DNA from: a virus
DNA length: 55,593 nucleotides
IMG/VR virus record: IMGVR_UViG_3300027749_000135
Span: 1 to 55,593 of that record
Reading direction: 5' to 3' (one strand)
Below the pieces are notes generated by a model. It was not told the origin of the DNA. It ran no database searches and saw only the letters and a list, made by a program, of their open reading frames with translations. Positions within the stretch are counted from its first letter, which is position 1. The number at the start of each line of letters is the position of its first letter. Below are positions 1 to 55,593 of this stretch, piece by piece. Position numbers and translations under genes: made by a program.

Positions 1-189
1 CGAACCGGAACCTCATTGGCCGGATGCGACATCTATTGCACACTAGAGCCGTGTATAAATTGCGCTAAACTTTTAGTAAGCTTACGGCCAAGTAATGTAT
101 ACTACATTGAAAAGTATATTCATTCTGTTGATGACACTAGAAAACTATTTGATTCCTCCGGAATCCCTCTTATTCATTGTCCTGCCTAA
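1..189 (+). CDS. Deoxycytidylate (dCMP) deaminase, C-terminal part
   Basis: The frame is open from base 1 and stops at 187-189, so only the last 62 residues are present. It carries the second half of the zinc-dependent deaminase signature, LEPCINCAK, in which the two cysteines of PCxxC bind the catalytic zinc; the upstream HAE motif lies outside the window. dCMP deaminase makes dUMP from dCMP and so feeds thymidylate synthesis, which fits ThyX and a thymidylate-kinase-like gene elsewhere in the window. A related cytidine or riboflavin-type deaminase cannot be excluded from the C-terminus alone, but the phage setting favours dCMP deaminase. Confidence 0.75.
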   Translation, partial: RTGTSLAGCDIYCTLEPCINCAKLLVSLRPSNVYYIEKYIHSVDDTRKLFDSSGIPLIHCPA

Positions 190-193
190 ATAA

Positions 194-205
194 GGTTATA
201 TTATC
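194..205 (+). promoter_or_regulatory. GTTATATT-type promoter before polymerase C-half
   Basis: GGTTATATTATC lies directly before the ATG at 209, and the -10-like TATATT is 197-202. A start seven bases downstream would fall on the A of the ATG, so the mRNA would be leaderless; there is no SD site. The same box recurs before other replication genes in the window. No good -35 box is visible here. Confidence 0.45.
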
Positions 206-208
206 TAT

Positions 209-1012
209 ATGAAAATTGCATCCATTGAAGAATTTGAAGTCAGGTCTGTAAACGACTTTGTGAATTTAAAGAAGACCAAGCTATTTAAAGGCTATAGAGA
301 CCAAGGAAAAAAAGTAGGTCTTGCTTTTATTTTTGCTCGTGGTGCTCAGTCATTCGCATTAAAAGATCTGGATATTTCTTGGACTGATGATGAGATTGAC
401 AACTTTCTTGAAGACAATAAGCTTAATGATCATGTTCATGGCATCTTTGAGAAAAAGAAAGATCTTACTCTACGCCAGGCAAAGCTGGTTGCATGCGCAA
501 GCTTTATTAGAAACAATTTCTTTAAGACCTATCCAGGACTTCTTGATAGAGTACAAAAGAATCGTGCTTTTGCAAAAGAACATGGGTATATTCGCTCTGT
601 ATTTGGTTCTCTTCGTAGAGTTCCGCAGTTATTTCTTTCTGGAAAGGATGATCAAAAAGAATATGGTGAGGAATTTGCCAACTTAAATAACATTGCTACA
701 AATAGTGATATTCAAAACTTTGAGAGTGGATCTATTAATCGTCCTATTGCTATTATACATGAGTGGCTTATTGAAAACAAAATGAAAAGTAGAATCATTG
801 ATCAGGTACATGACGCTGTAGACTTCTATGTTCATCGTGATGAGTTAGATCTAATGTATAACAAGATCAAAGAAGAATTTGAAAGACGCTATCCAGAACA
901 ATGGGAAATTCCTCTTGAGATTGAAGAAAAGATCTGTGATCCCAAGCTAGGTGGCTTTTATAAAAGCGGAGTCTCTTATGATAAGTATAAGAAACTGGTT
1001 GCCAAGAAGTGA
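209..1012 (+). CDS. DNA polymerase family A, C-terminal half (motifs B and C)
   Basis: The 267 residues correspond to the fingers and second half of the palm of Pol I. Motif B is readable at residues 30-45 (R30, K34, F42 match E. coli R754, K758, Y766). The TYPG and GYIRSVFGSLRRVP segments follow, then N165/Q169 (E. coli N845/Q849). Motif C is QVHDAVDFY with H201-D202. Motif A and the 3'-5' exonuclease are absent; they are in the gene at 32387-34387. The first 27 residues have no counterpart in ordinary Pol I and probably belong to an insertion that contains the split point. Unusual residues are L38 where E. coli has F762, F42 for Y766, and A203 for E883. The stop overlaps the GTG of the helicase gene. 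The two halves would have to associate to make an enzyme (inference). Confidence 0.85.
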   Translation: MKIASIEEFEVRSVNDFVNLKKTKLFKGYRDQGKKVGLAFIFARGAQSFALKDLDISWTDDEIDNFLEDNKLNDHVHGIFEKKKDLTLRQAKLVACASFIRNNFFKTYPGLLDRVQKNRAFAKEHGYIRSVFGSLRRVPQLFLSGKDDQKEYGEEFANLNNIATNSDIQNFESGSINRPIAIIHEWLIENKMKSRIIDQVHDAVDFYVHRDELDLMYNKIKEEFERRYPEQWEIPLEIEEKICDPKLGGFYKSGVSYDKYKKLVAKK

Positions 1013-2850
1013 TTGAATTCTCAGTTAGAGACTTAAAAGTTGTTGTTAATTTTCCAGGAAGCAAAGCTTTCTCTGATGTGGTTCTATTTTTAAAATCTCA
1101 ACACTGCACTTTTAATCCTGATGAAAAAGATTGGACAATAAGCTTACCTAAATATGAATCTATAAGAGAAAAGCTTTCTGAATTGGACATTATCTCAATT
1201 TCTTTTGTGAATGAAAAGAAACTTAATGAGTTGTTGTTAACTGTAGGTAAGCAACAAGAAATTTTTCCAGAGCGTAGAAGCTTTGATCAATCACTTCTTA
1301 AGAAATCTCCAGTAAAAGGAATCTCTCCTAATGAAGACTATCAAAAACAAGACATCATCAAAGGTATAAGTCGCAATAGATATCTTTTTGATCTTGAAAT
1401 GGGACTTGGTAAGAGCTATATCTTATCTGGTGTTCTGTCTCATCTAACAAAGCTAGATGACCTAGGTAAAATATTAATTCTTACCACCAGAAGCGGCACT
1501 TATAACTTCTATCATGAGCTTCTAAAGTTTACTCACTTCTTAGAAGAAGACATGGTAATAGCCAATAAAGATAGTGTTGATGTGTTTGAATCAAATAAGC
1601 GAATTGTTATAACAGACTTTGATACTTTTAGACTTATCTCTGATAAGAATTATAAAATCAAGAATAAGAAAAGCGGTGTTAAATATCGTTCATCTCCGCT
1701 ACCAATCGCCAAATGGATTGGAGATAAAAAAGCCTGTCTTATTCTTGACGAGTCTCATTGTGTTGGCAATCCACAATCACGTAGATATGCTACTATTAAG
1801 CTTATTGCTGATCAATTCTATTTTCGTTACCTCAGCACTGGAACTTTTGTTGATAAAGTAGAAAAAATATACAGTCAATTAAATATTCTTGATCCTGGCC
1901 TGGTTCACAACTATAATTTTACAGATTGGTTAGCAGAGTATGCGTCAATTGGCAATCGTTTTTCTGCGTATGCTATAAATTATTTTAAAAAAGACAAAAT
2001 TGATGCTCTTATGGATAATATTCGTAAAACTTATGCGTCTCATAGGCGAGTTGAAGATCATATTGTTCTTCCAGAGAATTTTATGAAGAAAATATACGTT
2101 AGAATGTCAGATACTCATAGAGAAGTGTATGAAAAATTCATAAAACATGAAATGCAGCAGTTTTCTGACATGAGAATGATTCAAAATAAGTTCCAATACC
2201 TTATGTTGAGCTTGGAAAACCCAAAATTCCTTGAAAGTCATGAAGAAAAGCTCCCAAGTGATGTCAACAGGGCTATTCAACGTTTTAAAGTTGAAAATTT
2301 GGAAAAATATGTTGTCCTAGATGGCTTGATTGACGAACATGTAGTAGAAAATGAAGAAAAAATGATCTTGTGGACCTCTCATCCTAAGACTGCTGAGATT
2401 TTAAGACAAAAATACCTCAAGCATGACCCTATTGTGATAAATGGTGAAACAGAAATACCTGCAGGCATGACTCGTGATGAAATGAAGAGATATCTTGTTG
2501 AAAAATTCAAAAATAACAAGAAAAATAGAATTCTTATAGCTGGAATTCAAGTTCTAAACACTTCAGTCACTGTAACTGAGGCTACGTGTCAGGTTTATGT
2601 TGAAAGAACCTTTGATTATATCACTTTTAGTCAATCTATGGCCAGAATTCACAGAATTGGGCAAACTCGTAATGTAAGTACCTATGTATTGCTTTATTCT
2701 GGCTCTTTGGATGTGTATATGGATAAAAACCTAGAAACCAAGGGTATGCTTAATGAAAAGCTGCTGTCTAAGGACACTCTAAGTACAGAAGAATGGAAAA
2801 GTATCTTTAAAGCAGACGAAGAAGATGAATACTCTTTCATCACTAATTAA
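1009..2850 (+). CDS. SNF2-type superfamily 2 helicase
   Basis: A 613-residue DNA-dependent ATPase. Visible motifs are a Q-type segment YQKQDI (about 111-116), Walker A MGLGKS with K135, motif II DESH (247-250), motif III-like STGT (276-279), and a C-terminal RecA fold ending in ARIHRIGQT (motif VI), which is typical of Swi2/Snf2 proteins such as phage UvsW-like and bacterial RapA-like helicases. The first 100 residues are not recognised and may bind DNA. It starts with GTG inside the stop of the polymerase C-half (GTGA overlap), so the two are translationally coupled. A role in fork remodelling or recombination is inferred from family and neighbour. It ends in ACTAATTAA, one of the recurring boundary elements. 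Confidence 0.85.
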   Translation: MIEFSVRDLKVVVNFPGSKAFSDVVLFLKSQHCTFNPDEKDWTISLPKYESIREKLSELDIISISFVNEKKLNELLLTVGKQQEIFPERRSFDQSLLKKSPVKGISPNEDYQKQDIIKGISRNRYLFDLEMGLGKSYILSGVLSHLTKLDDLGKILILTTRSGTYNFYHELLKFTHFLEEDMVIANKDSVDVFESNKRIVITDFDTFRLISDKNYKIKNKKSGVKYRSSPLPIAKWIGDKKACLILDESHCVGNPQSRRYATIKLIADQFYFRYLSTGTFVDKVEKIYSQLNILDPGLVHNYNFTDWLAEYASIGNRFSAYAINYFKKDKIDALMDNIRKTYASHRRVEDHIVLPENFMKKIYVRMSDTHREVYEKFIKHEMQQFSDMRMIQNKFQYLMLSLENPKFLESHEEKLPSDVNRAIQRFKVENLEKYVVLDGLIDEHVVENEEKMILWTSHPKTAEILRQKYLKHDPIVINGETEIPAGMTRDEMKRYLVEKFKNNKKNRILIAGIQVLNTSVTVTEATCQVYVERTFDYITFSQSMARIHRIGQTRNVSTYVLLYSGSLDVYMDKNLETKGMLNEKLLSKDTLSTEEWKSIFKADEEDEYSFITN

Positions 2851-2882
2851 TAAGTGGATAGGATAGACCTAAAACAGGTTGA

Positions 2883-2911
2883 GAAAGGCTGGAATATTAT
2901 TCCTTCCTTTC
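2883..2911. terminator. Bidirectional hairpin between convergent genes
   Basis: GAAAGG (2883-2888) pairs with CCTTTC (2906-2911), and GGAAT (2891-2895) pairs with ATTCC (2899-2903) across a two-base internal loop, leaving loop ATT. It sits between the end of the helicase gene and the end of the leftward gene at 2919. There is no long T run, so efficiency is uncertain. Confidence 0.55.
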
Positions 2912-2918
2912 CTATTCA

Positions 2919-3404
2919 TTATTCAGATACTTTTAACTTACCTTTATTATTTTCATCAATTACTGTTAATAAGCTCTTCAACTGATCTAAACCCTGTAGA
3001 ACATCGCGTCCTGCACCAGTAAACAGCTGCTCTTCTGTTGGTCCTTGACCTTGATCAATTATTTTTTGTCTGTCTAGCAGCGTTTTTTCACCAGCTTGTG
3101 AGATAAAAGGACTGAGAAGTGTCATTGTTCCAGAATTCTGATTCTTTTGTGTAATATCCAGCAACTGTATAAGCTGAGGAATGTTAGCTTCAGAGATTCT
3201 GGTCATGATATTGTTCTTTACTGCCAACTCAAACATTTGATCAGACTCAAGCTTCTTAAGACGAGTCTTTAAAAAGTCAGTTAGAGTGGTTTCAATGTCT
3301 TCATGCGGATTAAACTTTTTAATCCTTAATTCTTCTAGTTCATCGTCTCCCACAGCTAATACGTCATGAATTTTCTTCATTTCGTTAAGTTCTTTGGATG
3401 TCAT
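2919..3404 (-). CDS. Unknown protein, 161 aa
   Basis: Not recognised. It is a soluble, charged, mostly helical protein with no signal peptide or membrane segment. The start ATG at 3404 lies four bases after the stop of the gene above it, and a GAGGAAT-like SD lies within the end of that gene. It is the last gene of a leftward run that begins at the tail fibres and passes through the lysis genes. In T4-like phages such positions hold small morphogenesis or lysis-associated proteins, but nothing in the sequence shows which. Confidence 0.6.
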   Translation of the reverse strand: MTSKELNEMKKIHDVLAVGDDELEELRIKKFNPHEDIETTLTDFLKTRLKKLESDQMFELAVKNNIMTRISEANIPQLIQLLDITQKNQNSGTMTLLSPFISQAGEKTLLDRQKIIDQGQGPTEEQLFTGAGRDVLQGLDQLKSLLTVIDENNKGKLKVSE

Positions 3405-3407
3405 TTT

Positions 3408-3830
3408 CTATTCCTCTTCTTTCTTTGCCAAAATAGTGCATTGCTTCTGAATGAAGTCACTTAGTTGGCCAAGCTTCACTCCATATTTTATAGAAGATAA
3501 GTCTGGGAGGTTAAGTAATGACTTTACATCCTCCCATGACTTTTTTTCTACATCTCTATAGTAATAGCATAGTGAAATAACAAGAGTATCTTTAAAATCT
3601 TCTTTGGAAGGCATAATTATCTTTTTGCCCTGAAAAGTGTTCATGAAATCCATGAACTTCTCTATTCCTAAGTAGTTATACAACTCCACCAAAATCAACT
3701 GATCAGGATCTTTGTCTGCGTTCTTGAAAAGATGTAATTTAATCAAATCTTGGACTATGGACTTGGAGTTTTGTGATCTTAAGTTTTCTTTTAGCTTTTG
3801 TTGAAAAACTGACTTAGGAGATTTTATCAT
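3408..3830 (-). CDS. Unknown helical protein, 140 aa
   Basis: Not recognised. The middle segment (about residues 75-115: PSKEDFKDTLVISLCYYYR, then KSWEDVKSLLNLPDLSS) is spaced like a DNA-binding helix-turn-helix region of the Mor/terminase small-subunit type, but the match is only by eye. The start overlaps the stop of the gene at 3827-4225 (ATGA), so the two are coupled. No membrane or export signal. A small terminase subunit is one possibility, since none is otherwise seen in the window; this is a guess. Confidence 0.55.
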   Translation of the reverse strand: MIKSPKSVFQQKLKENLRSQNSKSIVQDLIKLHLFKNADKDPDQLILVELYNYLGIEKFMDFMNTFQGKKIIMPSKEDFKDTLVISLCYYYRDVEKKSWEDVKSLLNLPDLSSIKYGVKLGQLSDFIQKQCTILAKKEEE

Positions 3831-4225
3831 ACCGTCTCAAATAAAGTATTTTGTAAGAATTGAATATCTTTAAATGATAGGTTTATCTTTAGTTTTTCAC
3901 AGGTATCGATAAAGGCCTCTTCATCAAATTTAGCCGCAATCTCCACATCTGAAGGTGTATCATAAAGATCTTTAAGGTCTTTAAAGAATGCATCTTTATT
4001 TTCTTCTTTTACCTGTATGGTTTGACCATCTTCTAGGGTCTCACCATACTTTTGATAAAGACTGTTCTTTAGCTTTAAAATTGCAGATACTTCTGATTCA
4101 ATCGCTGCTGCAACCTTTAAAAATTTAACCTTTATCTTGATACCAAGATCTCTTTCTTGACCTTGCTGATCAACAGAAATTGCAGTTATGAGTGCATTCA
4201 AGTACTCAACATCATTATACGTCAT
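3827..4225 (-). CDS. Unknown protein, 132 aa
   Basis: Not recognised. It is predicted soluble and helical, with alternating acidic and hydrophobic segments and a central AAAIESEVSAILKLKN helix. The SD GAGAGG lies ten bases before the ATG at 4225. Upstream, between this gene and the holin-like gene, is a perfect 13-base palindrome that recurs at 27410-27422. It is coupled to the next gene through an ATGA overlap. Confidence 0.6.
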   Translation of the reverse strand: MTYNDVEYLNALITAISVDQQGQERDLGIKIKVKFLKVAAAIESEVSAILKLKNSLYQKYGETLEDGQTIQVKEENKDAFFKDLKDLYDTPSDVEIAAKFDEEAFIDTCEKLKINLSFKDIQFLQNTLFETV

Positions 4226-4237
4226 GTTCTAACCTCT

Positions 4238-4254
4238 CTAATTAACTTAGTTAA
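4238..4254 (-). promoter_or_regulatory. Palindromic boundary element (ACTAA/TTAATTAG)
   Basis: On the minus strand this reads TTAACTAAGTTAATTAG. It includes the 13-base palindrome TTAACTTAGTTAA (4242-4254), which occurs identically at 27410-27422. It lies about 15 bases before the SD of the gene starting at 4225. Interpreted as a variant of the ACTAAYTAA element seen before many genes here. Confidence 0.4.
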
Positions 4255-4692
4255 TTATTGGTTTTTCTGCTCTTTTTCGTCTTTTTTAGGGCTTATATTA
4301 GCAGCAATGTTAGCCGCTTTGTTACCACCAACATAGATACTCAGTATTAGTCCGGTAGCAAAGAAAAGCTGATCTAAAGGTAGAATTCTAGGCTTGATTA
4401 TGTATTGAACAATGAGGCCCTCTGCTAGTACAAGTACCATGGCAATGGCTATGTTACGTAGCTTCTCTTTTGATCCTTCATATTTTATGCCTTCAGGCAT
4501 TTTCATAGAGGATACAAAAGTGGCAGCCTGGTCCAGTCCTATATAGGACCCCACGATCATCATAAGAGAATAGATGGCCATCTCCATAGGAATAAGAACT
4601 GTGTCAACAGCTTGCAATATTAACAGCAAGAAGAATAGCACAAAATAGGCCCATACTGCCCAAACTGTTCCCATTTTGAATTTTTTTTTCAT
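4255..4692 (-). CDS. Integral membrane protein, holin candidate
   Basis: 145 residues with a basic N-terminus, hydrophobic helices at about 10-30, 34-54, 79-98 and 107-126, and a strongly charged C-terminal tail (KKDEKEQKNQ). Small size, several membrane helices, charged end and position directly after a peptidoglycan-active enzyme are the usual marks of a phage holin, which would permeabilise the inner membrane at lysis. No specific holin family is recognised. The ATG overlaps the stop of the upstream gene (ATGA), which implies coupled expression of the lysis pair. It could be another phage membrane protein. Confidence 0.6.
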   Translation of the reverse strand: MKKKFKMGTVWAVWAYFVLFFLLLILQAVDTVLIPMEMAIYSLMMIVGSYIGLDQAATFVSSMKMPEGIKYEGSKEKLRNIAIAMVLVLAEGLIVQYIIKPRILPLDQLFFATGLILSIYVGGNKAANIAANISPKKDEKEQKNQ

Positions 4693-5231
4693 TCAATTTC
4701 CACCAGGTCTCCAGACACAATATCTCCAGCTTTAAGGCCATGAGATGTAAAAAGATTTCCAAAAATCTCAAGATCTACAGGAGCCACAATAAAACATCCG
4801 GCTGACCATGCTACTCGTGTAACCTCACCCGCAGGAGCAGGAGCATGCTTTTGAGTATCATGAAATAACCATCGCTCAACGTTAATGGGGCCGCCATCTT
4901 TTCCAGCAATGGGTTGTATAGATCGGCCATCAATCACCTGACCATCAAAGTCTGTGGTGTTTACAATACCATGAATACGTCCACGAAAAGCTCGTGGTTC
5001 AACAAAAAGTTTGATTCCAAATGGCCCGGGCTTTATAGTATCTTTAAAACGTGCGCCAGGCATGTTAGCCACAGTTTGTACTCGTGTTGCATGAAGCAGT
5101 GCTCCAGCGTCCCAGAGCTCAATAGTGTCCAGGCTATTGTTGTGATCATTATTATGCCAATCATCTGCAGAAGCAGGTCCATTTGCTTTATAGCTATAAG
5201 ATGCGGCTTTTCTTTTAATTATAATATTCAT
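4689..5231 (-). CDS. Putative endolysin, L,D-transpeptidase/DUF5675-like
   Basis: 180 residues. A segment GRIHGIV with H87 and a later WSAGCFIV with C146 are spaced and flanked as in YkuD-type L,D-transpeptidase folds and phage DUF5675 proteins (HG, then S-x-GC); His and Cys would be catalytic. No signal peptide, as expected for a holin-dependent lysis enzyme. The stop overlaps the start of the holin candidate. An AAGGAG SD lies about 12 bases before the ATG, inside the end of the adhesin gene. A cut in peptidoglycan peptide bonds is inferred from the fold and position; another cysteine-His peptidase, or a tail-tip enzyme, is possible. Confidence 0.6.
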   Translation of the reverse strand: MNIIIKRKAASYSYKANGPASADDWHNNDHNNSLDTIELWDAGALLHATRVQTVANMPGARFKDTIKPGPFGIKLFVEPRAFRGRIHGIVNTTDFDGQVIDGRSIQPIAGKDGGPINVERWLFHDTQKHAPAPAGEVTRVAWSAGCFIVAPVDLEIFGNLFTSHGLKAGDIVSGDLVEIE

Positions 5232-5235
5232 TATT

Positions 5236-6324
5236 TTAATAATCTCCTTTTACCCAATATGTAGCAGAGTATGTACAAGTTCCCACAAGACCCGCGAGAC
5301 CACCACCCCCAGTGTCTCCACTATACGCACCTCCGCCATATGCAACCCATCCACCATCACCACCATTACCACCACGACCACCGCTTTGTTTAACTCCACC
5401 TTTACCGTTTGATGTACGTGCTACTAAAGGCGTATATCCATATCCAGCTCCATAGCCATAAGCATAATCACCACCAGTTGCATAACTTGATCCCGGGGCT
5501 CCCGAACCTCCAGATCCACCCTGAGCATCTGCTCCACCATAAGCAGCAAATCCACCATCTCCACCGGTAGCTGTAAATGAAACGATAGAGGCTCCCGGTC
5601 CTCCTGGTACACTTATAGAGTAATTGCCAGGAGAGGTGGTTAATGATGTTGTACCACCAGTATTTCCTACTGTGCTATTGGACCCATTTCTACCGTAGTT
5701 AGGATAAGAACCAAGGCTAGTATAGCTATCGGATTTATTTACAACATATTGACCTACTACAGCAGATCCAGCAGCTCCTATAGTTAAAGTCACAGTACTA
5801 CCAATCCATTTTGCCACGTCTGTAGAAGAAAGCACTAAAGATACCCCTATTGAAATTCCACCACCATTTATTGTAGGCTCTCCTCCTGCAGCACCACCCC
5901 CACCACTAGCAGATGCAGTAATCCATGGATAAGGGGCCCAGCGCGCAGAATTACCACCCCCACCTTGAGCTCCAGAAGCTCCCCCACCAGTGGAGCTATA
6001 AACAGAATAAGATAAAAGAAATCCTCTATTATCTGCTGTTGATGGAATAACAGCTCCAGTGGTTGTAGCTGTTGCCTGCTTAGAAGCAAAAGCCACAGCA
6101 TAAGTAACTCCTCCAACAGACACTTTAAGGCTAGATTTCATAGCCACCACCTCTGGTGGAGTACTAAGAGACTCTGGTATAAGTCCTGCGTAATAAGTTA
6201 CACCACTTTTTGATACAGGAAGCCAATGAGATGTGGATATTCCTGTTCCATTCATTTCTGCTGTGGTGGCATAAAGAGTAATAATCTCTTGGTTTCCTGC
6301 AGAATTCTTTATTTTTAAAGCCAT
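5236..6324 (-). CDS. Glycine-rich tail-tip adhesin
   Basis: 362 residues. The first 100 form a beta-rich N-terminal region. From about residue 112 there are long runs of Gly with Ala, Ser, Tyr and Pro, in clusters such as GGGASGAQGGGG, GGSGGSGAPGSS and GGRGGNGGDGGW, separated by more ordinary beta segments. This is the composition of phage receptor-binding adhesins that fold as polyglycine-II sandwiches, as in T4-like gp38 and other glycine-rich tail domains. It lies after the long tail fibre and a small protein, where T4-like phages keep the fibre tip. Role in host binding is inferred; direct repeats in the Gly segments would let specificity vary by recombination. Confidence 0.7.
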   Translation of the reverse strand: MALKIKNSAGNQEIITLYATTAEMNGTGISTSHWLPVSKSGVTYYAGLIPESLSTPPEVVAMKSSLKVSVGGVTYAVAFASKQATATTTGAVIPSTADNRGFLLSYSVYSSTGGGASGAQGGGGNSARWAPYPWITASASGGGGAAGGEPTINGGGISIGVSLVLSSTDVAKWIGSTVTLTIGAAGSAVVGQYVVNKSDSYTSLGSYPNYGRNGSNSTVGNTGGTTSLTTSPGNYSISVPGGPGASIVSFTATGGDGGFAAYGGADAQGGSGGSGAPGSSYATGGDYAYGYGAGYGYTPLVARTSNGKGGVKQSGGRGGNGGDGGWVAYGGGAYSGDTGGGGLAGLVGTCTYSATYWVKGDY

Positions 6325-6326
6325 GG

Positions 6327-6743
6327 CTATTCTTTTATTTCAATTAGCTTAATAGGTAGATCTTTTAGCAATGGAGTATGAAACATAAAATAGGCTAGAC
6401 CAGTAGTCAAACCACTAAAATTAAGATCAATATTTAATGTTGCAGCGATCTTAACATCATCTTGCGAATAAACCGCGTCAACCACGGTCTTTAATTCTTC
6501 ATAGACGTCTTGAGTTAGCTGATCTCGAGTGTAATCTTTATATTTTTTCCATCTAATTGGGTCAAGTGCTGCCTCAAAACCAAACATATACGGCCGCACT
6601 ATTTGAGAAAATTCTTTTGTCATGGCCACGCCATATTTAAGTGCCAATCCATAAGAAACAAACATTCTATCGCTGTTTCTTTCAACGTCTCTTCTATGTT
6701 CAGATAGTACAAAACTATCTCCAATTGTAATCAGTTTCATCAT
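6327..6743 (-). CDS. Unknown protein between fibre and adhesin, 138 aa
   Basis: Not recognised. Soluble, with mixed alpha/beta composition and a Tyr/Arg-rich middle (RWKKYKDYTRDQ). A strong SD, AAGGAG, lies just before two successive ATG codons at 6743 and 6740. Genes of this size between a tail fibre and its adhesin are often fibre assembly chaperones or fibre-linked structural subunits; position is the only support here. Confidence 0.6.
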   Translation of the reverse strand: MMKLITIGDSFVLSEHRRDVERNSDRMFVSYGLALKYGVAMTKEFSQIVRPYMFGFEAALDPIRWKKYKDYTRDQLTQDVYEELKTVVDAVYSQDDVKIAATLNIDLNFSGLTTGLAYFMFHTPLLKDLPIKLIEIKE

Positions 6744-6759
6744 ATTCTCCTTTTTATCT

Positions 6760-9700
6760 TTATACTATCCAAATATTTCCAAGGCCTTGAACTGCTGGAA
6801 GTTGAACACCTCCGGCGTTATAAAATAAACCAGCAGCTCCATAAAAGCTATAGTTGGTTGTTCCTCCAGTAGCATTTGAATAGATAGCGTAATTGTTTGC
6901 AGTGGTTCCATTCCAGGTACCAGTAGATTCAACATCTAATGTGGTTTTGTTAATGGTGTTTGTAGACGAAGTAGCCGTTCCATTGATTTGATGTGCAATA
7001 AACGTTGCACTTTTAGCTCCAGCATGATTTAAACTAACAGATGTTGTGGCAGTGGTGGAAGTATAGGTTTGAGTAAATACTCCAGTACCAGATGTCATTG
7101 TCAAGTTGGCGTTGGCATTAAGAGTAAGTCCTGTGCCCACTGTCAGGTTTTTAGCTATACCCACACCGCCTGCGGTTTGAATAGAACCTGAAGCAGCTGT
7201 TCCAAGAGTATTATCTGTTGAGTCAGCTTGATAGATTAAACCCGTGTTACTATACAATGAATAATTGGCAGTTCCGCCAGAAGCGTTTGCATATACTCCA
7301 TAATTTGCAGTTCCAGTTCCTGTAGACTCAAAGCGACCAGCATATTTTGTAACTGTTCCAGTAGCAGTTAATATGGAATATACGCCTTGAGCCACATGTG
7401 CACCGGTTACATAACTTCCACTTCGTGATACAGAAATACCGTTTGAAGTTGTAGCACTATTTATGCTGCTGGCGGCTGTTACCAGGTCTATACCTGATCC
7501 AGAGGTCAAAGAATTGGCTGAGATCGTCAACGCTTTTCCGGTTGTTAAAGAGTTTGCTGTTATAGCATGCGCGTTAGTGGTGGTTCCGGTGAAAGTTTGA
7601 GAGAATACTCCAGTACCTGATGACATTGTCAAGTTGGCATTTGCATTCAGTGTTAAAGATGTGTTTATTGCGGGAGTGGTAAGCGTTGGAGAGGTGCTGA
7701 ATACAATATTTGTGGTGTCTGTTCCCGTTGTTCCACCTGCGTTTGTCAGATAGTTGAGCTTGGCGGCTGTGGTGTTAATTGCAATTCCATTAATGGATGG
7801 TAGATTGGTAATTTCCAGGTCAGTAAACCAACCTTTACTTACTCTGGTTCCTATTAAACCAATTGAGCCACCAAAAGTAACATTACCAGCATTTAGAATT
7901 CTCATTGCTTCAGTTGCGCCATTATTTCCCACCTGAAATATTATTGCGTCAGTGGACCCAATTCCTGAAGTTGATTTTAAAGTTAATGTAGAACCGACCA
8001 AAGATCCACCAGTTACTTGAGGAAATTTTACTGAGCTTGTAACAGATAAATCTTGATTAATACTATCGAGGTTAGGTTTATTTGTATGAGTATGAGAAGT
8101 AGACCTTAAACTTATTAATTCAGGACCACCAAAATATTCATAGTTTTCAGCCCTGTATAGCTGAACAATAAAAGTATCGGTGTCAACTGCTTGGTATAAA
8201 GTCCCAGATGAAGTAACATACCCAAAGACAGGACTAGTTCCTCCAACAAAATCTATTTTAATAGCATATGTTCTTGATGCTTCAATAAATGCGTCTGATA
8301 CAGTAAACCCATAGGTTGTTGATGAAAAAGATTGAACTCCAGATTGAAGCTCTATTAAAGAATCGTCTGCTTTCTTTAAGAAAAATTTTACTAGAAGACG
8401 ACTCAGATTTGCACTTTGAAAATCTACTAAAGATCCTAATGAATTTGTATAATCTATGGTCCAAGATCCGCTATAAGGAGATGCTTTTAAAATTGCTCTA
8501 GTTTTAGAATCAGAGAATTGAAAAGCTGAAGGATATTTAGGAGCTCCACCTAAACGTAAAACCTTAATTTGATAATAATTTCCACCAGAGTTTAAATTTG
8601 GTAATGTAGCTGTATTGCCGGACGATCCATTTATTTTATTTATATAATCAACTACTTCAGTATATTCTGTGTTTGAAACTTTACTAATAGTAGCGCCATT
8701 ACATAGCAAATATCCATAGTTGGCAGTTGTTATTCCAGTTGCTAATTTAAGAACAGCTCCAGTAGGAAAATCTAATTCAGGACTTTCTAGTATAGGTGAA
8801 AAATTTGCATCAATAGTTGTGGCTGAAAGGGCCAGGCCTACTTGAATAGTGTTTAGTCCCGCATATTGAGATGCACTTTGTGACACTGCTCCATTTTGAC
8901 CTAAATATACAGGAAGTCCAGGTGTTAGTCCAGAAAATCCAGAAATTTGTCCTAATTTCTGAAATAATCCAGAAGAATCTGCATCAATATATGATTGAGT
9001 AGTGCTATTCCCATCATTAACAATGAAACCAATAAGATTACTTTTTTCTATGAATCGATTGTCAGCTAAAACAGCTTTTCCGCTATTAACCGAATTACCT
9101 ATTTTAGTAACATATGTATTATTTTTATTTATGATACCATTTAAATTGCTATTAGCTCCAGAAAAATAAACATATATAGGAATATTTTCAGTTCCATTTA
9201 TAGTGAATACTATTTCATTAACAGAATTAACCGTTACAGTTCCACTGGTTAATTCCAAAGATGTTGTAATTTGAGTACTTCCAAAAAGATCTTTATTATT
9301 TGCTGTTGTTAGGATAGCATCAATAAAAGATCTTATAAGACTAGGTTTTACATATCCTCCACCAGTACCAGAATCATAAGATATTGGCGTTCCATATGCG
9401 TATGTTCCGTCTGTATCTATCCAGTCAGACCCATTATAAAATATTTCATGTGTACTACGATTGCTTGAAGGAATTATGCTATTTAGATAAGTGTTAAGGT
9501 CATTTGGTGCAGATCCCGAAGATCCAACTGTAGTAAAATAAAATCCTACTGCATAGTATCCAGTGCTAAAAACTATAAACTCATTATCTAGATCATCAAT
9601 TGCTACACCAACTCCGGTGTTAATACTAAAAGTATGATTATAAACATTTCCAACGTTCTCATTTCCAATAGCGTATAATTTTGGAGGCAATTTTACACTA

Positions 9701-10251
9701 TTATTATGAACAACTTGTCTATCAGATAATGTATACTCTACTTGAGTTATTCCTACAGGGCCTCGGCCGTCTCCACTTAATTGAATTTGAATATAAAAAT
9801 AAGCACCACCATCGTAAGAAATAAGAGTTCCTAATTCTATTACATTTCTGTTATTTAAAACAGCTGTTTCACGACTTAGTGTATATTTTCCAGATTCTTG
9901 TGAAGCATATATTACTTTTCCAATGTCTTCTACCCCTAATGTATCTAAAATTGGGTCTAAACTTGAAAACAAAGCTGTAGAGATTTTTACTTTTCCAGAT
10001 GTTATTATTTCTACATCTTGATCCGTGCTTACTGAGCTTTTTGCAATTCCTATGCACTTAGTATAAGTGTCTGTGCTTAATGGAATTACTTTTCCAGAAG
10101 AATTTATTGAAAGAGGCATTCCCGCGGTTATAGACGCTCCAGCAGAATAAATAGGTTCTGGAATAAGAGATCTTATTTTATCGGCTGTTTTGAATCTTAC
10201 GGTTTCTGTTGTAGGATTTATCCACATTTCACCATTTGTATTTTGCGCCAT
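6760..10251 (-). CDS. Long tail fibre protein with collar domain
   Basis: 1163 residues. The N-terminus (MAQNTNGEMWINPTTETVRF) resembles fibre attachment regions. A phage tail-collar domain occurs at roughly 500-560, seen as PTGAVLKLA...YGYLLCNGATIS...TATLPNLNSGGNY. The C-terminal 400 residues are Thr/Ser/Asn/Gly-rich with repeats: LTLNANANLTM-SGTGVF occurs twice, as does a (T)ANY-x-(V/L/I)Y(A/S)N(A) motif, typical of trimeric beta-structured fibres. No intramolecular chaperone or peptidase is seen at the end. An AAAGGA SD precedes the start, with an ACTAACTAATTTG element upstream. It is the main candidate for the distal tail fibre. Confidence 0.8.
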   Translation of the reverse strand: MAQNTNGEMWINPTTETVRFKTADKIRSLIPEPIYSAGASITAGMPLSINSSGKVIPLSTDTYTKCIGIAKSSVSTDQDVEIITSGKVKISTALFSSLDPILDTLGVEDIGKVIYASQESGKYTLSRETAVLNNRNVIELGTLISYDGGAYFYIQIQLSGDGRGPVGITQVEYTLSDRQVVHNNSVKLPPKLYAIGNENVGNVYNHTFSINTGVGVAIDDLDNEFIVFSTGYYAVGFYFTTVGSSGSAPNDLNTYLNSIIPSSNRSTHEIFYNGSDWIDTDGTYAYGTPISYDSGTGGGYVKPSLIRSFIDAILTTANNKDLFGSTQITTSLELTSGTVTVNSVNEIVFTINGTENIPIYVYFSGANSNLNGIINKNNTYVTKIGNSVNSGKAVLADNRFIEKSNLIGFIVNDGNSTTQSYIDADSSGLFQKLGQISGFSGLTPGLPVYLGQNGAVSQSASQYAGLNTIQVGLALSATTIDANFSPILESPELDFPTGAVLKLATGITTANYGYLLCNGATISKVSNTEYTEVVDYINKINGSSGNTATLPNLNSGGNYYQIKVLRLGGAPKYPSAFQFSDSKTRAILKASPYSGSWTIDYTNSLGSLVDFQSANLSRLLVKFFLKKADDSLIELQSGVQSFSSTTYGFTVSDAFIEASRTYAIKIDFVGGTSPVFGYVTSSGTLYQAVDTDTFIVQLYRAENYEYFGGPELISLRSTSHTHTNKPNLDSINQDLSVTSSVKFPQVTGGSLVGSTLTLKSTSGIGSTDAIIFQVGNNGATEAMRILNAGNVTFGGSIGLIGTRVSKGWFTDLEITNLPSINGIAINTTAAKLNYLTNAGGTTGTDTTNIVFSTSPTLTTPAINTSLTLNANANLTMSSGTGVFSQTFTGTTTNAHAITANSLTTGKALTISANSLTSGSGIDLVTAASSINSATTSNGISVSRSGSYVTGAHVAQGVYSILTATGTVTKYAGRFESTGTGTANYGVYANASGGTANYSLYSNTGLIYQADSTDNTLGTAASGSIQTAGGVGIAKNLTVGTGLTLNANANLTMTSGTGVFTQTYTSTTATTSVSLNHAGAKSATFIAHQINGTATSSTNTINKTTLDVESTGTWNGTTANNYAIYSNATGGTTNYSFYGAAGLFYNAGGVQLPAVQGLGNIWIV

Positions 10252-10270
10252 TACCTTAAATCCTTTATAT

Positions 10271-10283
10271 CAAATTAGTTAGT
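10271..10283 (-). promoter_or_regulatory. ACTAAYTAA-type element before tail fibre
   Basis: Minus strand reads ACTAACTAATTTG, 20 bases before the fibre ATG and just upstream of its AAAGGA SD. Same family as the elements at 12096, 20113 and 24267. Proposed late promoter. Confidence 0.4.
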
Positions 10284-10286
10284 GGT

Positions 10287-12065
10287 CTAAGCATCAACTG
10301 ATGGTAAATAAAACACAGTAGTTGAATTTACCGGTTGAAAAGTCCCATCTGCTGCTAAAAATACTCTATCTCTAGTAACATTGGTTGACGTGTCTGACCA
10401 CTTATAAGTTCCATCTACATAGTCTGTTTCATTAGTAGACAATTGCCATAGCGATCCAAAACTTAAGTTTATTGTTCCAGCTATAGTTTGAGAAGTGTAT
10501 GTTGCTGGAACCTCATAACTAACTGACGTGGTAGAAGAGGCTGTTACAGTCCATGTTCCATTATAACCAATTGGAGTTACTCCTGAAACAACTATTGATG
10601 ATCCTACTGGAATTATAGCTCTTGAAGAGAAAGTAAGAGTGGCCGTCTTGGTTGTGCTTCCAGTGGTTGATGCCCCAATTGTTGTAATAAAATCGCCAAC
10701 ATCATTAGCAACAAGACCTTTATCAACTTTTCTATCTTTAAGATAATTTGTAACCGTTGTTGCATTTACTCTTGTTTTAAGAATATCAACTTCTAATTGT
10801 CTTAGAGATTTAGGAGTAGACGCTCTTACAAATATTCCAGTGTTAGTAGCTGGTTTATACGTAGAAATAGCTGGATTTGAAACAATACTTTGAACTTCTG
10901 TAAATAAATCCCAATCGTAAGGAACCACACTGGTATAATCTGCTTCATTTTTTAAAGGAGCAATAGTTGTTCCTCCTACAATTCGTCTATGATAATCCCA
11001 TAGTTTATCTATTGTAGGAGATCTTATAATTCCATTTGTGTCTAGTCTTACTTGCTCTGAAAGAGAAGGATGCGTTATATTATCATTATATGTATCTTCT
11101 ATTAGCGGAGAAGCACTTACTCTATAGGCGGTTCCATTTCCAAGACCAGGCCCAGTAGCGGTAAAAACAGTACCTATGTTACTATCTTTAGATCCTATTA
11201 AAATAAAATCGGTAGTTCCAACTGTTTTTATTTCATATTGCTGGCCAGTAATAAAATTTGTAGAAACAATTATTTGTGATTGATATGCAGTTCCATTTCC
11301 AAGACCAGGCCCAGTAGCGGTAAAAACAGTACCTATCTCGTTATCAATAGATCCTATTAAAATAAAATCGGTAGTTCCAACTGTTTTTATTTTATATTGC
11401 TGACCAGTAACAAAATTTGTAGAAACAATTATTGGTGATTGAACTGAAATATCTGTAGAAACATCATATAAAACTTGATTATTATGTTCAACACGAGAGG
11501 ATAAACTTAACTCTTGATTAAAAGAATCGGGAGATATGTAGTCACCAAAAAAGCTTAATTCAATCCAGAAATAGTCTAAAGAACTAAATGATGATGTCTT
11601 TCCTATTTGTATTTGTTTAAATGCTTTAAATGACCCTAAAAGAGTAGATGCAAGAGTTGTGTCTTGTTTTAATACATATAGATCGTGTACAGAGCTTGCA
11701 GTGCCAGTTGCATAATCTACCATTCCTTTAGTAGCGGACCTGGCTTCTGTATAATCTTCTGTTGATGACAAATACACAACAATGGAATTTGCATAACCTG
11801 GGCCAACGTGTGTATTGAGGTTTGAAGTTACTGCAGAAAAGTCAGTGTTACTGACTGCAAAAATATCATGATTAAGAGAGTTTGAAGTTAAGAACCTAGT
11901 TTTTTCTACTCTCATTAAATAAAATGCTGATGGTGGATCTGAATTAAATGATACTTTCCATGTTCTATCATCGATCCAGGTCTCTCCTTGATCTATAGAT
12001 TTATAGCAGTGAGTAACCCATGAAGGAAGTCTATCATTGACGAAATATCCAGTCTTTGCTTCCAT
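10287..12065 (-). CDS. Fibre/baseplate-associated protein with repeat modules
   Basis: 592 residues, structural by composition and position between the fibre and the 1534-residue baseplate protein. It has two almost identical 53-residue copies of a module (TGQQYKIKTVGTTDFILIG to GTVFTATGPGLGNGTAY) at about residues 210-315. Near residue 480-540 there is one copy of a second beta module (ATLTFSSRAIIPVGSSIVVSG to SVSYEVPATYTSQ). Both modules also occur many times in the next gene upstream, so the pair has been exchanging domains. An AAGGATG SD and an ACTAATTAA element lie upstream. Confidence 0.7.
   Translation of the reverse strand: MEAKTGYFVNDRLPSWVTHCYKSIDQGETWIDDRTWKVSFNSDPPSAFYLMRVEKTRFLTSNSLNHDIFAVSNTDFSAVTSNLNTHVGPGYANSIVVYLSSTEDYTEARSATKGMVDYATGTASSVHDLYVLKQDTTLASTLLGSFKAFKQIQIGKTSSFSSLDYFWIELSFFGDYISPDSFNQELSLSSRVEHNNQVLYDVSTDISVQSPIIVSTNFVTGQQYKIKTVGTTDFILIGSIDNEIGTVFTATGPGLGNGTAYQSQIIVSTNFITGQQYEIKTVGTTDFILIGSKDSNIGTVFTATGPGLGNGTAYRVSASPLIEDTYNDNITHPSLSEQVRLDTNGIIRSPTIDKLWDYHRRIVGGTTIAPLKNEADYTSVVPYDWDLFTEVQSIVSNPAISTYKPATNTGIFVRASTPKSLRQLEVDILKTRVNATTVTNYLKDRKVDKGLVANDVGDFITTIGASTTGSTTKTATLTFSSRAIIPVGSSIVVSGVTPIGYNGTWTVTASSTTSVSYEVPATYTSQTIAGTINLSFGSLWQLSTNETDYVDGTYKWSDTSTNVTRDRVFLAADGTFQPVNSTTVFYLPSVDA
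11131..11440. repeat. Tandem 159-bp in-frame duplication
   Basis: Two copies of a 159-base unit, starting at 11131 and 11290, are nearly identical at the DNA level, including long identical runs such as the segment GACCAGGCCCAGTAGCGG. They encode two 53-residue modules. The high DNA identity points to a recent duplication. Confidence 0.85.
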
Positions 12066-12095
12066 TAATATACATCCTTATGAAATAGAGTACAT

Positions 12096-12104
12096 TTAAT
12101 TAGT
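12096..12104 (-). promoter_or_regulatory. ACTAATTAA element
   Basis: Minus-strand ACTAATTAA is 30 bases before the ATG at 12065, followed by an AAGGATG SD, so a transcript starting just after it would carry a short leader with the SD. Confidence 0.45.
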
Positions 12105-12114
12105 AACTGGATTA

Positions 12115-15100
12115 TTATAGTGTAAGTGCTGCAGTAGTAACCGTAATTGGAGATTTTTTTATAAAAATATTAAAGGACATGTGGTTATCAACAGAATCAT
12201 AAATCACTTGAGGAAAATTAGCATACATAACAATATTATTATCAGAGTTAAATAGCGCCATTTCGGAAATTCCTACAATAGAATTGCTTAATGGATCTGA
12301 TAGATCTTTTGTACAATTTGTTATAAAGTTTGAAGAGGATTTATTGATCCAAGAAGTCATGATCCTGGTTGCACTTCCAGTGCCAGATCCAGCTGATAAA
12401 GCAGTAAATTCAGTATTGTATGTTTTTCCATCTTCAGCTAGAGAAATAAGTCTAGCTTTTCCAGAATAACTTCCAGTAGCGGTACTATCAAATATTACTG
12501 TAGATAATGTGCAATCTGTTACTAAGTGTTCTCCATTATAGATAGATGCTAACCCAGTTATCTCTATCATAGACCCTATTGGAAAAGGAATAATAGATTG
12601 AGGACTAAATGTTAAAGTAGCAGAATATCCATCCCCAGAAGAAGATATAATATCAATATAAGGAACTTTTGCAATAAATAATACCTCATAAGCAGTACCA
12701 GTTCCTGTTCCTTCATACATGGTTGCTCTTCCTGTATAAGTTGCATCAGATGCTGTACAACTAAAAGAAACAGAGGATGTTGTAGAATCAGTAACAGTTT
12801 TTACACCATTATAAGAGTCTTCACCTGTTCCTGGTCCTACTTTACTTACAGTTATTTTTGAACCAATTGGAAAAGGATTTATTGCTAGTGTACTAAAAGT
12901 AAGTGTAGCTACATTTAACAACGTTGTTGAAGACCCAGTAATTTCTATTACTGGGTAATTAGCTGTAAAAATTGTTTCTGGATCACTATTAGCCGCTCCA
13001 GCTAAAGTAAAATCAGAACCTCCAGTGGTTTTAATAATGTATTCTGTTCCATTAACTATAGACGCTATAGAAACTAATTTTGCGCCTATGCTTTCATAAT
13101 AGGATGTTCCTATCTCTGCAATTGCATATTCACTTTCAGTTTCATAAGAGTCCGACGTTGGATATGTTGCTCCTACTGCGTCCCAGTCTGTGTTTCCTAA
13201 ATACAATATTTTATATGAATCATTTATTACAAATGATTCATCTTGAGCATAGTCTATATTAGAAACCAAAGTTTCCGGAGCGTTATAAGCAAAGATGTTA
13301 TTTTGATTTATACTCTTTATTCCTGTAACTTTAATTGCAAAACTTCTTAAATTCTTAGAGTAATTTAATCCAGAGTAAATTACATTTAAGGAATTTGTTG
13401 TTAAAATATTTTCTCTTACAGGTAATTGATGATCAAGTAAATTATCATATGATGAATTTCCTATGGCTATAAAACTTAGAATACCATTATCATAATCCAT
13501 AAAAGACCTGTTTTGGCTAACATATCTTTTTCTACCTGAGTCTATTCTAGCATGATAAGTAAGTGGCTTTTCTATTCTTATGTACGCTTCATCACCGTTT
13601 GTTATATCTTCCCAGTCATAAAAAGATCCTTGTAAAGAAGTTATTTTTTTCTTTTTAAGAATTTTTATTTTTTGAGACCAAGTGCCATTTATTTTATCAT
13701 AGATATCATTTATAAATAAATATTGCCAAAGTGGATTTACTTCATCTAAAGCATCATCTACCCAAAATAGATCTTCAAAAGATGTTTTATCTGTTATAGT
13801 AAGAGGAGTTCCTAGATCTTCAACTCCGCCTGTTCCTAAAAGAGCACTGGCGTCTGGATTAGCTAAAAATATTGTTCCAACTTTATTTTTGCTAGCTCCA
13901 GCTTTTATAAAATCATGATTAGATGTGGTAGTAGTCCCTACATAAAGAATTTTATAAACTTTTCCAGGAATGACATTTTGAACTCCTATGTCATACACCG
14001 TTCCAGTTCCTTTATCCACAAGATTAGTAAGAATAGCGTTATTGGTTATATTAGGAAAAGTGTAGGTAGACGCTGTTGAACTATAACTTATTGTCACAGT
14101 AGATAAAGTCCCTAAGGAAACTGTATAAACCCCTGTTGGCAAAAAAGATCCCATATCAGATACAAAGACTGAAGTAGATGTTGTAAATGGAATAGCATCT
14201 TGAATAGGAAAAGTCAATGTTATGGTAGTTCCGCTGCTAACTGCACCAGTTATGCCTAGCATTTTAGTTCCATCTATTTTAGACAAGGTTTCTGTATTAT
14301 AAAATATGTATGAATTATTAGCAATAGTTAGACTTGTTAAAAAAGACACTGAATAGTTTGTACATTTGGTTACTGTGTATGATCCATTATAAGACCCCAT
14401 GCCGCTTATAACAATAGTAGACCCATCTATAAAAGGTATGTTTAAAGAAGGATCAAATGTTAATATTGCATGAGTTCCTGTACTATTTGCGCTATTAATA
14501 TTTATATTGGTTGTTCCTTGAGAAATTAACGCAGATGACCATTCATAATCTAGATTTGTTCCACTTAATTCAAAGGATACTGAGTGGTTTGTAGAGCTTG
14601 TTACTTCATAATCTACACCATTATATGATCCTAGATTATCCACAGCAATAGTTGACCCGACTGGAAAAGGAACTATAGATTCAGCTGAAAAAGATAACGT
14701 TGCAATTCCAGCATTACTGATAGCTTTAGTTATTCTTATTGGTTTATGATGAGCATTAAAGATGTTTCCTATGCTATTAACACCAGATCCTAAAATAGAG
14801 TAATTAGATGTCCCAATGGTTAATATTTTATAAGTAGAACCAATTTCTATATCATTAGCTGGTATTATTGGGCCGGGAGTGGTTATTCCATAATTATAAG
14901 TGTAATCTTTATTTGCGTTTGATTGAATTACTTTTGTTATTTTAGTAGAAGTTTCTAAAAAATTTGGAGATATAATAAAAGAGCAATTAATAGACCCTGG
15001 AGTTACTTTTCTTCTTTTAAAATCTAATACTGTTGTTATAGCGTCTAATCTATTTTGAGTTATGTTATAACTTTCAGATGTATCATACACTGTTCCATAG

Positions 15101-16719
15101 CCAGCAATGCCAGCAGCTGTAGCTGTAAAAATATTTCCAACAGTAGCAGGATTTAAATCTACACCACCTATTTGAGCAAAAGAGCTCCAATTATTTGAAG
15201 TTCCAATACTAACAATTTCATAGATATGATGTATTATTAGATCTCCACAAGAGATTAATTGTCTATCTAAAAGAGAAGATCCTGTAAGAGTATCATAATT
15301 ATAGGTAAAATCATATGTTTGTTTTCCTATATTTTGGGAAGTAGTTTGTCCATTGTTGGTAGTAACACTATCCAAAAAGTTAGGAAGAATTTTTATGTTA
15401 AAATTAGGGTTTATTGCATTCTTTACATTTTCTGAATAAACCATAGTATTTATAAAATCATACTTATCATAAATTTTTTCTACATATTCCATTTTATCAA
15501 TATAAGATTCAAATACTTCATTTTCTACATTGAATCCAGAGATGTCATAAGCTGTTGGTTGATCTATTGTAACTGATTGTAATTGGTTTGTATCTATATA
15601 AAAGTTTGCTCCATAAGTAGAAACATCTCCAAATAAAGGAAAAGAAGCAATATCATCAATAGACCTAAACCAAGAAGTTTTTGCTGATCCGGCTGTTCCT
15701 AATCTTATTTTTGTGATATTTGAATTTTCTTCATAGTTTTTATTAAAAATAAAAGCTTTTACTTCAGTTTCTGGATGAGTAAAGTTTTGATTAGATATTT
15801 TTGTATAAAAACCTGAGGTATCTACCACTATAGTAAGTTGAGATCCTATTTTTATAGTCTCATTAATTCTTTTTGCTTTTTTAGACTCTTGTTTAACATA
15901 GTCTAGCCAGGGGGTATCAATAAGACTTTTTGATGTATCTTTTGAATTAAGATGTTTTAAAACTTTGTCTAATGAAACATCAAGAACAATTGTCTTGTTA
16001 TTGTAAGATGGATTTAATTTTTTTAGACCATTCCATGAAGTACTATTAAATGAGTTTGGAAAATCTATTTGATAATTTAATTCATCATCATAGCCGTCTA
16101 AGAATCCAGTATGAGGATATGAAGTAATATTTCCTGCTTCATTTATTGGTAAGAATTTTTTTATTCTATTTTCATTAGCATCCACTAATCTAAAATATCT
16201 TTTATGATTATGGTCATGTTGATCTCCATATTTACCAACTAAGTATACAGACCCATGTTTTCTTAAAGAAGAGAATATCATTTCATATCCTAAATAGGAT
16301 CCATAATATTTTCTTCTATATGAAATTGTTTCTAAATCTTGAATTCTCCATGCTAATTCGTTTCTATAAAGTCTATTTGTTCCAAGTATTGATTCTGACC
16401 ATTTTATTAAAAACTTATAGTCAGGATTGTATCCAATTGTTTTTGATACCCCTAAAAATATATCATTAAGTTCAAAATATTCTAAAACATCTGAATAATT
16501 GCTCTGATCTGGATAAAGTTTTTCTAAAAATTTATAAATAACATAAAGTATATCTTCATATTCTTTATTATATAATTCAGACAACAATATAGACCAATTA
16601 TATTCTGTTAAGAAAGAGGGAAGATTTTCTGATAAGTTAGGAATTAGCATCTCAGAGGATGTTTTTAAAACCTCTTCTTCTATGACTATAGAGGAGTTAT
16701 CAATCATAACTTGCCTCAA
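12115..16719 (-). CDS. Large modular baseplate protein (gp7-like position)
   Basis: 1534 residues, directly downstream of the gp6-like gene and overlapping its end by 20 bases. In T4-like phages a large wedge protein (gp7) follows gp6; in P2-like phages gpI follows gpJ. The first 280 residues are Tyr-rich and helical and suit a baseplate-binding domain (about 20-160 with RRKYYGSYLGYEM). The rest is a patchwork of two repeat types: a GTSN/IGNIF-type module and an LTF-IPF-GS-I-YNG Ig-like beta module, with the second inserted inside copies of the first. No enzyme motifs seen. The length is uneven compared with relatives because of repeat expansion (inference). Confidence 0.7.
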   Translation of the reverse strand: MRQVMIDNSSIVIEEEVLKTSSEMLIPNLSENLPSFLTEYNWSILLSELYNKEYEDILYVIYKFLEKLYPDQSNYSDVLEYFELNDIFLGVSKTIGYNPDYKFLIKWSESILGTNRLYRNELAWRIQDLETISYRRKYYGSYLGYEMIFSSLRKHGSVYLVGKYGDQHDHNHKRYFRLVDANENRIKKFLPINEAGNITSYPHTGFLDGYDDELNYQIDFPNSFNSTSWNGLKKLNPSYNNKTIVLDVSLDKVLKHLNSKDTSKSLIDTPWLDYVKQESKKAKRINETIKIGSQLTIVVDTSGFYTKISNQNFTHPETEVKAFIFNKNYEENSNITKIRLGTAGSAKTSWFRSIDDIASFPLFGDVSTYGANFYIDTNQLQSVTIDQPTAYDISGFNVENEVFESYIDKMEYVEKIYDKYDFINTMVYSENVKNAINPNFNIKILPNFLDSVTTNNGQTTSQNIGKQTYDFTYNYDTLTGSSLLDRQLISCGDLIIHHIYEIVSIGTSNNWSSFAQIGGVDLNPATVGNIFTATAAGIAGYGTVYDTSESYNITQNRLDAITTVLDFKRRKVTPGSINCSFIISPNFLETSTKITKVIQSNANKDYTYNYGITTPGPIIPANDIEIGSTYKILTIGTSNYSILGSGVNSIGNIFNAHHKPIRITKAISNAGIATLSFSAESIVPFPVGSTIAVDNLGSYNGVDYEVTSSTNHSVSFELSGTNLDYEWSSALISQGTTNININSANSTGTHAILTFDPSLNIPFIDGSTIVISGMGSYNGSYTVTKCTNYSVSFLTSLTIANNSYIFYNTETLSKIDGTKMLGITGAVSSGTTITLTFPIQDAIPFTTSTSVFVSDMGSFLPTGVYTVSLGTLSTVTISYSSTASTYTFPNITNNAILTNLVDKGTGTVYDIGVQNVIPGKVYKILYVGTTTTSNHDFIKAGASKNKVGTIFLANPDASALLGTGGVEDLGTPLTITDKTSFEDLFWVDDALDEVNPLWQYLFINDIYDKINGTWSQKIKILKKKKITSLQGSFYDWEDITNGDEAYIRIEKPLTYHARIDSGRKRYVSQNRSFMDYDNGILSFIAIGNSSYDNLLDHQLPVRENILTTNSLNVIYSGLNYSKNLRSFAIKVTGIKSINQNNIFAYNAPETLVSNIDYAQDESFVINDSYKILYLGNTDWDAVGATYPTSDSYETESEYAIAEIGTSYYESIGAKLVSIASIVNGTEYIIKTTGGSDFTLAGAANSDPETIFTANYPVIEITGSSTTLLNVATLTFSTLAINPFPIGSKITVSKVGPGTGEDSYNGVKTVTDSTTSSVSFSCTASDATYTGRATMYEGTGTGTAYEVLFIAKVPYIDIISSSGDGYSATLTFSPQSIIPFPIGSMIEITGLASIYNGEHLVTDCTLSTVIFDSTATGSYSGKARLISLAEDGKTYNTEFTALSAGSGTGSATRIMTSWINKSSSNFITNCTKDLSDPLSNSIVGISEMALFNSDNNIVMYANFPQVIYDSVDNHMSFNIFIKKSPITVTTAALTL
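12400..15250. repeat. Nested protein-coding repeat modules
   Basis: Within the large baseplate gene, at least five Ig-like beta modules of about 60 codons and four to five GTxxF modules alternate. At about 14015-14740 three Ig-like copies, and at about 12440-12960 two, interrupt a GTxxF module between its FTA/FNA and GTGT ends. The copies are divergent in DNA, unlike the 159-bp tandem at 11131-11440. Confidence 0.6.
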
Positions 16720-19087
16720 TTATAATATCATCTTTATCTATTGATATCATTGTATTATCAAGATATGGAATTAGGTCTAAAGATCTTGGTTGAGCGTATA
16801 TTTTTATAGAAACTCTGTCTTTTAATTTTAAAAGATATGCACTTAAATTTGCATCTGTGGTTCCAGTGTAATCAAACATTGGCAAATAGTTTACATTGTC
16901 TCCATTTGTGTTTGGTAAAGATATTCTACCATATTCATAATTAGAGTCTAATGTATCATGATTTTCTGAAAAATCTAAAGTTACTGCTTTTGAAGAAAAA
17001 CTAGAAGTTCTTGAATAAGGAGATATTCTTGAAGCTTGACCGCCTATGTATCTTGTGTCTCTTGTCAAAGGAGATAACTCATTTCCAGATGCATCTGTTT
17101 TATAATAATTTAATTCTATTGGAGTTATTCCATAGGGAATTACAGAATTATTCATGAAAGCTGTATCAAAAACTCTATTGGGTATATAAAGAAATTGAGC
17201 AACTCTTAACCCGGTTATAGAGTCTAATTCTCTTTCTGATGAGGAGTTGGTATCATAAAGAAAAAATGTTCTATTATTTCCTGATTCTGTAGAATTTTTC
17301 CAAACTATTTCAACTCTTAATACGTAAGGAACTCCTCCATCAAATTTACTTTTAAAACCTGGGCGCATAACGTCTTTGGAAAATAGAGGACTATATTGAA
17401 AAGAAAAAGTAAACATTTTTGTTGAAGAGTCATAAGATACTCTTTTAGGATCAGAAAAATCAATGTCTTGAACTGCTTCAATGTAACTATTAGAGCTAAA
17501 AACGCCTGGAAATGAATTAATCGATGTATTTAAATCTGATAAATAAAAAGGATCTAAGAATTCTTTATAAAAGATTGAATATTTATTAAAAAGAGAATTT
17601 TTTAATGTAGTCTTTATTTCACTTTCTGATATAGATCTACTTATTAATTTTACTTTTGAATTAATTCTTAGTTTAATAATTTCTGGATCTTTATAAAAAA
17701 GAGTGTCTGTTGGAGATTTTTTTCTTCCAATAAAAGAAACCGCATCTTCTAAGAAAAATTGTCCTTGATCTCCTAATACTGGTAATCCCTCTGAGTCTAT
17801 TGCAGACAAATATACAACATCTTTAACAAGATTTGTAAGAGGATCAATATATTCTCCTGAAAAAGCAATTATTTTATCTATTCCAGAAATATAAGACTTT
17901 AATTGCGTTTCATATGAATCAGCAGTACTTATAGTATAACTTCTAAGATAACTTAAAGGAGCGTTTACTCTTATACTTTCTAGGGATTCTACTTCAGTTC
18001 CACCTAAAACAGAAGTGTCGTTTATACAATACAGTTTATTTAAGTTTGTTAGAGTTAGTCCAGTCTGACCATCAACTATTATTGGAAAGACAGAATCTAT
18101 TTTTAATCTTTTGCTTACATTTCCATTGATTCCACTTGTAGATAGATAAGAAATAACTATTTGTGTATTGGGTGAAGGCTTTAAACCATTTTTTCCATCT
18201 CCAAATTTTACATATACTTTAGAAAAATCATTTGAAGAAAAAACTTCAAAACATTTATCATAAGGACCACAAGAGAGCAATGATTCTACTTTTGTCCAAA
18301 ATCCTGAATATGATTCATTATTGTATGTTTCACCAATAATGTTTTGAAGTTTTACAGTAAAAAACTGTTCACTTATATCTAGATTTGCATCTTCAATTGA
18401 ATCACTATCTATTACTATAGAAAAATTTTCAACGACTGCATCGCCAGTTGTCTGACTAATAGACTTTTCAATTCCTTGAATTACAGGTATTCTAAGATAT
18501 TTAATTCCTTCCCATGTAAAGTTAGGAAGTATAATCTCATTTTCACTTATTGCGCTAACATACGGTTGAATGCTTTTTGTTTCTAAAGCAATATAAGTAA
18601 GACCACTAGATGTATTTTTAAATATATCACCGCGATTTATAGACCAAGGATCATTTGATACGTTAGCTCCCGTTGAAATAGAGAAAGGGCGTAATGCCTG
18701 TGTCATTGAATAGGTGGCATTTGCATCAGGGGTAGCAACTACCGCATCTTCATCAGATAGTTGATCAAGATCAAAAAAAGTTGTAAGATAGTTTGTTAGT
18801 CTTGGATCATGAGAAACAATAACTTCACCAATTGCTGATTTTTTTCTATGAGGTTTATATCCAATCATCTTACACATTGCTAAAAGAGAACTGGTATTTT
18901 GTGCGGTGTCCCACTTTTTTTCGCTTAATAAATATTCTACATATCTAGCAAGCTCAGAGTTTATGTCAGCAGTGGTTTTCATTAGCGCATTTAATGTAGA
19001 ATCTTCTGCTATAACAGAAAAATTTCCATTAGATCTAAGCCTGGTTTTTAGTCGTTGATATATAGAGTCTGAATCAAACTTTTTCAT
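16700..19087 (-). CDS. Baseplate wedge protein, gp6/gpJ-like
   Basis: 795 residues. The N-terminal 110 residues (LKTRLRSNGNFSVIAEDSTLNALMKTTADINSE, then YLLSEKKWDTAQN) match the start of T4-like gp6/baseplate J proteins: helical, followed by LAMCKMIGYKPHRKKSA. A J-type core follows at about 250-560 (VKFGDGKNGLKPSPNTQIVISY and repeated L-RI-SK-KL-SRS segments). gp6 forms the iris ring of the baseplate that clamps the inner wedges. It is preceded by the gp25-like gene six bases away, the same order as in many contractile systems. Confidence 0.8.
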   Translation of the reverse strand: MKKFDSDSIYQRLKTRLRSNGNFSVIAEDSTLNALMKTTADINSELARYVEYLLSEKKWDTAQNTSSLLAMCKMIGYKPHRKKSAIGEVIVSHDPRLTNYLTTFFDLDQLSDEDAVVATPDANATYSMTQALRPFSISTGANVSNDPWSINRGDIFKNTSSGLTYIALETKSIQPYVSAISENEIILPNFTWEGIKYLRIPVIQGIEKSISQTTGDAVVENFSIVIDSDSIEDANLDISEQFFTVKLQNIIGETYNNESYSGFWTKVESLLSCGPYDKCFEVFSSNDFSKVYVKFGDGKNGLKPSPNTQIVISYLSTSGINGNVSKRLKIDSVFPIIVDGQTGLTLTNLNKLYCINDTSVLGGTEVESLESIRVNAPLSYLRSYTISTADSYETQLKSYISGIDKIIAFSGEYIDPLTNLVKDVVYLSAIDSEGLPVLGDQGQFFLEDAVSFIGRKKSPTDTLFYKDPEIIKLRINSKVKLISRSISESEIKTTLKNSLFNKYSIFYKEFLDPFYLSDLNTSINSFPGVFSSNSYIEAVQDIDFSDPKRVSYDSSTKMFTFSFQYSPLFSKDVMRPGFKSKFDGGVPYVLRVEIVWKNSTESGNNRTFFLYDTNSSSERELDSITGLRVAQFLYIPNRVFDTAFMNNSVIPYGITPIELNYYKTDASGNELSPLTRDTRYIGGQASRISPYSRTSSFSSKAVTLDFSENHDTLDSNYEYGRISLPNTNGDNVNYLPMFDYTGTTDANLSAYLLKLKDRVSIKIYAQPRSLDLIPYLDNTMISIDKDDIIIEASYD

Positions 19088-19092
19088 TAAAT

Positions 19093-19551
19093 TTATACCT
19101 GCACATTTACACTAAAATTTACTAATTTTTTGTTAATAATATCAAGTACTTCATACTTAACTTTCCAAATTTTTAGTTTGACATCCATATCTATAGTTAG
19201 TTGAACTAGTTCAACTAAAGAAAAGTCAATTCTAAACTTATCAATTATTTGAGATCGTATTTCACTTGCTCGTTGTGGAGTCATAGGTGATCCTAATAGT
19301 AGCTCTATAACTCCTCCTCTTAGAGGTTCTCTATAGTAATCTCCCTTTTTAGAAAGCATCCACATTTTTACTGTGTTTATAAGAGCTTTGTCTTTAAAAA
19401 CAGCAATTTCATTTGACTCTGTTTCTTTATCATAATATATTCCTAAAGAATGAAGATCAACATAATCATATTGATCTAGAAATTTTGTTCTAAGTTCTTT
19501 TACTCTTTTTAAAATTAACTGGTTTCTTTCTAGTGTTTGTTCAACTGCCAT
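19093..19551 (-). CDS. Baseplate wedge protein, gp25-like
   Basis: 152 residues, close to the usual gp25 length. The central section (ALINTVKMWMLSKKGDYYREPLRGGVIELLLGSPMT) has the gp25/GPW pattern: a leading helix, then a glycine-rich turn before a hydrophobic helix. A C-terminal beta segment follows (VQLTIDMDVKLKIWKVKYEV). gp25 joins the sheath to the wedge and is conserved in phage tails and type VI secretion. The gp6-like gene begins a few bases downstream. Confidence 0.8.
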   Translation of the reverse strand: MAVEQTLERNQLILKRVKELRTKFLDQYDYVDLHSLGIYYDKETESNEIAVFKDKALINTVKMWMLSKKGDYYREPLRGGVIELLLGSPMTPQRASEIRSQIIDKFRIDFSLVELVQLTIDMDVKLKIWKVKYEVLDIINKKLVNFSVNVQV

Positions 19552-19561
19552 TTATATTATC

Positions 19562-20110
19562 CTATGTTATAGACCACGAGTCAAACTTATAAGTTATTTG
19601 AATGGTAGTTCCGTCAGCAGAAGATTTGCTCCAACCTAAGTCTAGTGTTAAAGGAGAGGAGGGCATAACTCCTGTAAAAGTAATTTTACCATTATCTGCA
19701 TTTCCTATAGTGGTAGGATTTGTAAACTTTTGCAATTGAACTGTTAGATTTCTTTTTCTAGGAAGATCTCCTTCAGGCTTTCCAACGTTATAACTGTCTG
19801 TTACTTTATTATAGAAAACATTTAGCCAATTTATATGATATTTATAAACAGCTAAAGTTGAAGTCTCTCTCCAAGTAATAGTTACAGTATCTTCCCAAAT
19901 ATAATTTTTAAGAAAAAACTTTCTGGTTAAAGGATGTCTTTGTAATTCTAAATTTCCACTACTAAAATTAATAGCCGTGATAAGTAAAGGAGTAGTTCCA
20001 GCGCCAGTTTTCTCTTCCATTTTATCAAAAACAGCCGTAGCTTCAAAAAGATTAGGAGCAAAGTCCACCCATGAGGTTAAGCTTTTAATACTGTCTTTAA
20101 TACTGGCCAT
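19562..20110 (-). CDS. Tail-tube-fold protein (tube initiator candidate)
   Basis: 182 residues, beta-rich. The run DTVTITWRETSTLAVYKYHINWLNVFYN has the strand-helix pattern of gp19-type tube proteins. It lies between the tube gene and the gp25/gp6 genes, where T4 gp48/gp54, which start tube growth on the baseplate and share the tube fold, would be expected. The ATG at 20110 has no SD; ACTAATTAA ends two bases before it. A T4 gp53-like or tail-terminator role is less likely. Confidence 0.6.
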   Translation of the reverse strand: MASIKDSIKSLTSWVDFAPNLFEATAVFDKMEEKTGAGTTPLLITAINFSSGNLELQRHPLTRKFFLKNYIWEDTVTITWRETSTLAVYKYHINWLNVFYNKVTDSYNVGKPEGDLPRKRNLTVQLQKFTNPTTIGNADNGKITFTGVMPSSPLTLDLGWSKSSADGTTIQITYKFDSWSIT

Positions 20111-20112
20111 GT

Positions 20113-20121
20113 TTAATTAGT
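20113..20121 (-). promoter_or_regulatory. ACTAATTAA element two bases before ATG
   Basis: Minus-strand ACTAATTAA, spacer AC, then ATG (20110). No SD is present. If it acts as a -10 box, the transcript would start at or near the ATG. Confidence 0.5.
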
Positions 20122-20140
20122 AAAAAGTAATAAAGCTAAA

Positions 20141-20162
20141 AAAGAGCTCTTTCGAGCTCTTT
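20141..20162. terminator. Hairpin after tail tube gene
   Basis: Stem AAAGAGCTC (20141-20149) with GAGCTCTTT (20154-20162), loop TTTC on the plus strand and GAAA (a GNRA tetraloop) on the minus strand, where a T-rich stretch follows. It stands between the tube gene and the tube-fold gene, and would stop or attenuate the leftward transcript of the sheath and tube genes. Confidence 0.75.
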
Positions 20163-20199
20163 AACTTTACTTTCATTATATATTTAATGATACTATGTC

Positions 20200-20802
20200 T
20201 TAAGTGGTACTAGGACCATCAACTGTGCTGAAATAAAATGTTGCTTTTACGCTTAATGGCTCGCCACTGTCAGTGGTAAACACGGGCTCGGTTACTTGTT
20301 GTACCCAAACTCCAGAATATGACCATAAGAGGTTTGTAGTTAAAAAGTTTCCATCAGAAACCCCAGTAGTATGAGCATCGGATGCTAGAGCAATAGGAGT
20401 ACTTAGAGAATATACTTTTACAAGTCCTGAAGAAGTTAATGAATTGGATACATATCCAGTTTGTGGGTTAAATGTCTCTTGTTGCCATTTTTTTAATGCT
20501 TTATATGCATCATAATAAGCATCCAATCTAAATTCAATTTCAAACTTTCTTTCTCCTTCTACTAGAGTTCCAGGTCTATTTACTGTTATTGATTTATATT
20601 TAACAGCATATTGACTTTGATTCAGCATTGCAGGAGTAAAGCCCTTTGCTCTTATTTTAAATAAACTTTCAGCAGTTCCTCCTCCTGCTAGAGTAGAGGC
20701 TGTTCCTGCAGGAGTAATATGTATTTCATACATATTACTCATTGCATCAGCGCCGGCGGCTAAAAGTTCAGTTACGTGATTATTACTTGCTAAAGTTGCC
20801 AT
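20200..20802 (-). CDS. Tail tube protein, gp19-like
   Basis: 200 residues. An N-terminal SNMYEIHITPAG, then IRAKGFTPAMLNQSQYAVKYKSITVNRPG and FEIEFRLDAYYDAYKALKKWQQ, reproduce the order of features in T4-like gp19 tube subunits: YEV strand, binding loop, then a helix with a Trp. It follows the sheath gene directly, as in other contractile phages, and is followed by a strong hairpin. SD AAGGAAGGG precedes the ATG. Subunits stack as hexamers to form the DNA channel. Confidence 0.85.
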   Translation of the reverse strand: MATLASNNHVTELLAAGADAMSNMYEIHITPAGTASTLAGGGTAESLFKIRAKGFTPAMLNQSQYAVKYKSITVNRPGTLVEGERKFEIEFRLDAYYDAYKALKKWQQETFNPQTGYVSNSLTSSGLVKVYSLSTPIALASDAHTTGVSDGNFLTTNLLWSYSGVWVQQVTEPVFTTDSGEPLSVKATFYFSTVDGPSTT

Positions 20803-20826
20803 TTATTATATATCCCTTCCTTATCT

Positions 20827-23055
20827 TTAAAGTGTAACACCTTGACCAACATTCTCAAGAGTAAGATCAACAAATTCAGAGAATACGGTGACTTTTACTT
20901 GAATTATAAGCTTAAATGTTCTAGCTGCTTTAGCCGCTGCATCATTTCCAGCAAAAGCGTCTACAAGTCCAGCCTCCCAAATTCTACCCGGTCCTTGAGT
21001 TCTTTTATTTAAAATTGTGTTAGATTGAAATTCTCTTAGGCTTTGGAATTGATCATCAATTGGCTTACCAAGCTGAGGTACCATAACCAAATCTCTAATT
21101 TCTCTCTTAAATTCATCAAATGCCATACTATGAGCCAAGTAACTCCAATCACTTATTTCTAATGAAGCAGTTGATGTTTTTTGACCAAGAATAAGAGGTC
21201 CATGAAATGAATCTTGAACAATAATGTTTATTCCAAGTTGATCCATCAATTGTTGATCATCATTATTAAACTTAGCTTTTTGTTTAATAGCTGAAACAGG
21301 TAGTGAACCACCATAACCATTATAGTCAGTAAACATTGGAGGCCATCCACCAAGTTTTCCTTCGATAATAGAAGCTAGTTTTGTGCCTATTGCTCCAATG
21401 CAGTTACTCCAAAAAGTAGTTCCTAAGTAATTATCTTTTCTTAGGAATTGATTAGCGTAATAGGCTAATCCTTTTGCACTTGATACTGAAGAACGAGCAT
21501 CATGCAATGATGAAATATACGCTGCGTCAACGCCGGTTCCATTAAGAGCTGAAATGATTGTAGATAACTGATAAGCTTGTCTTATAGCTGGAAGACTTGC
21601 ATTAATATCCATATTTCCGGTTGGTTCCATGAAAACTCTTACTGTATCATAATCTCCAGCAAGAGCTGCGTCCCATCCCTCTTGAAGAATTATTGAAAGA
21701 TCAGCTCCAGTAGAAACTGCATATCTTTGACCCATTACAGATAGGGTTTGAGGAGCAGAAGTGACAGAGGTTGTGTTTGTAAAAGGCTTGACAACTTTAA
21801 TTTGTACAAATGCGTTCATGTCGTCAGTTAAAAGATTTTCAATATAGTTATTAGCGCCATATCCATCCACTGAAGTATTAACTAGATTTCCGGTATAAGT
21901 ACCACCACTTACTTGTCTTCCAGGAGCGCCTTCTTCTGTAAATGAGAAGGATATTTGATTGGTGGGCCAGAGAACTTCAGTATATACAATTCCTCCAGCA
22001 ATAGTTCCAGTTAAAGATATTGCGCTTACTGAGTTAGGAGTTAATCTTATTTTAAATGTGTTTGTAGTAACATCTGATACATAATAGGTAGTTCCTGTAG
22101 AAATAGCAGGAGTACCAGTAAGTCCATTTAAATTTGAGAATTTAATTGCTGTTTTGTTGCTTAATGAGTGATTAGCGCATGTTAACACACTAGAAGCACA
22201 AGAAGCAGATCTGACATATCCAATTTTTGAAACGGTAATATGAGCAGGTACTTCACTTGGTGATCTTTGATTTAAATAAAAATAGGTATCACTTGATAGA
22301 TTTAAAATCCATTCAAAAGTAATTCCACCATTATTCCAATTGTCATTAAAATAACTGGCTACCGCTCCACCAGTTGCCCAATTTACTTCTGAACCTCCAT
22401 CCGCTCCTTCAAGAGTAAATAAAACTGCTTCTTGGTTAGAAGCATCAATTGCGCCAATTACTATATCATTATAAACTAATCCGTTAGGAAGATCGGTCTT
22501 ATCCAAGACAATATCAATAACTGTTCCTTGAAAAGTTGGATTAGCTTCAACGTAGGTTAATCTTAGTCCTACCGCTTTTGAATAAATCCAAGATGGAACA
22601 TTGTCAATAGTGAATATACCAGTGGTATACTCTTTAGTAGTACTATTTGCTAATAGAACATTATTTGATGATCTAGTATCATCTTCAATGTCTAAGCGCA
22701 CAAGATAATTTGGTTCTGAGATGTCTGTTACTCTATCAAATTCAAATATGCCATACTCAGTCAAATACACTCCACCATAGTATGATTCATATTCATTACT
22801 AGTACCTGCTGGTGAGGATAGGTAAAGCCCATATGATGCATTGAAGTCTAAAGCGTCTTGAATATTTGGATAGGTTGTTGAAGGAACTCCAACAAGAGAA
22901 ATAATCTTATTGGCAGATCCTTTTGGAAAATAAGTTGCAACTGCATTTCCTTTTGGAGCTTTTACTACCATATACCCAGTTGCTGAAGAATCTATAGTTC
23001 CAAGTCCTTGACTTGTATCAATGTCATTGAATGTTAGTCTAAAATTTCCTGCCAT
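20827..23055 (-). CDS. Tail sheath protein, gp18-like
   Basis: 742 residues. The C-terminal 200 residues (INIIVQDSFHGPLILGQKTS, SMAFDEFKREIRDLVMVPQL, NTILNKRTQGPGRIWEAGLVDA, FKLIIQVKVTVFSEFVDLTLENVGQG) have the contractile-sheath core pattern, and the early YGIFEFDRVTDISEPNYLVRL segment suits the N-terminal arm. It is longer than T4 gp18 by some 80 residues because of inserted surface domains, one of which (about 270-350) looks like a separate beta repeat. It is followed by the tube gene. An AAAGGAG SD and an upstream ACTAACTACTAAG element are present. Confidence 0.85.
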   Translation of the reverse strand: MAGNFRLTFNDIDTSQGLGTIDSSATGYMVVKAPKGNAVATYFPKGSANKIISLVGVPSTTYPNIQDALDFNASYGLYLSSPAGTSNEYESYYGGVYLTEYGIFEFDRVTDISEPNYLVRLDIEDDTRSSNNVLLANSTTKEYTTGIFTIDNVPSWIYSKAVGLRLTYVEANPTFQGTVIDIVLDKTDLPNGLVYNDIVIGAIDASNQEAVLFTLEGADGGSEVNWATGGAVASYFNDNWNNGGITFEWILNLSSDTYFYLNQRSPSEVPAHITVSKIGYVRSASCASSVLTCANHSLSNKTAIKFSNLNGLTGTPAISTGTTYYVSDVTTNTFKIRLTPNSVSAISLTGTIAGGIVYTEVLWPTNQISFSFTEEGAPGRQVSGGTYTGNLVNTSVDGYGANNYIENLLTDDMNAFVQIKVVKPFTNTTSVTSAPQTLSVMGQRYAVSTGADLSIILQEGWDAALAGDYDTVRVFMEPTGNMDINASLPAIRQAYQLSTIISALNGTGVDAAYISSLHDARSSVSSAKGLAYYANQFLRKDNYLGTTFWSNCIGAIGTKLASIIEGKLGGWPPMFTDYNGYGGSLPVSAIKQKAKFNNDDQQLMDQLGINIIVQDSFHGPLILGQKTSTASLEISDWSYLAHSMAFDEFKREIRDLVMVPQLGKPIDDQFQSLREFQSNTILNKRTQGPGRIWEAGLVDAFAGNDAAAKAARTFKLIIQVKVTVFSEFVDLTLENVGQGVTL

Positions 23056-23136
23056 TTAAAGTGTTACTCCTTTAATCCGTTAAGTGGAATACATAATATC
23101 TATTTTGGTCCACTACTTAGTAGTTAGTATCTTTGT

Positions 23137-24264
23137 TTAAAAAGTTACTCCTCTTAAAGATTTAAGACCAGCTAGCCCTCCGCTGTCTGGAGTTGCTGGA
23201 TTGTTTGCTGTAGTAATAGTTAATGTCTGAACTTTTATCTTTCCTGATTTTAATCTTATGTAAAGATAAAATTCATAATTAGATAATTCATTTAAACTGG
23301 TAAATGTGTATTCTCCTACTAACTCTGGGTTATCAATTACAACTGAGGATTTACCTTTGGTTGAAATAGTTATGGAGCTTATAGAATCTGGGCTAGATGT
23401 TATTGGTATTTCTAAGTTCCACTTAATTTTTGCAGAGCTATAAGTAATGTCTTGATTATCACATTCTATTGAATTAATTATTATGTCATAGGTTGGATCA
23501 AAATACGCATTGATAGCCAATTCGGTTTCTTCTGGATGAGCTAATAGATTTTTGCTTCTAAAAAATTGTAAAAGCACTGTCTCTGTTATACTAATAACCT
23601 CATCTTCTTTGTCTCCAGAAATAAGTCCATTAGTTACAGGAGTTTGAATATTTGGCCCAAGAGCATATGTTCTAACCAAAAGTTTAGCAGATATAGGAAT
23701 AATACGGTTTTGTACCAACCATTCTTTTTCAGTGTATGTTGGATTATATGTTATTTGCTCTAATGAAACTACAACCGGTATTATAATATCACTTTCTTTG
23801 TATTTAACGGTTGAAGCAATAATTGCACTTCTTGGGCTAAAGATCCATTGCAATTTTTCATAAGCAATTCTTGCATCATTATCAGAGTTAAAATAAAATG
23901 TAAATGGTATTGTAGTTTGAACTGCTCTGGATCTTATAAAAGATCCAGCTCCTAAATTTAATCCTGTTATTTGTTGCGATGCTTGTTGTGAACCAGGACG
24001 CTGATCTTTTTCCCAAAAACCTTCATACCAATAGTTTGCAAAAGGAAATTTTAAAGAAGAGGCTGCCTGATAAGCAGTGCTACGATCTTGTTGCTCCATT
24101 CTAGCACGAAATACGAAAGAGTCAGATGTAAATAGTATTCTAGACAAGTCTCCACGTAAAACTTTTGCGGCAATAAACTCTTCAAGAGCTATTTGAACTG
24201 AGTAATATGACATTCCAAATGTTTGAGTGTCATAAAATGATTCATATTGAAATTCTTGTCCCAT
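23137..24264 (-). CDS. Virion protein with C-terminal Fn3-like domain
   Basis: 375 residues, not recognised as a whole. The first 225 residues are Phe/Tyr/Arg-rich and mixed beta/alpha. From about 262 (NSIECDNQDITYSSAKIKW to KVQTLTITTANN) the pattern of alternating strands is fibronectin-III/Ig-like, common as an add-on in phage tail and head proteins. It lies immediately upstream of the sheath. Tail completion or neck proteins (gp3/gp15 types) would be natural here but are not shown. No SD; ACTAATTTA lies two bases before the ATG. Confidence 0.6.
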   Translation of the reverse strand: MGQEFQYESFYDTQTFGMSYYSVQIALEEFIAAKVLRGDLSRILFTSDSFVFRARMEQQDRSTAYQAASSLKFPFANYWYEGFWEKDQRPGSQQASQQITGLNLGAGSFIRSRAVQTTIPFTFYFNSDNDARIAYEKLQWIFSPRSAIIASTVKYKESDIIIPVVVSLEQITYNPTYTEKEWLVQNRIIPISAKLLVRTYALGPNIQTPVTNGLISGDKEDEVISITETVLLQFFRSKNLLAHPEETELAINAYFDPTYDIIINSIECDNQDITYSSAKIKWNLEIPITSSPDSISSITISTKGKSSVVIDNPELVGEYTFTSLNELSNYEFYLYIRLKSGKIKVQTLTITTANNPATPDSGGLAGLKSLRGVTF

Positions 24265-24266
24265 AT

Positions 24267-24275
24267 TAAATTAGT
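24267..24275 (-). promoter_or_regulatory. ACTAATTTA element two bases before ATG
   Basis: Minus-strand ACTAATTTA, spacer AT, then ATG at 24264. Matches the elements at 20113, 29805 and 40141 in sequence and spacing. Confidence 0.45.
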
Positions 24276-24283
24276 ACAATTTT

Positions 24284-25276
24284 TTAAGCAGGAGAAGATA
24301 ATAGTTTCTTTAGTATAGAAACAGCTCCACGATCATATGATGTACTTGAAGACTTGATTAACTCATTAAGTAGATCTATTGGTTTAGAGGACTGAGAATC
24401 AGAGAATGAAAGACGAAAATGCTCTTTCTTTAAGACAGATTTATTTAAATTTTTAGGTTTAGAGTTTACCTGTCTAATATGAATATTTCCATATTTTTGC
24501 TTTAGTAAAGACACGTCATAGCAGTTATAAATTGTCCAAGAAGAGATTTTATGATCAACAGCCGGAAGAGATTCAGGAAATTCAACCTCATAGTAGCCTA
24601 GTATTTTTGGAAGAGAAATTTCTGACCAGTCGTTTTTATCCAAGCACCAGATAGCTCGTGTATCATCACTCTGCAATGGATTTAATGGATAAATAGATCC
24701 AATATAGCTGGAATTTGATCTGGTATGTATATGTCCTAGAATTATCTTTTTTGTTTTTATTGCAGATAGATCTGCTACTTTTCCAAAAGCGTTTATTGTA
24801 TTGTCAGTCAAATGACCTAGTACAAAATCATAAGTTTTGCTAGTAAATTCTTTGGGAATACTATTGTAATAATCATACATAGGAGGCAGACCCTCAATAT
24901 GATTATAATGAGGAAGTGAAAGACAAGAATATCCTTCAATTGTGATTTCTTCAAATGGTTTTTCAAGAATGGTAACATTTTTCATATTACGAATAAACTC
25001 AAAAGCAAGATGCTCTCTACCCTTACTCTTACGCAAATCATGATTGCCTACAAGTACATAAATATGTTTAAATTTTGAGTGTTCTAGTAGCAAGTGAAGT
25101 TGCTCAAAAACTCTTCCACTGTTTATAAATGTTTCAACCAAATCACCTAAAAAAACAGCAGTATTTTGAGAATTGTTTTGTGATAAATTTTTATAGAAAC
25201 TTAAAAACTCGTTTCCAGCTTCATATAAATACTCTCGTTGATCTGTAAAGTGTACGTCTCCAAAAAAACAAATCAA
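24284..25276 (-). CDS. Recombination nuclease subunit, gp47/SbcD-like
   Basis: 330 residues with all metallophosphoesterase motifs of Mre11/SbcD nucleases: GDVH (D7, H9), GDLVE (D45), GNHD (N78, H79), GHLTD (H155) and GHIH (H182, H184), binding two metal ions. In T4, gp47 acts with the ATPase gp46 to resect DNA ends for recombination-dependent replication. No gp46/SbcC partner is in the window. The start is a TTG at 25276 whose TTGA overlaps the stop of the exonuclease gene; no ATG alternative retains the GDVH motif, so TTG is required. Confidence 0.85.
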   Translation of the reverse strand: MICFFGDVHFTDQREYLYEAGNEFLSFYKNLSQNNSQNTAVFLGDLVETFINSGRVFEQLHLLLEHSKFKHIYVLVGNHDLRKSKGREHLAFEFIRNMKNVTILEKPFEEITIEGYSCLSLPHYNHIEGLPPMYDYYNSIPKEFTSKTYDFVLGHLTDNTINAFGKVADLSAIKTKKIILGHIHTRSNSSYIGSIYPLNPLQSDDTRAIWCLDKNDWSEISLPKILGYYEVEFPESLPAVDHKISSWTIYNCYDVSLLKQKYGNIHIRQVNSKPKNLNKSVLKKEHFRLSFSDSQSSKPIDLLNELIKSSSTSYDRGAVSILKKLLSSPA

Positions 25277-26259
25277 ACTCGTGGCCTCTTGTACCCAAAT
25301 GTAAATTTCTTTTGAGAAGAAAGCAATCCCATGGCTTTTTCTACAGCCTCTTTTAGCTTAATTGAATTACGACCCATAACGGTTGCTGCAAGAAGATGTG
25401 TTTTATCTATATTAATAGATGAAACTAGACGTAGATTTATAATAAATTGATCCAGCTTATAAAGAGAATCTTTTTCTATCTTTCCATCTGAATTTCTTGT
25501 TTGTGTTTTAAATTCTGGCAATTTAAAGATAGGATGATCGCCTTTACGAGCCTCTAATACAAGCTCATTTAGATTTTCATTTTTTCTTTTAATTATATCA
25601 TAAAACATTTCTAAGTTTTTTTCTGTCTTAGGAATAATTTGAGGAATCTCATCAGCGGCATCACCAAAAAAAGACTTATAAAGAACAATATTGCTCTCTG
25701 TAATTGGAAAGCCTAATTTTTTGCTATAATCTTCAATTGAAGAGGGATCTTCTACAAAATTATCCAGAATGAAATTACGATCTGAAATATATCGTGCCCA
25801 ATCAGAATCATTTGTAATAAATAGAGCTCTTTCTGCTGGCTTTATGTAGTGACTTAGCACGGGCTTTACAAGATCATCAGCCTCTAAGTTGGATATTTGA
25901 ATACAAACATACTTTTCAGTATTGACCATGTAATAATATTTTAAGAGATCAATTGTTTGATAAAAATCTTTATTATCTTTCTTTCTATGAACTTTGTATT
26001 CAGGATAAATATTTTTACGTCTTACGTTATAGAAAGAATCTTGTAAATCTTGTTTTGAATCAGAGTTATCAAATAGCAGATATACATTTCCTGTAGTGGA
26101 AAGATATTTAGATTCAATCTCTCTAATGGTATTTACAAAATTAGAAAAAAGGTCTGTATATACGCTTTTTTGTTGAAAGCGTGACTTTTTGTAGCGATCT
26201 TCTAAGACTCTATAAGCCACATTAAGTACATCTACGAGTATAGCATCAAATGGAAGCAT
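25273..26259 (-). CDS. 5'-3' flap exonuclease (RNase H type)
   Basis: 328 residues with the acidic motifs of FEN/PIN nucleases: D10 in LVDVLNVAYR, basic region YKVHRKKDNK (about 88-97), E126/D128/D129 in LEADDLV, D151/D153 in TNDSDW, and D200/D203 in FGDAADEIPQI (helix-hairpin-helix region). It matches T4 RNase H-like enzymes that remove RNA primers and flaps on the lagging strand. The family A polymerase in this genome lacks a 5' nuclease domain, so this stand-alone gene would supply it. An SD AAGGA precedes the ATG. Confidence 0.85.
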   Translation of the reverse strand: MLPFDAILVDVLNVAYRVLEDRYKKSRFQQKSVYTDLFSNFVNTIREIESKYLSTTGNVYLLFDNSDSKQDLQDSFYNVRRKNIYPEYKVHRKKDNKDFYQTIDLLKYYYMVNTEKYVCIQISNLEADDLVKPVLSHYIKPAERALFITNDSDWARYISDRNFILDNFVEDPSSIEDYSKKLGFPITESNIVLYKSFFGDAADEIPQIIPKTEKNLEMFYDIIKRKNENLNELVLEARKGDHPIFKLPEFKTQTRNSDGKIEKDSLYKLDQFIINLRLVSSINIDKTHLLAATVMGRNSIKLKEAVEKAMGLLSSQKKFTFGYKRPRV

Positions 26260-26283
26260 ATTCCTTACCTTTAATTTTAAATC

Positions 26284-26433
26284 TTAGCCTTGAAGACGAG
26301 TTAAAGTCTTCCAAACGCCAGGAGCAACTTCAACTATTTTTTGTCCAGTAGGTTGGTCATTTATTTCTCTAATCTTCTGCATTAGCTGAGTTTGAGTTAT
26401 TTCTTGCTCATCAAGCTTTACAGTCATATCCAT
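26284..26433 (-). CDS. Small unknown protein, 49 aa
   Basis: Not recognised. It begins MDMTVKLDEQEITQTQL and ends in VWKTLTRLQG. An AAGGAG SD seven bases before the ATG at 26433 and its exact fit in the gap between two leftward genes support it as real. It is small, soluble and acidic at the N-terminus. It lies in the replication cluster between the flap exonuclease and an HNH protein; function unknown. Confidence 0.65.
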   Translation of the reverse strand: MDMTVKLDEQEITQTQLMQKIREINDQPTGQKIVEVAPGVWKTLTRLQG

Positions 26434-26462
26434 ACATAAACTCCTTAAAATAATATACCCAA

Positions 26463-26825
26463 TTATCTCATATTTTCTAATTTAGTGTAGTTCTTCTGTC
26501 CAAGTATGCGTATCCACCAGTTTTTTTCGTCATCTTTGTTTATTTTTTCACCGGTAAGTGGATGTTTACACTCTTCTAGCAAGCTATGACTATATTGATT
26601 TAACGTCATTATGTTATCTGCGCAATAACACAGCTTAGGATCTGTTGACACTGGAAAAACATGTGCAGGAGTTAGTCTATTTAAAAGAGATCCTGCTTTA
26701 TTTATAAGCAGGTAAGCCTCTTGTGGAGTCAAAACTCTCATAAGACGACACACATTCTTATCTCTCAAAGATACTTCTGCTTTGACTTTTTGCCATTCTA
26801 AATCATTTTTATCACGACGAGACAT
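26463..26825 (-). CDS. HNH-type nuclease-like protein
   Basis: 120 residues. LTPAHVFPVS (H55), DNIMTLNQYSH (N71, H80) are placed as in the beta-beta-alpha metal site of HNH nucleases, and a C-terminal WWIRILGQ helix follows. The first His is single, and the Cys pair that often surrounds the site is only partly present (C26, C66, C68), so activity is uncertain. It starts with ATG at 26825 without a clear SD, three bases after the gene at 26828. It could be a homing nuclease or a phage HNH involved in DNA processing. Confidence 0.6.
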   Translation of the reverse strand: MSRRDKNDLEWQKVKAEVSLRDKNVCRLMRVLTPQEAYLLINKAGSLLNRLTPAHVFPVSTDPKLCYCADNIMTLNQYSHSLLEECKHPLTGEKINKDDEKNWWIRILGQKNYTKLENMR

Positions 26826-26827
26826 TA

Positions 26828-27385
26828 TTAAATCTTTTCTATTTTATTTACCAGCGTAGAATTTTTAAAGAAATAGTTTGCTGCGTCTTCTAGAGATTTA
26901 AATTCGCCACTTCTATATTTTGTTAAGAAGTATACACATGAGCGATTCATTTTATATCTAAAAGATTCAGCTGTGTCTTCATCAACCAGAATAAAAGAAT
27001 CACGTATAATAATAACCTTGTCTATTCTCCAAAGACGAGACACGGTTTCCATACGGGATGATGGAACATCTTTAGGAGAAATTCCATCATTCTCTATTAG
27101 ATTAGCTTGTTGTTCTGGAGTGAGTTGTTTTTCAACAGTTGTAACCTCTTTAAGGCGCGGATAATGCTTAATGATTTCCATTTTGATGTCATGGATAAAG
27201 GTTTTGACATGCTTGGTAAAGTCCCAATCATAATGATATACAGCTTTTGAGTTCTCATGAATTACATCAACTCCTTGTTGGGTGACAACGTAACTTGCAA
27301 GTATTGGAGCCTTGTTTATAAAATTAGTGAACTTTTCCTTGAATTCAGAAATATATTGACCGGATTCGATCTTTTGATGAAGCAT
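26828..27385 (-). CDS. Unknown protein between two HNH genes, 185 aa
   Basis: Not recognised. Soluble, charged, with an N-terminal helical part and a C-terminal half (RMETVSRLWRIDKVIIIRD onward) of alternating strands. A very strong SD, GGAGGAG, lies before the ATG at 27385, with a 13-base palindrome (27410-27422) upstream. It is flanked on both sides by HNH genes in an otherwise conserved replication cluster. Confidence 0.6.
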   Translation of the reverse strand: MLHQKIESGQYISEFKEKFTNFINKAPILASYVVTQQGVDVIHENSKAVYHYDWDFTKHVKTFIHDIKMEIIKHYPRLKEVTTVEKQLTPEQQANLIENDGISPKDVPSSRMETVSRLWRIDKVIIIRDSFILVDEDTAESFRYKMNRSCVYFLTKYRSGEFKSLEDAANYFFKNSTLVNKIEKI

Positions 27386-27409
27386 TTAAGCTCCTCCTTC
27401 ATTTTGATA

Positions 27410-27422
27410 TTAACTTAGTTAA
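27410..27422 (-). promoter_or_regulatory. 13-base palindrome, boundary element
   Basis: TTAACTTAGTTAA, a palindrome around a single central base, identical to 4242-4254. It overlaps the last codons and stop of the HNH gene at 27415 and precedes the GGAGGAG SD of the next gene by about 20 bases. Possible promoter or operator. Confidence 0.4.
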
Positions 27423-27954
27423 CTTTAGTATTTGTAGCCAATTCAAATAAAATTGGCTCTGGCCATCCTTTTCCTAAGGATCCTTTAAAGGGCAATTCTT
27501 TATCTAAAAGATCGCGATATGTCTTTTTTTCAATTATAGACATATCTTTAAATTCTTTTGGTCTATTAATTTGTCTTTCTTTAAACGAAGATGATTCTTG
27601 AATTATTTTTGCTTTTAGGCCATACCAAGCTTTAGCATCTTCAAGTACATGACTATTAAAAAGTTTAAAATCTCCTCCATGACCAATAAGAAGATGGTGA
27701 TTTTCTTCTTTATCATTTACATCTGTTTCGCAAAGAGCTATAAGATTTCTTTCATCAAGTTCTAGATCTGGTCTACCAACCCCAACACAATAATGAAATG
27801 GATGAATATGATGTACTTGTAATCCTTTTGTAGAATCACAGGCAAAGCATTTAGGTGTTTTTTTCAAAACAGATTTTTGAACAGTAGGCCAGTGAGGACT
27901 TCTAGTTGTATCTCCTGCTACTTTAACCCCATTATCCTCTTTGGTCATAATCAC
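27415..27954 (-). CDS. HNH endonuclease
   Basis: 179 residues. RSPHWPTVQKSVLKK leads into CFAC (C36, C39) and GLQVHHIHPFHY (H48, H49), then LDERNLIALCE (N70) and a His-rich HHLLIGHGGDF. This is the full HNH order with a structural zinc Cys pair, so it looks intact. Such genes in phage replication clusters are often free-standing homing endonucleases, though some help packaging. It overlaps the primase start (27951-27954). GAGGTG SD. Confidence 0.8.
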   Translation of the reverse strand: MIMTKEDNGVKVAGDTTRSPHWPTVQKSVLKKTPKCFACDSTKGLQVHHIHPFHYCVGVGRPDLELDERNLIALCETDVNDKEENHHLLIGHGGDFKLFNSHVLEDAKAWYGLKAKIIQESSSFKERQINRPKEFKDMSIIEKKTYRDLLDKELPFKGSLGKGWPEPILFELATNTKVN

Positions 27955-28946
27955 CTCTTAAGGTAATTAGTTAAAAACTGATTGAATGAAATTATATTTT
28001 TTATCCATTGATCTTTTTTTTCTAAGATGTTAAATTTGTTTTTAGGAAAGTCACCTACATCTTTACAAAAAGATGGAACAGGCAGCACAGATATTTTGGT
28101 TTTTGTAAGATCAATCATTTCAGAATATCCTGTTACAGAATCATATCCAGCTTTATCATTGTCTGGTATCCAGACTATTTGTTTAAAGTCTGATAATAAC
28201 GCGGCTTTTCTACGTGTAGGATTTGACCCAAACAGAGAAGTGCTATTTTTAAAATACGGGTCTTGTCGTAAGATAGCCAGGTCCATAAGGCCTTCAACCA
28301 CATATAGCGGTTCATCTCGTTTTAGATTATCAATATCATATAGAGTATTTACTGATGAGCCAGCCGGATAGAGAACTTTTTTAAGTGATAATCCTGTAAC
28401 ATCCCGGCCTTCATACGCTAGAGTATGAGTTTGTTCAATCACAGGTATTAGCAATCTTTTGGAAAAAGGAGTGCCATTTATAAATCCTTTTTCCATATAT
28501 CTCATTTTAAACTCTCGTGCAATCTCTAGGGTTATTCCACGATTTAATAGATAGGTTACGCAAAGATCATTAAGTCTGATCATAGGACCATCAAATGATA
28601 TTTGTACCTGTGGTAATTTTTTATGATCTTCAGGTTCTTTGGCTTTATTTAAAAAATTTAAAAATTCAGTATCTTCGTCAAAATGCTTGCCTAGTATTTT
28701 AAATGCAGATTTTCCAAGATGCTCTTTTGAGAGTTGATTTAGCGTCCAGGAACCACCACAACTAAAGCAATGAGCAATTCCTCTTTCCACATTTACAGAA
28801 CATGACGGAGTTTTGTCAGAATGTGCAGGGCAGGTAATAAATATTTGAGGATCAGATTCAGACAAATGCTTTTTGGTTTTTAGTCCTAGACTTGCAATCA
28901 GGAAAGTTAAGACTTTAAAGTTTTCTTCTTTTGTAAAATATGACAT
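27951..28946 (-). CDS. DNA primase, DnaG-type
   Basis: 331 residues. A CHC2 zinc finger is clear: CPAH (C39, H42) and CFSC (C60, C63). The Toprim catalytic core follows: PLYVVEGLMDLAIL (acidic Glu, about 215-228) and IVWIPDNDKAGYD (DxD, about 258-270). It makes RNA primers for lagging-strand synthesis. No helicase domain is fused to it and no DnaB-like helicase is seen in the window. The ATG at 28946 has no SD; a TATATT box ends nine bases before it, so a nearly leaderless transcript is possible. Confidence 0.88.
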   Translation of the reverse strand: MSYFTKEENFKVLTFLIASLGLKTKKHLSESDPQIFITCPAHSDKTPSCSVNVERGIAHCFSCGGSWTLNQLSKEHLGKSAFKILGKHFDEDTEFLNFLNKAKEPEDHKKLPQVQISFDGPMIRLNDLCVTYLLNRGITLEIAREFKMRYMEKGFINGTPFSKRLLIPVIEQTHTLAYEGRDVTGLSLKKVLYPAGSSVNTLYDIDNLKRDEPLYVVEGLMDLAILRQDPYFKNSTSLFGSNPTRRKAALLSDFKQIVWIPDNDKAGYDSVTGYSEMIDLTKTKISVLPVPSFCKDVGDFPKNKFNILEKKDQWIKNIISFNQFLTNYLKR

Positions 28947-28949
28947 GAC

Positions 28950-28967
28950 AAGAGTAATATAACTCTT
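28950..28967 (-). promoter_or_regulatory. GTTATATT promoter within an inverted repeat, before primase
   Basis: Minus strand reads AAGAGT, TATATT, ACTCTT: the -10-like TATATT (28956-28961) is the spacer of a 6-base inverted repeat. A transcript from here would start within two to three bases of the primase ATG (28946). The inverted repeat could be an operator. No -35 box seen. Confidence 0.4.
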
Positions 28968-29802
28968 AAAAGTCTATCTTTCCTTTGGATTTGGACAAGA
29001 GCTCTTTAACTCTTTCAGCCATTTGGCCATAGAAATAAGGAATGTCTTTAATAAGAAGAGCAAGATGTTTATCAAGTAGTCCAACACCTGCATGCAGATT
29101 GGGAGCATTCCATTTCTTAGGAACAATATTGTTAGGGTATATTACACCATTTTTTTTGGAAAGATTATATGCCAGGCCTTGATCATAGAATGCTGGAGAA
29201 TTAGACCACACTTGTATATCACAATTATTCAAGAGTGCTTTCATTTCTTTGTTTGTGATTTCAAAATTATCACCAATGTCTTCTTTAAGACGTGATTCCT
29301 TCTTTCTTGTGCCCTCAAGAGGAGACTCATCGTTTATGGTTTCTTCCTCTTCTTGCCCTTCAACCGGACCCGCGTCATGAAAATCACGATCATTAATATC
29401 TGTTTTTACAGGTTCTTCAATGTCTTTTGTAATACGTTGAATATTTCTATCTGTCTTTAATTCTTGGTCTTTATCTCCACGTATTTCTTTAAGAGCAGTT
29501 AAAGCGCCAACTACCAAAATCCAAAGACTATAATGACCAGTGCGATTTGTTTCATGTTTAAATGTTTTTGCATTAACAGTGATATCACCGTCTGACCCTG
29601 CAGGAGTTATGAATTCAAATACAATGTCATCGTAATTGTCAGCAAATCCAGCGCGTTGACAAATGTCAGTACGGCGAGATGGACCAACTTCTCGTTCTCG
29701 GTCATTCATAAACCCTGATGTTAGATTTGAAATTCCTTTTCCATTTGAGAAATCAGAAATTTTAATTTCATTAAGAGTAACGAGAAGTTGCTTATAGTCC
29801 AT
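28966..29802 (-). CDS. Unknown acidic-linker protein, 278 aa
   Basis: Not firmly recognised. Residues 1-110 form one domain (ISNLTSGFMNDREREVG, FADNYDDIVFEF). A long acidic, probably disordered linker spans about 115-180. A C-terminal domain (IQVWSNSPAFYDQGLAYNLSK, then WNAPNLHAGVGLLDKHLALLI) recalls a phage domain with CSCPAF and CKHL metal ligands, but here the cysteines are replaced by Ser, Asn and Asp. If related, the metal site is lost. The ATG at 29802 has no SD; ACTAATTAG ends two bases before it. It sits between primase and thymidylate kinase. Confidence 0.55.
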   Translation of the reverse strand: MDYKQLLVTLNEIKISDFSNGKGISNLTSGFMNDREREVGPSRRTDICQRAGFADNYDDIVFEFITPAGSDGDITVNAKTFKHETNRTGHYSLWILVVGALTALKEIRGDKDQELKTDRNIQRITKDIEEPVKTDINDRDFHDAGPVEGQEEEETINDESPLEGTRKKESRLKEDIGDNFEITNKEMKALLNNCDIQVWSNSPAFYDQGLAYNLSKKNGVIYPNNIVPKKWNAPNLHAGVGLLDKHLALLIKDIPYFYGQMAERVKELLSKSKGKIDF

Positions 29803-29804
29803 AT

Positions 29805-29813
29805 CTAATTAGT
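29805..29813 (-). promoter_or_regulatory. ACTAATTAG element overlapping stop codon
   Basis: Minus-strand ACTAATTAG, spacer AT, ATG at 29802. The same bases encode the C-terminal Thr-Asn-stop of the kinase gene, as happens with two other unrelated genes. Confidence 0.5.
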
Positions 29814-30350
29814 TGATAAGTTCTCTATGATAATGTCATGTACTTGTTCTGGTGTTTTTCCAGAGATATTAATCATAAGCTTCCTAGGAATATTTGACAG
29901 CAATGTGGCATTTTTAAATGCCGCAATTTCCTCTTCTAGATCTTCTTTAGTGGATGAAAGAGAATCACCATCATCTCTAGCAAGTAAATTATCTACGTCA
30001 TCAATAAAAGTAAACAAAAAGAAATCTTTAAGGCTATATCTCTCTTCTATATCTAGAACATAATCTCCACTATAGCCACGATACTTAGGAGCATATACCA
30101 TTTCTCCAATATGAGATCTGTCAAGAATAAAATTTGTCCAAGGAGAGTCTTCAATAATCTCAAACATATGATTAAAGTTTAGAACGCCTTGATCTTGTGT
30201 AGGATAACCACTATAATGAAGCTGAACTAGCGGGTTGTATGGTTGATTTTTAGCAAGCCATTTCCATAAAAGCTTTGCTTGAGTACTTTTTCCGCATCTA
30301 TCCTGACCTTCTAGAATTATTACTCTTTGAGTTACGCCAGTATAATTCAT
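29805..30350 (-). CDS. Thymidylate kinase-like dNMP kinase
   Basis: 181 residues. Walker A GQDRCGKST (15-23) with the EGQDRCGKST context typical of dTMP kinases (EG-D-GKST), followed by LDRSHIGEMVYAPKYRGYSGDYV (DRS motif and substrate lid region) and a FIDDVDNLLARDDGDSLSST segment with the Arg of the LID. It would phosphorylate dTMP to dTDP and works with dCMP deaminase and ThyX in thymidine nucleotide supply. Start ATG overlaps the stop of the upstream gene (ATGA). Confidence 0.8.
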   Translation of the reverse strand: MNYTGVTQRVIILEGQDRCGKSTQAKLLWKWLAKNQPYNPLVQLHYSGYPTQDQGVLNFNHMFEIIEDSPWTNFILDRSHIGEMVYAPKYRGYSGDYVLDIEERYSLKDFFLFTFIDDVDNLLARDDGDSLSSTKEDLEEEIAAFKNATLLSNIPRKLMINISGKTPEQVHDIIIENLSTN

Positions 30351-30904
30351 GCTTCTACCTTTTTCAATTGACCTGCAACATACTTATCAAACATTTCCCA
30401 GCGAATAGATTTGTCTCCATGCTCTGGCTTATGTAGATCTTTTTCAAACTTCATTTGAATCTTATTATCAAAGTCATAGAACCAAGTGGTATTTCTCCAA
30501 GAAGTTCTTACTCCATCATCTACACGAAGTACTGCTACATCTGGATTATCTGGATGAGTTACTAGGAAATTTATACATTCTTTTCCAAGCCAGAAAGATC
30601 CGTTGGGAAGTTCTTTTTTAGCAGACTTTGCAGCGTTCTTAATGGTTTTAATAGTAACGTCATCAAAGAGCCGTGTTTTTCTAATAATTGACTGTTCTGC
30701 CTTAAACGCTCGAGCAACCTTTTTCTGTTCAGCCGCCGCTTTCTTACGGAGACGCTCAAGTCTAATGTTTTCTTTTGCCTGTATTTTTTCTTTTTTAAGT
30801 CTTTCACGAGTTTGCTTCTCCTGAACTTTTAATTGTTTTTTAAAATCTTTTTCTTTTTTTATAAGAAGTCTTTGCTCTTTGGTTAGTCTAGGAGTATCGC
30901 TCAT
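30347..30904 (-). CDS. Unknown protein with basic coiled-coil N-terminus, 185 aa
   Basis: Not recognised. Residues 1-75 are an uninterrupted Lys/Arg/Glu-rich helix (KEQRLLIKKEKDFKKQ onward), probably a coiled coil or nucleic-acid-binding arm. Residues 90-185 form a compact domain (FWLGKECINFLV, SWRNTTWFYDFDNKIQMKFEKDL) rich in Trp. SD AAGGA seven bases before ATG. Coupled to the kinase by ATGA and to the GNAT gene by an ATGA overlap. Confidence 0.6.
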   Translation of the reverse strand: MSDTPRLTKEQRLLIKKEKDFKKQLKVQEKQTRERLKKEKIQAKENIRLERLRKKAAAEQKKVARAFKAEQSIIRKTRLFDDVTIKTIKNAAKSAKKELPNGSFWLGKECINFLVTHPDNPDVAVLRVDDGVRTSWRNTTWFYDFDNKIQMKFEKDLHKPEHGDKSIRWEMFDKYVAGQLKKVEA

Positions 30905-31323
30905 TTTGTTTCCTTGTAAAACATATGTGTCTTTTGATTAGTGGAGGATGACTTAACACTAAAACCAATGGTCTTGTGAAGATTTATGGAGGGAGTATTC
31001 TTTTCATCTATATACGCCCATACTCCACAGGTCTTATATTTGGATAATGTTTTCTTATAAAGAGTTTTTGCATGTCCTTTTTTTCTGTGCTCTGGTAGAA
31101 CATATACAGAAGAGAATACTCTTTGTGAGTCATCATTCACAAAAAATCCAATAGCTCCCAAATACTTTTCGCTATTTTTTAGCTCATCCACAAGCTCAAA
31201 ATATTGAGCACGCTCTTCTGTCATAAAGCCTACAGGAGTCCATAGACCTTTTTCTGTCCAGAAATTTTGACGTTTGATGTTATCTTCATTTTGAAATGAA
31301 ATATCACGTAGAACAATTGCCAT
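30901..31323 (-). CDS. GNAT family N-acetyltransferase
   Basis: 140 residues, the usual length. SSVYVLPEHRKKGHAKTLYKK carries the acetyl-CoA binding motif A (V-P-x-x-R-x-x-G-x-A), followed by a YIDEKNTPSINLHKTIGF segment typical of GNAT motif B. Substrate unknown: it could modify a host protein or small molecule early in infection. It is expressed from the hub at 31.66 kb with the two small genes upstream. SD GAGAGGTG. Confidence 0.75.
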   Translation of the reverse strand: MAIVLRDISFQNEDNIKRQNFWTEKGLWTPVGFMTEERAQYFELVDELKNSEKYLGAIGFFVNDDSQRVFSSVYVLPEHRKKGHAKTLYKKTLSKYKTCGVWAYIDEKNTPSINLHKTIGFSVKSSSTNQKTHMFYKETK

Positions 31324-31506
31324 TTATGCACCTCTCGATTTTAGTATAACCATACTTTTCATTTTTTCTACAGCTTGTGCAGGATCTTCTGCCACTTCAA
31401 AAAGTCCAGGAATTTGAGGAGTTTCTGTCCTATATAATCCGTTGCTTGTACGAGAGGTCAGAAATGTATAGTTTTCTAGAATTTTATTCTCATCATTTTC
31501 AGTCAT
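31324..31506 (-). CDS. Small unknown protein, 60 aa
   Basis: Not recognised. A longer frame back to 31548 exists, but the ATG at 31506 has a GGAG SD seven bases upstream and begins within the end of the preceding small gene, so this start is chosen. The product, beginning MTENDENKILENYTF, is acidic and ends in SMVILKSRGA. Second gene of the leftward early unit; small early phage proteins often act on the host. Confidence 0.6.
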   Translation of the reverse strand: MTENDENKILENYTFLTSRTSNGLYRTETPQIPGLFEVAEDPAQAVEKMKSMVILKSRGA

Positions 31507-31663
31507 CAAAAATCTCCTGCCTACCCATATCTTTTTCTTTTGGATCATCCTCTTCTCTATTTTGTAATACTGTTTTTACAAAAGAGAGTATATCGCCAGA
31601 TCCCCAGCCCGAGGCTTTCATCTTGTCAATAACTTCAACCAGATCAGTAGATAAGTCTCCCAT
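31499..31663 (-). CDS. Small unknown protein, 54 aa, first gene of early unit
   Basis: Not recognised. It begins MGDLSTDLVEVIDKMKASGWG and ends in an acidic tail (REEDDPKEKDMGRQEIFDD). A GGAGG SD six bases before the ATG at 31663, and a TTTACA/TATATT promoter just upstream, make it the first gene read leftward from the hub. Its stop overlaps the next start by eight bases. Confidence 0.65.
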   Translation of the reverse strand: MGDLSTDLVEVIDKMKASGWGSGDILSFVKTVLQNREEDDPKEKDMGRQEIFDD

Positions 31664-31679
31664 AATCTGCCTCCAATCT

Positions 31680-31687
31680 TATAAATA
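31680..31687 (+). promoter_or_regulatory. TATAAATA, exact T4 late-promoter-like octamer
   Basis: Plus-strand TATAAATA equals the T4 late consensus. The nearest plus-strand gene starts 185 bases downstream, and the octamer overlaps the minus-strand -10 region, so chance in an AT-rich region is likely. Confidence 0.2.
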
Positions 31688-31688
31688 T

Positions 31689-31717
31689 AATATAACAAAA
31701 CATTCCGGGTTTGTAAA
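31689..31717 (-). promoter_or_regulatory. Sigma-70-like promoter for leftward early cluster
   Basis: Minus strand: TTTACA (31712-31717), exactly 17 bases, TATATT (31689-31694), with TG one base before the -10 (extended -10). Expected start is near 31682, giving a 19-base leader that contains the GGAGG SD of the gene at 31663. The promoter at 45933-45961 has the same two boxes and spacing. Confidence 0.7.
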
Positions 31718-31753
31718 CTTTTTCTAGACTGCTCAATAATGGCACACTGCATA

Positions 31754-31831
31754 CTGCCACTTTATGGCAGCTATATAATATCTATAATAGAATAAATATA
31801 GTATCTATTTTTCTTAGGAGACTCTGTCTCC
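31754..31831 (+). promoter_or_regulatory. Two hairpins in divergent intergenic region
   Basis: CTGCCA (31754-31759) pairs with TGGCAG (31765-31770), loop CTTTA; it is followed by two TATAAT boxes (31774-31779, 31783-31788). Further on GGAGAC (31817-31822) pairs with GTCTCC (31826-31831), loop TCT. The first may be an operator; the second would be in the leader of the gene at 31872. Neither has a proper T tract. Confidence 0.4.
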
Positions 31832-31860
31832 GCAGATTATATTTGATTTTGAAGAATTTT

Positions 31861-31869
31861 ACTAAATAG
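31861..31869 (+). promoter_or_regulatory. ACTAAATAG element two bases before ATG
   Basis: ACTAAATAG, spacer AA, ATG at 31872; no SD. Same layout as 40141-40149. Confidence 0.45.
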
Positions 31870-31871
31870 AA

Positions 31872-32354
31872 ATGGAAAGTAATTTGTATTTCGCAATTGC
31901 GCAACGTACAGCCAACGGCCGTTACATCAATCTATGGATCAACGGATCAGACAGAAAAGAAATGATAGCACCAGAAAATCTTTATGGTGTTCTCAGAGAA
32001 AAGAATATGCATGAAATGGTAGGACAAATAAATGCTATTGTTCTAGGAAGCTATAGCATGTATCTATTGGATTTTACCACTGGAAATATTGGACTTCTTT
32101 CTGCACTAAAAACCAAAGACGGAGTTTCTGTAATGGAAGCTCTTAGTGGTGCAAAAAACTCTGTTGACCTAGAAAGCAAACAAGAGAGCGTAAGCTATCT
32201 CCTAGACATAGGATCTAATCGAGAGGGAAAAAGCCGCACTAACAAAAAAGAAGAAGCACTCAAGCTCAGATTTTGGAATTCAAGAAAAACATCACAAGAA
32301 GCAGACAACTCTTTTCAAAGCTTTCTTAAGAATTTGAGTAACTGGCAAAAGTAA
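31872..32354 (+). CDS. Unknown protein, 160 aa
   Basis: Not recognised. The N-terminal 90 residues look folded (LYFAIAQRTANGRYINLWIN, INAIVLGSYSMYLLDFTTG), and the C-terminal 70 are charged and probably flexible. No SD; an ACTAAATAG element ends two bases before the ATG. It is the first plus-strand gene from the regulatory hub and precedes the polymerase N-half, which has its own promoter-like box at 32355. Confidence 0.6.
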   Translation: MESNLYFAIAQRTANGRYINLWINGSDRKEMIAPENLYGVLREKNMHEMVGQINAIVLGSYSMYLLDFTTGNIGLLSALKTKDGVSVMEALSGAKNSVDLESKQESVSYLLDIGSNREGKSRTNKKEEALKLRFWNSRKTSQEADNSFQSFLKNLSNWQK

Positions 32355-32363
32355 GGTTATACT
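32355..32363 (+). promoter_or_regulatory. GTTATACT promoter before polymerase N-half
   Basis: GGTTATACT at 32355-32363 with TATACT as -10 (32358-32363). A TTGAGT box lies 18 bases upstream. The start would be near 32370, leaving a short leader with a GGAGG SD before the ATG at 32387. Confidence 0.45.
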
Positions 32364-32386
32364 ATCCAAGAATACTTGGAGGCCTT

Positions 32387-34387
32387 ATGGCATTTGCTTT
32401 TGGAAATATTTCTGTAACTTCATCCAAGAAGTTGAAAGATGAAATAAACACAGAAATACTTCTTGCAGACAATTTTATTGAGAATGAACCTTATGCTCTA
32501 GTGCTTGTGGACAAGCATTATGATACAAGAAAGGTTAAAGCAATATCCACTCTTGTTAAAAAGTATTTTGATTCATATCGTATTGTGTTAGCATCCTATA
32601 TTGCTCCCACTGAAGAAAACATCAAGGGTGGCATAACCAGCTTTTATAAAAAGAACAAGACTACGTTCTCTCAATATGTTGAGGATCGTGGAGTTATTAT
32701 TACCTCTGGCTCTGCACTCTATGCTGTGTCTCGAGATGATCTGCAAGTAAATTATCTTTATGATGTTATTACCAATCCCAGGACCTATTTTTTTGATCAA
32801 CATACACGTCGTTATGTATTTCCAATTGACTCATTTAGCCAAATATTGACATTTGGTCAATCACTATCTCCATATTATGACACTTATAAGATGAACTTTG
32901 CTCGTTGGCAATTGGATGCAGCTGAAAAGAAATATGCTGAGCTATCGTCAGATCAAGAATTGGATGAAGTGATTCTTCACAAGATTGAAAGCACTGAAGA
33001 GTTTATAAGAGTTGTCAAACAACACTCTAGATATTCCCATATGGCGTGGGACTTGGAAACAAGTGGCTTCTCTCATGTAAGAGCCAAGATTGGTGTCATA
33101 ACTTTTTCTTTTGATGGAGTAAATGGTTATATCTGTCCATGGAATTTGGTGGATAAGTCAGTTCTTAATGAATGTCTTGGAAAGAAAACTCAAATAGGTG
33201 CTAACTTAAAATTTGACTGTAAATTCTTATGGCGTAATGGAATTCCTAATGCTGCAATTCATGAAGACATTGTTCAGCTAGGTCATGTGTTAAATGAGCT
33301 ACGTAGTAATAGCCTCAAAACCAATTCATATTTTTACACCAAGCATGGCGGGTATGAACAAGAGTTGGATGAGTTTATTGAAAACACCGGAGAAAATGAT
33401 TATACCAAGATTCCATTTTCAACCTTGGCCAAGTATGCTACCATGGACGCTATTGTAACATATCAGGTTTGGAAAAAGCAAAGAGAGCATTTGGCCTGGA
33501 TGGATGCAACTTTTCCTAATGAAAAGAATAAGTGGTATACCATGACCTCATACTATGAAGATATTATGATGCGTAGCTTACGCGCATTTGCTCAAATGGA
33601 GTATGACGGACTATATGTGTCCATGGATCGTCTTCATAGTGCACGAACCATGTTTCAAGAAAAGATCAAGAAGATTGAAGAAGAATTGCGTGTGGCAATG
33701 AACATCATAGGAAATTTTGACTTTAATTCACTTAAGGTATTAGGAACCAAGATAAAAGCTCTTGGTTGGCCTAATCTTGGAGTTTCAAAAGCTGGTGACT
33801 ACCTTACTGGAGAAGATCAACTTGAGCGATGGAAGCAAATGGGTCATAGAGAGGCTGAGCTTCTTCAAGAACTTAGAACCACCAATACTCTTCTTAATAC
33901 TTTTATTGGAAAGACAGATGATGAGGGTTGGGGAAAAAACATTAATCCTTATGCCGATGGAAGTTATCGCATGTGTGCCAATTATGCTCATATGTTGGCT
34001 GACACTGGCCGTAGCAAATGTAGGGATCCAAATCTTCAACAGATTCCAGCAAATGATGAAACAATTCCTGCTATTATTGATGTTCCATCAGATGACTATG
34101 TTATTTTTAGTCTAGACTATGCTTCACTTCAGGTTCGTCTTGCAGGAATTGATGCAGAGGATGAAACTCTTAGAAAGATTTATAATTCTAAAGAAAAGGA
34201 TTTTCATAGTTCAACAGCTTGGCCAATCTTTGCCAAAGACAAGAAATTCTTAAGAGTTAAAGACGACTCTGGCCATGAACACATCTTTCAGGAAAAAGAC
34301 AAAGTGTCTGTTAAAAGACAGAATGTAATTCATGTGATTGAGGCCAATCAGCTACAAACCGGTGATGATATTATTCTTGAAGCTTAA
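32387..34387 (+). CDS. DNA polymerase family A, N-terminal half (exonuclease and motif A)
   Basis: 666 residues. The first 200 are not recognised. A DnaQ-like proofreading exonuclease follows with Exo I D222/E224 (WDLETSG), Exo II D277 (NLKFD) and Exo III Y350/D354 (YATMD). The polymerase part has TGRSKCRDPNLQQIP (from 540), motif A SLDYASLQVRLAG with catalytic D577, and DFHSSTAW (605-612). It then stops: motifs B and C are on the separate gene at 209-1012. The last 50 residues (about 616-666, ending NQLQTGDDIILEA) are an extra beta-rich segment not found in Pol I. The steric-gate Glu of motif A (E. coli E710, in IELR) is Gln here (LQVR). The stop overlaps that of the convergent gene at 34384. 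Confidence 0.88.
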   Translation: MAFAFGNISVTSSKKLKDEINTEILLADNFIENEPYALVLVDKHYDTRKVKAISTLVKKYFDSYRIVLASYIAPTEENIKGGITSFYKKNKTTFSQYVEDRGVIITSGSALYAVSRDDLQVNYLYDVITNPRTYFFDQHTRRYVFPIDSFSQILTFGQSLSPYYDTYKMNFARWQLDAAEKKYAELSSDQELDEVILHKIESTEEFIRVVKQHSRYSHMAWDLETSGFSHVRAKIGVITFSFDGVNGYICPWNLVDKSVLNECLGKKTQIGANLKFDCKFLWRNGIPNAAIHEDIVQLGHVLNELRSNSLKTNSYFYTKHGGYEQELDEFIENTGENDYTKIPFSTLAKYATMDAIVTYQVWKKQREHLAWMDATFPNEKNKWYTMTSYYEDIMMRSLRAFAQMEYDGLYVSMDRLHSARTMFQEKIKKIEEELRVAMNIIGNFDFNSLKVLGTKIKALGWPNLGVSKAGDYLTGEDQLERWKQMGHREAELLQELRTTNTLLNTFIGKTDDEGWGKNINPYADGSYRMCANYAHMLADTGRSKCRDPNLQQIPANDETIPAIIDVPSDDYVIFSLDYASLQVRLAGIDAEDETLRKIYNSKEKDFHSSTAWPIFAKDKKFLRVKDDSGHEHIFQEKDKVSVKRQNVIHVIEANQLQTGDDIILEA

Positions 34388-34830
34388 CTTTTAGGAGCTT
34401 TTTCTATTTCTTTTATAAGCTGTGCCCAAAGTTCTTTATGATGGGCATAAGCTTCTGTGGCATCTTGAATATAGGTAGAAAATTCTTTAAAAGATTTTTT
34501 AAAGTTTCCTAGCTCTAGTGCAATTCCATTCTCTAAGTCTTCTATATCTTTTCTAAGTGTCTTATTTAATTCAGCGTCTGCTGTTAGGTCATTCTGTTTT
34601 GTTTTTGGTTGAACATTACCAGTAAATGAAGCATAATAATCTGAGGAAATATCATATCTATAAGTTTTTATTAGATTTACATATTCATTCTGTGTTTCTT
34701 GCAAAGCAATTAACATTTCTTCTACATTTTGTAGTGAATCATGCAAAGAGATATTAACATCTTTTACTTCTTGAACATATCTGGTGAGATTGTTCCTAAG
34801 AGTGTCAATATCTTTGGTATTTACTTTCAT
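34384..34830 (-). CDS. Unknown coiled-coil protein, 148 aa
   Basis: Not recognised. Almost entirely helical with heptad-like spacing (residues 1-60 and 80-140), acidic, no export signal. The ATG at 34830 has no clear SD. It ends against the polymerase N-half with a four-base overlap of the two stops, which leaves no room for a terminator. Downstream of an acidic unknown gene; scaffold or virion-internal roles are possible but unsupported. Confidence 0.55.
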   Translation of the reverse strand: MKVNTKDIDTLRNNLTRYVQEVKDVNISLHDSLQNVEEMLIALQETQNEYVNLIKTYRYDISSDYYASFTGNVQPKTKQNDLTADAELNKTLRKDIEDLENGIALELGNFKKSFKEFSTYIQDATEAYAHHKELWAQLIKEIEKAPKS

Positions 34831-34838
34831 ATAGCTTT

Positions 34839-35564
34839 TTAATAAGAAGTGTTTTCTGGATCAAATTGCATATGCTTGTGTTGTAACTTGCCCATGTCAT
34901 TTACAATATCCCATCTTCTATTGGAATCAGGATCATTCTTTTTTAAATCATCCAATTCTTTCTTTAATTCTAAATAGCCTGCAATCTTTTCTGCTGGAGT
35001 TTCTTTTCTTTTTTGCCAAGCGTCATAAGCCTTAGGATGATTAGTTTTCCAATCAGTTTCTTTAGCATGGCGATTTAAAGCACCATAAACTTCTGCATCA
35101 TCATTATACTCTTTTAGCAATTTAACTCTTGAGCCTTTTTTAACAATTCTTTCATTAATCCAAGTGTCTTGCTTTAACAAGACACCGCTTTCCAGCATGT
35201 CTTTTTCTCCCATAAGATAAGGATCCATGATAACAGGATTCTTAGGAGTTTCAATAGCTGTAACTTCTACTTCAAATTCATTCTCTCCACCGTCTTGCTT
35301 GGGAAAGCTTTTCATTGCATCACGCAAATCATCTTCAACTCCATCAAGAGAGGCGGCAGGATCGTGATTTACAGAGCTTAAATGGGCACGATGAGCAGAT
35401 GTTTCATTTTCTGGAGCGGTATCTTCACTGGAGTCATCATCATAACCCATAGGCGTCTCAATACTAAAATTTGCAAAGAAATCTAAAGGATTTTCAACGC
35501 GATCTTCATCTTCTTTATAAACATCATCAATTAGATTATTTTCTTCTCTAAATTTCTTACCCAT
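34839..35564 (-). CDS. Unknown acidic protein, 241 aa
   Basis: Not recognised. The N-terminal 95 residues are acidic and low-complexity (GYDDDSSEDTAPENETS), and the C-terminal 140 are helical, with KAYDAWQKRKETPAEKIAGY and LELKKELDDLKK. Such a layout is found in phage head or core proteins. GGAGA SD and an ACTAACTG element upstream. It could be a scaffold-type protein. Confidence 0.55.
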   Translation of the reverse strand: MGKKFREENNLIDDVYKEDEDRVENPLDFFANFSIETPMGYDDDSSEDTAPENETSAHRAHLSSVNHDPAASLDGVEDDLRDAMKSFPKQDGGENEFEVEVTAIETPKNPVIMDPYLMGEKDMLESGVLLKQDTWINERIVKKGSRVKLLKEYNDDAEVYGALNRHAKETDWKTNHPKAYDAWQKRKETPAEKIAGYLELKKELDDLKKNDPDSNRRWDIVNDMGKLQHKHMQFDPENTSY

Positions 35565-35593
35565 TTAAATTAATCTCCAGTATATACAGTTAG

Positions 35594-36046
35594 TTAAATT
35601 ATTGACTCAAGACCAATAATAAGCTTGTAAGGAGCGTCTCCAGTTGTTACATCAGTTATTGCTCCTGAACTTCTAGTAATTAATTTTCCGGTTATAGTTA
35701 CTTCTTTATCTGCTATTGTTTCTATATCATAAGAAAAAAGTTTTCTATTAACTCTTGTGGTTAAATCAAAAAATGATCCTACAACACCGCTTATGTAATG
35801 AGGAGAAGCTTTTAAAATAGACGTAATATAATAGGTTCCTGCTTCAGTGTCAAGTGGGGTTGATACAGACAAGTCAATTCCATGCAAAGTGCTTGCATCC
35901 ACTATTGTTGTTGTTATAATTGCATACAAATATTCAATTCTAAAATTTGCAGGAATAAGAAATGTATTGTTTGTTGAAAAATTTATATTTTCAATATGTA
36001 GTTTAAGGCGTCCACCTTTATGTACAGTTACAGTTGCTACGGCCAT
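35594..36046 (-). CDS. Unknown beta-rich virion-type protein, 150 aa
   Basis: Not recognised. Composition (Thr, Ile, Ser, Val; few charges; alternating strands throughout) is that of a small decoration or head-surface protein. AGGAG SD before ATG at 36046 and an ACTAATTC element upstream (36064-36071). It reads away from the ThyX gene. Somewhat similar in style to the protein at 51539-52231, which begins with a comparable VTVHKGG/KDGKSRFVI region; homology not shown. Confidence 0.55.
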   Translation of the reverse strand: MAVATVTVHKGGRLKLHIENINFSTNNTFLIPANFRIEYLYAIITTTIVDASTLHGIDLSVSTPLDTEAGTYYITSILKASPHYISGVVGSFFDLTTRVNRKLFSYDIETIADKEVTITGKLITRSSGAITDVTTGDAPYKLIIGLESII

Positions 36047-36063
36047 TTATTTAAGCTCCTATA

Positions 36064-36071
36064 GAATTAGT
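36064..36071 (-). promoter_or_regulatory. ACTAATTC element
   Basis: Minus-strand ACTAATTC lies eight bases before the AGGAG SD of the gene starting at 36046. Variant of the ACTAAYTAA element. Confidence 0.35.
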
Positions 36072-36098
36072 AAAAATATAAGAAACGTCTAAAATCCA

Positions 36099-36107
36099 GG
36101 TTATATC
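36099..36107 (+). promoter_or_regulatory. GTTATATC promoter before ThyX
   Basis: GGTTATATC with TATATC as -10 (36102-36107). Expected start near 36114, just before the GGAG SD (36117-36120) and ATG at 36128. Same family as the boxes at 194, 32355, 40167 and 45956. Confidence 0.45.
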
Positions 36108-36127
36108 TTCTTACATGGAGACCACAC

Positions 36128-36907
36128 ATGATAGAGAAGTCAAGATGCACGGTTGAGCTCATTGGGCATTATGGTTCAGATTTAAATTTTGTAAATGCAG
36201 CACGGACCTCATTCAATAATGAGTCGAAAGAGTTTACAGATGATGACGCCAAGCTTATTGAATATCTTATTCGTAATGCGCATACTACTCCATTTGAAAT
36301 GTCATTCATTCAGTTTAAGATTCAGGCTCCAATATTTGTTGCTCGACAATTTATGCGTCATCGTACCTGGTCCTATAATGAGGTATCTTTACGCTATGTA
36401 GACGCGCCAAATGAATATTATGTTCCAAATGCATTTAGGTCTGTTGCTTCAAATAAGAAGCAAGGCAGTGGACGTGATCTTGAGCTAGAAAAAAATGATC
36501 TTGTGGAAAAGCACTATCGCGAGGCTATTGAAAGAGCTGTTCACTCATATGAGTTTATTCAATCACTTGATGTAGCAAATGAAATGGCCCGTGGAGTGCT
36601 GCCTGTTTCTCAAATGACCACATTTGTGGCTGGTGTAGATCTACATAACTTACTTCATTTTCTAGAACTGCGTCTTGATGAACATGCTCAACAGGAAATT
36701 CGCTGGCTAGCCGCAGATATGTATGATCTGGTTCAGCCTCTTTTTCCAGTGACCATAGCCGCTTGGAAGAATCGAGTTTTTGATGCAAAGACTTTTAGTG
36801 GAAATGAACTTAAAATGATCTCTGAAGCCATTAGCGCTTATGACTTTAAAAATTATACTGAACGTGATATTCGTGTTCTTAAGGAAAAAATGTATGTCAC
36901 AAAATAG
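36128..36907 (+). CDS. thyX: Flavin-dependent thymidylate synthase ThyX
   Basis: 259 residues. The ThyX signature RHRxxSxNExSxR is complete: RHRTWSYNEVSLRY at 77-90, and the C-terminal half has the Arg/His substrate-binding section (LPVSQMTTFVAGVDLHNLLHFLELRLDEHAQQEIR). It makes dTMP from dUMP with methylenetetrahydrofolate, FAD and NADPH, and so connects dCMP deaminase with the thymidylate kinase. Own promoter-like box and GGAG SD. Its end overlaps the next gene by 14 bases. Confidence 0.95.
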   Translation: MIEKSRCTVELIGHYGSDLNFVNAARTSFNNESKEFTDDDAKLIEYLIRNAHTTPFEMSFIQFKIQAPIFVARQFMRHRTWSYNEVSLRYVDAPNEYYVPNAFRSVASNKKQGSGRDLELEKNDLVEKHYREAIERAVHSYEFIQSLDVANEMARGVLPVSQMTTFVAGVDLHNLLHFLELRLDEHAQQEIRWLAADMYDLVQPLFPVTIAAWKNRVFDAKTFSGNELKMISEAISAYDFKNYTERDIRVLKEKMYVTK

Positions 36908-37211
36908 AGAAGAGCATGCCCTAGATAGCTTAGAGGGCATTAAGTTTGATCAGGACAAGCTGGATTGGAGACTGCTTCCTTGGGCTCAGCTTGAAGAAAC
37001 TGTTAAGGTTCTTATGCATGGCGCTGAAAAATATGCGATTGATAATTGGAAAAAAGTAAGTAGAGAGCGTTATGAAAATGCTCTTATGAGACATGCTGTT
37101 TCATACATGTCCGGTGAAAAAATTGATCCTGAATCCGGAATGAATCACTTATCACATATAATGTGTAATGCTTTATTTTTAAAATGGAATGATGACAAAG
37201 AGACTAATTAA
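36894..37211 (+). CDS. dATP/dGTP pyrophosphohydrolase-like protein (DUF5664)
   Basis: 105 residues. IKFDQDKLDWRLLPWAQLEE, HGAEKYAIDNW, ALMRHAVSYMSGE and ESGMNHLSHIMCNALFL follow the DUF5664 pattern (GxKFD-K-LLPW, GAxKYxxxNW, RH, GE, HLxH), an all-helical MazG-related fold with acidic metal ligands. Such enzymes hydrolyse dNTPs to dNMPs. The ATG at 36894 lies within the end of thyX, with AAGGA eight bases upstream; a frame start further up would lie deep inside thyX. It ends in ACTAATTAA (Thr-Asn-stop). Confidence 0.75.
   Translation: MSQNREEHALDSLEGIKFDQDKLDWRLLPWAQLEETVKVLMHGAEKYAIDNWKKVSRERYENALMRHAVSYMSGEKIDPESGMNHLSHIMCNALFLKWNDDKETN
37203..37211 (+). promoter_or_regulatory. ACTAATTAA element at gene end
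   Basis: Overlaps the last two codons and stop of the DUF5664 gene and lies 20 bases before the ATG at 37231, with a GAGAGGG SD between. Confidence 0.45.
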
Positions 37212-37230
37212 ATAGAGAGGGCTTTTTATT

Positions 37231-38589
37231 ATGTCTCAACCTACTGGAATTCTAGAATTAGATAAATTCATATTAGAGCATGAGCATTGGGGAGCCAGTC
37301 TTGACATGTTTATAGTTAAAGATGACAAACATGTAAAAAATATATATTATATTTATCCTAATAAGAAACATAAGATGTGGAAGGGAGCTTGGGAAGCTTT
37401 TCTATATGAATTAACAGCGGGTAGACATAGTCATGAAATAGACAATGCAATGTTTAGTCCTACAGATATTGACCAACCTCCAGAGTATGGTAAATCAATA
37501 ACAATTAATGGCTGGGTATATAGAATTGAGGGTGATAAAGTCACAGTTGAAAAACATAAATTCTATAACACCAATCATCAATTATCCTATTTGGAGTCTA
37601 GTCTTCTTTTGTCAGAGGGCATTTGGGGAATTGGAAATGATAAAACTGTTTCTGATAACCAAATTAACTATGTTTTAAAATCATTAACGTCTCTTGGGTA
37701 TAACCCTCAAAAAGAAAATGAAGTTCAGTCTCAGATTGATAAACAAAATCAAAGCTCACAAACGCAATCAGGTGATTCACCCTCAATTAATATATCTTCA
37801 AATACGGCAACACCCTCTCCTGAAAATGCGCAAGCTGCCAATACTGCTGACGCTGGCCAGCAAACTCCAAAAAATTCTGCCAATGTAGGAGAAGCTCCAG
37901 CTGCCAAAGACCAGATATCCAGTCTATTAGATAAATTAAATATTTCAGATCAGCAAACAAAAGATTACATAACAACTCGTTTACTCAAAGTAAGTAAAAG
38001 TGTAATTGGAGAATTAAGCAAAGCTATAGATGATCTAGTTTCTAATCAAAAAGTGGAAAATGGATTAGACCAACTTGCTGATGGAGAAGAATTAGACCCC
38101 GAGTATGATGAGTTTGAAAGAAAGCATGGCCAATCTTTTCAACAATCATTTAAAAAAATAAATGCTAAGACGTTAACCGAAAGTCAAGGACTTTTTATAT
38201 TAGATGAAGTATTGTCCATTATTTTAGAAGATCAAACTCAACAACAAGCTCAACCAGCTCAACCTGCTTTTAAATCAATTACAACACATGGATCAGAGAT
38301 TATGGATCCTTCTCTTATATTTGATACGTTAAGTTCATATATTTATAATATTGTAAACTATATATTAAATCAAGAGAAATATTATAAACAAAGATCTGGG
38401 TTTTTAAATGCATCAAATAATAGAGCACAAGCAATAAATAATTTATTGAAGCAGCACCCAGCTTATTATCGACAAATAAAAGCATTTGGAAAGCCACCAG
38501 AAGCTATACAACTTAAATCATTTAAAGATATATTGGGCGCTGTAGAGTCTTTAAGCGCAAAGCATGTTAAATCTGTTTCTATAGCTTAA
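37231..38589 (+). CDS. Unknown multi-domain protein, 452 aa
   Basis: Not recognised. An N-terminal domain (1-160, rich in Trp, Tyr and His) is followed by a low-complexity Gln/Ser/Ala/Pro linker (about 165-230), a helical region (230-320), a second Gln/Pro-rich linker (about 328-345) and a helical C-terminus (350-452). Linkers of this type tie separate domains in virion or scaffolding proteins. ACTAATTAA upstream fits a late gene. Confidence 0.55.
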   Translation: MSQPTGILELDKFILEHEHWGASLDMFIVKDDKHVKNIYYIYPNKKHKMWKGAWEAFLYELTAGRHSHEIDNAMFSPTDIDQPPEYGKSITINGWVYRIEGDKVTVEKHKFYNTNHQLSYLESSLLLSEGIWGIGNDKTVSDNQINYVLKSLTSLGYNPQKENEVQSQIDKQNQSSQTQSGDSPSINISSNTATPSPENAQAANTADAGQQTPKNSANVGEAPAAKDQISSLLDKLNISDQQTKDYITTRLLKVSKSVIGELSKAIDDLVSNQKVENGLDQLADGEELDPEYDEFERKHGQSFQQSFKKINAKTLTESQGLFILDEVLSIILEDQTQQQAQPAQPAFKSITTHGSEIMDPSLIFDTLSSYIYNIVNYILNQEKYYKQRSGFLNASNNRAQAINNLLKQHPAYYRQIKAFGKPPEAIQLKSFKDILGAVESLSAKHVKSVSIA

Positions 38590-38590
38590 T

Positions 38591-39715
38591 TTAAGAACGA
38601 ACAATTGCGACTTTTGTCCATTCTTCCCATTTGGTGATTATCTTATCTTCAAGATCATCTGCTCTGCTTACAAAAGCGCTATAATCAACTGTACCAGGGA
38701 TATCACCTCTAACCTGGCCTCTTAGTTGGCCAACTGCTCGTAACACTTTAGAAGCTGCAAGTTCACGTACATCTTGTATGAGTCTAAATTCTACATCTGA
38801 CCAATTATTAGAAGAGTAAGCCCATTCAATCTGTAGATAACCCATCTTCAAACTATAGCCAGTAACGTGCTTGACTCCAAGATCGTCTTTTTCTGTTTTG
38901 AAGAAAATACGTTGCATATAATTGGTCATGCCCTGAAGTACAGCTCTATTTGCTGACATGGTTGCATAGTTATTTCCCATGGTTCTACCAATCTGAGACT
39001 TGGACCTTTTGGTTAGTCCATTCATCATTGAGAAAATACCTTCATCAAAATATCTCAATAACGGGTTAGCTGGGCCGTTGGTGGGAACAGTAGCAGGATT
39101 TCCTTGAATTACAAAAACTCTATGAGCGTCATATGCTCCTACTGGCACAGGAACATCAAAAGAAATTGATGACATAGGATAAACCTGAGATTTAATTTTA
39201 GGAAACCATTTAAAATATAGGTCAAGCGCCGGCTTTATCATTAAAGATAAAATCTGTTCTTTTGTGAATTCCAACTCTTCAAGCTCTACAAACGGAACTC
39301 CTACTTCAAGAAGAATTCTATCAAGCTCATCATCTGGCACCACCACTGAATAGGCAGGTATTTCATAAGGAATAAAGCTAGTGTTGACTGGAATTGCGCT
39401 GATAGCGGTTACTTTTGCAGGAGTAAGTATTAATGAGAAATAGGGATTGATAACATGCTGTGAAAAAGAAATATATCCGGCTGTTGCATCTATAATCTCA
39501 ATGGTTTGCCAGGTTAAAAGAGTTGAGCTGGAAAAAGTATCAAGAGCAAGAACAAGTCCGCCATGAATAACTGAAGTGGGAAAGTTAATCTTATAAAGAG
39601 TTCCTTTGGTGTATACGGTGCTTGTTGAGGTAATATAGTTTTGACCGGTGAGAGACCAGGTGTCTCTTTTTTGAATGTCAGTATAACCTTTTAAGGTATT
39701 GAAAATATCTGCCAT
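38591..39715 (-). CDS. Putative neck/connector virion protein, 374 aa
   Basis: 374 residues. A beta-rich N-terminal third is followed by VPDDELDRILLEVGVPFVELEELEFTKEQI, then LMIKPALDLYFKWFPKIKSQVY. This acidic helix and PALxxYFxxFP section is seen in phage proteins annotated as neck or head-completion proteins. The C-terminal third is helical and basic. Its neighbour upstream ends three bases before. Function assigned only by this motif and by virion-type neighbours. Confidence 0.5.
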   Translation of the reverse strand: MADIFNTLKGYTDIQKRDTWSLTGQNYITSTSTVYTKGTLYKINFPTSVIHGGLVLALDTFSSSTLLTWQTIEIIDATAGYISFSQHVINPYFSLILTPAKVTAISAIPVNTSFIPYEIPAYSVVVPDDELDRILLEVGVPFVELEELEFTKEQILSLMIKPALDLYFKWFPKIKSQVYPMSSISFDVPVPVGAYDAHRVFVIQGNPATVPTNGPANPLLRYFDEGIFSMMNGLTKRSKSQIGRTMGNNYATMSANRAVLQGMTNYMQRIFFKTEKDDLGVKHVTGYSLKMGYLQIEWAYSSNNWSDVEFRLIQDVRELAASKVLRAVGQLRGQVRGDIPGTVDYSAFVSRADDLEDKIITKWEEWTKVAIVRS

Positions 39716-39718
39716 GTG

Positions 39719-40138
39719 TTATACTGCCTGTAAAGGAATTTTCATGGTAAGTGTAATTCTACCACTTTGAGTGTCAATTTTTACTGAATCTTCATTTACC
39801 TGAATTCCTCTTAATTTTCTAAGAGAGTCATAGAAAAATTCTGTATCATCATCTACATCTTGAGTGTTACCAGAAAAGTTTTCAATTATTTCTACATAAA
39901 ATACGGTTTTAAATTCAAAGCCTGAAAGAATTTTTCCTTGAATAATAGGAGTTAGATCTGCTCCAACTTTTTCATAACTATAGTTTTTACCAAAAGCGCG
40001 GGTCATTATGGTATCAATTGTGGGAATAAGATTCTTATTAACAAACGAAATTATTTGGTTTCCAACTCCATTGGGTCCTAGAAGTTTTTCCCACCAAGAG
40101 AATGTTCCACGTTCAAAATTTGATGTTTTTGTGTCCAT
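39719..40138 (-). CDS. Unknown virion-associated protein, 139 aa
   Basis: Not recognised. N-terminal amphipathic region (FSWWEKLLGPNGVGNQIISFV), C-terminal beta strands (VKIDTQSGRITLTMKIPLQAV). Coupled to the neck-type gene below by close spacing, so a head or tail completion role is plausible. No SD; ACTAAATAG lies two bases before the ATG. Confidence 0.55.
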   Translation of the reverse strand: MDTKTSNFERGTFSWWEKLLGPNGVGNQIISFVNKNLIPTIDTIMTRAFGKNYSYEKVGADLTPIIQGKILSGFEFKTVFYVEIIENFSGNTQDVDDDTEFFYDSLRKLRGIQVNEDSVKIDTQSGRITLTMKIPLQAV

Positions 40139-40140
40139 AT

Positions 40141-40149
40141 CTATTTAGT
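40141..40149 (-). promoter_or_regulatory. ACTAAATAG element two bases before ATG
   Basis: Minus-strand ACTAAATAG, spacer AT, ATG at 40138; no SD. Reads away from the plus-strand elements at 40155-40175. Confidence 0.45.
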
Positions 40150-40154
40150 ATAGG

Positions 40155-40175
40155 ACTAATTAAACGGGTTATATT
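40155..40175 (+). promoter_or_regulatory. Adjacent ACTAATTAA and GTTATATT elements
   Basis: ACTAATTAA (40155-40163) is followed four bases on by GTTATATT (40168-40175). This is the one place where both element types sit together before the same gene (TTG at 40192), which may thus be read in both phases. Confidence 0.45.
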
Positions 40176-40191
40176 ATTTTAGAGGTGTACA

Positions 40192-41559
40192 TTGGCAAAA
40201 AAAGACAAAAAAGAAATTTCATCTTCAAAAGTTTTCGTTGCGGTCAAATACATTGCGTTCATTCTTTTTGTGGCTCTTAGTTCTTTTATTAGTGTAAATT
40301 TGTTCTTACACACCGCATCTGATCCGTTTGACCAGCTGGTAATGCTTACATTTGCTGTAACTCTTGAGTTGCTAAAAGTCTATTTGCTTATAAAGGCAAA
40401 CACCCTATTGCATTTGGAGCTAAAATATGAAGCCTGGCTTAATTATGGAATCTATATTGGATCCATACTTGTAAGCATCATTGCCAGTTTTGCATTTACT
40501 CTTAATGTACTAGACCGGTCTTATGAACAAGTCCAGAGTTCTCCTACAGCAATTGTACTTCAACAAAAAATAGAAAGCATTTCAACCTATGAAGCAGATG
40601 TGGTCTCTTACAAAGAAAGAATTGCCACTCTTCAAACACAACAAAAGAGTTTGCCTCAAGGCTACACTTCCTCTTTCAATAAACTTTCTGATCAAATTGT
40701 GTCCTATGAAACAAAAATAACAGAAAAACAAGATGCAATTTCCAAGTACAATGATGAAGTTGGCACGCTAAAACTACAACAAATAAAAGAAAAAGAAACC
40801 ACCAAGAGCACTTCTAACGTCTTTCAGTTAATGGCAAATACTCTTAAGAATACTATTTTTTCATTTATAACAGAGAACACTCTAAGGCTATTCTTGCTTA
40901 CACTGATCTCTGTTCTAATAGAATTAGGCATCATTATAACCTCTCCATCAATTAAAATTGATAGAGAGCATCTTATTCATTTCTTAGGAGAAGATTTTAC
41001 TCCTGAAAAAATTAACAAGATACGTAGAAAACTGTATGGAGATGAAGAAGAAGTGCTAGCCGCGCCTAAAAAACGAGTAGCCAAGACCCTGCCTAAAAAA
41101 GAAAAGATAGGTGAAGTTTTAGAAGAGCCTCTTCAAATAGAAGAAACTGAACCAATTTTGGAGTCTGAAGCCATTTCAGAAGAAAAAGAACCTGAAATTG
41201 TTGTGGAAAATCATCCAACCAGCACAATGAAAGCCAGACCCAAGGTAGAGAAAAAAAGATATCGCGCTGGAATAATGACAACCTCTCAAGTAAAGTCTCT
41301 TGAAAAGTTTATTTCTTCACTATTCTCACTAGGAAAAGACAATAACTTGGCTTCAAAAGAACAGGCTCAAAGCGCCTCTGGAGTTTCAGAAACCTATGCA
41401 ACAGCTTTTATTTCTTGGCTTTTAAGCATTAAGGGTGGATCTGATTTACCATTAATTCAAAAAATGGAATCCAATAACGTGTTATATTATAAAGCTAACT
41501 ACACAAAAGAATATATAATTTCTTATATGACTGAAGAATTAGGAGAAAAAAATGATTGA
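40192..41559 (+). CDS. Four-helix membrane protein with coiled coil and cytoplasmic HTH-like tail
   Basis: 455 residues. Membrane helices are at about 14-38, 46-70, 83-107 and 222-245. Between the third and fourth is a long coiled coil (about 115-205, repeated KIES/KERIATLQTQQKS-type heptads). After the last helix comes an acidic/basic linker and a C-terminal helical domain (about 362-450) with a helix-turn-helix look. The start is TTG with AGAGG six bases upstream; no ATG is available near. It overlaps the HU-like gene by eight bases. It may tether DNA or a complex to the membrane; function is unknown. Loosely recalls DUF4407-type topology. Confidence 0.6.
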   Translation: MAKKDKKEISSSKVFVAVKYIAFILFVALSSFISVNLFLHTASDPFDQLVMLTFAVTLELLKVYLLIKANTLLHLELKYEAWLNYGIYIGSILVSIIASFAFTLNVLDRSYEQVQSSPTAIVLQQKIESISTYEADVVSYKERIATLQTQQKSLPQGYTSSFNKLSDQIVSYETKITEKQDAISKYNDEVGTLKLQQIKEKETTKSTSNVFQLMANTLKNTIFSFITENTLRLFLLTLISVLIELGIIITSPSIKIDREHLIHFLGEDFTPEKINKIRRKLYGDEEEVLAAPKKRVAKTLPKKEKIGEVLEEPLQIEETEPILESEAISEEKEPEIVVENHPTSTMKARPKVEKKRYRAGIMTTSQVKSLEKFISSLFSLGKDNNLASKEQAQSASGVSETYATAFISWLLSIKGGSDLPLIQKMESNNVLYYKANYTKEYIISYMTEELGEKND

Positions 41560-41932
41560 TTTTACACTAGAGGACAAGCATTCTATTGAAGAAGTTTCCG
41601 CGCTTACTGGAATAAATAAGAGCGTTATACAAGAGGTTTATGAATTTACTTTTATTAATATTGTTGAGAAATTTTCAAGAGATCCTGAAAAAGCAATGAC
41701 CATAAGACTTCCTCTTATAGGAGATCTATACATTAAGTATTCTGATGATGAAGAGCAGTCTGACGGATCGGTCAAAACCAACTTTAATACATTTATCTCA
41801 CTATCACAAAATCTAAAATCCACGTTATCACGTATTATTGATGACTCGCCGTCTGATATATCCACAGTTATTGATGAACTAATTCAAGAAAAAATTGATA
41901 GTACTATATTTTCTTCATTAGAATCAGAATAA
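41552..41932 (+). CDS. HU/IHF-like DNA-binding protein candidate, 126 aa
   Basis: 126 residues. The first 70 (HSIEEVSALTGINKSVIQEVYEF, then MTIRLPLIGDLYIKYSDD) follow the HU/IHF scheme of two helices and a beta turn around a G-x-L-x-I, and the C-terminal 55 are helical and acidic, which HU lacks. So a diverged HU-like fold is likely but DNA binding is unproved. It starts inside the end of the membrane protein gene, so the two are coupled. Confidence 0.5.
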   Translation: MIDFTLEDKHSIEEVSALTGINKSVIQEVYEFTFINIVEKFSRDPEKAMTIRLPLIGDLYIKYSDDEEQSDGSVKTNFNTFISLSQNLKSTLSRIIDDSPSDISTVIDELIQEKIDSTIFSSLESE

Positions 41933-41934
41933 TG

Positions 41935-41943
41935 ACTAATTAA
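41935..41943 (+). promoter_or_regulatory. ACTAATTAA element
   Basis: ACTAATTAA three bases before the first of two ATG codons (41947, 41950). No SD is present between. Confidence 0.45.
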
Positions 41944-41946
41944 GCT

Positions 41947-44406
41947 ATGATGAATCTACGAGAGAATACACAAACAGAGGCAATGGTCAATCAACTCATA
42001 GACAGAGTTGATCAAGTTATGTCTCCTCCTCCTAAGCTAAAAGAATTTTTAAGTAAAATTGCAGTTTATTCTCGTTCAGAGTATGATTATACCTTAAATG
42101 ATTTGCTTGAACAAACAGACATTGGACCTAAGGATTTTGTAGCTGCCTTCAATAAAGAAGAGACTCCAAAAGAATTTGTGGATAATCTTATGCAAGATCA
42201 GATTCTTACTGTAACTGCAAGACGTAACTTTATCTATTTTTCCGGAAATCATCAGCCTCTCATTCAATCATCTACTCCGCCATCTCCCTATAGAATTGCT
42301 GGTCATTCAATCATAAATGAAGACACCACAACCACCTACACGGTTCATACTCGCAATGTTCCAGATGACACAACTCTTTACTGGACACTAAATCATCTTA
42401 CAACACAAGAACGAGACTTTGGAAAGACATCTGGCTCTTTCAAGATCAATTCTAATACAGGCACTTTTGACATCCTGGTAAAAGACGACATACTAACTGA
42501 GGGACCACAATCCTTTGAAATAGAGTTACATACTGTAAGTAAATCTGGAGAGGTAGTAAGAACCAAAAGAGTGCGAATTGAGGACACAAGCCCTGTGTGG
42601 GGCAGTTACCGCTTTGTAACAGGTGAACCTACTATTGGTGATTACTTATCAATTCCCGCAAGCAATGACTTTTCACTTCCTGGAGATTTTACAATTGAAT
42701 TTTGGATGTGGATAAACCCTGGCTTTGAAACAACTCATGGTATACTGAGTCAAGTGACTACAAATCCAATTGATGATATTAGCGTAACCTATTCTTCTTT
42801 GTCTGGACTTCTAATAATAGGTGGCGCCATTACTATAACTGCTCCTCCTGCTCAAAAATGGATACACGTAGCAATAGTCAAATATAATGGAAACTTAACT
42901 ATTTTTTACAATGGCTCCATTGCTGGGACCTGGGGGTCAACACCATGGACGCCTTCTAATTCTACCGGACCCTTGTATATTGGTGTAGAGCAGGTTAATC
43001 TTGCTGATCCAGCTAGTTCTATTGGTCTTTATGATGGTCTTTTGACCGGAATCAAAATATGCAAATCTGCTAGATACCTATATGAGTTTAATCCATGGGC
43101 CCGTACCCGACTTATATCCGAATCAATTTTCACTCAACCTATACTTGTTTTACAAGCTCTTCAAACTTATCCATATCATGATGCATCTCCCTCTCATAAA
43201 ACAGTTATCAATCACGATGTTGTTTGGGAAGATTCTCATCCTGTTCCATATCCATATGGAAGTCTTAGACTACAAATGGGAGGAACTGGATCAGACTTTG
43301 CTTCAATTAATTCTGGAAGTCAGGTGTTATTTTCTAACACTCAAAACACATTTACCGTTGAAGCTTGGATTTGTATGACAAGTAACCCAGTAACAAATGA
43401 TATTGACGTTCCTTCAGCAATTTGTTATGGTGCATTTCCAACAGATTCTGTACTTACCTGGTCCTTTGGCCCACTGGCGGATAGACGTCTATCTTTTTAT
43501 TGGTACAGTTCAGGATTAAAGTACATATGTGGTACCACAATATTAGACATCAATAAATGGTACCACATTGCAGTAACAGCAAACGATGGAGTTCTCAATC
43601 TTTATGTTAATGGAGTGGTTGAAGTAACATCTGCGTATGATCCATTACAAAATTCTCCACTACTTACAGATAGAGATGTAATATCTAGTTATATCGTTTT
43701 TGGTCAATATGCTGACATGGCTAGGTTTTATGGGTATGTTTCCAACGTAAGAATTATAGACGGAATAAGTGAATATGCTTATGGAGAAAACGGTGCAATA
43801 AGTAAACCACTCCCAGTTATTGATGGAACTCAACTTATGTTATATACTGTTCCAGGTGAAAATGCTCTTCAAGGTCTTAAAGACAGTTCACCAAATGAGT
43901 TTGACTTGACTCTATGGAATGGCACCACCACCGATCATTTTAATCCGTTTGACCTATATCCTACATATGAAGATTATCTAATGTTTGGACCACGAACTGC
44001 AACTAGAACATTATTTGATCAGGTTATTGAGGCTGTATCTATTACAAATGGTGATCCACCTGTTGGTAGCTACGTCAATGTGAATGGAACTACAATAGCA
44101 TCTGATTCGTCTATTGGAATTGGTCATCCTATGATACTAGGTCATACTCTTGCCATAATAGACCATATAGATGGATCAACCAAGGCCACTTTTAGTTTTA
44201 ACACTTACCAAAATCCTCCTGGAATAGCCTCACTTAACTCAACTCTAGAAAGTGTAGAAGCAGGAGATATACTCATTCTTGTATCGCATGATAGCTGTTC
44301 TTGTGATATAACTACAAGAAATATATTAACTTCTATTTATGGATCGTCTGGAATCACCTGGCTTGATGAAAGATACGCTCACATAGTCATAGCTGTAAGA
44401 CACTAG
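41947..44406 (+). CDS. Virion adhesin-like protein with two LamG domains
   Basis: 819 residues. A helical N-terminal section (1-85) with ATP-independent features is followed by a Calx-beta-like domain (about 115-215: NEDTTTTYTVHTRNVPDD, LVKDDILTEGPQSFEIEL). Two concanavalin/LamG sandwiches then occur at about 230-375 (SIPASNDFSLPGDFTIEFWM to GIKICKSARYLYEF) and 440-620 (NTFTVEAWICM to GYVSNVRIIDGISEYAYG). A C-terminal domain of 150 residues follows. LamG pairs bind sugars in phage surface proteins; a capsid or tail decoration that holds glycans is inferred. Confidence 0.7.
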   Translation: MMNLRENTQTEAMVNQLIDRVDQVMSPPPKLKEFLSKIAVYSRSEYDYTLNDLLEQTDIGPKDFVAAFNKEETPKEFVDNLMQDQILTVTARRNFIYFSGNHQPLIQSSTPPSPYRIAGHSIINEDTTTTYTVHTRNVPDDTTLYWTLNHLTTQERDFGKTSGSFKINSNTGTFDILVKDDILTEGPQSFEIELHTVSKSGEVVRTKRVRIEDTSPVWGSYRFVTGEPTIGDYLSIPASNDFSLPGDFTIEFWMWINPGFETTHGILSQVTTNPIDDISVTYSSLSGLLIIGGAITITAPPAQKWIHVAIVKYNGNLTIFYNGSIAGTWGSTPWTPSNSTGPLYIGVEQVNLADPASSIGLYDGLLTGIKICKSARYLYEFNPWARTRLISESIFTQPILVLQALQTYPYHDASPSHKTVINHDVVWEDSHPVPYPYGSLRLQMGGTGSDFASINSGSQVLFSNTQNTFTVEAWICMTSNPVTNDIDVPSAICYGAFPTDSVLTWSFGPLADRRLSFYWYSSGLKYICGTTILDINKWYHIAVTANDGVLNLYVNGVVEVTSAYDPLQNSPLLTDRDVISSYIVFGQYADMARFYGYVSNVRIIDGISEYAYGENGAISKPLPVIDGTQLMLYTVPGENALQGLKDSSPNEFDLTLWNGTTTDHFNPFDLYPTYEDYLMFGPRTATRTLFDQVIEAVSITNGDPPVGSYVNVNGTTIASDSSIGIGHPMILGHTLAIIDHIDGSTKATFSFNTYQNPPGIASLNSTLESVEAGDILILVSHDSCSCDITTRNILTSIYGSSGITWLDERYAHIVIAVRH

Positions 44407-44423
44407 ATATTGTGACAAAAAGA

Positions 44424-44432
44424 ACTAATTAA
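44424..44432 (+). promoter_or_regulatory. ACTAATTAA element
   Basis: ACTAATTAA, followed by an AAGGA SD and the GTG start at 44448. Spacing suits a short leader. Confidence 0.45.
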
Positions 44433-44447
44433 AAAAAGGATAATAAA

Positions 44448-44813
44448 GTGGCTGGAAAAAATTATACATCACTATTAAAACTTGTTGAAGATGCACGAAA
44501 GAGGCTTGGTGAAGCAAAAGCAAGTCTGGCTCAGGTTATTGCTGATAGCTCAAATTTTGATGGTGAAATGCAAAGAAGAATTCCTTTAGAGACCAATCCT
44601 GCAATTGAATATATCAATGAAATTGAACAAGCAATCATGACTCTTTCTGATACCATATATAATCTTGGTAAAGTTGGAGAAAATGCCGAAGCAACTGTTA
44701 ATAATAACTCCTTAGGTGAAGCTCCTGCTCCTCTAGAACAGAGCGCTCCACAAGAACAACTACAACAGGGATATGTGCGCGCCGAGAATGGCAAGCAATA
44801 TTTTAAAGGTTAA
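44448..44813 (+). CDS. Unknown helical protein, 121 aa
   Basis: Not recognised. Helical 1-85 (LLKLVEDARKRLGEAKASL, INEIEQAIMTLSDTIYNLG), then a Pro/Gln/Ala-rich tail. The start is GTG with AAGGA eight bases upstream. It ends just before the next gene, which has a similar style of composition. Probably a virion or assembly protein. Confidence 0.55.
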   Translation: MAGKNYTSLLKLVEDARKRLGEAKASLAQVIADSSNFDGEMQRRIPLETNPAIEYINEIEQAIMTLSDTIYNLGKVGENAEATVNNNSLGEAPAPLEQSAPQEQLQQGYVRAENGKQYFKG

Positions 44814-44818
44814 ATAGC

Positions 44819-45784
44819 ATGGGAATAGCAGAAGTAATGAATGATGTTCAAGGTGGTGGATTTGGTCTTCTAGAATCTACCTTTGGTAGAGATCCTGGTG
44901 GAGTAGATACCTCTTCAATTCTAAAGCTTATGAAAAAAGACACTTCTCCATTAATTGATGAGATCATGGCTCCTGTTTCATCCAACAAAATTTTAGAATT
45001 AAGAAACAATGATTCTATTTCTATTTCTAAAAGCGAATTAAAAGCTTTAATTAGAGAAGCTGTAAGAGATGCTCTTGAAGAAGAGGAAAAAACTCCAGCG
45101 GAATTAAAAAAGAAAATAAAAACTGCAGTTAAAGACGCTGAAAAAGCAGCACAAAGTGCTACTGGAGAAGAGATTGATGGTGACACCGCAGCCGGTCTTG
45201 CCTCTGCTGCCATGAAAGCTTCTTCACAAAAAAATAGTCTTAGTATTTTTGAGCAAGCTAAACGTGCTCTTCAAGAAGGACTATATGATGATCCAAACAC
45301 TGCATATGATGAACCAGGCCTAATGCCTGATCATGTCTCTGATGAACAAGATTATGATGATCCAATGACATCTGAAGACTATGAAGATAAATATCCCGGA
45401 ATAGATCTTGAATATGATCATGGAGTAGGCGAAAAAGAAGCTCATCAAAAAGCAGAAACTTATGGCAGAAAAGGAAATCCTGCAGACTCTGGAGTTGATG
45501 GACTAGATCCTAAGAATTATCATGGTGATCCAGTAAAAGTTACCTCTTCAAAGGCCAGACACATGGCTAAAGAAACAGTGGTTAAAACCTGGAATTCAGT
45601 TATTGAAATGGTAAATGACAATTGCAATGGTGAGTTGCTTGAGGTTGTAGACAAGAGTGAATTAACTTCAGTTCTTAAAGACATTTATGAGTCACATAGT
45701 GGTTTTAGTGGTCTTAGTGAAAAGAAAGTTGCTACAATTATGTACCAAGAGCTCTCATACCTCACAGAAAGCCTAGGGCTGTAG
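44819..45784 (+). CDS. Unknown acidic, modular protein, 321 aa
   Basis: Not recognised. Helical segments (55-130: SELKALIREAVRDALEEEE, KKKIKTAVKDAEKAAQS) alternate with acidic Tyr/Asp-rich disordered parts (about 158-210). A folded C-terminal 80 (KETVVKTWNSVIEMVNDNC) follows. Such composition suits a prohead core/scaffold or internal head protein. AAAGG SD. Followed by a GC-rich repeat and a terminator. Confidence 0.55.
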   Translation: MGIAEVMNDVQGGGFGLLESTFGRDPGGVDTSSILKLMKKDTSPLIDEIMAPVSSNKILELRNNDSISISKSELKALIREAVRDALEEEEKTPAELKKKIKTAVKDAEKAAQSATGEEIDGDTAAGLASAAMKASSQKNSLSIFEQAKRALQEGLYDDPNTAYDEPGLMPDHVSDEQDYDDPMTSEDYEDKYPGIDLEYDHGVGEKEAHQKAETYGRKGNPADSGVDGLDPKNYHGDPVKVTSSKARHMAKETVVKTWNSVIEMVNDNCNGELLEVVDKSELTSVLKDIYESHSGFSGLSEKKVATIMYQELSYLTESLGL

Positions 45785-45799
45785 TACCATACGGCGTTA

Positions 45800-45831
45800 G
45801 CGCGATTTCATCATCCTGCGCGGTTTCGTCA
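45800..45831. repeat. GC-rich 14-base imperfect direct repeat
   Basis: GCGCGATTTCATCA (45800-45813) and GCGCGGTTTCGTCA (45818-45831), separated by TCCT, period 18; two mismatches. The GC content is far above its surroundings. It lies in the 3' region between a plus-strand gene end and the terminator at 45871. Confidence 0.75.
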
Positions 45832-45870
45832 GTTTGATCAAAAATAAGTATATACCAGACAACAACTTAG

Positions 45871-45890
45871 AAGGAGCAGAAATGCTCCTT
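45871..45890 (+). terminator. Rho-independent terminator
   Basis: Stem AAGGAGCA (45871-45878) with TGCTCCTT (45883-45890), loop GAAA, followed by TTTTG. It ends the 40-45.8 kb rightward unit. Confidence 0.85.
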
Positions 45891-45932
45891 TTTTGTTATT
45901 TTGTCATTCTAGCAAAAAAGTTAAATAACTTT

Positions 45933-45961
45933 TTTACATTCTCTTTGGCTCATGTTATATT
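45933..45961 (+). promoter_or_regulatory. Sigma-70-like promoter, leaderless start
   Basis: TTTACA (45933-45938), 17 bases, TATATT (45956-45961), with TG one base before the -10. The nuclease ATG (45968) is seven bases after the -10, so the transcript should start on or next to the ATG; no SD. Confidence 0.7.
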
Positions 45962-45967
45962 AGACAT

Positions 45968-46789
45968 ATGAAAAATATTGTCTGGTCAGCATCACGTATT
46001 AAAAAGTTTCACCAATGCAAAAATGAATACAATCTCAACTATAATGTTGGTGTTAAAGCTGATTGGGCCAGTCCTCATACTACCAAAGGCTCTGCGTTTC
46101 ATTATATTGCTGAACATTATCGTGATAATGAATCTTTATCTTTTGACCAGTGGGTTACCAAGCTTCGTGAATATGAAAATTATGGTAAAAAGCTTGATAT
46201 TGACTCTATCAATCTGCCTGAGCTTGAGGCTGCTTTTGGCAATTTTAAAGTATTCTGGAAAGAATTTGTTGTGGGTGGAAACTTTGATCAGATTCATACT
46301 GAAGAAAAAGTTGAATTCTCCCTGGATGGTGCAAGCTTTCAAGGTGTACTAGACCTGGTTCTTATTCGTGGCGATGAATACATTGTTCTTGATTACAAGA
46401 CTGCCAAGTCTGGCACTGGTGATCATGACCTGCAGCTTTCAGTTTATGTCATGGCTGTTCATGCCAAATATGCTCCTCAGGTTCCTATCAAAGACTTTTT
46501 GCAAAAGATTACTGTGTATATTTACTATCCTTATGCCAAGTACAAATCTTCTCCACTTGAGACTCTTAAGTCTATTAAGCTTAAGTTCTCTGATGTGGAT
46601 ATCAGCAAAGATTCTATTCTTCAAACTATTGATTCTATTGCTGAAGAAACTGAATGGAAGCCTACTGTTAGTTATGCTTGTCAGTTTTGTATCTTTCAAG
46701 GCCATGCTGATTATTGCTCTGCATCTCTAGCTCGTGGCTTTCATAAAGTACGTGGCCTGGTATACACCAATAAAAGCGCAGCTACATAG
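45968..46789 (+). CDS. Cas4/RecB-like PD-(D/E)XK nuclease with Fe-S cysteines
   Basis: 273 residues. The nuclease core has H46 (GSAFHYIAEH), D129 (FQGVLDLV), D142-x-K144 (VLDYKTAKS) and the Q-x3-Y motif QLSVY (156-160), the full RecB-type set. A single N-terminal Cys (C17, KKFHQCKNEY) and C238-x2-C241-x8-C250 near the end match the four ligands of the 4Fe-4S cluster in Cas4/AddB proteins. Probably a 5'-3' exonuclease for recombination or host DNA breakdown. It is preceded by its own promoter and converges on the terminase with an 8-base overlap. No CRISPR genes are near. Confidence 0.85.
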   Translation: MKNIVWSASRIKKFHQCKNEYNLNYNVGVKADWASPHTTKGSAFHYIAEHYRDNESLSFDQWVTKLREYENYGKKLDIDSINLPELEAAFGNFKVFWKEFVVGGNFDQIHTEEKVEFSLDGASFQGVLDLVLIRGDEYIVLDYKTAKSGTGDHDLQLSVYVMAVHAKYAPQVPIKDFLQKITVYIYYPYAKYKSSPLETLKSIKLKFSDVDISKDSILQTIDSIAEETEWKPTVSYACQFCIFQGHADYCSASLARGFHKVRGLVYTNKSAAT

Positions 46790-48824
46790 CTATTCCTATT
46801 CCCATTTTGTCCATAAAATCTTGCAAATTTTGTTTTGCAAGATCTTTACTAAGAATTCCTTCATGGCTTTCATTCCAGATCTCAGGAGCTCCTAGTGGAG
46901 CCAAAATCATGTTTGCAGCGTATACTGATCCGCATACAGCGTCAGATACGTCTTTTGCATTCATTCCAATAATGCTAGTTTCCCAAGCAGAATCGCCATG
47001 CGGATCAGGTATTGGACCATTAGTATGATCCACTTTAGGAGATCCTGTTTTGTTTCTTTTTACAATTTCTAAAGATTTTAAATTATTCTTAAAGAATATG
47101 TTTCTTCCCATCTTAAATCTCCCGGACTCTACCATAGAGTATAGGTGATAATACGGTTCAGTTGATCTGTCTACTGATAGCTTGGCAATATTAAAGCCAC
47201 GACTTTCAAGATATTGAACTGATGCCTCTGATTGAAATGTGTCATATGAGACTTGAGCAATATTCATATGACCTTTATTTCTTAAATCTTCAATAAAGAA
47301 TTTTACAGCATCAAGACTTATTCTTCCTCCATCAGGAGCAATTGCAATACTGAAGTCAGTTATAAACATTATCTCACCGGTATCTGCATTCTTTTCCACA
47401 TGAGTAGCTGCAATACCAGTTATGTCTCCTGTTGTACTAGAGTCAATGTGTATTGCTCGTGGAAGATGTGGCTTATAATAGAAAGAAACTTTTAGCCCAT
47501 CATTTTTAAAGAATTGAGAGTGCACTTTATTCCATATGAGATCTTTTGGATCATCTTTGGTTGATGCAGTAATATAGGTATAAAGATTTTTTAATTTGGT
47601 TGAAAAACAGCTATCAATGCTTTCATAATTCATAAATAAACGAGCCTGACTACCAGATGGTAGCCCAGCCAGGTCTCTTAGGGATTTTACTGGATTATTC
47701 TTAAATGAGTTTTTTAAGTCTCCAGGAACCCAAAGAACCTGACTAACATCAAAATTATTTATTTCTGAGTCTTCTAGTATTTGAGGAGGACGCCCTGCTC
47801 CACCTCTATAGATAGGAAATAAATTATTCATGTCATGATTTTCTGGCGACCACTCCCACATGGATCCACGTACTATCATATTGGTGTGATCTTCTTTTGC
47901 GTTACCATTTATATACTGATCAACAGCTCCGCTTATATCATCAGGAGACGAGTCTAGGATAACTCTTCCCCAATAATTACCTTTCATGGTACGAACCTGA
48001 ACGCGGTTTCTAAGTTCCCAAAATGTATCCATGATATAGTCGTCTGTCATTCCGGCCTCTCTAAAGTGAGAGAGCTCTGTAACTGCACCACCCACCAGAT
48101 TTAGACCTAGAAGTCTGTGTAAGCTAGAAACAATTTTAATTTGAGTTCCATTGGATATGTGAATATGAGAGCTAGGAGAAGCTGTGGTCCAGAATATTTT
48201 ATCTATCTGATTGTTATGAGCTTGTTCTGCTTCTCTTTTGGCCATGCCGTCTCGTGTATGAACCTTCTCATACATTGGACTATTTTCAAGAGCAAGAAGA
48301 AATGGCTCAAGTAACGTTTCTTGGACTTTTTCAATTGAAAATGATAAAAATGCTCGGGCTATTGGAGATGCAGGGTTCAAGCCTAGATATCTTTTAGCGT
48401 TTCTCATTAACGCAATATGCGTATCACAATAGAGTGACATAAACATAGCAGCGTACGTTTTTCCCCATCCCATATGCGGGTATAGAATTAGATTGCGATA
48501 AGGCGTTGTAGGATTCATAAAATCCAAGAATGTTTGTTTTACTCGTGGATAAGTATGCTCTGCAAGTGGACCTATCCACTCTTCAGTCATAAACTCTTCA
48601 GGAGTTGGTGGTTTACGCTTATAAAAGATTTTCCAAGAATTTCCAATATAGTGAAGCTTTTTGGCCTCTGAAAGATTTTCATTATTTACCAGATAGTCTA
48701 GCGCCAGTTGAATTTTATTAAAATCAAAGTTTTTAAGCTGCTCTCTGGAAAGAGTAGACATATCTCCGGCCATGAGATCATCAAGAATCACTGAAGTATT
48801 TTGAACAATTTTAATGTCTGACAT
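46782..48824 (-). CDS. Terminase large subunit, gp17-like
   Basis: 680 residues. Walker A PHMGWGKT (116-123), acidic Walker B section GGAVTELSHF with E250, coupling motif near SSPDD (292-296), then the RNase H-fold nuclease: HIDSSTTGDITG (D461), VSYDTFQS (D528) and KDVSDAVCGS (acidic, about 645). It drives DNA packaging into the prohead and cuts the concatemer. A small terminase subunit is not evident alongside. The start at 48824 has no strong SD. Confidence 0.9.
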   Translation of the reverse strand: MSDIKIVQNTSVILDDLMAGDMSTLSREQLKNFDFNKIQLALDYLVNNENLSEAKKLHYIGNSWKIFYKRKPPTPEEFMTEEWIGPLAEHTYPRVKQTFLDFMNPTTPYRNLILYPHMGWGKTYAAMFMSLYCDTHIALMRNAKRYLGLNPASPIARAFLSFSIEKVQETLLEPFLLALENSPMYEKVHTRDGMAKREAEQAHNNQIDKIFWTTASPSSHIHISNGTQIKIVSSLHRLLGLNLVGGAVTELSHFREAGMTDDYIMDTFWELRNRVQVRTMKGNYWGRVILDSSPDDISGAVDQYINGNAKEDHTNMIVRGSMWEWSPENHDMNNLFPIYRGGAGRPPQILEDSEINNFDVSQVLWVPGDLKNSFKNNPVKSLRDLAGLPSGSQARLFMNYESIDSCFSTKLKNLYTYITASTKDDPKDLIWNKVHSQFFKNDGLKVSFYYKPHLPRAIHIDSSTTGDITGIAATHVEKNADTGEIMFITDFSIAIAPDGGRISLDAVKFFIEDLRNKGHMNIAQVSYDTFQSEASVQYLESRGFNIAKLSVDRSTEPYYHLYSMVESGRFKMGRNIFFKNNLKSLEIVKRNKTGSPKVDHTNGPIPDPHGDSAWETSIIGMNAKDVSDAVCGSVYAANMILAPLGAPEIWNESHEGILSKDLAKQNLQDFMDKMGIGIAM

Positions 48825-48831
48825 ATCTTAT

Positions 48832-48839
48832 GTTATATT
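48832..48839 (+). promoter_or_regulatory. Extended -10 promoter for riboswitch transcript
   Basis: TGTTATATT-type box: TG, one base, TATATT (48834-48839). A start near 48846 would place the riboswitch (from about 48870) in the leader. No convincing -35 box. Confidence 0.5.
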
Positions 48840-48869
48840 CCTATCTAAATAGTAGCTTACTAACTATTA

Positions 48870-48958
48870 ATCAGAAAGCTGTGGAATTCAGCGCCGGCCT
48901 CCGCCGACTGTCATAAAAAGTCAGACCTGAAAAATCACTAATCGATGTGGAGGTCGAC
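48870..48958 (+). promoter_or_regulatory. Cobalamin riboswitch (Cbl-II/variant class), SD in L13
   Basis: The core reads as a B12 riboswitch. P4 is GCTG (48878-48881) with CAGC (48889-48892), holding the T-loop-like loop TGGAATT, close to the TGAAATT loop of the known env8 Cbl-II RNA. P5 is CGGC (48895-48898) with GCCG (48903-48906), loop CTCC, followed by ACTGT; P6-like GACT/AGTC pairs at 48906-48909/48919-48922. P3 is TCAG (48871-48874) with CTGA (48927-48930). A final hairpin TCGA/TCGA (48942-48945, 48954-48957) displays TGTGGAGG, whose GGAG is complementary to the P5 loop. That GGAGG is the SD of the next gene, so cobalamin binding should favour the kissing pair and switch translation off (inference from family). 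Confidence 0.8.
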
Positions 48959-49540
48959 GTGCAATCATTTTTCTCTAAGCAGTCCAATGTGACTGTGGTA
49001 ATATCTTTATCTCTTATTTTCCTGGCTATAGTTGCAAGGATATTTCATGTGGCAGACAACTTTTCTCCAATAGGCGCAATTGCTCTTTTTGCTGGAACAA
49101 TGCTAGCAGGAAATTCACGATGGTTTATACCTTTTGCAGGTCTAGCGCTTAGCGATGTAATTCTTGCGCTAACCAATACATATGGCCTAAGTGTGTATCA
49201 ATATCTTTCAGGAAGCCCAGCGGTATATTTGGCATTTTTACCAATTATTCTTTATGGCTTCATGAATAAATCTAAGAATCCATTGGTTACTCTTGCAACA
49301 ATTCCTGCAGCTTCATTAACATTTTTTATCATATCTAATTTTGTGACCTGGATTAATTTAATTCCTGCATGGCCTAGCATGTACGCCATGACATGGGACG
49401 GTTTAATGCAATGCTATGTGGCAGCAATTCCTTTCTTTAAGAATACTATAATGAGTGATACTGTTTATTCAGCTGTTCTTTTTGGAGCTTATTACTTATC
49501 TTTGGTTGGAGTAAAAAAACTTACAAAAGTACAACTGTAA
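48959..49540 (+). CDS. DUF6580-type membrane transporter (ECF S-component-like)
   Basis: 193 residues and six hydrophobic helices (about 12-30, 36-52, 57-75, 80-100, 105-130, 165-187). HVADNFSPIGAIALFAGTML is the hallmark start of DUF6580 putative transport proteins, a family that resembles substrate-binding S components of ECF vitamin transporters. The cobalamin riboswitch in its leader suggests it takes up a corrinoid. The start is taken as GTG 48959, five bases after GGAGG, rather than GTG 48947 which would put the SD inside the gene. An auxiliary metabolic gene for a phage. No ATPase or T component is seen, so it would rely on the host. Confidence 0.75.
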   Translation: MQSFFSKQSNVTVVISLSLIFLAIVARIFHVADNFSPIGAIALFAGTMLAGNSRWFIPFAGLALSDVILALTNTYGLSVYQYLSGSPAVYLAFLPIILYGFMNKSKNPLVTLATIPAASLTFFIISNFVTWINLIPAWPSMYAMTWDGLMQCYVAAIPFFKNTIMSDTVYSAVLFGAYYLSLVGVKKLTKVQL

Positions 49541-49586
49541 CATATAAATTACAGTTAACTCTTAAATGTAACTTGTATAATACATT

Positions 49587-49604
49587 AGGACCCGTGAGGG
49601 TCCT
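49587..49604 (+). terminator. Rho-independent terminator after transporter
   Basis: Stem AGGACCC (49587-49593) with GGGTCCT (49598-49604), loop GTGA (GNRA), followed by TTTGTTG. A TATAAT at 49575-49580 stands just before it and may be chance. Confidence 0.8.
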
Positions 49605-49706
49605 TTTGTTGTCTAATAACTAACTATATATTAATATGAGTGTCTTGGAAAGAAGCCTAGTAATCTCTTGGCTTTGAGATGCGAAAAAATTTATAAAGGA
49701 TATTAA

Positions 49707-50387
49707 ATGAAAGTATCTAGCAAAGCAAAGGCTCTGTATTTATATGAACAGCTTTTGACTGAAGAAGATCCTAGCGCAATGGCTATGCCTCCACAAGACG
49801 TGGCTGGTGGTGGTCCTGCTGCTCCCGCTCCTGAAGGTGAGTCTGAAATGGCACCACCCGGTGATGATATGGGTGCATCTCCTCAAGTTCCTCCTGGCAT
49901 GGTTCCTCTCTATGTTCCTATTGAAGCTCTTCAGCAGGCAATGGGCGGAAATATGTACGACGGCGGAGTGGGAAATGATGTAAACTCCAATCTAACTGGA
50001 GCTCCTCCTCAGGTGACTGGTGGAGTTGGTCCGGGCGCTGGAAATGGCGTTCAAGGAATTGGGGCTATGCCTCAAAATGCTGAAGAACAACAAGTAATTG
50101 AAGCATTTCGAGCGTGGAAGAAAAACAAAATAAACGAAAAAGCCAAGAATCTTTACAAACAGATAAACGAAGCTTATGATGAAGATAGGCCTGCTAAAGA
50201 CGGTCGTGGAAATAAAGTCTGTGATGAATGCGGAGCTAAAGTCAACGACAATGATAAGCTTTGTTCTATATGCTTTCAAAAATCTGAAGAAAATGAACTG
50301 TTTGGTTCTAGCACATGCCCATCTTGTGGAGAACCTTTAGGAATGAAAGATAAGGTTTGTAAACATTGTGGAGAAAAAATGCTATGA
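49707..50387 (+). CDS. Unknown protein with C-terminal double zinc ribbon
   Basis: 226 residues. A Pro/Gly/Ala-rich, probably disordered N-terminal 125 residues is followed by a helical stretch and then two zinc ribbons formed by CDEC-CSIC (about 172-192) and CPSC-CKHC (about 206-223), that is eight cysteines (one ligand is in HCGEK). Zinc ribbons like these are found in phage proteins that bind nucleic acid or protein. AAAGGA SD; ACTAACTA upstream. It precedes an acidic protein and an abundant-looking virion protein. Confidence 0.55.
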   Translation: MKVSSKAKALYLYEQLLTEEDPSAMAMPPQDVAGGGPAAPAPEGESEMAPPGDDMGASPQVPPGMVPLYVPIEALQQAMGGNMYDGGVGNDVNSNLTGAPPQVTGGVGPGAGNGVQGIGAMPQNAEEQQVIEAFRAWKKNKINEKAKNLYKQINEAYDEDRPAKDGRGNKVCDECGAKVNDNDKLCSICFQKSEENELFGSSTCPSCGEPLGMKDKVCKHCGEKML

Positions 50388-50410
50388 ATGAATCAAAAAA
50401 AGGAAACAGT

Positions 50411-51460
50411 ATGAATACACTAACAGAACAAGAGCTCAATCTACTTGAGACTCTAATGATAAAAGAAGCCCGCGCCACCAAGGCCGGTAAGAAACTTGCT
50501 CTCAAGGACCGAGTACAACTTGCCGTTCTTAAGAGAAACCTCAAGCGCCAGTTTGAGAATGAAGATGGATCAATTGGAATGGAAGGACCTACCGGAGCTG
50601 GTAAGATGCCTGGTACTCCTCAAGAAGTTCCTAATGAAGAAATGAGCGATGTTGGATTTGCTGCTGATATTGAAGCTGCCATTATGCCAGAGAGCAAGGC
50701 TGCTCGTATCAAGGCTATCAAGGAAAAGATTGCTCAACTTAGAAATCTTAAAGAAGAAGATCTTGCTGATCATGAGATGGGCGAAACTCCTGAAGAAGAG
50801 ACCATGGAAGATGATGAGGACATGGAAGACAAAGAGGGCAAGGGACTTGCAGAGCCTGCCACGGTTGGTGATCTTGTTGACGCTCTTCAGGGCGCAGCTG
50901 ATCAGCTTGCTGGTGCTGCTGTTGAAGACGAAATGGAAGATGAAGATCTTGATCAAGTTCTTGAATCAGTTCGCCAAAAAGTTCTCTCACGCAGAGAGAA
51001 GCTTGCCAATCTTCGCAAGAGCATGAATGAAGATGATTCTACTCCCATGGCTGATTTGCATGTTGACAACCAGGGTCCTTATGTTGGCTGGTTGAATGTT
51101 GCTGGTCTTATTGGTGAAGATGATGACACTATTTCCAAGACTGAAGCTACCAAGTCTGATCGCAGCAAGAAAGTTGAAGCCATCAAGGCCAAGATTGCCA
51201 AGAGCAAGAGAGAAGCTGAAGTAATGGCTTGGAAAGTTAAGGGTGCTCAGAACGGATCAGGAGCTATTTGGGGAAAAGAAGCTGGTGACGGTCATAAGGT
51301 AAAGCACAATCAGGAAGGAATGCCTGGTGCTGATTCACTTGGTGCTAGCTCACTAGCTTCCAAACCCGCTGGTTATCCTGACAACAGCAAGCCTTCAAAG
51401 AAAGGTCTTACTGAAAAGCTTGACTTTGAAAATCTTCTTAAGAAAGGAATTTTAGGTTAA
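50411..51460 (+). CDS. Unknown acidic protein, scaffold-like, 349 aa
   Basis: Not recognised. Helical, charged and Ala/Glu/Asp-rich, with an acidic run (about 115-150: EEETMEDDEDMEDKEGKG) and repeated Lys-Ala-Lys-Ile helices (KAARIKAIKEKIAQLRN and KKVEAIKAKIAKSKREA). This is the profile of prohead scaffold/core proteins. ATG at 50411 has AGGA six bases upstream; an ATG at 50384 (ATGA overlap with the gene before) is an alternative. Codon choice is richer in GC-ending codons than its neighbours, a sign of high expression. Confidence 0.6.
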   Translation: MNTLTEQELNLLETLMIKEARATKAGKKLALKDRVQLAVLKRNLKRQFENEDGSIGMEGPTGAGKMPGTPQEVPNEEMSDVGFAADIEAAIMPESKAARIKAIKEKIAQLRNLKEEDLADHEMGETPEEETMEDDEDMEDKEGKGLAEPATVGDLVDALQGAADQLAGAAVEDEMEDEDLDQVLESVRQKVLSRREKLANLRKSMNEDDSTPMADLHVDNQGPYVGWLNVAGLIGEDDDTISKTEATKSDRSKKVEAIKAKIAKSKREAEVMAWKVKGAQNGSGAIWGKEAGDGHKVKHNQEGMPGADSLGASSLASKPAGYPDNSKPSKKGLTEKLDFENLLKKGILG

Positions 51461-51471
51461 TTCATAATGTA

Positions 51472-51503
51472 AATAAAGGAGAAAAGCAATTTTCTCCTTT
51501 ATT
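51472..51503. terminator. 14-bp perfect hairpin
   Basis: AATAAAGGAGAAAA (51472-51485) pairs fully with TTTTCTCCTTTATT (51490-51503), loop GCAA (GNRA). It stands between the acidic protein gene and the virion protein gene at 51539, acting as a terminator or a stable 5'/3' RNA end. Confidence 0.7.
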
Positions 51504-51538
51504 ACAACACTGTTTAAACCTAAAAAAGGTAATACATT

Positions 51539-52231
51539 ATGGTACAAGCAAAAAAAGATGGAAAGTCAAGATTTGTAATCACTAATCTTTCTCAGAATGA
51601 CTCATTTATTATAAAGCCTGGCTATTATATTGTTAGCGTAATTGCTGAACAGATTGCTGCTACAGTTTCAGCCAATGCAGTGTCAATCAGCACAACCCCC
51701 GCTATTAATCAGCTTGGTAAGTTTACTGTCTCCGGAACATCAACTCACGTTTCCACTGTATTCTCCCTTGGTGGAGTTGCTGCAGTTACTCAAATCAGTG
51801 CCACTGCTACTGTTGCAGAAACTGTTTTGCATATCTGGAATGAGTTTGGACCCGGTGGAGCCAAGGCTGCTGAACTTGCTGCAACTGCTGGTATTGTTCT
51901 TACTGATTATAGCACTGCAACTGGTATTATTAACTGGAAGAGCAATCCTGCTAACACAAGTGATCTTCCTGCTGTAGTAACAACCAGCCTCACCGGTCAG
52001 ACCATTACAAGAACAAACCTCACAACTGGAGTTCTTCCTGTAGATGTAATGGCTCGAACCACAATGGGAGCCTACGCTGCTCACACACTCAAGAACTACA
52101 CATCAGCTGTAGTAACTGGTGGAAAGTGGGGAGTTGCCGCAGGTGGAACCGCTCGTACCTATTATGTACACAGCGATTTGATTGGTGTTGGAAACACTAA
52201 TGTCTATGTTCAAATTGAAAAGATGAACTAA
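51539..52231 (+). CDS. Probable abundant virion protein, 230 aa
   Basis: Not recognised. Beta-rich, Ala/Thr/Val/Ser-rich with few charges (about 100 residues of TATVAETVLHIWNEFG to NYTSAVVTGGKWGVAAGG), like head decoration or tail-lattice proteins. Frequent GC-ending codons, a hairpin upstream (51472) and a strong terminator downstream make it a self-contained, probably highly expressed gene. AAAGG SD nine bases before the ATG. Could be a capsid decoration subunit, less likely a major capsid (too short). Confidence 0.6.
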   Translation: MVQAKKDGKSRFVITNLSQNDSFIIKPGYYIVSVIAEQIAATVSANAVSISTTPAINQLGKFTVSGTSTHVSTVFSLGGVAAVTQISATATVAETVLHIWNEFGPGGAKAAELAATAGIVLTDYSTATGIINWKSNPANTSDLPAVVTTSLTGQTITRTNLTTGVLPVDVMARTTMGAYAAHTLKNYTSAVVTGGKWGVAAGGTARTYYVHSDLIGVGNTNVYVQIEKMN

Positions 52232-52247
52232 GACAGCTTAGTAAATC

Positions 52248-52273
52248 AAAAAGGAGCCGCGAGGCTCCTTTTT
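52248..52273. terminator. Strong bidirectional terminator
   Basis: Core stem AAGGAGCC (52251-52258) with GGCTCCTT (52263-52270), loop GCGA (GNRA), extended by AAA and TTT outside it. It lies between convergent genes ending at 52231 and 52273. Confidence 0.85.
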
Positions 52274-54588
52274 TATTCTTTAAATTTGTATTTTTCCAAC
52301 ATCATTGCTGGAGCACCACCAGGTCTTCCAACTTTATCTCTTACTTTAATTGAAACTGTCATACCATCAGTTTCAAGTGCGATTTCAAATCCATCGCTTG
52401 GCGCAACAGGATAAATTACATACTTAATTCTTGGATTTGCAGACAAGAGCATTCTTTTTTCTGTGCTCATAAAAAATACATGCTTATTATGTACGTAAAG
52501 ATATCCTTCACCAATGGCATGATTTATAAAATCTGTAACAAATGGTGGATTGGTTAAAACTATTTCATTGTCTATTTCTTTTGATAATGTCACCGCGTTA
52601 TTGGTATCAAATGCTTGAAGAGCTCTATCTATATTAATATCAGGCGAAATAATTGAGAAAAATTTTCTAAAATTATTTTTCCATATATCAGAATTTCCTT
52701 TAACTGATCCAAAACCACAATTTAAAAATGCCAAACTAGATCCGTATTTTACAGAGATAGGTAGAATATCTTCTGGACCACCATCGCCATAAATGTTAAT
52801 GTCAGATAAGGCTCTTCCAATTGCAATAAAGTCTCCAAACTTAGCACCCTCTGGTAGCGGAACAAGATTTTCTGATGACCAGTTAATAGGTCTTCTTACA
52901 TTTAATCCACCAACTTTTTCAACGTCTTCTTCAGTGTAGTCTAGCTCAGAAACTGTTAAAAGATGTAATAGCTCTTGAGCCCATGGCTCTTGTGAATATT
53001 CTGAAAGCTCTTTTAGTTTTAAAACATCTAAAACATTATCTTCAAAAGTATGTCCTTTATTTCCTTCTAGAGATCCTAACGGTTTGGTTGCAATTGTAAA
53101 CTTATCTATCTTAATATCTTTATCTTTTCTTAACAAAGAAATCTCTGATTCTGGAGGAGTATCATTTGAAATTAATTCAGATGCAAGATCTTTTGTGATA
53201 GTGGTTCTTTCTGGCTTTGGCACTTCAACGGTCAAAGACTTTGAAGTTTGTGTTCTTATTGGAAGACCTTTATTATTAACAACATTTTTTAAGTCATCAA
53301 AGCTATACACCTCTAAAAACTCTTTAACAGATTCTGATATAGTAGCTTCTGCATTCTTTTGCCAGCCTTTTAAAATATTAGGATCAAAATTCATCTTACT
53401 AAATTCTCCTCTATCCACAAGCTTAACAGCATTTCCTTCTTGATCAGAGATCATGAAACCCTCTTGATTGGTTGTCATAATATTTCCGTCTAAAGTTTTT
53501 AAATACGTTTTAAATTGACCTAAATAGTTTAACTTTTCTATAAACTTAGATTTAAGATTGGTAAGAATATTTATTAGCTCTACAATCATAACTATTCTTG
53601 TATCTTGAGCTAAAGACAGATAGGAATCAAATTTTTGTTGAGTGTCTATTTTTCCTTTTTCTGTTTTTTTAGAATCTATTTCTTTTTGTACTCTATTATT
53701 TAGCCAAGAATTAAATCCATTATAGAATTCTTTTGGATCAACAACTTGAGTTCCTTGACGTACAAGAGTATTCTGATAAGTGCTAAATAACATAGTAAAG
53801 TTTTCATTTTGTATAATATCTTCAATATCTAATGAACTAATAATCTCTTCACAAACTGATAATTGCTCATTGATGTAGTTGGATTCTTCCAAAGAGAATT
53901 TAACTTTTCCAGAAAGAGATGGTATGTAAGGATCTGTCATAAACACACCAGGCGTGGGATTTAATTCAGATACTTTAGCGTTATAGTTTGCTTTAGCATT
54001 ATCAATAGTTCCAGTATATCGCGTATGAAATGCAATGCCAATATCAGAATTAGCTATATCACCTGCTAGTGCAGAGTCTAGTGGAACAGCGTATATAATG
54101 GTGTTGGGCTGAAAAGTCAAGCACTCTTCTCCGCCAATCATCTCAGTGCTTAATGATTCACTATCATAAAGAAAATCACCCTGCCAAACTTCACCCTCAG
54201 GTATACCCATATTAGGAATTGATAGCAAAAGTTTTTGCATTTTTCTAACAAGATCTGGAGCGTGGCCATAAAGAACTTGACAATCTTCAGGAGTTCTAGC
54301 ATACTTGGGATTTTTAGCAAATAGGCCTTTGGTAGCAACTCCAGGCCCCTCAAGACCTGGAAAACTCATAAAACACATGGCAGCTGGAGCACCGTCAATT
54401 TTTACAGATTTTGTAATACTAGATTGATTCTCTGATTGCAAATCAGAGAATATATTTTTTAGAGTTTCCAATAACCAATTTACACCAAACTTTCCACCCA
54501 AATGAACCAAATCTTCAGCATGAGTACTATGAAGGTTTGTACCTTTTCCAAATGCTTCTTGAATAAATTGCTTAGCATAAATCGTCAT
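52273..54588 (-). CDS. DUF6267-type protein with ligase-like nucleotidyltransferase domain
   Basis: 771 residues. SVKIDGAPAAMCF (about 62-75, KxDG), GVATKGLFAK (about 83-92), EGEVWQGDFLY (about 131-141), FQPNTIIYAVP (about 160-170) and GIAFHTRYTG (about 184-194) match, in order, motifs of DUF6267-family proteins of T4-like marine phages and resemble nucleotidyltransferase motif I (Lys-x-Asp-Gly) of ATP-dependent DNA/RNA ligases. The remaining 550 residues (helical, then FGSVKGNSDIWKNNF) are unassigned. Its activity (nucleic acid end joining or adenylation) is inferred. GAGG SD and ACTAATTAC upstream. Confidence 0.65.
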   Translation of the reverse strand: MTIYAKQFIQEAFGKGTNLHSTHAEDLVHLGGKFGVNWLLETLKNIFSDLQSENQSSITKSVKIDGAPAAMCFMSFPGLEGPGVATKGLFAKNPKYARTPEDCQVLYGHAPDLVRKMQKLLLSIPNMGIPEGEVWQGDFLYDSESLSTEMIGGEECLTFQPNTIIYAVPLDSALAGDIANSDIGIAFHTRYTGTIDNAKANYNAKVSELNPTPGVFMTDPYIPSLSGKVKFSLEESNYINEQLSVCEEIISSLDIEDIIQNENFTMLFSTYQNTLVRQGTQVVDPKEFYNGFNSWLNNRVQKEIDSKKTEKGKIDTQQKFDSYLSLAQDTRIVMIVELINILTNLKSKFIEKLNYLGQFKTYLKTLDGNIMTTNQEGFMISDQEGNAVKLVDRGEFSKMNFDPNILKGWQKNAEATISESVKEFLEVYSFDDLKNVVNNKGLPIRTQTSKSLTVEVPKPERTTITKDLASELISNDTPPESEISLLRKDKDIKIDKFTIATKPLGSLEGNKGHTFEDNVLDVLKLKELSEYSQEPWAQELLHLLTVSELDYTEEDVEKVGGLNVRRPINWSSENLVPLPEGAKFGDFIAIGRALSDINIYGDGGPEDILPISVKYGSSLAFLNCGFGSVKGNSDIWKNNFRKFFSIISPDINIDRALQAFDTNNAVTLSKEIDNEIVLTNPPFVTDFINHAIGEGYLYVHNKHVFFMSTEKRMLLSANPRIKYVIYPVAPSDGFEIALETDGMTVSIKVRDKVGRPGGAPAMMLEKYKFKE

Positions 54589-54610
54589 TTAAATACCTCA
54601 ACATAGTTAA

Positions 54611-54619
54611 GTAATTAGT
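54611..54619 (-). promoter_or_regulatory. ACTAATTAC element
   Basis: Minus-strand ACTAATTAC, 22 bases before the DUF6267 ATG (54588), with a GAGG SD between. Confidence 0.4.
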
Positions 54620-55306
54620 TCAAGACTCATGTATCCTATTACGAACTTCTAGCATAAAAATCTCAAAAAGCATTTCTTCTTGTTCAGAAAAGAATGTCTT
54701 TATAAATCTAGGTATAGAGAAACGACTCTTAGGACGTCTCATCCAGAGTAGCAAACCAATCTTAAACAAAATTTGAAGACGATAAGGCAGCTCAGTCTTC
54801 ATCTCATTAAACACTGACATTATAGTTTGAATAATTTCATTAAGATCATTTGTGGAATTCTTTTCATAGTCTGAAGAGCTAATTGAGGTAAACTTTAGCT
54901 TTTCTTGTATATCAATAAGCTCCATTTCATTATCATATGAAATCATGGTATTTAAGCTTACAATTCTATCAAGCTTTCTTTGCTTGCTGCCGTAAAGTTG
55001 TTCAAGTATAGGATACTTAATCCAGCCAGCAAAAGACATCTCTACTTTAAACTCTGGATCTTTATCATATCTATCAAAGACTTTAAGTGTAGAATCATAA
55101 GCAATCTCCATGACTCTGGATGGTGCAAGATATACTTTGCCCTTATTTATTTTAAGGGCAAGAGATCTGGCATAAGCTGTCATGGTTGTAAAAAAAGGAT
55201 CTAATTTCTCTTGAGTACGACCACTCTCAATCCACTCATTTTGAAGACGTATTAGCTCTTTTTCTGTGGGCGGTTTTTCGGTGGTGTATTCATTAGAAAT
55301 GTTCAT
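54620..55306 (-). CDS. Sigma-70-like late transcription factor, gp55-like
   Basis: 228 residues. FFTTMTAYARSLALKIN, VMEIAYDSTLKVFDRYDKDPEF and MSFAGWIKYPILEQLYGSKQRK match the arrangement of sigma region 2 (core-binding and -10-recognition helices) found in T4 gp55 and related short phage sigma factors. Region 4 is weak or missing, as in gp55, which needs a coactivator. It is the obvious reader of the recurring ACTAAYTAA boxes (inference). Its ATG lies just below the stop of the right-edge frame. Confidence 0.7.
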   Translation of the reverse strand: MNISNEYTTEKPPTEKELIRLQNEWIESGRTQEKLDPFFTTMTAYARSLALKINKGKVYLAPSRVMEIAYDSTLKVFDRYDKDPEFKVEMSFAGWIKYPILEQLYGSKQRKLDRIVSLNTMISYDNEMELIDIQEKLKFTSISSSDYEKNSTNDLNEIIQTIMSVFNEMKTELPYRLQILFKIGLLLWMRRPKSRFSIPRFIKTFFSEQEEMLFEIFMLEVRNRIHES

Positions 55307-55593
55307 TTATACCAACTTTGCAAATACAATATTGTCTGTTCCATTCTTTACAAGAATGCCTAGCTTCTTTTCTTCCACATAGAATTCAAATTCACCTTGA
55401 AGCTTTGAAACAAAGTTCTTGATTGAGTCTGAGTCAATCACAAACTTGGTCCAGGCAGATCCGGGATTTAGTGGACCAACCTTTCTAGAGATATTAGTTA
55501 CAGACGGTACAGAATATTCAACCTCAAGTTCACCGTCTTTATTTACAAAAGTTAGCGGCTTCCAGGAGTTGCCCACAAAGAATCCAGAAAAGA
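55307..55593 (-). CDS. Partial protein at right edge, sliding clamp candidate
   Basis: The frame is open to the end of the window, so the true start is outside; a GTG at 55576 is not needed. 95 residues remain, of alternating strands (WTKFVIDSDSIKNFVSKLQG, KLGILVKNGTDNIVFAKLV). In T4 the clamp gene 45 is near 55 and its C-terminal domain has a similar strand pattern with FxxI, so a gp45-like sliding clamp is possible. No motif proves it. Confidence 0.35.
   Translation of the reverse strand, partial: FSGFFVGNSWKPLTFVNKDGELEVEYSVPSVTNISRKVGPLNPGSAWTKFVIDSDSIKNFVSKLQGEFEFYVEEKKLGILVKNGTDNIVFAKLV

Follow-up and report, generated by a model that had tools for sequence, protein, structure and literature searches.

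A cobalamin-riboswitch-like leader before a DUF6580 gene in a phage, and predicted B12-uptake units in other aquatic viruses

The DUF6580 locus and its leader

The window, i.e., the whole stretch of DNA analysed here, is a virus record of 55,593 b, and two sister contigs (52.7 and 93.6 kb) share its sequence. DUF6580 is a single gene between a divergent terminase-like gene (46,782–48,824, minus strand) and an intrinsic terminator on the plus strand (AGGACCC-GTGA-GGGTCCT, then a T run; 49,587–49,608). It occupies positions 48,959–49,540 of the plus strand and specifies a protein of 193 amino acids from its likely GTG start at 48,959; the reading frame can be read from a GTG at 48,947. A preliminary description of this DNA had named the gene DUF6580, and its product indeed matches PF20221 with an E-value of 1.5e-39 and 136.3 bits, past the Pfam gathering score of 27 bits.

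The leader of this gene (plus strand) includes an aptamer-like core, P3 to P6 (48,871–48,930), which is delineated by sequence reading, Rfam, RNA folding, the models R2 and R3 described below, and covariation. P3 (UCAG/CUGA; 48,871–48,874 with 48,927–48,930) is followed by J3/4 (AAA; 48,875–48,877) and by P4 (GCUG/CAGC; 48,878–48,881 with 48,889–48,892), which carries the T-loop-like L4, UGGAAUU (48,882–48,888). P5 (CGGC/GCCG; 48,895–48,898 with 48,903–48,906) ends in L5, CUCC (48,899–48,902), and P6 (CUG/CAG; 48,908–48,910 with 48,922–48,924) leads over J6/3 (AC; 48,925–48,926) back into P3. No P1 helix is recognisable in the leader. Downstream of the core, RNA folding gives a P13-like hairpin (UCGAU/GUCGA; 48,942–48,946 with 48,953–48,957), of which the loop L13, GUGGAG (48,947–48,952), contains most of the Shine–Dalgarno (SD) sequence GGAGG (48,949–48,953), located 5 nt before GTG 48,959. 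L5 is complementary to L13. Direct reading of the sequence thus bears out the arrangement described earlier, namely P3, P4 with UGGAAUU, P5 with CUCC and a distal hairpin showing GGAG, as well as the complementarity of CUCC to GGAG and the role of the latter as the SD of the DUF6580 gene. The 4-nt SD core is present in 24 of the 45 genes checked in this phage.

On its own, the isolated aptamer stretch adopts the P3–P6 fold, but when the full leader is folded without constraints, its minimum-energy structure is a different, long helix (GGCCUCC/GGAGGUC; 48,896–48,902 with 48,949–48,955). The fold energy is unremarkable (z between −0.6 and −1.5).

The promoter of the leader is putative. A possible, weak extended −10 box, TGTTATATT, can be read at 48,831–48,839 (plus strand), and this part of the earlier promoter claim stands; the promoter scan returned neither a matching −35 partner nor an excess over shuffled sequences.

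Copies of the leader are all near-identical, which leaves no covariation within its own lineage. A tight DNA pattern of the leader identified just the two sister contigs among the viral contigs, the remaining 13 matches being due to chance. Searching the viral contigs with the terminase for nearer phage relatives likewise yielded only the two sisters, and the terminase is 25–27% identical to those of Vibrio siphophages. Separate ORFs of the window (209–1012 and 32,387–34,387) match different parts of the DNA polymerase family phrog_17, an arrangement as if the polymerase were split. One sister contig specifies a 378-aa lipoprotein (G001:C1:30075-31211), by eye similar to substrate-binding proteins of the BMP family (purine nucleoside type), and possibly a second uptake gene of this phage.

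Similarity to and divergence from cobalamin riboswitches

The Rfam model for AdoCbl-II riboswitches (RF01689) gives 17.5 bits for a match at 48,863–48,935 (sense strand), against a gathering score of 36.5; the E-value is 0.15 for 231 nt against 4227 Rfam families, and roughly 0.01, by our estimate, when rescaled to one family and the whole window. No match was listed in a default genome-wide search with the same model, nor did Rfam return any for the whole window at the gathering cut-off and E 5. The class I model (RF00174), with its P7–P11 periphery, has no match in the window. Rfam supports the proposed riboswitch with a hit at the right place and strand, and fails it on the gathering score and on RF00174.

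Two further models were built with the leader left out. R2, made from 18 phage riboswitch matches, has 48,853–48,956 as its best match in the window (14.5 bits, E 0.10 for 55.6 kb and both strands), and the core model R3 ranks 48,878–48,925 first (15.0 bits, E 0.14; the runner-up in the window has 8.4 bits); most source sequences are common to R2 and R3, which makes the two models less than fully independent. A genuine riboswitch of class I (in contig L004) attains 108 bits in Rfam, yet only 19 by R3, compared to 15 for the leader. All pairs in the P3–P6 core with its T-loop are standard and there are compensatory changes in P4–P6: in an R3-fitted alignment that includes the window, both sides of pairs in P4, P5 and P6 have changed with respect to the relatives. 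None of 500 shuffles and no slid register reaches the covariation score of this alignment, which, being fitted to the structure, leans towards it.

The leader also has the L5–L13 complement with its regulatory hairpin. We rejected the CUCC/GGAG complementarity as sufficient proof by itself, since a 5-nt match to the complement of the loop arises in 3.5% of shuffles and occurs in 2 of 45 other genes of the phage; the longer complement between L5/P5 and the SD (7 bp, one of them G-U) arises less often, in 0.2% of shuffles. Taken as a whole, the leader is better than chance.

It is divergent all the same. J3/4 (AAA) and J6/3 (AC) are shorter in the leader than in all relatives aligned, and the conserved RF01689 junctions, J3/4 of the GAAA type (GAAA or GGAA in the relatives) and J6/3 of the AAUG/AGUG type, are absent from it. 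In the env8 riboswitch, J3/4 (G19-A20) and J6/3 (A68) supply nucleotides that stack around the face of the ligand (PMC11838749). With the gathering score missed and both junctions shortened, we call the leader cobalamin-riboswitch-like and do not count it as a confirmed member of the family; membership of RF01689 was rejected on these two defining features, and the altered junctions, the lack of a recognisable P1 and the competing helix in the full leader are why it is not filed there. The leader seems made to function in the manner of a cobalamin riboswitch, possibly with an altered ligand pocket or regulatory sign.

With the AdoCbl-II riboswitches, including Cbl-IIa elements of the env8HyCbl type, it shares a P3–P6 core without P7–P11, the L5–L13 complement, the SD in L13 and, presumably, a translational output; its L4, GUGGAAUUC, is identical to that of some env8-type variants (L084). 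It differs from them in score (17.5 vs 36.5 bits), in its short junctions, in the lack of a clear P1, and in the sequence of P5/L5 and P6, which is nearer class I. The core letters ACUGU...AGUCAG...ACCUG and the C-rich L5 are shared with the class I consensus (RF00174), from which the leader differs by lacking the P7–P11 periphery.

DUF6580 in other viruses and in bacteria

The predicted structure of DUF6580 (AlphaFold2, 42 sequences; pLDDT 85.4, pTM 0.80) is suggestive of ECF S-components and BtuM. The top six PDB matches in Foldseek comprise S-components specific to pantothenate, biotin or thiamin together with cobalamin-bound BtuM (probability 0.77–0.98, TM-scores 0.44–0.61, E-values of 0.14–0.65 that are not significant alone), and BtuM has the highest TM-score among them. 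The likeness to BtuM and the ECF S-components (CbrT, BioY, ThiT, PanT) covers the predicted fold, the small polytopic membrane protein and the lack of ATPase subunits near the gene; no sequence-family match to these proteins is detectable, and the conserved motifs, PHPPNFTP and AIPFF, belong to DUF6580. Cys152 is nearly invariant.

A protein-alignment scan found DUF6580 encoded in 90 viral stretches, of which 80 were kept, some of them near-duplicates. Cobalamin riboswitches identified with model R1 lie upstream of DUF6580 in 16 of these 80, and in the eight cases checked with Rfam, RF01689 is found directly upstream with 58–93 bits in all eight. BtuB-like receptors adjoin DUF6580 in 33 loci examined (our count, L076 included); for the three receptors scanned, the best family is the B12 receptor family TIGR01779 (TonB-B12), below cut-off. 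Compact operons of a riboswitch, DUF6580 and an overlapping BtuB-like gene occur in L111, L129, L141, L142, L148, L152/L153 and L165. Like the window, such operons (L111, L129, L141, L148, L153, L165) have a cobalamin-type leader directly before DUF6580, but their leaders are genuine members of RF01689, have a different expression platform and are followed by a BtuB-like gene as well, in marine T4-like phages, whereas the window has one gene in an unrelated phage. No match to the BtuB-like HMM was found in the window's phage or its sisters.

With a strict Cbl-II pattern, we found 23 contigs in which a near-identical env8-type element precedes a BtuB-like gene by about 30 nt; such elements stand before receptor genes in L058–L080, L084, L092, L099 and L100, and a close variant scores 69.6 bits in Rfam. 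They follow the same plan as the leader, with the SD in L13. We take the element to be the laboratory env8 sequence; its numbering agrees with G19, A20 and A68 as published. In a 115-kb phage contig (L076:1644-4040), DUF6580, an env8-type riboswitch and a BtuB-like gene follow each other on one strand. T4-type gp23 or gp20 on several module-bearing contigs identifies these as phages and not host fragments, and L099 carries a T4-type portal gene. The L5/L13 letters are not the same in each lineage, yet they remain complementary (CUUG/CAAG in the env8 type, UUCCAGG/CCUGGAA in L111, UUCCUG/CAGGAA in L148, CCUCC/GGAGG in the window), with several single cases no better than shuffles. GenBank phages yielded no DUF6580 by tblastn, no env8-type element, and only partial, 20% matches to BtuB.

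Units of this sort, with a predicted role in B12 uptake, occur in many other aquatic viruses. A wider reading, in which aquatic dsDNA phages broadly carry riboswitch-controlled B12-uptake modules (riboswitch–DUF6580–BtuB, riboswitch–BtuB and riboswitch–DUF6580), env8 is a phage element and the window is a minimal variant with a reduced pocket that may read a different corrinoid, is tentative, and we would put it at slightly less than even odds.

Other arrangements were seen. In L177, a weak R3 match (1972–2047, 20.5 bits) stands just before a BtuB-like ORF, and the hairpin GAGCA..TGCTC farther downstream exposes CAAGG, the complement of CCTTG in the P5 region. Five stretches (L121, L126, L137, L127, L130) have a conserved leader, ATTACCGTATTTAACAATAGAGGTTGGGGTAAT, directly before DUF6580; its SD is enclosed in a hairpin, it has no cobalamin aptamer and its fold energy is ordinary. 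In a further phage contig (L013:3992-6782), DUF6580 is followed by ORFs that resemble, by eye, a TctA-type transporter and its binding protein.

Among Bacteroidota, 33 of 99 genomes have DUF6580 above the Pfam cut-off. In 11 of 34 genomes searched (G008, G011, G022, G043, G073, G077, G081, G082, G084, G097, G101), an RF00174 riboswitch lies 0.11–3.4 kb upstream on the same strand, and these genomes have only one to three RF00174 matches each. In a Komeilibacteria genome, genes for a ribonucleotide reductase (RNR) large subunit, a corrinoid adenosyltransferase and DUF4430 are followed by DUF6580. The linkage to riboswitches and BtuB-like receptors and the predicted structure support the earlier prediction of a B12-uptake gene: DUF6580 is probably a vitamin B12 importer.

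The proposed switch and alternative readings

Readable in the DNA are an aptamer-like core, complementary L5 and L13, an SD inside L13, one gene and one terminator. We interpret the unit, with a probability of about 0.68, as a B12-repressed, translation-off uptake cassette, the leader of which would be a minimal, divergent cobalamin-type riboswitch; ligand and sign are what we infer here. A corrinoid would bind the P3–P6 core, upon which L5 would pair with L13 and block ribosome entry, as in env8, where ligand-driven L5–L13 pairing represses translation (PMC11838749, PMC10653944). Under B12 scarcity the hairpin would open and the S-component-like protein would be made, bringing corrinoid across the inner membrane. 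Of the B12-sensing, translation-off control proposed earlier, the cobalamin-riboswitch-like leader with its SD in L13 holds, short of the Rfam gathering score.

The sub-threshold scores, shortened junctions and ordinary fold energy would also suit a cobalamin riboswitch that has decayed, or a resemblance due to chance, with ligand binding lost and expression constitutive or limited only by the hairpin at the ribosome binding site. We consider this improbable, given that R2 and R3 both place the leader first in the window, that its core pairs are all still standard, and that the gene just downstream of it has riboswitches of this kind in other phages. Somewhat less likely, as uptake genes are normally under B12 repression, is an opposite or other logic, in which the helix 48,896–48,902/48,949–48,955 hides the SD in the ligand-free state and aptamer folding frees it, or a different ligand is read. 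That helix is the minimum-energy fold, J3/4 and J6/3 are unlike those of the relatives, and activating corrinoid riboswitches exist (PMC10653944); however, the aptamer is transcribed first and can fold first, and L5–L13 pairing would still cover the SD. Slimmer again are the chances that DUF6580 transports another vitamin or a metal and that its linkage to B12 is incidental: pantothenate, biotin and thiamin S-components also appear in Foldseek and many phage copies have no cobalamin riboswitch or receptor nearby, but BtuM has the top TM-score and the gene is repeatedly paired with BtuB-like receptors in phages and cobalamin riboswitches in bacteria. The best reading remains a B12-repressed cassette, a divergent form of a module that is widespread in phages.

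The preliminary description had linked the gene to a B12-dependent RNR. Neither the window nor its two sisters yielded an RNR (no PF02867 in G000–G002; contigs that may be incomplete), 29 other contigs have no NrdJ above cut-off, and five RNRs sampled from other phages with the module all belong to class I; this rationale is therefore unsupported. The phage would probably benefit by sustaining B12-dependent metabolism of the host during infection and not by feeding an RNR of its own; host methionine synthase as the beneficiary is a guess.

Vitamin B12 is scarce in the sea, and the unit suggests that phages actively secure it for infected cells. DUF6580 gains a testable function, B12 uptake; few kinds of riboswitch have been reported from phages, and a corrinoid-sensing leader would be added to them. 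Its variant junctions are a natural experiment on which aptamer nucleotides set corrinoid choice. The openly licensed papers searched do not mention DUF6580 and the open literature searched reports no phage cobalamin riboswitch; most subscription journals and preprints lay outside the search, which limits any claim of novelty. No riboswitches were reported from pelagimyophages surveyed with Riboswitch Scanner (PMC7029224), so phage cobalamin elements may have been overlooked. A glutamine riboswitch reported in the methylophage Melnitz (PMC9004378) is likewise a virus-encoded cis-regulatory aptamer on a virus gene, with another ligand and gene. In one of our phage contigs, a glutamine riboswitch and a freshwater-2 RNA flank a BtuB–DUF6580 pair (L155:1684-1731 and 4488-4562).
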